Program-made: the position numbers and the translations under genes | The notes under the pieces: generated by a model | Told to the model about the DNA's origin: nothing | Databases searched by the model: none | Seen by the model: only the letters and a program-made list of their open reading frames with translations | Assembly (NCBI GenBank): GCA_946498975.1 | Contig: CAMMQC010000017.1 | Span: 1 to 33,987, forward strand | DNA: 33,987 nucleotides | Reading direction: 5' to 3' | Origin: an uncultured Mycoplasmatota bacterium | GTDB taxonomy: Bacteria; Bacillota_I; Bacilli_A; RF39; UBA660 | Shown here: in pieces, positions 1 to 33,987 of the stretch | How positions within the stretch are numbered: position 1 is the stretch's first letter | How the letters are laid out: every line of letters begins with the position of its first letter

Positions 1-110
1 CTTAAACTAACTGTTACCAGCTTCGCTCCAAGACTCGTTACTAGTGGTGTGGGTTTACCTTACTAGGCAGGATTTCCACCTGCTAAATTATACGACCTAC
101 CCAGTCGCAC
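1..110 (-). ncRNA. Probable omegaRNA (reRNA) at right end of tnpB element
   Basis: The stretch after the tnpB stop codon, read on the minus strand, is far more GC-rich and structured than its surroundings. It holds a GCAGG/CCTGC hairpin (about 75-90), a CTAGT/ACTAG hairpin with an inner GGT/ACC step (about 40-66), and a short AGC-GAA-GCT hairpin (about 20-30). TnpB proteins of the IS200/IS605 family use an RNA made from the element's right end, overlapping the 3' end of tnpB, as guide scaffold, and this is the expected place and orientation. The RNA probably starts inside the tnpB 3' end. The element boundary and guide lie at or beyond the left edge of the window, so neither end is fixed. No cleavage site or guide was determined. 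Confidence 0.6.
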
Positions 111-1218
111 CTAATAATATGTTTAAACTAGCATTTATATCTCTATCATTATGTGATCCACATTTAGGACAGTCATATTCTCTTATACTTAAATCTTTTA
201 ACTTTTCATTTTTATAACCACATGTTGAACATATCTGACTACTTGGATAATAGGTATTGATTTTATAATAAATCTTGCCTTTTATCTTACTTTTCCATTC
301 TATTAGAGAACATAATTTACTTAAACTTGCATCTGATAGACTTTTATTAAATACTTTTTTCTTATTTTTAAACATATCTTTTACTAATATACTTTCTGTC
401 ACTATAATATCATGTTCATCTACTATTTCATTAGCAATGTCATTTAAATAATGTTTTCTATAATTCTTTATCTTAGCATGTACTCTTGCTATCTTCTCCT
501 TTGTCTTTAAATAATTCTTACTACCTTTTTCTCTTCTTGATAATTCTCTTTGTAATCTTTTTAATCTCTTTTCATATTTCATTAATATTTTATCATTACT
601 ATATTTAACACCATCACTTGTTATTACTAAATCTTTTATTCCTAAATCTATTCCTACTATACTAGTAGGTATTGCTTTCTCTATTAAGATATCTCCTACT
701 ACAACTACACTAACATAATACTTATTAGTTGTTTCTCTTGATATAGTTGCATTTAATATCTTTCCTTCTATTCTTTCTCTATTTCTATATCCTCTTATTT
801 TTACTTTACCTAGTTTAGGTAATTTTATAAATCTAGATAGTAAATCTACTTCTATATTACTATATTCTTTTTCTTTATATCTACTTCTTACACAACTAGT
901 TCTATAAGACTGTCTACTAAATTTACTTTTAAAGTTAGGATAACCTTTTCTTTTAGCATAATAATCATTAAAAGCTTTACATAAATCATCTACAGCAGAA
1001 CATAATACGCTTGAATCCACTTCTTTGAGAAATTCATTTTCTTCTTTTAATTTAGGTAAATCTTTATGTAAATCATATCTAAATTTACCTTTGTTTTCTT
1101 TAAAATAATTAAGATAATAATTATATACAAATCTTTTACATCCAAAAGTCTTATTAATTAATACCTTTTGGTCATCTGTTGGATATAACCTAAATTTATA
1201 TGCTTTATATATCTCCAT
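97..1218 (-). CDS. tnpB: RNA-guided endonuclease TnpB (IS200/IS605 family)
   Basis: A 373-aa full-length TnpB with an N-terminal helix-turn-helix-like segment (start MEIYKAYKFRLYPT, the usual OrfB opening). A split RuvC nuclease has D191 in GIDLG, E275 in IIVTES and D358/D360 in NDRDINAS. A four-cysteine zinc ribbon is formed by C330/C333 and C350/C353. All acidic catalytic positions are present, so the protein looks active. The start is supported by GGGAGG about 8 nt upstream. Known TnpBs cut DNA beside a short transposon-associated motif, guided by the right-end RNA, and help the element persist. No tnpA transposase lies upstream (1219-1390 is intergenic), so this is a tnpB-only, IS1341-like element that would need a transposase in trans. 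The name and family are secure; mobility is unknown. Confidence 0.93.
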   Translation of the reverse strand: MEIYKAYKFRLYPTDDQKVLINKTFGCKRFVYNYYLNYFKENKGKFRYDLHKDLPKLKEENEFLKEVDSSVLCSAVDDLCKAFNDYYAKRKGYPNFKSKFSRQSYRTSCVRSRYKEKEYSNIEVDLLSRFIKLPKLGKVKIRGYRNRERIEGKILNATISRETTNKYYVSVVVVGDILIEKAIPTSIVGIDLGIKDLVITSDGVKYSNDKILMKYEKRLKRLQRELSRREKGSKNYLKTKEKIARVHAKIKNYRKHYLNDIANEIVDEHDIIVTESILVKDMFKNKKKVFNKSLSDASLSKLCSLIEWKSKIKGKIYYKINTYYPSSQICSTCGYKNEKLKDLSIREYDCPKCGSHNDRDINASLNILLGATG

Positions 1219-1244
1219 AATGTGAACCTCCCTTTAGTAACTTA

Positions 1245-1274
1245 AGTGTATTTTATAGAAGATATGTTTGTCAA
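1245..1274 (-). promoter_or_regulatory. Possible tnpB promoter
   Basis: On the minus strand a perfect TTGACA (1269-1274) is followed, 18 nt later, by TACACT (1245-1250), a 4/6 match to the -10 consensus, about 25 nt ahead of the tnpB start. The -35 is strong and the -10 weak. Confidence 0.4.
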
Positions 1275-1319
1275 TACATAAATTCGATTTCTTTTCAAAA
1301 AAACGCACTTTCCTCATAT

Positions 1320-1357
1320 ATAAAAAAGAATTGTCTCTATAAATAGATAACAATTCT
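1320..1357 (-). terminator. Intrinsic terminator of the AKR-flavodoxin operon
   Basis: AGAATTGT (1327-1334) pairs with ACAATTCT (1350-1357), with an inner TCTAT/ATAGA stem. On the minus strand the hairpin is followed by a T-rich run (TTTTTTA). It lies about 35 nt after the flavodoxin stop. Confidence 0.8.
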
Positions 1358-1390
1358 AATAAACTCTTAACTTATTATTTAAACTACGAC

Positions 1391-2065
1391 TTAACTTATA
1401 CTATCAATAAAGTCAGTTATATCATCATCACTTGGGTTTGAACTAAAACGGTGTCCTTCTTGCCAAGTACCAGTACCTGCTATATCTTCTAATAAGTCAC
1501 CACTTTGTCCTAAACCACTTGATGAAGAAGTACAGAATGGAATAACTGTCTTACCAGTAAAGTCATTCGTTTCTACAAAAGAGTTTACTGGCCAAGCAGC
1601 TATACCCCACCAAATAGGGTAACCAATTAAAACAGTGTCATATGTATCCCAATTGGGAACAGTAGTATTCTCAAGTTCTACATCTCTTAAAGATTCATCA
1701 GCATATTCTCTTGATACACGAGAATTATCATCAGTCCAGTCTAAATCTTCATCAGTGTAAGGATCACTAGGAACAATTTCAAATCTATCTGCATTTAAGT
1801 TTTCTGCAAGTCTTTCAGCAACTCCACCTGTATTTCCAGTAGCAGAATAATAAACAATTAAAGTTTTACCAGTACCACTACCTATATTATCATCAGTAAC
1901 ATTTTCATCAGTTGTAGAATCATTATTAGTATTATTACTATTGTTAGTTGTATTATTATTTACATTATCACTTCCATTATCATTACTTAAAAATGAATAC
2001 CCCAAAACTGCAACAACGGCAATAATCAGTACAAGAACTACACCTATAATTACATTTCTATTCAT
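1391..2065 (-). CDS. Membrane-anchored flavodoxin-domain protein
   Basis: 224 aa. Residues 4-25 are one hydrophobic membrane segment. A low-complexity Asn/Thr/Asp linker (about 27-62) follows, then a flavodoxin-like domain from about 67. The FMN phosphate loop is YYSATGNTGG (72-81) and the second flavin loop carries GYPIWWG (148-154), which points to the flavodoxin_4 type often found beside aldo/keto reductases. No lipobox cysteine is seen, so the anchor is a signal-anchor or an uncleaved signal, placing the flavin domain outside the membrane. It starts 14 nt after the aldo/keto reductase stop with its own GAGGAG site, so it is the second gene of that operon and shares its MerR-type promoter. 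The role (electron carrier or quinone/flavin reductase-like) is inferred. Confidence 0.85.
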   Translation of the reverse strand: MNRNVIIGVVLVLIIAVVAVLGYSFLSNDNGSDNVNNNTTNNSNNTNNDSTTDENVTDDNIGSGTGKTLIVYYSATGNTGGVAERLAENLNADRFEIVPSDPYTDEDLDWTDDNSRVSREYADESLRDVELENTTVPNWDTYDTVLIGYPIWWGIAAWPVNSFVETNDFTGKTVIPFCTSSSSGLGQSGDLLEDIAGTGTWQEGHRFSSNPSDDDITDFIDSIS

Positions 2066-2079
2066 AGTTATCTCTCCTC

Positions 2080-2970
2080 TTACCAGTTTTTCTTTTCTTT
2101 ACGACAATCATCGTTATCTCTTCTTTCCATTACCATCTTATCAAACCACTCTACCATAGCAGGATCTTGATGATTAAAGAATAAACTATCATTAGAATCT
2201 AACTTCTTAATCTCTTCCATATCTTCATCACTTAATTCAAAATCAAAGACATTGAAGTTCTCTTCCATTCTCTCAATATGAGTAGATTTACATGCGATAA
2301 TAACACCACGCTCGATTAACCATCTAAGTATTACTTGAGCGGAAGTCTTTCCATATTTTTTACCAATATTAACTAAAGTTTCATTAGTAAACATACCATT
2401 CTTTCCTTCACCAAATGGTGCCCAAGCTTCTATTGCAACTCCATATTTTTTCATAACTTCCTGTGCTTTTATCTGTTGATTCATTGGATTAGTCTCTACT
2501 TGATTAACTGCAGGTACTACATCACGTCCAAATAAACACATATCTGCAAGTCTATCAGGATAAAAGTTACTTACACCAATCGCTTTAATTTTACCTTCAT
2601 GATATAAATCTTCTAAGGCTCTATATGCTCCATAGTAATCACTAAATGGTTGATGAAGTAATACTAAATCAATATAATCAGTCTTTAACTTTTTCAAAGA
2701 CTCTTCTACTGAAGCTTTACATTTTTCATATCCATAGTTATCAATCCAAATCTTAGTAGTAATAAAGAATTCCTCCCTAGGAATACCACTCTCTACAATT
2801 GCATCCCCTACTTCACTTTCATTAAAGTAAGATTGTGCTGTATCAATCGCTCTATATCCTACCTTAATCGCATCAAGTACACATTTCTTAGTTTCTTCTT
2901 TAGGTATTTGATATACTCCAAATCCTAATATTGGCATTTCTACGTCATTGTTTAATTTTACATATTCCAT
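2080..2970 (-). CDS. Aldo/keto reductase
   Basis: 296 aa, an NADPH-dependent (beta/alpha)8-barrel oxidoreductase reducing aldehydes or ketones; the cytosolic substrate is unknown. The full AKR tetrad is present: D43 and Y48 in AIDTAQSYF, K73 in TTKIWI and H106 in LVLLHQP. The C-terminal cofactor loop includes ACKSTHIERM. Overall it resembles the 2,5-diketo-gluconate reductase branch. I place the start at the ATG at 2970 because AAGGATG sits about 8 nt before it; a TTG 24 nt upstream (2994) lies in the same frame but would overlap that site. It is the first gene of an operon with flavodoxin and is read from a 19-bp-spacer promoter next to a divergent merR gene, suggesting induction by an electrophile, aldehyde or similar stress. 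Confidence 0.92.
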   Translation of the reverse strand: MEYVKLNNDVEMPILGFGVYQIPKEETKKCVLDAIKVGYRAIDTAQSYFNESEVGDAIVESGIPREEFFITTKIWIDNYGYEKCKASVEESLKKLKTDYIDLVLLHQPFSDYYGAYRALEDLYHEGKIKAIGVSNFYPDRLADMCLFGRDVVPAVNQVETNPMNQQIKAQEVMKKYGVAIEAWAPFGEGKNGMFTNETLVNIGKKYGKTSAQVILRWLIERGVIIACKSTHIERMEENFNVFDFELSDEDMEEIKKLDSNDSLFFNHQDPAMVEWFDKMVMERRDNDDCRKEKKNW

Positions 2971-3019
2971 AAAAACATCATCCTTTCTTGACAATTAAAC
3001 ATTTTTCTAATACAATTCA

Positions 3020-3050
3020 ACTATACAACCCTGGAGTTACTCCCGGTCAA
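3020..3050 (-). promoter_or_regulatory. MerR-type promoter and operator of the AKR operon
   Basis: On the minus strand TTGACC (3045-3050) and TATAGT (3020-3025) are 19 bp apart. The spacer region carries an inverted repeat, CCGGGAGT/ACTCCAGG around a central A, matching in 7 of 8 pairs. A 19-bp spacer filled by a dyad is the hallmark of promoters that MerR-family activators untwist. The merR gene starts 35 bp away on the other strand. Confidence 0.85.
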
Positions 3051-3084
3051 GTGTTTTTTTAATATTTTTTTAGGAGGTAAAATT

Positions 3085-3498
3085 ATGTTATATACAATGA
3101 AACAAGTCTGTGATGAAACAGGATTAACTTATGACACATTAAAATTTTATTGTAATGAAGGATTAATCCCTAATGTCAAAAGAGATAAAAATAACTATCG
3201 TGTTTTTAATGATAAAGATATCGCTTGGATTAAAAGTCTATCTTGTCTTAAAAGCTGTGATATGAGTATAGTGGAAATGAAAGAATATCTAGCCCTTTGT
3301 TTAAAAGGAAAATCTTCTATTCCTGAAAGACAAGAGATACTTAATAACAAGTTAAAGGAATTAGAACACAAGATAAACAAAATACAAGATAGTATTAATT
3401 ATATCCACTGGAAACAAAACTTTTATAATGATGTTTTAAATGGTAAAACACAATACTATAGTAACTTAACAAATGCAGAAAAAGATGACGAAATATAG
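3085..3498 (+). CDS. MerR-family transcriptional regulator
   Basis: 137 aa. The N-terminal winged helix-turn-helix of the MerR family runs from MLYTMKQVCDETGLTYDTLK to about residue 70, with the typical YRVFNDKDIAWI wing. A coiled-coil dimerisation helix spans about 85-115. The effector region is short and the two Cys in the domain linker (SCLKSCDM) are not a metal-binding loop, so it resembles the AdhR/NmlR-like aldehyde or thiol-stress group more than metal sensors; the effector is unknown. AGGAGG (3072-3077) sets the start. It is divergent from the AKR operon whose promoter carries a matching dyad, so it is the likely activator of that operon. Confidence 0.9.
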   Translation: MLYTMKQVCDETGLTYDTLKFYCNEGLIPNVKRDKNNYRVFNDKDIAWIKSLSCLKSCDMSIVEMKEYLALCLKGKSSIPERQEILNNKLKELEHKINKIQDSINYIHWKQNFYNDVLNGKTQYYSNLTNAEKDDEI

Positions 3499-3509
3499 TC
3501 ATCTTTTTA
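3477..3509. terminator. Bidirectional terminator between merR and the gltD-like gene
   Basis: AAAGATGAC (3481-3489) pairs with GTCATCTTT (3498-3506). Flanking A and T runs give a U-tract in both directions. The stem includes the end of merR, so both convergent genes can use it. Confidence 0.85.
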
Positions 3510-4763
3510 ATTATTTATATTTAAATATTTCATAATTGCATAAGCTGCATCCCGTCCTGTTCGTGATGCAAAGGCAACTGTACCTTTAGTACCTGCTAAA
3601 TCTCCTCCTGCAAAGACTTTTTCTTTTGAAGTATGTCCATCCTTATCTACTAATATTCTTCCTCTTTTATCAAGTTCTAAGCCTAAAGAATTAACAATAG
3701 ATTCCTCAGGATGACTTCCTATAGCCATAACTACATAGTCGCAAGAAAGATAATAGTTAGACCCTTCTATATTAACAGGAGATAATCTATCATCACCTTC
3801 TTTTTTAACAAGTTCTGTCTTTATTACTTCTACTTTCTCCACATTTTTTTCTCCATAAATACCAAGAATATTATTTTGAAATAAGAACTCTACTCCTTCA
3901 TCTTTCACTTCCCTTATCTCTTTCGCTTCTGCAAGAGCCTCCTTCTCACTTCTTCTATAAATAACATAAACCTTTTTAGCACCTTTTCTTTTTATAGTAC
4001 GTGAAACATCCATGGCAACATTACCGCCACCACTGATTACTACCGTTTTACCAGTATAATCAGGATGATTATTAGATTCTAGCAACTCATTGCCACCAAT
4101 TACTCCCTTTAAATCTTCTCCAGGTATATTCATCTTACTAGAAAGATTCGCTCCAAACCCTAAAAATACTGCATCATACTCATTCTCTAAGTCTTCTAAA
4201 CTAAAGTCTTTCCCAATACTTTGATTAAGCTTAACATTTATACCTAACTCTAAAATCTTATCAATTACTTTTCTTAATAAAGCTTTATCTAGCCTAAACT
4301 GAGGTATCCCATGATATAAAAGACCGCCTAAATAATTATGTCTTTCATAAATAGTAACATCATAACCATTTCGTCTTAGAAAGGCTGCACAAGTTAATCC
4401 AGATGGACCTCCTCCTACAATCGCAACTTTCTTATTCTTTAGAGGTAAACTACTAATAGTCCAATTATTTTTCAAAGCCATATCGCCAATAAAAGCTTCT
4501 ATATCTCCAATTTTAACAGATTCAAAAGATACTTTCTTTACACACATTCCTTGACACTGCTTCTCATGCGGACAAATTCTTCCACAAACAGAAGGTAACA
4601 CTGTTGTCTCTAATAATAAGTGATATGCTTCCTTATACTTACCATCTCTTGCTAACTTTATAAAACCAGTTGTATCATTATTTAAAGGACATCCTACTTG
4701 ACAAGGCTTAGTAACACAAGAAAGGCATTCTAAAGTTTTTAATCTTATATCTTCTTCATTCAT
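3507..4763 (-). CDS. GltD/NfnB-like NAD(P)H-dependent FAD/iron-sulfur oxidoreductase
   Basis: 418 aa, the architecture of the glutamate synthase small subunit. An N-terminal domain carries two four-cysteine sets (C13, C16, C21, C25 and C60, C64, C70, C74) for [4Fe-4S] clusters. FAD-binding GGGPSG (117-122), an NAD(P)-binding SGGGNVAMD near 245, and a closing GGDLAGT FAD motif follow. No glutamate synthase large subunit is nearby. The gene starts inside the end of the [FeFe] hydrogenase gene (8-nt overlap, ATGAATGA), which predicts translational coupling and a complex. I infer that it passes electrons between NAD(P)H and the hydrogenase, as proposed for hydrogenases linked to glutamate-synthase-like subunits (called group A2 in one published scheme). 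The family is secure; the nucleotide specificity and direction are not known. Confidence 0.9.
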   Translation of the reverse strand: MNEEDIRLKTLECLSCVTKPCQVGCPLNNDTTGFIKLARDGKYKEAYHLLLETTVLPSVCGRICPHEKQCQGMCVKKVSFESVKIGDIEAFIGDMALKNNWTISSLPLKNKKVAIVGGGPSGLTCAAFLRRNGYDVTIYERHNYLGGLLYHGIPQFRLDKALLRKVIDKILELGINVKLNQSIGKDFSLEDLENEYDAVFLGFGANLSSKMNIPGEDLKGVIGGNELLESNNHPDYTGKTVVISGGGNVAMDVSRTIKRKGAKKVYVIYRRSEKEALAEAKEIREVKDEGVEFLFQNNILGIYGEKNVEKVEVIKTELVKKEGDDRLSPVNIEGSNYYLSCDYVVMAIGSHPEESIVNSLGLELDKRGRILVDKDGHTSKEKVFAGGDLAGTKGTVAFASRTGRDAAYAIMKYLNINN

Positions 4764-6105
4764 TCATCTTACCTCCCAACAAATAAGATTTATCTTGATA
4801 AGTAGTATGAAGTAACTCTTCTGCTTTTGGACTATTAGGATAATCTAAAAAGTCTTTATATATTTCTTTTATCTCCGGATTTTCATGACAAAATCTTACT
4901 TTTGCCTTTTCATCTTCTTTATAAATACCATTCATTCTAGCAAGCTTAGTCTTATTAAGATTAAGTAAAGTACTCTTAGGTTGTCCTCCACCTGCAATAC
5001 ATCCACCTAAACAGCTCATAACTTCAACAAAATGATAAGTAACTTCTCCACTTCTTATCTTATCTAATAATATTTTAGCATTTTTCATACCGTTAAGAAC
5101 TGCAACTTTAATTTCTAAGTCATCAATCATAACAGAAGCTTCTTTAATACCTTTCATTCCTCTAACTTCATTAAATACTAATTCTTCTTTACTTAAATTT
5201 TTCCCAGTTAAATAGTAATAAGCAGTTCTAAGAGCAGCCTCCAACACTCCCCCACTATTTCCAAAGATTAATCCTGCACTACTACCTTTTCCTAAAGGAG
5301 AATCAAAAGTACCTTCTTCTAAACTATCTAAATCAATACCTTCTTCTTTTAATAACAATGCTAACTCTCTAGTAGTTAAAACAAAATCAGTATCAGAAAC
5401 ACCTAATCTATTAACCTCATCTCTTTTAATCTCACTTTTCTTAGCAGTACATGGAGCGATAACAACATTTAAAATATCTTTAGGACTAATATTTTTCTTG
5501 CCTGCAAAGTAAGTCTTAATCATTGTAGATTGCATCGTAATAGGACTTTTACAACTAGACAGATTAGGTATAAACTCAGGATAAAATATTTCTGCATACT
5601 TTACCCAAGCAGGACAACATGAAGTAAACATAGGTAGAGTTCCTTTATTTTTAATACGATTAACTAACTCCATCGCCTCTTCCATAATCGTTAAGTCAGC
5701 CCCAAAAGTAACATCAAAAACATAATCAAAGCCTAATTTTCTTAAAGCCGTTACTATCTTTCCTTCTAAGTTTTCTCCTAAGTCTCCCCCAAACTCTTCT
5801 CCTATTGCCACTCTAACAGCAGGAGCGATACTAACAGTCTTTACAATACTTTCATCTTTTAATAACCTCTTAAGTCTTAAATAATCAAACTTCTCATGAA
5901 TACTTTCTGTAGGACACATATTAACACACTGCCCACAGTTTATACAAATAGGCTTCCTACTTTTATCTATCTCATACATCCTTGCCACAGTAACTTCATC
6001 ACGACAAGTCTTAACACAATATCCACAAGAAATACATTTACTATAATCTTTTTCTATCGCTTCATTATCTTTAGAATAAATAATTACTAAATCTTCTTCC
6101 TTCAT
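4756..6105 (-). CDS. [FeFe] hydrogenase catalytic subunit
   Basis: 449 aa. The N-terminal ferredoxin domain has two [4Fe-4S] sets (C24/27/30/34 and C54/57/60/64). The H-cluster domain follows, with the three signatures TSCCPAW (161-167), APCTAKKSE (from 217) and EVMSCLGGCIAGGGQP (361-376); the GGVLEAALRT segment near 285-294 also fits. All four cluster cysteines and the proton-relay Cys of TSCCP are present, so it should be active in H2 evolution or uptake. The second signature begins with Ala where most group A enzymes have Met (MPC), a point worth noting. It lacks the longer N-terminal domains of bifurcating HydA. Its partner is the overlapping GltD-like flavoprotein, and 16 nt upstream ends an FMN reductase gene. 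The HydEFG maturases are not in the window. Confidence 0.93.
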   Translation of the reverse strand: MKEEDLVIIYSKDNEAIEKDYSKCISCGYCVKTCRDEVTVARMYEIDKSRKPICINCGQCVNMCPTESIHEKFDYLRLKRLLKDESIVKTVSIAPAVRVAIGEEFGGDLGENLEGKIVTALRKLGFDYVFDVTFGADLTIMEEAMELVNRIKNKGTLPMFTSCCPAWVKYAEIFYPEFIPNLSSCKSPITMQSTMIKTYFAGKKNISPKDILNVVIAPCTAKKSEIKRDEVNRLGVSDTDFVLTTRELALLLKEEGIDLDSLEEGTFDSPLGKGSSAGLIFGNSGGVLEAALRTAYYYLTGKNLSKEELVFNEVRGMKGIKEASVMIDDLEIKVAVLNGMKNAKILLDKIRSGEVTYHFVEVMSCLGGCIAGGGQPKSTLLNLNKTKLARMNGIYKEDEKAKVRFCHENPEIKEIYKDFLDYPNSPKAEELLHTTYQDKSYLLGGKMNE

Positions 6106-6121
6106 ACAACACTTCCTAAAA

Positions 6122-6280
6122 TTATATTTTCATTTTACTTAATATTTCTCTACCATCTGAACTATCAGTAACAACACCCTTCAACTCCATTCCCATTAAA
6201 TAACTTAATCTATTAGATAAAAACTCAATAGACTTAACTGTATCTTGATTAGGTGCAGATCCTTGAGCTAATAAATATAA
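6122..6280 (-). pseudogene. Frameshifted 3' part of the FMN reductase gene
   Basis: Downstream of the premature stop, the -1 frame continues the flavodoxin-like fold (KKLYLLAQGSAPNQDT then to a TAA at 6122-6124), so a whole protein would be 152 aa. The break lies at six A (T6 at 6281-6286 on the plus strand) where seven would keep frame. The restored stop leaves only 16 nt to the hydrogenase start. Confidence 0.8.
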
Positions 6281-6579
6281 TTTTTTCCTCTTAAAACTTC
6301 CGTTTCAGGTAACATATAAAGTCTATCTATAAAAGTCTTTAACATACCACCTACTGTATACCAATAAAGAGGACTACCTATTACTAGAATATCATATTTA
6401 TCTATTTCTTTTAATACCTCTTTCATCTCATCATCTTCGAATACTTGACCATACTGAGATATTCTATAATCTGCCATCTGTAAAACATCATGTTCTTTAT
6501 CTTTTAATAACTCTTCTCCTATTCTATAAGTATTTCCTTCTCTATTAGGACTACTATTCATAAATAATATCTTTTCCAT
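6268..6579 (-). CDS. NADPH-dependent FMN reductase, truncated by a frameshift
   Basis: The 103-aa open frame holds the first two thirds of a small flavodoxin-fold reductase. The FMN phosphate loop is MNSSPNREGNT (7-17) and the flavin-contacting strand is GSPLYWYTVGG (about 69-79). It ends at GKNYIY because one A is missing from an A run; the remaining fold follows in the -1 frame. The codons at the break, GGA AAA AAT, form the heptamer A AAA AAT, which is a -1 slippery pattern, so ribosomal or transcriptional slippage could still make the full protein. A sequencing error or true mutation are equally possible. It is first in a row with the hydrogenase and GltD-like genes and follows a 19-bp-spacer promoter. 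Start supported by GAGGAATG upstream. Confidence 0.85.
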   Translation of the reverse strand: MEKILFMNSSPNREGNTYRIGEELLKDKEHDVLQMADYRISQYGQVFEDDEMKEVLKEIDKYDILVIGSPLYWYTVGGMLKTFIDRLYMLPETEVLRGKNYIY

Positions 6580-6599
6580 AAATCATTCCTCCTACAACC

Positions 6600-6630
6600 A
6601 TAATACACCCGTGTTCTACTCCCATGTCAA
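6600..6630 (-). promoter_or_regulatory. 19-bp-spacer promoter of the FMN reductase-hydrogenase operon
   Basis: On the minus strand a perfect TTGACA (6625-6630) and TATTAT (6600-6605) are 19 bp apart, the same spacing as the AKR promoter. Both share GGGAGTA after the -35 and GGGT before the GTAT near the -10. Unlike the AKR promoter, the dyad is poor (about 5 of 9 pairs). MerR-type activation is plausible but less sure. Confidence 0.65.
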
Positions 6631-6666
6631 GAAAAACAAAAAGACAAGAACTAATTCTCATCTTTT
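6631..6666 (-). terminator. Terminator of the thioredoxin-bPH operon
   Basis: AAAAGA (6639-6644) pairs with TCTTTT (6661-6666), and AGAA with TTCT inside, with two mismatches between. On the minus strand TTGTTTTTC follows. It overlaps the bPH stop codon and ends at the -35 of the next promoter. Confidence 0.7.
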
Positions 6667-7082
6667 AATTCTAACATTGCACTAGTTACTTCTTCTTCTA
6701 TTTCCTGTAAAGCACTTTTACTAATATTAGATAGTATTACTAATTCATTAATTGTATCAATAATAATTTTACCCCAAATAATACCACTTCTAACCTTTAA
6801 ATCATTAAACATATCAGCAGTAATACTATCAAAGAAATAACCAATTACAACTCTATCTCTTGCAATAACTAATCTCTTATTAGTAACTGCAATTATACCA
6901 CTACTAGTAACATCCAAAGAACTATTATTTTTCTGAGCATAGAAAGCATATCTAATTACTTCATCATCATGTAAATGTTCAAGTAATAATTTAGAATGCT
7001 TTTTTAATCTCCACCCAATAGTCAAAGGATATTTACTTTTAAAACTAGCAAGTTGACTTCTTAAAATCTCTTCATTATTCAT
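6651..7082 (-). CDS. Bacterial PH-domain protein (YokE-like)
   Basis: 143 aa. The core GIIAVTNKRLVIARDR followed by short beta strands and a closing helix (SKSALQEIEEEVTSAMLEL) is typical of bacterial pleckstrin-homology domains of the bPH/YokE type. No signal peptide or membrane segment is seen, so it is cytosolic or peripheral. An AGGAG site 5 nt before the ATG supports the start, which lies 8 nt after the stop of the anchored thioredoxin gene; the two form an operon. No function is known for most of this family. Confidence 0.75.
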   Translation of the reverse strand: MNNEEILRSQLASFKSKYPLTIGWRLKKHSKLLLEHLHDDEVIRYAFYAQKNNSSLDVTSSGIIAVTNKRLVIARDRVVIGYFFDSITADMFNDLKVRSGIIWGKIIIDTINELVILSNISKSALQEIEEEVTSAMLELKDEN

Positions 7083-7090
7083 AAATACTC

Positions 7091-7633
7091 CTATTCTTCA
7101 ATAAGTCCATTATCTTTAAAGAAATTAACAGCAGTATCTTTATCAGTAAGGCCTTCTAAAACATCAACAAATTCATCATCTTTAACTACTATTAACATTG
7201 GTGTACCATATCCACCTTCTTCATCAAAGTAATCATTAGACTCTATAAAATCTGCTTGACCTTCATCATCTAACTCATCAGTATTTAAATAATTAACTTC
7301 TATATCATACTCATATACTATATTTCTAACAATAGGTTCCATTTCTTGACAATAATGACAAGTAGGTCTAGCAACATAAATTATAGATGCTTCATCACCT
7401 TTTAATAAATCTAAATATTCATCAATATCAATTTCATTTAAATCTCCTTGTTCATCTTCTGAAATATCACTACTATCATTAGAACTATTATTAGTAGAAC
7501 TTGTTGTAGTAGTACTTCCTCCATTATCACATTCTTTTAATTCTGATGTAAAATAACTTGCACCAAAAACTATTATTAAAACTAAAACTACTATAGTGGT
7601 GTTTTTTACTTTTTCAACTGTTTCTTTCTTCAT
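7091..7633 (-). CDS. Membrane-anchored thioredoxin-like protein
   Basis: 180 aa. A single N-terminal membrane segment (about 12-29) is followed by a Ser/Thr/Asn/Asp-rich linker (36-65) and a thioredoxin fold. The active site is ARPTCHYCQEM, a CxxC with the unusual HY filling, and the cis-proline loop is YGTPMLIV. The membrane anchor places the domain outside, where it may reduce or form disulfides in exported proteins; the nearby glucosaminidase of this window has four clustered Cys, though I do not link them. GGAGGGAG before the ATG supports the start. It forms an operon with the bPH gene. Confidence 0.85.
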   Translation of the reverse strand: MKKETVEKVKNTTIVVLVLIIVFGASYFTSELKECDNGGSTTTTSSTNNSSNDSSDISEDEQGDLNEIDIDEYLDLLKGDEASIIYVARPTCHYCQEMEPIVRNIVYEYDIEVNYLNTDELDDEGQADFIESNDYFDEEGGYGTPMLIVVKDDEFVDVLEGLTDKDTAVNFFKDNGLIEE

Positions 7634-7714
7634 AAACTTCTCCCTCCGTCTACAATTATATCATAAAATAATTAAAAATTAAGTATTATTAATTAATTTC
7701 CTCTAAATTTCACT

Positions 7715-7957
7715 TTAATATATATTTTTTTCATATATACTTTGTAAATTAATCCAAAATTCAGTTGGAATATCAAATAACTTTTCTAAAGCATTAGCAA
7801 ACCTATCAGAAATAGCTTTCCTTCCACTTATTACCTCACTAATATATTCTTTAGAAAAATTAGTTCTAACCATTAACTCTTCTTGTGTCATATTTCTATC
7901 TAATATTATTTCTTTAATAGTTTCTCCTGGATAACTAATTAAATCTTTTTCTATCAT
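7715..7957 (-). CDS. HigA-like XRE-family antitoxin/regulator, orphan
   Basis: 80 aa. A helix-turn-helix spans about 14-50 (MTQEELMVRTNFSKEYISEV), preceded by PGETIKEIILDR and followed by LFDIPTEFWINLQ, the signature of HigA-type antitoxins. I choose the ATG at 7957, with GGGGAG 11 nt upstream; a GTG at 7969 is in frame but touches that site. No HigB toxin gene lies on either side: the upstream neighbour is divergent and the downstream one is the thioredoxin. It is therefore an orphan, or acts as a simple repressor. A weak promoter (TTGATA at 8006-8011, then TATATA 18 nt on) precedes it. Confidence 0.8.
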   Translation of the reverse strand: MIEKDLISYPGETIKEIILDRNMTQEELMVRTNFSKEYISEVISGRKAISDRFANALEKLFDIPTEFWINLQSIYEKNIY

Positions 7958-8071
7958 AATAATACACACTCCCCTTAATCATATATATCATACATTTTAT
8001 AAAATTATCAATAAAAAATAAATATTAAATGATTTTTTTTCATAGAGTATAAAGAAAGGAATGATACCAAA

Positions 8072-8977
8072 ATGAAAATAGGACTTCCAAAAGCACTACT
8101 TTACTATTACTATGCTCCTATATGGAAAGCTTTCTTTAATGAATTAAATGTAAAAGTTATTGAAAGTGATAATACTACTCTTAAGACCCTAATACTAGGT
8201 AAAGAAAAAAGTATTGATGAATCATGTCTTGCTTTAAAGATATATCTAGGACATATTGAAGAATTAAAAGATAAATGTGATTATATCTTAATACCAAGAA
8301 TATATTCTTTAACCAAATCAGAACAAGTCTGTACTAATTTCAATGCTTTATATGACATTGTAAGAAATACTTTTCCTGACATAAAGATATTAAATTATAA
8401 TATTGATATTAAACACCATCATAGTGAAAAAAGTAGTTTTATCAAAATAGGAAAAGAACTAGGCTTTAGTATTATAGAGTCTTTAGAAGCTTATAACAAG
8501 GCAAAAGAAATAGAAAATGATTATTATAAAAATGAAGAAAAGAAAGCTAAAGAAGAATTAAGAAGTAATAAAACAAAGATATTATTACTAGGTCATCCCT
8601 ATATTTTAAATGATAATTTAATAGGTAAAAACATAACAAACTATCTAGAAAAAAATAATATCTCTATTATTTACAGTTATCAAATACCAAGAGATTTAAT
8701 AGAGTTTAATTGTAGTAAAATATCTACTAAAATACACTTTACTATGAACAAAGAATTACTCTCAGCTTTTAATTATTTTAAAGATAAAGTAGATGGTACT
8801 ATTATCTTAACAGCATTCCCATGTGGACCAGATTCTCTATCTAATGAAATGATTATAAGAAAAAGAAAAAAACATCCTACTATTTCTCTAACGTTTGAAG
8901 ATTTAACTAATAATACAGCAGTTATCACAAGACTAGAAAGCTTTCTAGATATGTTAAAAGGAGGAATCCACTTATGA
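8072..8977 (+). CDS. DUF2229-type acyl-CoA dehydratase activase-related protein, part 1
   Basis: 301 aa, no signal peptide. The start MKIGLPKALLYYYYAPIW and the later FPCGPDSL (from 249) are hallmarks of the DUF2229 region found in giant (about 1,400-aa) CoA-enzyme-activase proteins. Cys at 52 (DESCLALK), 69, 87 (SEQVCTNF), 214 and 251 could bind an iron-sulfur cluster. Here the region is a separate gene, first of three overlapping genes; the next starts in its last codons (ATGA). AAGGA lies about 11 nt before the ATG. Relatives are linked to 2-hydroxyacyl-CoA dehydratase components and double-cubane-cluster proteins, which use ATP to drive low-potential reductions, but the substrate of this branch is unknown. 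Confidence 0.8.
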   Translation: MKIGLPKALLYYYYAPIWKAFFNELNVKVIESDNTTLKTLILGKEKSIDESCLALKIYLGHIEELKDKCDYILIPRIYSLTKSEQVCTNFNALYDIVRNTFPDIKILNYNIDIKHHHSEKSSFIKIGKELGFSIIESLEAYNKAKEIENDYYKNEEKKAKEELRSNKTKILLLGHPYILNDNLIGKNITNYLEKNNISIIYSYQIPRDLIEFNCSKISTKIHFTMNKELLSAFNYFKDKVDGTIILTAFPCGPDSLSNEMIIRKRKKHPTISLTFEDLTNNTAVITRLESFLDMLKGGIHL

Positions 8978-10062
8978 AACAGTTAATAGCATTCCCTCAA
9001 CTTGGTAATTATTTTAATCCCTTAAGAAAATTAATAACAAATACTACTCATCTAAAAGTAATAGAAATGCCTAAAATAACAAAGAAAACTATTTCCTTAG
9101 GTTCTAAAAACTCTCCTGATACCGTATGTGTTCCTTTTAAATATAATTTAGGTAATTTTATAGAAGCTTTAGATAAAGGAGCAACTGTATTATTTCAAGC
9201 AGGAGGAGGTTGTAGATATAGATACTATGCTGAAGTACAAGAGACTATTCTTAAAGATTTAGGATACAATTTTACAATGTATCAAATAGCAGAAAAAGAT
9301 CATTTAAGATTTAATGAACTCTACTCTACTATGTTAAAGTTAAACCCTTATCTTACTAGAAGAAAGCTTATAAAGGAAATAATAAGTACTCTTCTTTACA
9401 TATATTATTTAGATAACATAGATATTTACATAAGAAAAAGAGTTGGTTTTGAAAAGAACAAAAATAGCTTTAAAAAGATTAAAGATGACTTTATTAAGAA
9501 AGCGAACATTGAAAATAGTATTATAAAATTAACAAGACTCTATCATAAAACAAAGAAAGAACTAAGAAAAGTAGAGATTAATAAACCTAAAGATACTCTA
9601 AAAGTAGGTATCATAGGAGAATTATATACAGCAATGGAACCATTCGCTACATATGAATTAGAAAAGCTATTAGCATCTTACAACATAGAAATAAAAAGAT
9701 TTACTAATCTTAGTTATTTATTATGGCAAAAGAAATTAATAGAAAAATATATGAAGTTTAAAGTAAGAAAGTATTGTAAATATACATTAGGAGCAGATGG
9801 ACTTGATAATGTCTATCGTGTCTACTGGTTAAAAAAACACAAATATGATGGTATCATTCATACAAAACCTACAGGATGTACTCCAGAAATAGGAGCAATG
9901 CCAATAATAATGAATATTGCTAAAGATAATAATATGCCTATTATATTCTTATCTTTTGATGAACAAACAGGAGTTGAGGGATTAAATACAAGGATTGAAG
10001 CATTTTATGATTTATTAAAGATTAAGAAGGAGGAAGAAAATGGAAGCAAGTCTAGGAATTGA
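8974..10062 (+). CDS. HgdB/DUF2229-like putative iron-sulfur protein, part 2
   Basis: 362 aa. The motifs DTVCVPFKYNLGNF, QAGGGCRYRYYAEVQ and PTGCTPEIGAMP place conserved cysteines where the 2-hydroxyacyl-CoA dehydratase D-like (HgdB) region of giant activase-related proteins has its cluster ligands. A basic, helical middle (about 130-190) separates two alpha/beta halves; the second half starts with LKVGIIGELYTAMEPFATYE. No CoA-transferase or dehydratase genes are nearby, so it need not act on an acyl-CoA. It overlaps gene 1 by 4 nt and gene 3 by 23 nt, so the three products are probably made together and form one complex. Enzymatic role unknown. Confidence 0.78.
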   Translation: MKQLIAFPQLGNYFNPLRKLITNTTHLKVIEMPKITKKTISLGSKNSPDTVCVPFKYNLGNFIEALDKGATVLFQAGGGCRYRYYAEVQETILKDLGYNFTMYQIAEKDHLRFNELYSTMLKLNPYLTRRKLIKEIISTLLYIYYLDNIDIYIRKRVGFEKNKNSFKKIKDDFIKKANIENSIIKLTRLYHKTKKELRKVEINKPKDTLKVGIIGELYTAMEPFATYELEKLLASYNIEIKRFTNLSYLLWQKKLIEKYMKFKVRKYCKYTLGADGLDNVYRVYWLKKHKYDGIIHTKPTGCTPEIGAMPIIMNIAKDNNMPIIFLSFDEQTGVEGLNTRIEAFYDLLKIKKEEENGSKSRN

Positions 10063-10990
10063 TATAGGTTCTATTTCTACAAAAGGAGTAATACTTGATA
10101 ATGATAATAACATCTTAGCTTCTACCTATCTATGGACTGAAGGTAATCCTATTAAAGCAGTAAAAAGAGTTTTAAAGAATTTAGAAGAACAAATATCAGA
10201 AGATATAAAAGTAACATCAGTTGGTACTACAGGTTCTGCTAGAAAGTTAATAGGAACTATGTTAGGAGCAACAAGTATAAAAAATGAAATAACTGCCCAT
10301 GCTATAGGAACTTTATCTAAGTATCCAGACATCAAAACTATCCTAGAAATAGGAGGACAAGACTCTAAGATAATTTTATTAGATAATGGAATAGTAACAG
10401 ACTATGCTATGAATACATTATGTGCTGCTGGAACAGGAAGTTTCTTATCTAGTCAAGCGAAACGTTTAGGTTTAGATGTAGAAGACTTTGGTAAGATCGC
10501 TCTAACTAGTAAAAATCCCACAAATATCGCAGCAAGATGTACAGTTTTTGCAGAATCTGATTTAGTTCACAAAATCCAAATGGGTTATAAAAGAAATGAT
10601 ATAATCGCAGGACTTTGTTATAGTGTTGCATCTAATTATCTTAATAATGTAGGTAAAGGTAAAAAAATAGAAGGACCAATTATTTTTCAAGGAGGAGTAT
10701 CAAAAAATATTGGTGTAAAAAAAGCCTTTGAAGACTTATTAAAAGAGGATATTATAGTAGACGATAATGGTCATTTAATGGGTGCTATAGGTAGTGCCAT
10801 CTTAGCAAGAAAAACAGGAATAAAAAAAGATTTTAATTTTAAAATAACAAACTCTAACTTTGAAACAACAGGTATAGAATGTAAAGGATGCCCTAATCAC
10901 TGTGAAATTATAGTAGTAAAGAAAGATAATAAAATATTAGACTACTGGGGAAATAGATGTGATAAAGGAGCTTTAAAAGTAAAAGAGTAA
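10040..10990 (+). CDS. HgdC/BadF-type ATP-dependent activase, part 3
   Basis: 316 aa, an ASKHA-fold ATPase of the BcrA/BadF/HgdC type. The phosphate-1 loop is GIDIGSISTKG, the nucleotide loop EIGGQDSK, and the dimer-bridging [4Fe-4S] cysteines are C128 (NTLCAAGTG) and C167 (ARCTVFAESD). Such dimers hydrolyse ATP to push an electron into a partner; here the partners are the two overlapping genes upstream. The C-terminus adds a further Cys set, CKGCPNHCEI (281-290) plus C307 (NRCDKG), not part of the minimal HgdC, hinting at a second metal site. GGAGGAAG upstream of 10040 sets the start inside gene 2. A decayed copy of the C-terminus lies at 11928-11999. Confidence 0.9.
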   Translation: MEASLGIDIGSISTKGVILDNDNNILASTYLWTEGNPIKAVKRVLKNLEEQISEDIKVTSVGTTGSARKLIGTMLGATSIKNEITAHAIGTLSKYPDIKTILEIGGQDSKIILLDNGIVTDYAMNTLCAAGTGSFLSSQAKRLGLDVEDFGKIALTSKNPTNIAARCTVFAESDLVHKIQMGYKRNDIIAGLCYSVASNYLNNVGKGKKIEGPIIFQGGVSKNIGVKKAFEDLLKEDIIVDDNGHLMGAIGSAILARKTGIKKDFNFKITNSNFETTGIECKGCPNHCEIIVVKKDNKILDYWGNRCDKGALKVKE

Positions 10991-11014
10991 TGAAAATCTA
11001 ATCACTACTCTTTT
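10981..11014. terminator. Bidirectional terminator after the activase operon
   Basis: AAAAGAGTA (10981-10989) pairs with TACTCTTTT (11006-11014), with further TGA/TCA pairing inside. It overlaps the stop codons of both convergent genes. A similar hairpin recurs at 11990-12019. Confidence 0.85.
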
Positions 11015-11799
11015 ATTCTTGATACAAAAGAATACATACCATCATCTTCTATATTAAAAGTATAAACATAATTACCAACAGTTGTAGGACTTCCTTTAAG
11101 TGGTATTGCAGTAACCTCCTCTATAATAGTTATATTTTTATCACTTTTTTTAGCACTAACAACACGACCTTTATAACTTATGCGTCCCTCAGTTCCTACA
11201 ACATTAGAATATTCAATATAACCGTTTAAATTATTATTATATACATAAATACGTAAAGAATCCGAATCTTCTCTTATTATACTTTCTTTAGAAAAAGTTG
11301 CATCTTGACCAAATAATTCTTTAAATTTTAATTCAACAGCAGAAAATGGAATAAAATTTATATATCCATAAGAAGTAAGTAATAGTTGATAATTAGAATT
11401 ATAGTTACTATTATTAGTAATAATCTCTTGGTCTAAATTTTCATTAGGCAATGTTTGAAAACTATAAGAAAGTAAATTAGTATAAACTAAAGCAAGCTTA
11501 TCCTCATCATTCATTTCACTCACTAATATATTATCACTTTTTCTATATGCCTCATATCTATTAGAAGAATCATCAACAAGTCCAACTTTATTATATAAAG
11601 ATTGTACTAACCTACTATTAACCTCTAACTTCTCTTCTTTATTATTTTTTTCTTCAGTACTATTTTCTTCTACACTAGTATTATCTTTAGTTTTACTATT
11701 AACTTTAAAGAAATTATCATAACAAATATAACTAGCACCTGCTAATGTTGTTAAAAAGAAAATTATCACAAGTACTACCAAAAAATTATTTGTTTTCAC
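11005..11799 (-). CDS. Exported protein of unknown function
   Basis: 264 aa. A hydrophobic N-terminal segment (about 6-26: LVVLVIIFFLTTLAGASYI) looks like a signal-anchor; a Lys/Glu/Asn-rich linker (37-60) then leads to a soluble domain of some 200 residues. The domain ends with repeated beta-strand-like stretches (RISYKGRVVSAKK, NYVYTFNIEDDGMYSFVSR). I do not recognise a family. I choose the GTG at 11799 (AGGATGG about 8 nt before it); an in-frame ATG at 11817 overlaps that site. It stands alone, facing the activase operon, in a spot that separates the operon from its decayed 3' copy, so it may have been inserted or rearranged here. Confidence 0.65.
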   Translation of the reverse strand: MKTNNFLVVLVIIFFLTTLAGASYICYDNFFKVNSKTKDNTSVEENSTEEKNNKEEKLEVNSRLVQSLYNKVGLVDDSSNRYEAYRKSDNILVSEMNDEDKLALVYTNLLSYSFQTLPNENLDQEIITNNSNYNSNYQLLLTSYGYINFIPFSAVELKFKELFGQDATFSKESIIREDSDSLRIYVYNNNLNGYIEYSNVVGTEGRISYKGRVVSAKKSDKNITIIEEVTAIPLKGSPTTVGNYVYTFNIEDDGMYSFVSRIKE

Positions 11800-11906
11800 A
11801 AAAAACACCATCCTCATAAATTAAATTATAACAAAAAAAATAGTTATATAACCACTAATTGTAATATATTTTTGTCAAATATTGTAAAAAAACATTTACC
11901 ACTTTT

Positions 11907-11930
11907 AAATGGTTAGTAGGTTTATTTAAT
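11907..11930 (-). pseudogene. Fragment resembling the ABC-F Walker B segment
   Basis: AAATGGTTAGTAGGTT (11907-11922) is identical over 16 nt to 12570-12585 in the ABC-F gene, and 6 of the next 8 bases match, 22 of 24 in all. Read on the minus strand it would give NKPTNHLK where the gene gives DEPTNHLD. The frame is not open beyond this. A short duplication remnant is likely; chance is not excluded. Confidence 0.4.
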
Positions 11931-11999
11931 AAAATCTTAGAGTATTTAGACTATTAGGATAATAGATATGTTAAAGGAGCCTTAAACATAAAAGAGTGA
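11928..11999 (+). pseudogene. Decayed copy of the activase C-terminus
   Basis: 11946-11999 aligns without gaps to 10937-10990, the last 54 nt of the activase gene, with 44 identical bases by my count. In frame it reads LDY, stop, DNRYVKGALNIKE, stop, against LDYWGNRCDKGALKVKE. The Trp is a stop and the Cys is Tyr, so it no longer codes. The hairpin after the stop is also duplicated. It is a remnant of a duplicated or formerly longer activase locus. Confidence 0.8.
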
Positions 12000-12019
12000 A
12001 CTATCAAAATCACTCTTTT
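11990..12019. terminator. Terminator, duplicate of the activase terminator
   Basis: AAAAGAGTGA (11990-11999) pairs perfectly with TCACTCTTTT (12010-12019). It now ends the minus-strand unknown gene at 12018 and belonged to the decayed activase copy. Confidence 0.8.
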
Positions 12020-12386
12020 ATTTTCTACTATTTTTAATTTTTAAACTATTTCTTCTATTTTGCATTTTAATTAATTTCATTTTATTACTATTATAATCAG
12101 GTATTGGATACTTATTATCAACTCTTCCTTCAGCAATAGTACATTCTATTAAATTATCATCAATACTTAATCTTTTAGAAACTTCTAATTCATTTAAAGT
12201 CTTATAAATTTTCTCTAAAGCATCTTCTAAACTATTATCTTTGCTATTATAAAATCTATAAATTTTATCTAAAAAATGTACTTCATCTTCTACTCTTACA
12301 TAACTAATATTGTGTTGAGATAAATATCTTAATAAAAAATCAATAACTTCTTCTTTAGCATTAGTATATATATTTTTTATATTCAT
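12018..12386 (-). CDS. Small cytosolic protein of unknown function
   Basis: 122 aa, no signal or membrane segment. It is mostly helical in appearance with a basic C-terminus (KMKLIKMQNRRNSLKIKNSRK minus its first residues), which could touch RNA or DNA. It starts 2 nt after the ABC-F stop codon with no strong ribosome site of its own, so it is probably coupled to ABC-F translation. I do not recognise the family; the link to a ribosome-associated ATPase is only positional. Confidence 0.6.
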   Translation of the reverse strand: MNIKNIYTNAKEEVIDFLLRYLSQHNISYVRVEDEVHFLDKIYRFYNSKDNSLEDALEKIYKTLNELEVSKRLSIDDNLIECTIAEGRVDNKYPIPDYNSNKMKLIKMQNRRNSLKIKNSRK

Positions 12387-12388
12387 AA

Positions 12389-13972
12389 CTACTTTCTCTC
12401 ATAATACTCATCAAATGTCATTCTCCTATCTATAATAGAACCATCATCTAATATTTCAATAACTCTATTACAAACAGTTTGATTTAATTCATGGTCTCTT
12501 GAAGTCAATATTAATTCTCCTCCAAAGTTCTCTAATCCTTTATTTAATGATGTAATACTCTCTAAATCTAAATGGTTAGTAGGTTCATCTAATATTAGGA
12601 AATTAGGCTCTTCTAACATTAATTTACTTAACATACATCTTGCCTTCTCTCCTCCTGATAAAACACTTACTTTCTTAAAGACATCTTCTCCACTAAATAA
12701 CATTCTTCCTAAAAAACTTCTTAAATGAGTATCATCGTCTACTTTATAAAACTGACTTAACCATTCTAATATATTTTTATCTCGCTCAAAGTAACTACTA
12801 TTATCTTGTGGTAAGTAACCAGGATCTATTGTCTTACCAAACACTACTTCTCCTTCATCACATTTACTAACACCTGCAAGTATATCAAAAAGAGTTGTCT
12901 TTGCTAAATCATTATTAGATACAATTGCAATTTTATCACCTCTAAGAATAGTAAAAGATATTTTATTAAGTATTTTCTTACCATCTACCTCTTTACTTAA
13001 ATTATCTACTTTAAGTACTTCTTTACCAATATTCTTAGTAATTTTAAAATCTATATAAGGATATTTTCTAGATGAAGGTACTATTTCGTCTAATTCAATT
13101 TTCTCTAACATCTTCTTTCTTGATGTTGCCTGCTTACTCTTAGAAGCGTTAGCAGAGAACCTTGCAATAAAGTCTTGTAACTCTTTAATCTTCTCTTCTT
13201 TCTTCTTATTAGCATCTTTCATTTGTTTTAAAGCTAACTCACTAGACTGATACCAAAAGTCATAATTACCTATATACATTTTCATCTTACCATAATCTAT
13301 ATCTACTATATGAGTACATACTTTATTTAAGAAATGTCTATCGTGACTAACTACTATTACGGTATTAGGATAATTTATTAAAAACTCTTCTAACCAACTA
13401 ATTGCATCTAAATCCAAACTATTAGTAGGTTCATCTAGTAAAAGAATATCTGGATTACCAAATAAAGCAGATGCTAACATAACTTTAACTCTTAACTTAA
13501 CAGGTATATCTTTCATACATTTATCAAAATATTCATCACTAACTCCTAAATTAGTAAGAAGTATAGCACTATCATTCTCTGCATTCCAACCATCCATATC
13601 TAAAAACTCTGCTTCAAGGTCTGCTAATCTATACCCATCTTCTTCAGTAAACTCAGTATGAGAATATAACTCTTCCTTTTCTTTCATTATCTTATAAAGT
13701 CTATCATTACCCATAATAACAACATCAAGTACTCTCATATCATCATACTGATAATGGTCCTGTTTCAAAACAGAGATTCTCTCTCCCTTACTAACTGTAA
13801 TATCCCCAGTAGTAGTATCAATCTCTCCTGTAAGAAGCTTTAAAAAGGTACTTTTACCAGCACCATTCGCACCTATTATTCCATAACAATTACCATTAGT
13901 AAATTTTAAATTAACATCACTAAACAAAGTTCTTTTATCAAATTTTAAACTAACATTACTTACTTGTAGCAT
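12389..13972 (-). CDS. ABC-F family ATPase (YbiT/YkpA-like)
   Basis: 527 aa, two fused ATPase domains without membrane segments. Domain 1 has Walker A GANGAGKST (34-42) and Walker B LLLDEPTNSLDL (from 177). Its signature is degenerate (DIPVKLRVKV near 155), as in the YbiT/YkpA group. The linker includes FIARFSANASKSKQATSRKK (268-287), the tRNA-contacting motif of ABC-F proteins. Domain 2 has a degenerate P-loop, VSNNDLAKTT (351-360), but intact LSGGE (438-442), LILDEPTNHLDL (from 459) and an H-loop (SRDH). ABC-F proteins bind the ribosomal E site and ease translation under stress or antibiotics; this subgroup is mostly not a resistance factor. GAGGTGATGG precedes the ATG. Confidence 0.92.
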   Translation of the reverse strand: MLQVSNVSLKFDKRTLFSDVNLKFTNGNCYGIIGANGAGKSTFLKLLTGEIDTTTGDITVSKGERISVLKQDHYQYDDMRVLDVVIMGNDRLYKIMKEKEELYSHTEFTEEDGYRLADLEAEFLDMDGWNAENDSAILLTNLGVSDEYFDKCMKDIPVKLRVKVMLASALFGNPDILLLDEPTNSLDLDAISWLEEFLINYPNTVIVVSHDRHFLNKVCTHIVDIDYGKMKMYIGNYDFWYQSSELALKQMKDANKKKEEKIKELQDFIARFSANASKSKQATSRKKMLEKIELDEIVPSSRKYPYIDFKITKNIGKEVLKVDNLSKEVDGKKILNKISFTILRGDKIAIVSNNDLAKTTLFDILAGVSKCDEGEVVFGKTIDPGYLPQDNSSYFERDKNILEWLSQFYKVDDDTHLRSFLGRMLFSGEDVFKKVSVLSGGEKARCMLSKLMLEEPNFLILDEPTNHLDLESITSLNKGLENFGGELILTSRDHELNQTVCNRVIEILDDGSIIDRRMTFDEYYERK

Positions 13973-14006
13973 ACCATCACCTCAAAACACTTAAAATTTT
14001 ACCAGA

Positions 14007-14044
14007 AAAAAAACAAAAAAGAAAGTTATTTCAACACTTTCTTT
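14007..14044 (-). terminator. Terminator of the EEP-like gene pair
   Basis: AAAGAAAGT (14018-14026) pairs with ACTTTCTTT (14036-14044). On the minus strand a run of T broken only by one G follows. It overlaps the stop codon of the downstream gene. Confidence 0.8.
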
Positions 14045-14661
14045 AAAGTTACCTCTATAGGATAAGCTTCCCCTATTTTAGATACTTCTGTCATTCCTAC
14101 CAACTTATGAACATTTAAAGCTTCTAAATTTCTAGATATAAAGAAATGATTTAACATTTCTCTATTATTTTTAGCATGGCTCTCTCCTCCTACTAAAGTA
14201 GAAATATCATCTAAATCAAACGCATCACAGAATTCATTTGTATCAACTTCTCTTGGAAATCTACCTACAACTATTCTATCAGATAAATAATATTCACTAT
14301 CATGTCTACTATAATCATCACAAACTTTAAATACATCACTCATATTATTAGCATTCTTACAATTTACATTAATACAAGCAAGAATAGCATTTTGACAATA
14401 TATAATTGAAGATTTAACATCTTTATATCCAACTTCACTATCAAATCCCATTAATCTATAATGACATAATAAAGATACTTTTTTATTATCATTAACAGTA
14501 ACGTAATTATGAACACCTAAATTAATACTACCACCTTGTAACATAACAATATCATAATCTCCTTCTTTAATAAAATCCCTTAAATATTCTCTTTTACCCT
14601 TATCTTTAATAGGAACAAAACCTCTTCCTAAATTCATACTAAGTATCTTTAAATTTTTCAT
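14026..14661 (-). CDS. Degenerate endonuclease/exonuclease/phosphatase-like protein
   Basis: 211 aa. The opening LKILSMNLGRG and DYDIVMLQGG follow the DNase I-like (EEP) fold pattern, and NHFFISRNLEAL near the end sits where EEP enzymes have DHIFVS. Key residues are lost: the metal-binding Glu of LQE is Gly (LQGG, 41-44), and the GDFN motif reads GRFP. N10 and the final His remain. It is probably a catalytically dead homologue, with a binding or regulatory role. It starts 3 nt after a second, shorter protein of the same kind, and both share one promoter and terminator. The fold assignment is from motif pattern only. Confidence 0.55.
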   Translation of the reverse strand: MKNLKILSMNLGRGFVPIKDKGKREYLRDFIKEGDYDIVMLQGGSINLGVHNYVTVNDNKKVSLLCHYRLMGFDSEVGYKDVKSSIIYCQNAILACINVNCKNANNMSDVFKVCDDYSRHDSEYYLSDRIVVGRFPREVDTNEFCDAFDLDDISTLVGGESHAKNNREMLNHFFISRNLEALNVHKLVGMTEVSKIGEAYPIEVTLKKVLK

Positions 14662-14664
14662 AAT

Positions 14665-15246
14665 CTACCTCACTTTCTTATAAGTAACATCAACAACCAT
14701 AGGCTGTACTTCTACTGACTTCATCACTTTAGCATCTACTACTCTAGCATCTAACCCTTTAGATACAAGGATATGATTACTTCTAGGCTCACTACAAATA
14801 TTATCAAGATTATATTTATCACAAAAACTATCTATATTTACATCCTGTAATGTTCCTGCTAAGACTTTATGGTCTATATTTTCATATTCTTTAAATATAT
14901 CTCTAAGCTTTCCTAAACTCTCTTTCTTACGTTTTTTAACACTACAGAAAGCTATCATCTCATCCATAAATTTAGTAACAAAAGCACTATAATCTACCGA
15001 AGGAAAATTATCAACAACATCTAATATAGTTCTCATTAAAAACAGGTTATTGTAATAATCATAAATAATATCATACCCATTTAACATAGTAGAAAGGTCA
15101 TATAATAAATTATTATTTCCTTGTAATATTCCCAAGTCAACATCTGTTTTTCTAACATAATCTATTACTCTTTTAGATCTTTCTTCTTTACTTTTAACCA
15201 AAGTAAAAGAATCTAAATCAAAACTCATAATTCTAAGCTTTTCCAT
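14665..15246 (-). CDS. Second degenerate EEP-like protein, paralogue of its neighbour
   Basis: 193 aa. It matches the next gene in layout: LRIMSFDLDSF against LKILSMNLGRG, DLGILQGN against DIVMLQGG, SFCDKYNLDNI against EFCDAFDLDDI, and SNHILVSKGLDA against NHFFISRNLEAL. The catalytic Asn of motif 1 is Asp, the Glu after LQ is Gly, and GDFN is replaced by GTLQD. Both proteins share the loss of the same Glu, so it predates or accompanies the duplication. Start supported by GGGGGAAGAG upstream and a promoter with TATAAT. Function unknown. Confidence 0.55.
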   Translation of the reverse strand: MEKLRIMSFDLDSFTLVKSKEERSKRVIDYVRKTDVDLGILQGNNNLLYDLSTMLNGYDIIYDYYNNLFLMRTILDVVDNFPSVDYSAFVTKFMDEMIAFCSVKKRKKESLGKLRDIFKEYENIDHKVLAGTLQDVNIDSFCDKYNLDNICSEPRSNHILVSKGLDARVVDAKVMKSVEVQPMVVDVTYKKVR

Positions 15247-15269
15247 ACTCTTCCCCCAGTCGTGTTTTT

Positions 15270-15298
15270 ATTATACAACTAATATTTCTTAAACACAA
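15270..15298 (-). promoter_or_regulatory. Promoter of the EEP-like gene pair
   Basis: On the minus strand TTGTGT (15293-15298) and a perfect TATAAT (15270-15275) are 17 bp apart, 24 nt before the first EEP-like gene. It overlaps the last codons of the P-type ATPase gene. Confidence 0.7.
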
Positions 15299-17901
15299 CC
15301 TAATTTTCCTTTATTTTTAAGGTATATTTTTCTAAAGAACTCTACAGGTATAACAGAAAAAGCACATACTAACATTATCTCTATTTCTTTTAGACTAAGA
15401 GATGTTGTTCTAAACAAATCTCCTCCAAAATAAATAAGAAGTACTTGTACTATTACTATAAAGATAATTACTCCTAAAAAGACTTTATTAGAAAGAAGGT
15501 TAGCGAAAATATTAAGACGACTTGTCCTAGCATTAAAGCTATTAAATATCATCATAAAGATGAAAAGACCAAAGAAAGCACTCATAAAGTAAATATCATT
15601 TTTTCCCGCTCTAAAGAAGGAATGAATAAATGAACTTTTTAAGAAGAAAATACAAAGTAAAAAGGAATAAATACTAGTAAATATTATCTCATGAATCATA
15701 TAACTATTTAAGATTTTCTCATCACGTTTTTTAGGAGGTTCTTCCATATATTCTAAAAGAGGTGCTTCATAAGAAAAGGCAATCCCTGCAAGAGTATCCA
15801 TAACCATATTAACCCAAAGCATTTGAATAACTGTAACAGGATTAGCAACCCCAATAAATGGTCCTACTATTGATAAGAAAACAGCACAGAAATTAACTGT
15901 TAATTGAAAGATAATAAATTTACGAATACTTTTAAAGATTGTTCTACCATAAAGTATAGCCCTTACAATAGAATTAAAGTTATTATCAAGTAAAATTATA
16001 TCAGATGCTTCCTTAGCAACTTCAGTACCACTTCCCATAGCAAAACCAACATCACACTTTTTCAAAGCAGGAGCATCATTAACACCATCTCCTGTCATCC
16101 CTACAACAAGACCTAACTCTTGACTAAGTCTAACTAATCTACTTTTATCAGTAGGAAGAGCCCTTGCAACAACACATAAATTAGGAATAATCTCTTTAAC
16201 CTTTTCATCACTCATATTATTAAGTTCACTACTAGTAAGAATAATATCTCTGTCACTACTTATAATCCCTGCATCTTTAGCAATAGACTTAGCAGTTACT
16301 TTATTATCACCTGTTATCATAACTGTCTTAATACCTGCTTTTCTAACTAACTCTATTCCATCCTTTACTTCTTCTCTTAACTCATCTTTAATAAATAATA
16401 AAGATATAAAAGATAACTCCTTACCATCATCAACTCCTAACATTAAGACTCTAATACCTTTCTTAGCATATTCATCTATTACATCACTAATCCTCTTCTT
16501 ATTAACAAAAGGAACACTTCTACCACTAGATGAAATATAATACTTACATTTATCAAGTAACACTTCAGGTGCCCCTTTATAATAAGTTATCTCCTTATTA
16601 TCTTCAATTACTTTAGTATAAGAGTATTTATTCTTACTATCAAAAGGAACTTGTTTAACTATTCTTACAGTATAATTATCCTCTCCTAAATAATTAACAA
16701 CTGCCTTATCAGTAGCATTTCCCCCAATCCAAATATTTTTTTTCTCGCTATAAACACAATTAGTATTAGATAAAATCGCTCTTTTCAAAACATTATAGTA
16801 AGTTATACTATTCTTAAGTCTCTCTTTTTCTTTATAATAATCTAAATTACCAAACATAACTCCTACTACTTCTAACTCTCCTTTAGTAAGAGTACCTGTT
16901 TTATCAGTAAATAATATATTTAAACTACCAGCAGTCTCTATTCCCATAAGTTTCCTAACCAAAACATTATCATTAAGCATTCTTTTCATATTACTAGATA
17001 GTACCAAAGTTATCATCATAGGTAACCCTTCAGGAACAGATACTACTATTATTGTAACTGCAAGTGTTAAAGCTTGAAGGAAATAGGCAAATAGTAAAGA
17101 AGTATCAGACAAAGTAACAATAATTCTACTTATATCAAAGTTATTATCTATAATAAGAACAGAAAATAAATATGAAAAAGCGACAAGAAATGCCCCTATA
17201 TAACCAATTCTACTAATTACTTTAGCAAGATCTCTAAGTCTTAACTTTAAAGGACTCTCAGGCTGTTTCTCTTGTAATTCTAAAGATATCTTACCATAAA
17301 AAGTATTAACTCCTACTTTCGTAACAACCATCTCTCCTACTCCATGATATATAACACTACCTCTTAATAATTCATTATTATCATTAGGGTTAAGACCACT
17401 AATAAAAGGTTTTTTATATACTTCCTTACTCTCTCCAGTAATAGAAGACTCATCTACACTAACTTCTCCTTTAATTAATACACCATCTGCAACTATCCTA
17501 TCACCAGATTCTAATAATATAATATCTCCTACTACTACATCATTTATATCTATAAGTAAAGTTCTCCCATCACGTCTTACTTTAACTTTAATCGCTTCCG
17601 CTTCACTTTGTAACTTTAAAAAAGATTTCTCACTTCCATACTCTGATATAGTTGATATAAAAGATGCTAGAAATATAGCAATTACAATACCTACAGTCTC
17701 ATACCAATCAAAATCTTGTATCAAAAAGACAGTTTTAATACCAAGGGCAATTAAAAGTATTTTAATAATAGGATCTCCCAAACTCCTAATAAACTGTTTA
17801 AAAAAGCTATCTTTATTAACCATTACTAAAGCATTAGTACCATACTTATCTCTTGACTTAACAACTTCATCATTACTTAAACCATTAGTATTATATTTCA
17901 T
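15289..17901 (-). CDS. P-type Ca2+-type cation-transporting ATPase
   Basis: 870 aa, the full length of a P2 ATPase. In order: actuator TGES (155-158), the transport-site helix motif PEGLP (290-294) characteristic of Ca2+ pumps, the phosphorylated Asp D333 in DKTGTLT, the nucleotide-domain KGAPE, MTGDN, and the hinge GDGVNDAPALK. C-terminal membrane helices carry NPVTVIQMLWVNMVMDTLAG. It exports Ca2+ (or Mn2+) at ATP cost; ion choice is inferred. The N-terminus is a short cation-ATPase N domain without metal-binding CxxC, so it is not a heavy-metal pump. GGAGGAG precedes the ATG. Monocistronic as far as seen. Confidence 0.93.
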   Translation of the reverse strand: MKYNTNGLSNDEVVKSRDKYGTNALVMVNKDSFFKQFIRSLGDPIIKILLIALGIKTVFLIQDFDWYETVGIVIAIFLASFISTISEYGSEKSFLKLQSEAEAIKVKVRRDGRTLLIDINDVVVGDIILLESGDRIVADGVLIKGEVSVDESSITGESKEVYKKPFISGLNPNDNNELLRGSVIYHGVGEMVVTKVGVNTFYGKISLELQEKQPESPLKLRLRDLAKVISRIGYIGAFLVAFSYLFSVLIIDNNFDISRIIVTLSDTSLLFAYFLQALTLAVTIIVVSVPEGLPMMITLVLSSNMKRMLNDNVLVRKLMGIETAGSLNILFTDKTGTLTKGELEVVGVMFGNLDYYKEKERLKNSITYYNVLKRAILSNTNCVYSEKKNIWIGGNATDKAVVNYLGEDNYTVRIVKQVPFDSKNKYSYTKVIEDNKEITYYKGAPEVLLDKCKYYISSSGRSVPFVNKKRISDVIDEYAKKGIRVLMLGVDDGKELSFISLLFIKDELREEVKDGIELVRKAGIKTVMITGDNKVTAKSIAKDAGIISSDRDIILTSSELNNMSDEKVKEIIPNLCVVARALPTDKSRLVRLSQELGLVVGMTGDGVNDAPALKKCDVGFAMGSGTEVAKEASDIILLDNNFNSIVRAILYGRTIFKSIRKFIIFQLTVNFCAVFLSIVGPFIGVANPVTVIQMLWVNMVMDTLAGIAFSYEAPLLEYMEEPPKKRDEKILNSYMIHEIIFTSIYSFLLCIFFLKSSFIHSFFRAGKNDIYFMSAFFGLFIFMMIFNSFNARTSRLNIFANLLSNKVFLGVIIFIVIVQVLLIYFGGDLFRTTSLSLKEIEIMLVCAFSVIPVEFFRKIYLKNKGKLGCV

Positions 17902-17960
17902 AAGCTCCTCCTATAGAATACTATGAAAATAAGTAAAGGAATAAGCTAATTATAAAAAGA

Positions 17961-17990
17961 CAAAAAAATACATATAACTTAATATATGTA
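17961..17990 (-). terminator. Terminator after the GT-C-like gene
   Basis: TACATATA (17969-17976) pairs with TATATGTA (17983-17990) around a 6-nt loop. On the minus strand seven T follow. It begins 2 nt after the stop codon. Confidence 0.85.
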
Positions 17991-17991
17991 C

Positions 17992-19509
17992 TTAACTAAT
18001 TCTTTTATATATACGATATTTTAGTTTTTCATTACTATTAGTATTAATAAAACTATATTCATTAAGAGAAATACCCTCATAAATAATTTCATAATTATCT
18101 ATATCATCCATATTTTCATATAAATAATCATCTTCAGGAACTAATAAATGACTAAATTTATATTTTTCTAAAAAGTCTTTTACTTCTATAGTATGCTCTT
18201 TTTGTAAAGAAAAATATTCTTCAATAATATCTTCTTTCTTATTATTCTCTTTAAAAAACAACTCTGCTCTAGGATCAATATAACATTTTATTCCCATCCA
18301 CTCTGGATAAGCACCTTCACCATATCCAGTATATAATGTTATATCACTAGCTTTCTCATTTTCTAAAAGATAATCTATTCCTTCTTTATAAGCATAAGTA
18401 AAAGTCATAGAATTTGTTCCAATTATAATTAATAAAACTACCCCTGCAATACAACAACTATTTAATAGATATCTATAAGGCTTAACCTTAACTTTATCTA
18501 TTCTCTTCTTGAAAGAATCTTTTAAATAATCTGCTAAAGGTAATATTCCTCCTATAATAAAATAAGCAAAACCTTTATAAGAAGAAAATCCAAGATAAGT
18601 TGTTCCTGCGAGTAAATAAAAATATCTAGGTTTTATTTCTTTTTTTCTATAGAAAATATAAATACAAACAATTAAGAAAATAATTACTAAATATAACTTT
18701 CCTAAAGAATCACTTAAAGAAAGAGGAACCATTTCTCCTATATATTTATTTACATAATAATTTCCATAACTTCTAAATATATATGTAATTGCCTCTATTC
18801 CATAAGGATTGATAAAACCAACAAAAAACATAATTATTGCAACAATAAATAATGGTCTTTTATTATAACCTTCACTTTTTAATGGTCCAATTTTATAACG
18901 AAAAGAATCTATTAAATAAGGAAGTAAAAAAGCAAATTGCATAAAAAACATCGAAGCATGTAAATTAATTTGTAATAATGAAAGTATAGGCAAACCATAT
19001 AAATATTTCTTATTATTTTCTCTAATATACTTCTCTAATAAATATATTTCTGTAATTATAATTGCAAAAGTAAAGATTTGTGGTCTTGAAGTTATAAAGT
19101 ATGATGCTAATAAAGAAGTCATTATTGTAGTAATAAGTACTGATAAAGAATAACGATTATTACTTAATAACATACAGAGTTTATAACTGATAAAAATAAT
19201 ATAACCCGTTACTAAAAGAGTTAAAATTAAAAGCCCATATTTTCCTAAAGTACTATAAGTCAAATAAAATATCACTGAAGATAACCATTGTTGTATTACA
19301 AAAGCAAAATCCCCATGAATAGTAAATGGCTCAATAGTTGGAAAACCATTATTTAAAATATATCTTCCATGATTTAATAAAAACCAAATATCATTATAAT
19401 GAACATTCCAAGCTAGAACTATAAGCAAAGGAATATTAAAATATAAAAATAAAGTCTTCTTTGAAGGATGATAGTTCTTTATTATATTTTTCAATTTATT
19501 TTTCTTCAT
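17992..19509 (-). CDS. Polytopic GT-C-fold-like glycosyltransferase
   Basis: 505 aa with about ten hydrophobic segments in the first 370 residues and a soluble tail of about 130. The first outer loop has [17 protein letters not shown] followed by PFTIH and [11 protein letters not shown]. This resembles the acidic first loop of GT-C enzymes that take sugars from polyprenyl-phosphate donors. The tail has [10 protein letters not shown] and [10 protein letters not shown], common in this branch. I infer transfer of a sugar to an outer-surface polymer or protein. The gene starts inside the last codons of the upstream flavoenzyme gene (14-nt overlap), so the two are coupled, probably in surface sugar metabolism. 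Substrate unknown. Confidence 0.7.
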
Positions 19510-21043
19510 GATAAACCTTCTCTACATTTACATTCCATATTTCCATCTTATCTTTATCATTATTTATAATCTTTTTAGTAGCAATCATAGCAGTCATCAT
19601 AGAATGATCCATATTATTATAACGATGTTGCCCATTTCTACCAACACAATAAAGATTAGAAAATTTATTTAAATAATCAATTAACTTATCAATCTCACTA
19701 TAAGTATCAAAGTAAGCTGGATATGCTTTTTTCACTCTTTCTAAATGATAATCTAACACATCTTCTTTATCAATAATATCCATACTCACTAACTCATCTA
19801 TTGCCTTATTAATGAAGTCTTTATCACTCATATTCCATTTATCATCATCTTGATTACAAAAGTATTCTAAACCTAGCCATACACCATCTAAAGGAGAAGC
19901 AACCATATAAGGTGACCAATTATTAAAAATTTGAATTCTTCCTAAATTAACTTCTTTATCTTGAACATAAAGCCAACAATCAGGAATTATATTACAAAGA
20001 GTTCTTACGTTAGTAGTATTTTTAAGTTTTAATTTTTTAACTAATAACCCAACAGTCATAAAATCACGATATGGTAAATTAGTAGCAATTCTTTTAATAT
20101 CAGCATCTACTTTAATAGAAAAATTCTTAATTAAGTCCTTTAAAGGCATTGATGAAATAAAATTATCACCTTTTACCTCTATTTCTTTACCATTATGTTT
20201 ATAAGTAACAGAAACTATTTTTTTATTTTTAATATTAATCTTAGTAACTGTACATTCTTTTCTAATTTCCCCATTTTTCTCTATAATCTTCTTTTCTAAT
20301 TCTTCAAAAAATTGTCCAGGACCATATTTCGGATAATAAAAGCTTTCAATTAAAGATGTTGCTTTATTTTTATTTTTTAGATGAAATACTTTACAAAACC
20401 AATCTTTTATTACCGCTATAACTGATAAACCCTTCGCTCTTTGACTCCCCCAATCTGCACTTATATTACTAGGATGCCTTCCCCATACCTTAAAAGTATA
20501 ATCTTCAAAGAACATTTTATAAAGTTTCTTTCCAAATCTATTAATATAAAAGTTTTCAAGAGATGTCTCTTTTCTTTTAAATATAATAGATTTTAAATAA
20601 CTAAAACCACCACATAGGACATTAAGAAAGCCTAGATTTTTAAGTGTATCCCAATTAATAGTAATTGGATAATTAAAAAAATGTTTTAAGTAATAAATAC
20701 GTGATAGTCGATTTCTAATTAAAAAAGTACAATCTTCTTTCTCAGGATCAGGTCCTCCTTCAACTAAATTCTTTTCTCGTCCTAAAACTTTATCATCAAA
20801 ACTATTTTTACCTTGAACAGGCATAATTTCTTTCCAAAACTTAACAACTTCTTCATTTTTAGAAAAGAATCTATGTCCCCCTAAATCCATACGATTATTA
20901 TTATAATTAACAGTCTTAGAAATACCCCCTACTTGTTTTTCACTTTCTAAAACTATTACTTTATATTTATTGCTTTTATTTAACAATTCATAAGCAGCGG
21001 TCAACCCTGCTGGTCCTGCTCCTATAATAATTACTGTCTGCAT
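19496..21043 (-). CDS. FAD-dependent oxidoreductase, UDP-galactopyranose-mutase-like
   Basis: 515 aa. The N-terminal FAD-binding [15 protein letters not shown] is followed by GGISKTV and [26 protein letters not shown] near 185 and the C-terminal [17 protein letters not shown] place it with the protoporphyrinogen oxidase/UGM-like group (COG1232) often found among polysaccharide genes. It is larger than classic Glf (about 370 aa), so I do not name it glf. The coupled GT-C-like gene supports a role in making or modifying a lipid-linked or nucleotide sugar. GAGGTG before the ATG sets the start, 19 nt after the restored stop of the frameshifted unknown gene. Confidence 0.82.
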
Positions 21044-21062
21044 TATAACACCTCAATAATAA

Positions 21063-21199
21063 CTAATGTTCAAAATCTTTTATTCTCTTTTTAACATAAC
21101 TTATACCTTTATTATCTTCTTTATCTCTAATTTCTTCTTCTATATTCATAAGATAAATCATATCTTTTATCAAAAAACTATTACAAAAAGCAAAAAAAA
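21063..21199 (-). pseudogene. Frameshifted 3' part of the unknown gene at 21181
   Basis: After the stop at 21181 the other frame runs on to a TAG at 21063-21065 (SFLIKDMIYLMNIEEEIRDK and onward to KRIKDFEH). This matches the C-terminal helix region of the paralogue next door. Frame is restored if the T8 run (A8 at 21192-21199 on the plus strand) is T7, giving 241 aa. Confidence 0.7.
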
Positions 21200-21789
21200 T
21201 TAGAATAAGAAAGTAAATTATCTTCATTGCTAAGAACATTCTCTTTTTTAGATATAGAACTATATATAAAAGGATAAAACATAAACTCTCTTTCTTCAGT
21301 TATTTTAAAAGGAACATGAATAGTATCAATATCTCCAAATTTAATAAGTCCTTCAAAATACTTTTTTTCTTCATCTTTATTATATCTAATATCCACACTA
21401 ATTTTATCTAAGTTACTATCAGGTACTTTACGAATAATTTCTTTAAAATTCAACTCATTAAATGATGAAAAAAACTGATTAGGTACAATTATATTAGCAC
21501 AATTATCTTTTTTGTATCCATAAATACCTTCATCACATCTATAAATATAAGAACTTTCTTTTATTTCTGCTTGTTTACCATTTTTATCAAATAAATACAT
21601 ATAAGTACCTTTACTATCTTCCCATCCAGATACGATTACTTTATTATCCATATATTCTAAAAAATTAACTGAGCTAGAGCTTAGCTGATAAGAATCACCA
21701 TAAACCTCATTATAACATTTCTTAACTAAATAATTCATATCATTTATATTAGTAATAGCATAACTATCACTTTTTCCATATACATCCAT
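21181..21789 (-). CDS. Unknown protein, truncated by a homopolymer frameshift
   Basis: 202 aa in the open frame. I choose the ATG at 21789 (MDVYGKSD), because the upstream in-frame ATG at 21801 overlaps its GGAGGG site. No signal or membrane segment is seen. It is a paralogue of the next gene: both carry GDIDTIHVPF, then a short aromatic stretch, an FxxSFVY/FYPFIYS segment and an acidic-to-aromatic C-terminus. The open frame ends early in LSYSNFFCFL, at eight T, where seven T would continue as in the paralogue. I do not recognise the family. It is upstream of the UGM-like and GT-C-like genes on the same strand. Confidence 0.6.
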   Translation of the reverse strand: MDVYGKSDSYAITNINDMNYLVKKCYNEVYGDSYQLSSSSVNFLEYMDNKVIVSGWEDSKGTYMYLFDKNGKQAEIKESSYIYRCDEGIYGYKKDNCANIIVPNQFFSSFNELNFKEIIRKVPDSNLDKISVDIRYNKDEEKKYFEGLIKFGDIDTIHVPFKITEEREFMFYPFIYSSISKKENVLSNEDNLLSYSNFFCFL

Positions 21790-21815
21790 AAAACCCTCCA
21801 TCTTATATAATACAA

Positions 21816-22649
21816 CTATTTTCTATGTTCAACAACCTTGTTAACCGGCATAACATATATCCTAGCACGATCAAAATCTTTTCTTCTTCTCATTTTATTT
21901 TGATTAACTAAATCATTTAACAACATTATTAATTTACATTTAGAAAAGTAATAAGAAAAGAATTCAAACGATATTAAAGAATCATCAGACTTTAATTTAT
22001 ACTCACTATAAAATCTTTCACTATAAACAAATGAATAAAAATTAAGATTATTCTTATTATCTAAGGTAAAAGGAACATGAATAGTATCAATATCTCCAAC
22101 TTTAATAATCACTTCATAATAATTATTTGGTTCATTATGATTAACCGTCTTAACATTAAACATATTAAATGAATCATTATGATTAATCATAGTTAACACT
22201 TTCTTTAAATCATAAATATTAAAGTCTTTCTTATCTAAATTAGGTGTAACTAAAACTAGAGAATTATCATTATTATAACTATACAAATTGTTATTAACCT
22301 CTGTTATATCTCCATCTATATAAAGTCTACTAAAACATTCTCCTGTTTTAACATCTATATTTTTAAGATATTTAGTATTATCTTTAATATCAGTAACATT
22401 TATATATTCTTTATCCTTAGTTATTGTAATACCACTATATATAGTAGCCTCCTCTTCTATAAGATCTCTTTTACTAAGCTTACCAGAAACAACTAATGTA
22501 TCATTTTCAGCAATATAATTAGCGAAACTAGGATTAAGTCCTAAATAATATAATGTAGAAAAACTCATCGCTACTTTTTTTAATACATAATGATGTTCAT
22601 TAAAAGACATACTTGCTAAATTGTCACCAACCAAACCTTTTATTATCAT
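21816..22649 (-). CDS. Unknown protein, intact paralogue of its neighbour
   Basis: 277 aa, cytosolic by appearance (no signal peptide). The first 130 residues look like short beta strands (NDTLVVSGKL, ATIYSGITIT, YLKNIDVKTG), reminiscent of a small beta-propeller or sandwich. The centre has VKVGDIDTIHVPFTLDN shared with the neighbour, and the C-terminus is helical and basic (MRRRKDFDRARI). Start supported by GGAGTAGGT. Tandem duplication is clear; function is not. I cannot assign a family. Confidence 0.6.
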   Translation of the reverse strand: MIIKGLVGDNLASMSFNEHHYVLKKVAMSFSTLYYLGLNPSFANYIAENDTLVVSGKLSKRDLIEEEATIYSGITITKDKEYINVTDIKDNTKYLKNIDVKTGECFSRLYIDGDITEVNNNLYSYNNDNSLVLVTPNLDKKDFNIYDLKKVLTMINHNDSFNMFNVKTVNHNEPNNYYEVIIKVGDIDTIHVPFTLDNKNNLNFYSFVYSERFYSEYKLKSDDSLISFEFFSYYFSKCKLIMLLNDLVNQNKMRRRKDFDRARIYVMPVNKVVEHRK

Positions 22650-22710
22650 ACTACCTACTCCATTACTACTATATTTATATACTAATTATATGTGATAAAA
22701 TGAAAAAAAG

Positions 22711-22739
22711 CAAATAAAAAGAGCCTAAGCTCTTTATCT
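22711..22739 (-). terminator. Terminator of the glucosaminidase gene
   Basis: AAAGAGC (22718-22724) pairs with GCTCTTT (22729-22735) around CTAA, extended outward by GCA/TGC pairing. It overlaps the stop codon. On the minus strand TTATTTGC then seven T follow. Confidence 0.8.
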
Positions 22740-23474
22740 GCTTCTAATTAAAGCAATGTAATTATTAACTTGACTCGCCCAAGTAGGACTAGCAGCATAC
22801 TTTGGACCAATAGTCTCTGGTGTAGTTAAACCATAAGAATAATAATTACGATATAAGTTATCTAAATAACCCATAATACCTTCATCTAATGTAGGATATG
22901 CTTTATAAGCTCCTCCACCACAACTAGGTCCTCCTTTTTGACCACCAACATTATTACATTCACGAACTAGACTACTACAAGTACCATTACATCCAGTCTC
23001 ATGAAGTATAATAGCAGTTGCCATATAAGGATCAATTCCTAATTGCAATGAATAACTTGCAATTAGGTATCCTTTACCTGAAATAGTAGAATTTAATGAA
23101 CGATTAAGTTTTTCAGCTAACTCTCCCATAGTTAATCCATCATAAACTATAGGATCAACTGGAACAGTGCTAACTTCTTCATATGTTTTAACATCTTCTA
23201 GTTCATCTTCAATAGTTACTTCTTCTACAGTTTCTGTATTAGTAGTATCTCCTTCTATTTCAGTATTATTATCAGATTCATCTGCAGTATTTTCTTTATT
23301 CTTATTATTAACTTCTTCTACTTTACCTGCATAAGAATCATTCATTGTCACAGTTTCATAAGCCACAGTATTCCCTTCTATTTGAAAAGCTTTATACTGT
23401 AATACTCCAGCCAAGCCTATCATAAAAACACCAATAGATGCTAAAGTAAGACTCAGCTTACTAACTTTTTTCAT
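22734..23474 (-). CDS. Exported glucosaminidase-domain cell-wall hydrolase
   Basis: 246 aa. An N-terminal membrane segment (about 7-25) is followed by a long acidic Glu/Thr/Asn linker (about 40-105). The catalytic domain runs from about 110 with ATAIILHETGCNGTC; E159 is the likely general acid, and NNVGGQKG and YPTLDEGIMGYLDNL fit the glucosaminidase/lysozyme-like fold. Four Cys (162, 166, 173, 185) cluster by the active site and could form disulfides outside the cell. It cleaves peptidoglycan glycan strands, in remodelling or separation. I choose the ATG at 23474 (AAGGAGG upstream); an earlier in-frame start would overlap that site. Confidence 0.82.
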   Translation of the reverse strand: MKKVSKLSLTLASIGVFMIGLAGVLQYKAFQIEGNTVAYETVTMNDSYAGKVEEVNNKNKENTADESDNNTEIEGDTTNTETVEEVTIEDELEDVKTYEEVSTVPVDPIVYDGLTMGELAEKLNRSLNSTISGKGYLIASYSLQLGIDPYMATAIILHETGCNGTCSSLVRECNNVGGQKGGPSCGGGAYKAYPTLDEGIMGYLDNLYRNYYSYGLTTPETIGPKYAASPTWASQVNNYIALIRSR

Positions 23475-23563
23475 AGTTCCTCCTTCAAATAAGAACAATA
23501 AAATTGTACCAAATAATTATATATTTGTCAAATTTGACATCCGAACCTATTATATTATATGTT

Positions 23564-26500
23564 TTATCTTGACTTTTTCTTAAACTTATTCCTATAAGAA
23601 ATATAAATTAAAGTACCACCAATTATTATCAAAATACCTCCCGTTAAATATATAAATATAGCATTACTAGATGTATTAGGAACTTCAACTAATCTTGAAT
23701 TATACATAACTTCATTTTGGATATCTCCTGTTTCTAATACATCAAACTCTACTACTGATGTATTTAAAACATATCCAGATGGCGCTATCTTTTCTGTAAG
23801 TGTATATCTACCTACTGGCAATTTCTCTATATAATGTGGATTATCACTTGATGTCCACTCTTCTACTATCTCTCCATTACTATCTCTTATTACTAAATGT
23901 GCACCTTCTATCTCTTCACTTCCTGCCATATCTTTTTTACTTATATTTACTTTAGTAAAATCATTAACATAATTAATTACACTAACTTCACTACCATCAG
24001 TAACACTAAAATATATTGGCTCTTCATTTACTGTAACTCCAGTTGGTGCCTCTATTTGTTTTAAGGTATAATCTCCAAGCTCTAACTCATCACTTGTATA
24101 CCCATCTTCCCCTGTCTCAAATTCCTCTATTAAATTGCCATCTCTTGTCTCTAATCTAAATTTATACCCTCTATCTGCATCTACTATTAATATTCTATTA
24201 TTAATACTTATTGTTGTTATATCATTACTTATATTAACATTCTGTACTTTACCTGTATTAAGTACTTCAAAAGTTATAACAGATCCTGTTCCTACATAAC
24301 CAAGAGGTGCCTCTAACTCAGTTAAACTATAAATACCTGGACTTAATCTCTTTACTGTATATGGACTATTAGTACTTACAAATGTAATAGGTTCCATATT
24401 TCCATCTAATCTATTTAATCTCATCGTTGCACCAGCGATATATTCACCACTTCTAGCATCTATCTTACCCAAGTTTACTGTTATAGGTTTATTTTCTATT
24501 GTAACTCTTCCATTAGGATTACTAGCATTAATCGTTACTTCGTACTCTTTATCATCTAATATATATCCAGATGGAGCATTTACTTCTTTTATCTTATAAG
24601 TACCTTCGGATAAATCAGAAATAACTATTGGAACGCTACCAGTTGTAACAGTCTTAACTATATCTCCACTACTATTTCTTATTTCTAAAATAGCACCACT
24701 AACAGATTCTCCTGTTTCACTATCTATCTTCTCTATTGTTAAACTTCCTTTAATATTAGAAATTGTATAAACAAAATTCTCTTCACTATTAACATTATAA
24801 TCTATATCTAACTTTCTATTTGTTTTAATATATCCAGAAGGTGCACTTATTTCTTCTAAAGTATACTTACCATAAGGAACTTCTACTTTAAGCGGTTCAT
24901 TACTACTAATAAAGTTTTGAGAATAACTTCCATCTTCACTAGTAAGTTTTAACTCAGCCCCTGCAACATATTCACCACTATTTGCATCTACTTTACCTAA
25001 ATATATATATGATTTATAATTTTCCACTGTAACTTGAATACTAGTAATATTCTCATCTATTACAAAGCTCTTCCTCTCTTTATTTAAAATATAACCACTA
25101 GGAGCTTCAATTTCCTCTACATAATATGTTCCTGGACTTAATTTATCTAATGTATGTGCCTCATTATTAGTAGTAAACTCTTCTACAACACTTCCATTAC
25201 TATTAACTATTCTCAACTTAGCACCACTTAAAGGATTACCATTTTCATCAACTTTATTAATAACTACTTGATTATCTGAATTATAGAAAGTTACTGTAAT
25301 ATGTTCAGTTTCTTCTCCTGTAATAGTAAGAGAAACTTCACTAGAACTTAAAGTGTAACCAGAAGGAGCTTTTACTTCTATTACTTTATATTCACCAGGT
25401 ACTAACCCTCTAATACTATGTCCTTCTTCTTTACTTGTCCATTCCTCTACTACATAATTATCACTTACTCTTATAAGTCTTAATACAGCGCCTTCTATTA
25501 ATTCATCACTATCTGCATCTTTCTTCTCTATTATCACTTCATTCTTATCATCTTCAAAATCTACACTAATACTAGTATGATTCCTATCTAATGTAAACTC
25601 TTTCTCTTCTTCATTTATTACATATCCATCTGGTGCTTTTATCTCTACTATCTTATATGTCCCTTCACTTAATTTTGATGTATCTACACTTACATAATCA
25701 TCTGTTGTTGTTATTGTATCTACTATCTCATTATTACTATTTACTATATTTAATACCGCTCCACTTACTACTTTTCCTGTCTCTTTGTCTACTTTTCTTA
25801 TTCTTACATCATACTTTGAATTTGTTATAGTCTTACTTACATTTAAATTACTATCACTTATTACTACATTTGTACTCTCTTTATCTATATAATATCCATT
25901 AGGAGCTTTTACCTCTTTTATCTCATACTCTCCTGGTAATAAGTTATCTATTACATAATCTTCAGTTGTAGTAACAAAGTTTGCCACACTCTTATTTGTT
26001 GCCTTTCTAATTACTTCTATACTAGCCCCTTCCAAAGAACTATTATCACTACCATCTACCTTTTTAATTGTTAAACTTCCTTTTGGCATTTCAACCCTAC
26101 TTGATACAGTCTTCTGTTTAGGTACTCCTACAAGTGTTCCCACAACTGACTGTTGCATTGTATCTTCCATCCCCTCCGGTGGATTATAACTATAGGCAAC
26201 ATATTCTGTATAATTTACTATTACATTTATATTTACACTTATAGGATTATCTATCTTAGATAAATCTACTCTTAATTTAAATGGCTCACCACTATTTATA
26301 GTATCAGTACCTATCACTTCATCACTACTATTAAGAACTTCTACTGCACTATTATCTATACTTACTGCATAACTATCATAATTTACATTACTAGTTACTG
26401 TAATTTCTTCTGTTACTAAATATCTATTATCACTACTTAGTTTAAAATCACTTGTAGAAATATTAAAACTTGGATTAATTATAACAGGATTATTTTTTGC

Positions 26501-27076
26501 ATCCACCGCTCCTGTTATTAATGGTTCTATATATCTATAATATCCACTACTCTTTATTACACTTTTCTGATTAGCAGTTAATACACCTGTCTCACTATCA
26601 CTTACACCATTAACTCTATCTTGATAAAACCATATTGCCACTTGTGTTAAATAATCATCATTCTTATCATTTCCAGTTAAACTCTTATTTGGATATCCAT
26701 TTTGTAATATATATACATATCCTGAATCTAATGGCACTTCACTTTTAGTAATAGTTTGAGGACTATCATTACTAGGCCATCCTTTTTCTTTTTCAAGACA
26801 ATACACTGTATACCTATTACTTCCATCATAGGCATAATATGGTACTAATGCTATTATTTCTTCACCATCTAGTCCCTCAAACAAATTAACTCTATCAGTT
26901 TGAATATCTCCCATTCCCGTTGTTAAACTATCTGGAAGTTCTGTTGGTAAAGCATAAGAGTTTGCTACAGTCTTACTAAAAAATATAATCATAATAATTG
27001 AAAAAACGATACTAACAGTTAAATTTAACCAATCATTATTACTTTTTTTAAAAAAACTACCAACTTTCTTTATCAT
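23564..27076 (-). CDS. Thioester-domain adhesin with nine Cna-B-like repeats and wall anchor
   Basis: 1,170 aa. Start at the ATG at 27076, with AGGTGAT 5 nt before it. A signal segment (about 17-39) leads to a thioester domain: C93 in YTVYCLEKEKGWP and Q145 in LTQVAIWFYQDR are the Cys-Gln pair that forms the covalent host-binding bond in such adhesins. A linker domain follows, then about nine SpaA/Cna-B-type repeats from about 333 to 1127, each ending with a motif like EIKAPSGY. Such repeats usually have Lys-Asn isopeptide bonds; the eighth repeat has lost the Lys. The C-terminus has VPNTSS, a hydrophobic helix and a RNKFKKKSR tail, a variant wall-sorting signal. It is probably a surface fibre that attaches to host or matrix; no sortase is in the window. 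Confidence 0.9.
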   Translation of the reverse strand: MIKKVGSFFKKSNNDWLNLTVSIVFSIIMIIFFSKTVANSYALPTELPDSLTTGMGDIQTDRVNLFEGLDGEEIIALVPYYAYDGSNRYTVYCLEKEKGWPSNDSPQTITKSEVPLDSGYVYILQNGYPNKSLTGNDKNDDYLTQVAIWFYQDRVNGVSDSETGVLTANQKSVIKSSGYYRYIEPLITGAVDAKNNPVIINPSFNISTSDFKLSSDNRYLVTEEITVTSNVNYDSYAVSIDNSAVEVLNSSDEVIGTDTINSGEPFKLRVDLSKIDNPISVNINVIVNYTEYVAYSYNPPEGMEDTMQQSVVGTLVGVPKQKTVSSRVEMPKGSLTIKKVDGSDNSSLEGASIEVIRKATNKSVANFVTTTEDYVIDNLLPGEYEIKEVKAPNGYYIDKESTNVVISDSNLNVSKTITNSKYDVRIRKVDKETGKVVSGAVLNIVNSNNEIVDTITTTDDYVSVDTSKLSEGTYKIVEIKAPDGYVINEEEKEFTLDRNHTSISVDFEDDKNEVIIEKKDADSDELIEGAVLRLIRVSDNYVVEEWTSKEEGHSIRGLVPGEYKVIEVKAPSGYTLSSSEVSLTITGEETEHITVTFYNSDNQVVINKVDENGNPLSGAKLRIVNSNGSVVEEFTTNNEAHTLDKLSPGTYYVEEIEAPSGYILNKERKSFVIDENITSIQVTVENYKSYIYLGKVDANSGEYVAGAELKLTSEDGSYSQNFISSNEPLKVEVPYGKYTLEEISAPSGYIKTNRKLDIDYNVNSEENFVYTISNIKGSLTIEKIDSETGESVSGAILEIRNSSGDIVKTVTTGSVPIVISDLSEGTYKIKEVNAPSGYILDDKEYEVTINASNPNGRVTIENKPITVNLGKIDARSGEYIAGATMRLNRLDGNMEPITFVSTNSPYTVKRLSPGIYSLTELEAPLGYVGTGSVITFEVLNTGKVQNVNISNDITTISINNRILIVDADRGYKFRLETRDGNLIEEFETGEDGYTSDELELGDYTLKQIEAPTGVTVNEEPIYFSVTDGSEVSVINYVNDFTKVNISKKDMAGSEEIEGAHLVIRDSNGEIVEEWTSSDNPHYIEKLPVGRYTLTEKIAPSGYVLNTSVVEFDVLETGDIQNEVMYNSRLVEVPNTSSNAIFIYLTGGILIIIGGTLIYISYRNKFKKKSR
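23693..26080 (-). repeat. Array of nine Cna-B-like coding repeats
   Basis: Roughly 88-codon units with a common core (GAxLxI, then an aromatic/Thr turn, LxPGxYxxxEIxAPsGY). Units are diverged at DNA level, so this is old domain duplication, not a recent tandem repeat. Confidence 0.8.
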
Positions 27077-27108
27077 ATCCATCACCTATCTTATAAAGAG
27101 TATAACAC

Positions 27109-27134
27109 AAAAAAAATAGTAATTAAATACTATT
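27109..27134 (-). terminator. Terminator after tex
   Basis: AATAGTA (27115-27121) pairs with TACTATT (27128-27134), overlapping the tex stop codon. On the minus strand eight T follow. The adhesin starts 33 nt on, so its promoter must overlap or follow this hairpin (TATACT at about 27099-27104). Confidence 0.8.
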
Positions 27135-29277
27135 CTTTCAATAAAGTTAAACTAACTTTCTTCTTATCTAAGTCTATTGCTTCTACATAACAATCAACTA
27201 TATCCCCAACACTAAATAAATCACTAGGATTTTTAATGTATTGATGTGTTAGTTTTGAAATATGAGCAAGACCATCATTTTTTAAACCTATATCAATAAA
27301 AAGACCAAAATCGACTACATTACGTACTGTTCCTTGTAATTTATCCCCAATTTTTAAATCTTCTATATGTAAGATATCACTCCTAAGAATTGGTTGAGGA
27401 TAATTATCTCTTAAATCTCTCATAGGCTTTTCTAAAGACTCTATAATATCAGTTAAAGTATATTTATCAATATCAATTTCTTTACTAAGACTATCTATAT
27501 CTAAGTTATTAAGTTTATCAACAAGTTCACCACTACCTAAATCATTAACACTACATCCCAAATAATCTAAAAGTTTAAGAGTTCTATCATAACTCTCAGG
27601 GTGAATTGAAGTCTTATCTAAGGGATTATCTCCATCAAGTATTCTTAAGAAACCAACTGACTGTTCATAAACTTTATCAGTAACTCCTTTAATACTATGA
27701 AGCTCATCTCTATTTTTAAATTTACCATATTTATTTCTAAAGGCAATGATATTATCTATCACTTTTTTATTAAGTCCTGATACATATTTTAGTAAGGATG
27801 GGCTAGCAGTATTAATATTAACACCAACTCCATTAACTGCTTTACTAACAACAAAGTTTAAAGATTCATCTAACTTCTTAACAGGTACATCATGTTGATA
27901 AAGACCAACACCTATACTTTTAGGGTCTATTTTAACAAGTTCCGATAAAGCATCTTGCACTCTTCTACCAATACTAACGGCACTTCTTTTTTCCACAGTT
28001 AATTGTGGAAACTCTTCAATTGCAAGCTTACTTGCAGAATATACTGACGCCCCTGCTTCACTTACTATTATATAGGAAACATCTCTTTTAGCATCTTTAA
28101 TTGCCTCTGCTACAAAAGCTTCACTTTCTCTTGATGCTGTACCATTACCGATAGCGATTACATCAATATTATATTTATCAATAAGTTCAAGTAATTTCTT
28201 CTTAGAACCTTCTATATCATTATGAGGTTCAGTTGGATAAATTACATCAATATCTAAGACTTTACCAGTTTTATCTAAAACAGCAAGTTTACAACCCGTT
28301 CTAAAAGCAGGGTCATATCCTAATACAGTTTTATCTTTTAAAGGTGGTGTAAGTAAAAGTTTCTCTACATTAAATGAAAAGTTCTCAATAGCACGTTCCT
28401 CACCTTTTTCTTTTAATTCACTACGTACTTCTCTATCTACACTAGGAAGTATTAAACGTTTAAGACTATCGTTAATCGCCTCAAGAATTATTTCATAACA
28501 AAAAGATTCTTTATTCTTAATAACTTTAGTCTCTAAGTACTTAACTATTTTCTCTACATCATAATCTAACTTAACAGAAAGCACTCCTTCTTTTTCCCCT
28601 CTATTTATCGCTAATATTCGATGGGGTTTAATATGTTTAACTGTTTCACTATACTCATAATAGTTACTATAAGTCTTATTTTCATCACTAGCATTTTTCT
28701 TTAACTTACTAACAATTACCCCTTCCCTAAATATATAACTTCTAATCCATTTTCTATAATAAGCATTATCACTTATCCATTCAGCGATAATATATTTAGC
28801 CCCAGTAATAGCATCTTCCACAGTCTTAACTTTATCATTAAGGTATTTTGAGGCAATAGTATTAATATCCCCTTTAGTAGGACAAGACATAATAATCTTG
28901 GCAAGAGGCTCTAATCCATTATTAATAGCATCCGTTGCCTTAGTCTTTTTCTTCTCTTTATAAGGACGATATAAATCATCTACTTCAACAAGTTTAGTAC
29001 ACTTCATAATAGATGCTTTTAATTCATCAGTAAGAAGTCCTTTCTCATCAATTAATCTAATAACATCTTCTTTACGTTTCAAAAGATTAACTTGATACTG
29101 ATAAACATCATCTATAGATTTAATAACTTCTTCATTTAAAGCCCCTGTCGCTTCTTTACGATATCTTGCAATAAAAGGAATAGTATTACCTTCTTCTAAT
29201 AATTTTAAAACAGTCATAACCTGTTTTTTACTAACATCTAAATCTTTACTAATTTCTTCAATAATTACTTCGTTCAT
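27130..29277 (-). CDS. tex: Tex-family S1 RNA-binding protein
   Basis: 715 aa, standard length for Tex. The N-terminal helical Tex domain contains TIPFIARYRKEATGALNEE. A YqgF/RuvC-like domain carries DPAFRTGCKLAVLD (from about 321). Helix-hairpin-helix segments include VNINTASPSLLKYVSGL, and the C-terminal S1 domain starts near 636 with GDKLQGTVRNVVDFGLFIDI. Tex binds nucleic acid and is linked to transcription and stress fitness in other bacteria. GAGGATTT precedes the ATG. It has its own terminator and is a conserved housekeeping gene between surface genes. Confidence 0.95.
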   Translation of the reverse strand: MNEVIIEEISKDLDVSKKQVMTVLKLLEEGNTIPFIARYRKEATGALNEEVIKSIDDVYQYQVNLLKRKEDVIRLIDEKGLLTDELKASIMKCTKLVEVDDLYRPYKEKKKTKATDAINNGLEPLAKIIMSCPTKGDINTIASKYLNDKVKTVEDAITGAKYIIAEWISDNAYYRKWIRSYIFREGVIVSKLKKNASDENKTYSNYYEYSETVKHIKPHRILAINRGEKEGVLSVKLDYDVEKIVKYLETKVIKNKESFCYEIILEAINDSLKRLILPSVDREVRSELKEKGEERAIENFSFNVEKLLLTPPLKDKTVLGYDPAFRTGCKLAVLDKTGKVLDIDVIYPTEPHNDIEGSKKKLLELIDKYNIDVIAIGNGTASRESEAFVAEAIKDAKRDVSYIIVSEAGASVYSASKLAIEEFPQLTVEKRSAVSIGRRVQDALSELVKIDPKSIGVGLYQHDVPVKKLDESLNFVVSKAVNGVGVNINTASPSLLKYVSGLNKKVIDNIIAFRNKYGKFKNRDELHSIKGVTDKVYEQSVGFLRILDGDNPLDKTSIHPESYDRTLKLLDYLGCSVNDLGSGELVDKLNNLDIDSLSKEIDIDKYTLTDIIESLEKPMRDLRDNYPQPILRSDILHIEDLKIGDKLQGTVRNVVDFGLFIDIGLKNDGLAHISKLTHQYIKNPSDLFSVGDIVDCYVEAIDLDKKKVSLTLLKE

Positions 29278-29352
29278 ATAAATCCTCTTTTCTACAATCT
29301 CTATTTTATTATAAATAGAGAAATGATTAAAGTAAAAGAGAAAAATTTGACG

Positions 29353-29386
29353 TAAAAAGAACTAGAATAATATTCTATCCTAGTTC
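29353..29386 (-). terminator. Terminator of the two-domain surface protein gene
   Basis: GAACTAG (29359-29365) pairs with CTAGTTC (29380-29386), with an inner AGAAT/ATTCT hairpin. On the minus strand five T follow. It overlaps the stop codon. Confidence 0.8.
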
Positions 29387-31210
29387 AATTTCAAATGGAT
29401 CGGATTTAGTTCCTGTACCAGATGTTATTATTACGTTTGATTTTAGGTTTAGGGATGGGGTTATACCTAAAGCAGTTGTTGTTGATGAACCCCTAAATAA
29501 ACCATTTGTTGTTATAACTCCTATATTAGTTTTAAAACTATAAGGAGTTAAAGAAAAATAATCATTATTACTACCATATCTATCAAACTGTCCTGACATC
29601 AATTCTCCATATCGAAGTAATCCTACTTTCGTATTTGTAGTACTATTTGTTAAATCACTCATATTAATATCATTATATTTAGACAACTTATAACTCGCTC
29701 CACTAGCTACATAACCTAAATACCATGTTGTATCATCTTCAATCATATTTACTTGTTGCTCTGTAAAAAAAGAATCACTATCTAAATATTCTCCATTAAG
29801 AAAACTTCCTATCATATTTGTATTTGAATAATATACATCATCTCCAAAAGCGATATTTTTAAATATTCCATTTTCCTTTAATGGTTCTGCACTAGTTATC
29901 TTAGTTAATCCATCTGTTTCATGACTTACTATTCGATATAAGTTATTTTCTCCATTTCCAAAACTTACATATTCTCCACTGTATCTACTTGACAACTTTG
30001 TTCCTGATAAATTAATATCATTATCCTCCGCTAACCGGTATGGATCTTCTTCTGTACCTTTTCCATCTACTATTTTAATGCTAAATTTTAGATTTATGGA
30101 TGGTCTTGCACCATAAGGTGTAACTACATTTGAATTATAAGTTGTTCCCCATTCGCTTATATATCTTCCTGACGATAAATTATATGGTGTCAATGTCCAC
30201 CAACGAAGTCCATTATTCAAATAACCATTACTAGTTGATGATCCTATATAACTTGTCTGATATTCATAAAGATTTAAAAGTCCTACAGATGATGTTACAG
30301 TTGTTGTCCCATCTGGTCTTGTGATACTTCCTAAATCTCTGTTATCTTCTGTTACATCCCATACTGCATCTGTTACTATAAACTTATCTGGATCTCTTAA
30401 ATTACCTAAGAAACCATCTACTGTCGTATCATTTAGCCACATTTCCATATTGCTTCCTTCAAAAACACTACTATCATCATCGTAATTAATTACACTTATA
30501 TTCCACTGGGTTACTAGCTTAACAGTCTTCTCTTCATTATTTACTGATACCGCTCTCCATAATTTTCCACTATACCATACATAATTATTAGGATACTTTC
30601 CTGTAGTAAATGTATCATATCCATCATCATATATATTATCTTTACTTATATTACTTAATACTACTGTCCCTACTTCTCCTTTAGAAATTATTTCTTCAAA
30701 CAAATGACCATCTTCTGGTAGACTTAAATCATTATAATCAAGTCCTACATTTACTCCTAAATTAATTGTTACACTACTACCTGAATTATTTATTACTCTT
30801 ATTATATAACTATTACTACTTCCTGTTGTATCTACTTTTTCTAGATTTATTCCTTTTTCATCTGGAAGTATATTTGTTTCTTCTTCTGTTATATATCCTA
30901 CTTTAGTATTAGATGGTAAATCTCCTAGATAATAAAAATTAAATCTTGCTTTTATATTATTAGGATTACTTAATGTAATTGTAAAATCTTTAACTGTATT
31001 AGATGGTACTGTTAAAGCATTACTCTCTTCTCCATCTACTAGTAATTCATAAGTTAAATTACCCGTTACTATACTTATAGCATTACTCTTTTCTTTTGAT
31101 ACTGTAAACATTGCATATGAAAAGTATCCTCCTAATATTAATAGTGTTATTATTACCATTATTATCATATATATCTTACTAAAACTTGTTTCTAATAATA
31201 TCTTCTTCAT
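29375..31210 (-). CDS. Surface protein: TasA/camelysin-like N-terminus and two DUF6273-like domains
   Basis: 611 aa. A membrane segment (13-34) is followed by YAMFTVSKEKSNAISIVTGNL, which resembles the start of camelysin/TasA-type exported fibre proteins. Two copies of a module follow (about 200-395 and 396-611). Each has a Tyr/Trp-rich strand set (VWYSGKLWRAVSV; ENNLYRIVSH), an LTPY motif (WWTLTPYNL; YFSLTPYSF) and a closing PSxNLK then GxGTxxDPF/Y (PSINLKFSIK; PSLNLKSNVI). These match the DUF6273 pattern, a fold I believe related to C-type-lectin/sulfatase-modifying-type folds. There is no wall-sorting signal, so the N-terminal helix may anchor it. AAAGGAG precedes the ATG. A terminator and a poly-G tract lie directly upstream (31238-31320), so expression may vary. 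Confidence 0.75.
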   Translation of the reverse strand: MKKILLETSFSKIYMIIMVIITLLILGGYFSYAMFTVSKEKSNAISIVTGNLTYELLVDGEESNALTVPSNTVKDFTITLSNPNNIKARFNFYYLGDLPSNTKVGYITEEETNILPDEKGINLEKVDTTGSSNSYIIRVINNSGSSVTINLGVNVGLDYNDLSLPEDGHLFEEIISKGEVGTVVLSNISKDNIYDDGYDTFTTGKYPNNYVWYSGKLWRAVSVNNEEKTVKLVTQWNISVINYDDDSSVFEGSNMEMWLNDTTVDGFLGNLRDPDKFIVTDAVWDVTEDNRDLGSITRPDGTTTVTSSVGLLNLYEYQTSYIGSSTSNGYLNNGLRWWTLTPYNLSSGRYISEWGTTYNSNVVTPYGARPSINLKFSIKIVDGKGTEEDPYRLAEDNDINLSGTKLSSRYSGEYVSFGNGENNLYRIVSHETDGLTKITSAEPLKENGIFKNIAFGDDVYYSNTNMIGSFLNGEYLDSDSFFTEQQVNMIEDDTTWYLGYVASGASYKLSKYNDINMSDLTNSTTNTKVGLLRYGELMSGQFDRYGSNNDYFSLTPYSFKTNIGVITTNGLFRGSSTTTALGITPSLNLKSNVIITSGTGTKSDPFEIELG

Positions 31211-31237
31211 ATCCTTACTCCTTTCATTATTACATAC

Positions 31238-31269
31238 AAAAAAAGAATAAAATTATCCTCTATTCTTTT
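31238..31269 (-). terminator. Intrinsic terminator in the leader of the surface gene
   Basis: On the minus strand AAAAGAATA (31269-31261) pairs with TATTCTTTT (31249-31241), followed by more T, seven in all. It lies 28 nt before the surface gene start, downstream of the poly-G ORFs. One of those ORFs ends with TAG at 31262-31260, inside the 5' arm and the loop edge. That makes it a candidate attenuator. Confidence 0.75.
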
Positions 31270-31340
31270 AAGCCATAATGAAAGAAAGTAACTAAATTAC
31301 TACTAAACTGCCCCCCCCCCAAGTAACATATTGTAAACAT
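31260..31340 (-). CDS. 26-codon leader ORF spanning the poly-G tract (frame open at G10)
   Basis: The ORF starts at the ATG at 31340 and reads MFTICYLGGGQFSSN and on to HYGLKE, stopping with TAG at 31260-31262. The three Gly are GGG codons from the G10 tract, very rare in this AT-rich DNA. With ten G this frame is open through to the terminator stem. Its ribosome site is poor (GAAGATG nearby). It is too short to be sure it is made. Confidence 0.4.
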   Translation of the reverse strand: MFTICYLGGGQFSSNLVTFFHYGLKE

Positions 31341-31351
31341 GACATCTTCAT
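31292..31351 (-). CDS. Alternative leader ORF with good ribosome site, stopped early at G10
   Basis: The ATG at 31351 has AGAAGG 7 nt upstream (31358-31364 region) and reads MKMSCLQYVTWGGGSLVVI, 19 aa, ending at 31292. If the G tract were 8 or 11, this ORF would shift into the frame that ends at 31260 in the terminator. With 9 or 12 it stops at once after the tract. So tract length decides whether ribosomes reach the hairpin. Confidence 0.4.
   Translation of the reverse strand: MKMSCLQYVTWGGGSLVVI
31311..31320. repeat. Poly-C/G tract of 10
   Basis: Ten consecutive C on the plus strand, in an intergenic stretch otherwise almost free of G/C. It is the longest G/C homopolymer I see in the window. 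Such tracts slip at high rate and in many bacteria switch surface genes. Confidence 0.95.
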
Positions 31352-31385
31352 AGTTCAACCTTCTTTCTTATCTTTTGTTAATTTA

Positions 31386-31414
31386 ATGTTATCACAAATT
31401 ACTTTAAATAACAA
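31386..31414 (-). promoter_or_regulatory. Possible promoter of the poly-G leader
   Basis: On the minus strand TTGTTA (31409-31414) and TAACAT (31386-31391) are 17 bp apart; each matches 4 of 6 consensus bases. It lies about 35 nt before the first leader ORF and right after the 3D gene stop. Confidence 0.4.
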
Positions 31415-31419
31415 TATTT

Positions 31420-32097
31420 TTAATAACCAACTCTTAATATTTTAAAAGTAACATTCCGACTAACACCATAGTTTATCGCTTCTTTACTTGTCTTAAACAA
31501 TAAATCAAAGTCATACACTCTACCAAATCCAATATTACGTCCTGTATCTAAAACAATTCCAATAAAACTACCAGCATTGCTATTACTAACTTCTATAACA
31601 GTACCAAAAGGAATACTTCCATCTCCTGCTAATATTCTAATATCACCATAAGTAGAATCAGAATAATAAATACTATCACCTATATAATGTCCTGAAGCCG
31701 TATAATTACCAATATCAGAACCATATCCACTCATAGTACCTTTAAAAGTAGAACCAACTGTAATAGAAGGAATATAAACTTCTTCTGAAGGTTTACTATC
31801 AATAGGAGTATTATCTTCTATTACTTCGTCTTTTCCTACAACTACTTCTTCTTTAGGCTCCTCTTCTACAACCTCTTCTTGAACTTCTTCCTCTACTACT
31901 TCAGGTTCTTCTTCTACTTCTTCTACTATTTCAACAGGTGCAACTTCAATAACTTCTTCTTTTGTAATCGCATCACTATTTACATAAGTAATTTTATTAT
32001 TTACATCTATACCCTTTACATCAGGTGTAGTTGTACTAACAAGTAAACAACACCCCATAAATAAAATTGCATTAATAATATAAATGGTTCTCTTCAT
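31420..32097 (-). CDS. Exported 3D-domain cell-wall protein
   Basis: 225 aa from the ATG at 32097 (AAGG 11 nt upstream; an in-frame GTG at 32106 is too close to the site). A signal segment covers about 4-22. A Glu/Val/Pro-rich linker (about 48-90) follows, then a domain with FKGTMSGYGSD and AGDGSIPFGTVIEVS. It ends with LDTGRNIG and RVYDFDLLF, the Asp-rich core of 3D domains, a double-psi beta-barrel found in wall-active lytic transglycosylase-like proteins such as Rpf/YocH types. No LysM or SH3 domain is attached, so substrate binding may be by the linker or partner proteins. It lies before MurE's end in a run of envelope genes. Confidence 0.8.
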   Translation of the reverse strand: MKRTIYIINAILFMGCCLLVSTTTPDVKGIDVNNKITYVNSDAITKEEVIEVAPVEIVEEVEEEPEVVEEEVQEEVVEEEPKEEVVVGKDEVIEDNTPIDSKPSEEVYIPSITVGSTFKGTMSGYGSDIGNYTASGHYIGDSIYYSDSTYGDIRILAGDGSIPFGTVIEVSNSNAGSFIGIVLDTGRNIGFGRVYDFDLLFKTSKEAINYGVSRNVTFKILRVGY

Positions 32098-32126
32098 AAA
32101 TATCACTGCCTTCTATATACATTTAT

Positions 32127-32155
32127 ATCTTAACACATAGACACTTATAAGACAA
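32127..32155 (-). promoter_or_regulatory. Possible promoter of the 3D-domain gene
   Basis: On the minus strand TTGTCT (32150-32155) and TAAGAT (32127-32132) are 17 bp apart, about 30 nt before the start codon. Confidence 0.5.
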
Positions 32156-32181
32156 CCGCTTGACAAAAAGATTAGTGTAAA

Positions 32182-33594
32182 CTACTGTTCATAATAACTC
32201 TTAATAATATCATAATCACAGTATGGTAAATACTTATCATCAACAGCCATATAATCATCTCTACCCTTACCAGCAATTAATACTATATCATTATCTTCTG
32301 CCATATCTAAAGCTTTATAAATAGCTTTCTTTCTATCCACAATTCTAATATAATTAGTTTTATCTGAACCACTAACTAAATCATCTATTATTTTATTAGG
32401 GTCTTCATACCTTGGATCATCCATTGTAAATATTACATAATCAGACTTTTCTAATACCACTTTACCCATACCAGGTCTTTTAGTAGCTTCTCTTCCTCCT
32501 GCACTACCTGTAACTGTAATTATTCTAGATTCTTTAACCATATCTAAAAACGATAATATATTATCTAAGGCATCAGTAGTATGAGCATAATCAAGTATTA
32601 CTGTGTATTTAGAAACAAAAGGCATTATCTCCATTCTACCCTCTATTTGTTTAATCTTACTAACTCTTTTAACTATCTCCTCAAAACTAATACTCTTACA
32701 TAATAAAGCAAGAATAGCTGAGCTTAAATTATCAACATTAAAACTCCCAAGTAGTGGAGAAGTAACCTCATAAGTTTTATTATTATATTTAAAAGTAATA
32801 ATAGTCTTATCTCTTCTCAAAGTATAATCTTCTATCTTTAAAGTATCACTATCTTTATAGCCATAACTAACTATATTACCATGTGCTTCCCTCTTAAACT
32901 TATCAAAATACTTATCACTACTATTTAATATAGAATACCCATCATCTTTAACTTGTCTAACTAACTGACATTTACAATCTACATAGTTTTCTAATGTTTT
33001 ATGAATATTTAAATGGTCTTCTGTAATATTAGTAACTATTCCTATATCATATCTAATATCATCAAGTCTATGTCTATAAAAAGCCTCACTGCTTGCTTCC
33101 ATACATATAGTATCACATCCTGCATCAACAAATTCTCTAAAGTACATATAGAGTCTATCTACATCAGGACATGTATTTCTAATACTTTCCTTTTTACCTT
33201 TATATTTTTTCCCATTAGTACCTATATAAGCGCATGACTTTCCTAATAATTGAAAAATTATTTCTGCTACAGTAGTCTTACCATTAGTACCAGTAACACC
33301 TATAATACAGGCTTTTTCACATGGATAATCATAGAACTTTGCACTAAGTTTTCTAAGTTCTAAATTAGTATTATCTACTTTAATAACAGGAACAGACTTC
33401 TTACCAACATCACGACTAACCACAATAGCACTCGCTCCATTTTTAATCGCTTCATCAATAAAATCATGTCTATCAGCAGTAACACCCATAGTACACACAA
33501 ATATATCTCCAGGCTCTATTTCTTTAGAATTAATTTTAATTCCTTTAATTAATCTATCATCTAAAGTATTATATAATTCACTTAATTTTTTCAA
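32182..33594 (-). CDS. murE: MurE, UDP-MurNAc-dipeptide amino-acid ligase
   Basis: 470 aa. The ATP-binding P-loop is GVTGTNGKTT (99-108). The UDP-MurNAc-binding NTCPD, the catalytic NITEDHLNIH, a carbamylated-Lys position (K208, YVDCKCQLV) and LDYAHTTDAL follow. It adds the third residue to UDP-MurNAc-L-Ala-D-Glu in peptidoglycan synthesis. The specificity loop reads DDPR (392-395). DNPR is typical for meso-diaminopimelate enzymes and DNPA for Lys enzymes; DDPR is known from atypical (Lys-adding) MurE, so the residue added is unsettled. It starts with TTG at 33594, with AGAAGGTG 10 nt upstream; no ATG is available near in this frame. Confidence 0.93.
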   Translation of the reverse strand: MKKLSELYNTLDDRLIKGIKINSKEIEPGDIFVCTMGVTADRHDFIDEAIKNGASAIVVSRDVGKKSVPVIKVDNTNLELRKLSAKFYDYPCEKACIIGVTGTNGKTTVAEIIFQLLGKSCAYIGTNGKKYKGKKESIRNTCPDVDRLYMYFREFVDAGCDTICMEASSEAFYRHRLDDIRYDIGIVTNITEDHLNIHKTLENYVDCKCQLVRQVKDDGYSILNSSDKYFDKFKREAHGNIVSYGYKDSDTLKIEDYTLRRDKTIITFKYNNKTYEVTSPLLGSFNVDNLSSAILALLCKSISFEEIVKRVSKIKQIEGRMEIMPFVSKYTVILDYAHTTDALDNILSFLDMVKESRIITVTGSAGGREATKRPGMGKVVLEKSDYVIFTMDDPRYEDPNKIIDDLVSGSDKTNYIRIVDRKKAIYKALDMAEDNDIVLIAGKGRDDYMAVDDKYLPYCDYDIIKSYYEQ

Positions 33595-33650
33595 AAAACA
33601 TCAACACCTTCTAATATAAAATATAAATATCTAATAATCTTGTTACTTAT

Positions 33651-33679
33651 ATTATATACCAACAGAATAATAATGAAAA
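33651..33679 (-). promoter_or_regulatory. Promoter of murE
   Basis: On the minus strand a perfect TATAAT (33651-33656) lies 17 bp from TTTTCA (33674-33679, 4 of 6). It overlaps the T run of the preceding terminator and is about 55 nt before the TTG. Confidence 0.6.
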
Positions 33680-33708
33680 GAAAAAGACTTCTCGCCCAAG
33701 AAATCTTT
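33675..33708 (-). terminator. Terminator after the Rpn-like gene
   Basis: AAAGA and TTCT (33683-33692) pair with AGAA and TCTTT (33699-33708), one mismatch, loop of about 6. On the minus strand TTTTTCTTTTC follows. It lies about 85 nt after the Rpn-like stop. Confidence 0.7.
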
Positions 33709-33793
33709 ATTTAATACAAAATCGATTCTAACTCTCTTTACATCTCTTTTGTTAACTATATATTAACATATTTCATATGCTATTATCAACTAC

Positions 33794-33987
33794 TTATTTT
33801 AAACTTTCTACTTTTACTTTAGACAAACCAGTAATATTCATAACTTCATCAATAGAAAAGTTATTATCTAACAGTTTTTTAGCAGTTGAAACAAGTTGTT
33901 TCTCAAAGACTTTACTTTTCTCTTCAAGAGACTTTTGCCCTTCCTCAAGAGATTTTTGTCCTTCCTCAAGAGATTTTTGTCCTTCCT
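33794..33987 (-). CDS. C-terminus of an Rpn/PD-(D/E)XK-family protein (partial)
   Basis: Only the last 64 codons are inside the window; the gene runs off the right edge. They start with repeated EEGQKSL heptads, then LVSTAKKLLDNNFSIDEV and MNITGLSKVKVESLK. A charged repeat linker followed by a short helix-turn-helix (xSIDEVxxITGLSxxxV) is the usual tail of Rpn-family recombination-promoting nuclease/putative transposase proteins. The catalytic domain lies outside, so the assignment is from the tail only. Confidence 0.65.
   Translation of the reverse strand, partial: EGQKSLEEGQKSLEEGQKSLEEKSKVFEKQLVSTAKKLLDNNFSIDEVMNITGLSKVKVESLK
33922..33987 (-). repeat. 21-bp in-frame tandem repeats
   Basis: Three 21-bp units are seen: 33922-33942 (diverged), 33943-33963 and 33964-33984 (identical), and more may lie beyond the edge. 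Each codes for the heptad EEGQKSL. Unit-number change keeps the frame and only alters linker length. Confidence 0.9.

Follow-up and report, generated by a model that had tools for sequence, protein, structure and literature searches.

A variable poly-G tract in a short leader ORF as a probable phase-variable attenuator of exported-protein genes in Candidatus Onthousia

The DNA considered here, called the window, is a stretch of 33,987 nucleotides from a genome of Candidatus Onthousia, a genus of uncultured gut Bacilli. The features of interest are listed in Table 1. They consist of a putative exported-protein gene, the elements that precede it and a run of ten G's. An earlier note on this DNA had described a ten-base homopolymer in AT-rich intergenic DNA. 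The tract itself is confirmed, and the next longest C run on the plus strand has 5 bases. "Intergenic" is correct in that no long ORF covers the tract; it is, nevertheless, part of a short minus-strand leader ORF.

The product of the downstream gene has an N-terminal membrane helix ending in SYAMF, an unannotated beta-rich domain and two repeated C-terminal modules. The earlier note called these modules lectin-like, and this is not confirmed: the protein has no match in Pfam, NCBIfam or the PDB sequences, two structure predictions are of low confidence (mean pLDDT 40.8 and 44.9), and a PDB fold search with the second gave no meaningful match. The protein family has 11 matches in its own genome, several of them partial, and at least one full-length paralogue, on contig C8, lacks a leader. 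The neighbouring upstream ORF (31420-32106, minus strand) encodes a very acidic, E/V-rich stretch; we take the tail of its product, by eye, to resemble the 3D-domain type. An Rfam search gave no match at the gathering score and a single weak snoRNA match (E 4.8).

Table 1. Features of the leader region and the gene that follows it (window coordinates)
Feature	Position	Strand	Basis or remark
Putative regulated gene, exported protein of 611 aa	29375..31210	-	ORF
Outer stem, 3' arm, with the SD of the downstream gene, GAAAGGAG	31215..31230	-	Fold, duplex test
Terminator-like hairpin, 12 bp stem, U run to 31238	31241..31269	-	Fold and covariation
Alternative-frame stop codon, would be reached with G8 or G11	31260..31262	-	Frame table; in the 5' arm of the hairpin
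Outer stem, 5' arm, leader codons VTFFHY (anti-SD)	31275..31291	-	Fold (z -3.87); duplex test
Leader ORF in the G10 state, MKMSCLQYVTWGGGSLVVI	31292..31351	-	Translation and frame table; stop TAG 31294-31292, upstream of the hairpin
G10 tract	31311..31320	-	Read directly; inside the leader ORF; C10 on the plus strand
Conserved leader core TGTTTACAATATGTTACTTGG (CLQYVTW)	31319..31339	-	7 copies in the genome, 27/35 genus genomes, controls near zero
Leader Shine-Dalgarno (SD) AAGAAGG	31359..31365	-	Sequence; AAGAAGG in 86/125 distinct upstream regions
Putative -10, TGTGATAAC	31388..31393	-	42 nt upstream of the leader ATG; inferred from sequence position

The tract stands out both in the window and in the genome. 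The longest other runs in the window are five C's and four G's, and the mean number of C9 matches expected is 0.03 (100 dinucleotide shuffles). The whole genome (1,496,360 bases in 50 contigs) contains only six G/C runs of at least seven bases and three of at least nine, the latter on contigs C6, C9 and C17. Four of the six (C6, C9, C17 and C19) have one conserved context in common and the other two are without it. All three of the runs of at least nine are in one type of element.

The order of this element is a promoter-like site, the leader SD, an ATG, the codons NGT TTA CAA NNN GTT ACC TGG and the G tract, followed by a spacer of 16-67 nt, a motif beginning ACTTTCTTT, a hairpin, a U run, a second SD and the gene. 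The -10-like sites of the copies peak at -42 to -39, and the putative -10 of the window agrees with this position. An SD and an in-frame ATG precede the tract in 137 of 149 copies, and we infer that the leader ORF is translated. The number of G's determines where the leader ends. With G10, as in the window, the stop codon is at 31294-31292; one more G moves it to 31262-31260 and two more to 31305-31303. The hairpin extends from 31269 to 31241, so that the stop with one added G falls in its 5' arm and the other two lie upstream.

This arrangement is not peculiar to the window. All 149 copies have one frame that runs without a stop from the tract to the ACTTTCTTT motif; of the other two frames, one does so in 3 copies and the other in none. 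In 145 of the 149 the open frame terminates at or in the hairpin, 27 or 30 nt past the motif's start. In 22 of 23 representative spacers both of the non-open frames contain a stop, compared with 15.3 expected from codon shuffling, which is only a modest excess of out-of-frame stops. A second frame, which reads LPGGG and in which G9 would be in frame, was considered and rejected; an SD and ATG in that frame occur in one copy only.

The hairpin is conserved as a structure. Across 35 diverse copies its core of 11 pairs has 98.5% of the cells paired, with compensatory changes: both sides differ in 13 cells, no shuffle out of 500 scored as high, and slid controls gave 53-71%. The window hairpin is almost entirely A-U (-8 to -9 kcal/mol, z -1.7 by itself) and therefore could be a weak terminator; a simple terminator scan that needs three G-C pairs did not flag it. 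RNAalifold on a MAFFT alignment recovered this inner stem alone, owing to variation in the linker ahead of the SD, and the outer stem was assessed by duplex energies instead. Over 97 copies the anti-SD arm paired with its own SD region at a mean of -12.4 kcal/mol, compared with -10.9 for swapped partners, -7.9 for the SD regions of 22 other genes and -7.1 for shuffled sequences. Since the VTFFHY codons can pair with the SD and enclose the hairpin, an in-frame ribosome would relieve both termination and the hiding of the SD.

We recovered 166 distinct copies of the element from the genus. A search with the core TGTTTACAATATGTTACYTGG found seven copies in the window's own genome and its reverse, used as a control, found none there. 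Core copies are present in 27 of the 35 genus genomes, with up to about 30 matches per genome, and genomes that lack the exact core (G003, G005 and G006, for example) have a diverged element that retains the tract. Runs of at least nine G's occur in 34 of the 35 genomes. When the listed places in eleven genomes were compared by eye, about 90 of 104 such runs were within core matches. The exact core was not found in 143 other genera of the family. The position of the element is constant over dozens of genomes, although the flanks diverge. The window's own genome also holds one degenerate copy, with four G's, on contig C3. Many of the tracts in genome G027 (contigs C7, C15, C17, C18, C22, C43 and C72) are less than 200 bases from a contig end, and therefore the repeated leaders probably break assemblies.

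Tract lengths range from 3 to 13, with a mode of 9 (88 of 166 copies); short tracts are under-counted, since some of the copies were retrieved by a pattern with a minimum of five G's. Near-identical loci differ in length. For example, locus L054 has G11, which is in frame, and L084 has G9, which is out of frame; L170 has G11 and L171 has G10. In both pairs the flanks are identical over about 370 nt, and the alignments, which join different genomes, have 99% identity over 2.6-2.8 kb. The window locus (L003, G10) likewise differs from its nearest relative (L237 in genome G008, G9). Most of the genomes are consensus MAGs and each species is represented by one, so that these differences are between loci and not within populations. 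As the earlier note had supposed, then, the tract behaves like one of the contingency type: its length varies between near-identical loci, and tracts of this kind precede exported-protein genes here and genus-wide.

The lengths are also biased with respect to frame. Only 25 of 149 copies are in frame, compared with 40.0 expected (length permutation, P 0.0005), and with one copy per cluster the count is 23 compared with 32.7 (P 0.011); these P values are optimistic in that the copies are related. G9 is found in 6 of the 32 copies where it would be in frame and in 74 of the 117 where it would be out of frame. This bias suggests that the reading frame is of consequence and that, in consensus assemblies, the presumed OFF state is that of most copies. 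In the window's own genome, the copies on C9, C19 and C15 are in frame and those on C6, C17 and C1 are out of frame. Some pairs of loci (L023/L072, L091/L186 and L076/L084) have near-identical upstream flanks and differ in their spacers or downstream parts past the tract, which suggests that copies have recombined at the tract or close to it.

Nearly all of the ORFs that follow the elements encode paralogous exported proteins; these have a hydrophobic helix at the N-terminus and, in most cases, an SYA-type motif. One of them displays an additional source of variation. At L012 (G000 contig C9:23000-34500) a diversity-generating retroelement (DGR) at 5809-9691 lies behind an element copy with G9 that is in frame. 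A variable repeat (7319-7414) forms the end of the candidate phase-variable gene (5809-7488); all 22 of the 22 mismatches between this repeat and the template repeat (7600-7695) are at template adenines, and an Avd-like ORF (a sub-threshold match) and then a reverse transcriptase follow. A second DGR-like reverse transcriptase is near another exported-protein paralogue (L349, G000 contig C33:247-900, and C33:2209-3702). A scan of the longer loci for DGR repeat pairs found none beyond C9. Another exported-protein gene, at L007 (G000 contig C15:34035), has an end that resembles a DGR variable region; just past its stop, and so at a 3' end, a G8 tract is flanked by a strong inverted repeat on one side and a T run on the other.

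We think it likely that slippage at the tract switches a phase-variable, translation-coupled attenuator in which the in-frame state is ON. We commit to this reading because the layout equals that of Pil1 in Streptococcus gallolyticus, which was shown by mutation. In Pil1 a short leader that ends well before the terminator gives low expression and frame-shifted longer leaders that end in or past the terminator give high expression; loss of the start codon lowers expression and loss of the terminator raises it (PMC3894217). The same traits are found here: a repeat in a leader ORF that has an SD and a start codon, a repeat number that shifts the stop to before or into the hairpin, a U-tailed hairpin between leader and gene that is conserved by covariation, and tract lengths that differ at near-identical loci (L054/L084, L170/L171 and L003/L237).

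In the proposed mechanism transcription would begin 5' of the leader ORF. Slipped-strand errors in living cells would add or remove G's, and the length of the tract would set the frame of the ribosomes that emerge from it. One of the three frames would carry a ribosome past the VTFFHY codons to a stop within the 5' arm of the U-tailed hairpin; there it would keep the terminator from forming and free the SD of the surface-protein gene from the outer stem (ON). A ribosome in either of the remaining frames would stop soon after the tract, the hairpin and the outer stem would form, and transcription would end early or the SD would be hidden (OFF). The window copy, with G10, reads as an OFF frame, and 8 or 11 G's would be ON.

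The strongest competing explanation, which we consider improbable, is the same phase-variable leader with the opposite polarity: a stop just past the tract would favour expression and in-frame reading would repress it. In its favour, 124 of 149 copies are out of frame, and the most common state, G9 out of frame, could instead be the functional form. Against this, it is common for a phase-variable surface gene to be OFF in the majority of cells. By eye, UUUCUUU is able to pair with the 5' arm of the terminator, which would make it a possible antiterminator in support of the opposite polarity. However, the in-frame stop lies within the terminator stem, where a ribosome blocks the hairpin, and this is how Pil1 works (PMC3894217).

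It is quite unlikely that the tract acts as RNA independently of frame, the G run pairing with the UUUCUUU arm or with a C/U-rich sRNA. RepG and tlpB offer a precedent (PMC8295292), the letters of UUUCUUU are almost invariant, and G10 pairs with CUUUCUUUC when the leader is folded alone. Such pairing leaves several features unaccounted for: a single frame is open, its stop falls in the stem, the leader has an SD and an ATG, and the lengths are biased with respect to frame.

The promoter of porA in Neisseria meningitidis has a variable-length poly-G that acts through the -35 to -10 spacing, and the earlier note suggested an effect on promoter spacing independent of any attenuator. In the window, the tract is in the leader ORF of the attenuator and is not between a -35 and a -10: the -10-like site lies upstream of the leader ATG, with the promoter-like site about 40 nt 5' of the leader start, the 16-67 nt spacer 3' of the tract varies among copies with no common -10 at a fixed distance, and the sole promoter-like match nearby (31358-31330) does not extend across the tract and is no more than the chance rate would give. 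We therefore regard promoter spacing as highly improbable for this element, although the idea does fit several genera elsewhere in the family, whose tracts are between TTGACA and a -10 (in G046, TTGACA-AATATGC-G10-TATCCT). A chance tract, an assembly artefact or decayed sequence has next to no standing, in spite of the MAG data and the degenerate C3 copy, given the recurrence at the same place over dozens of genomes with diverging flanks, the expectation of 0.03 per window and the 64 of 141 family genomes (140 genera) that have no run of at least nine G's.

The remaining genomes in that family survey have up to 48 such runs, and the contexts inspected are of two kinds. In G046, G122, G091 and G102 TTGACA or TTGACC lies on one side of the tract and a -10 on the other, and the gene that follows often encodes a similar exported protein; loci L329-L334 would represent this second, promoter-spacing form of control. 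In G114 and G126 the context is a leader ORF and a hairpin, and in G114 one frame in three reads into the hairpin, a layout like that of Onthousia in unrelated sequence.

More tentatively, Onthousia may have a genome-wide variable-surface system, in which each paralogue has its poly-G attenuator, crossover at the tract also exchanges leader and downstream cassette, and DGRs hypermutate the tips of some of the proteins. The DGR part was seen at one locus, on contig C9; there, if this reading is true, a single gene would be both phase variable and sequence variable. Since the state of an attenuator would be readable from DNA, metagenomes would allow a direct count of ON/OFF repertoires, and with such counts questions of immune or phage pressure on gut commensals could be tested without cultures.

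A slippage-controlled leader attenuator has been described for the pili of one Streptococcus, and the open-access literature that we searched has no description of a poly-G leader attenuator in Candidatus Onthousia. Other known systems resemble parts of the element. It is like porA in having a variable poly-G upstream of a surface-protein gene, and the porA layout itself was seen in other genera of the family and not in the window. It is like the trp-type leader-peptide attenuators in that leader translation would decide whether the terminator forms, but here no metabolite needs to be sensed and the length of a DNA tract would set the state. The tlpB leader of Helicobacter pylori has a variable G-repeat in its mRNA that a trans-acting sRNA (RepG) reads (PMC8295292), whereas here the tract is in a leader ORF with frame-dependent stops. 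The ON/OFF switch of bifidobacterial pili also combines replication slippage, a gut Gram-positive and a surface structure; the abstract of that report mentions no leader-attenuator layout (PMC9187656).

The closest relatives are Pil1 and Pil3, for which the mechanism was shown experimentally in S. gallolyticus (Danne et al. 2014, PMC3894217). They share with the window element a slippage repeat in a leader ORF, a stop whose position relative to a hairpin depends on frame, and a surface target. They differ in that the repeat is GCAGA there and poly-G here, and that there are two loci there and up to about 30 core matches per genome here. Unlike theirs, the hairpin here is enclosed by an outer stem that would sequester the SD, and the target is a different family of exported proteins, from uncultured gut Bacilli. 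If our reading is true, the logic of Pil1, with poly-G as its repeat, controls whole families of surface proteins across an uncultured gut genus, and in neighbouring genera poly-G acts on similar proteins by promoter spacing.
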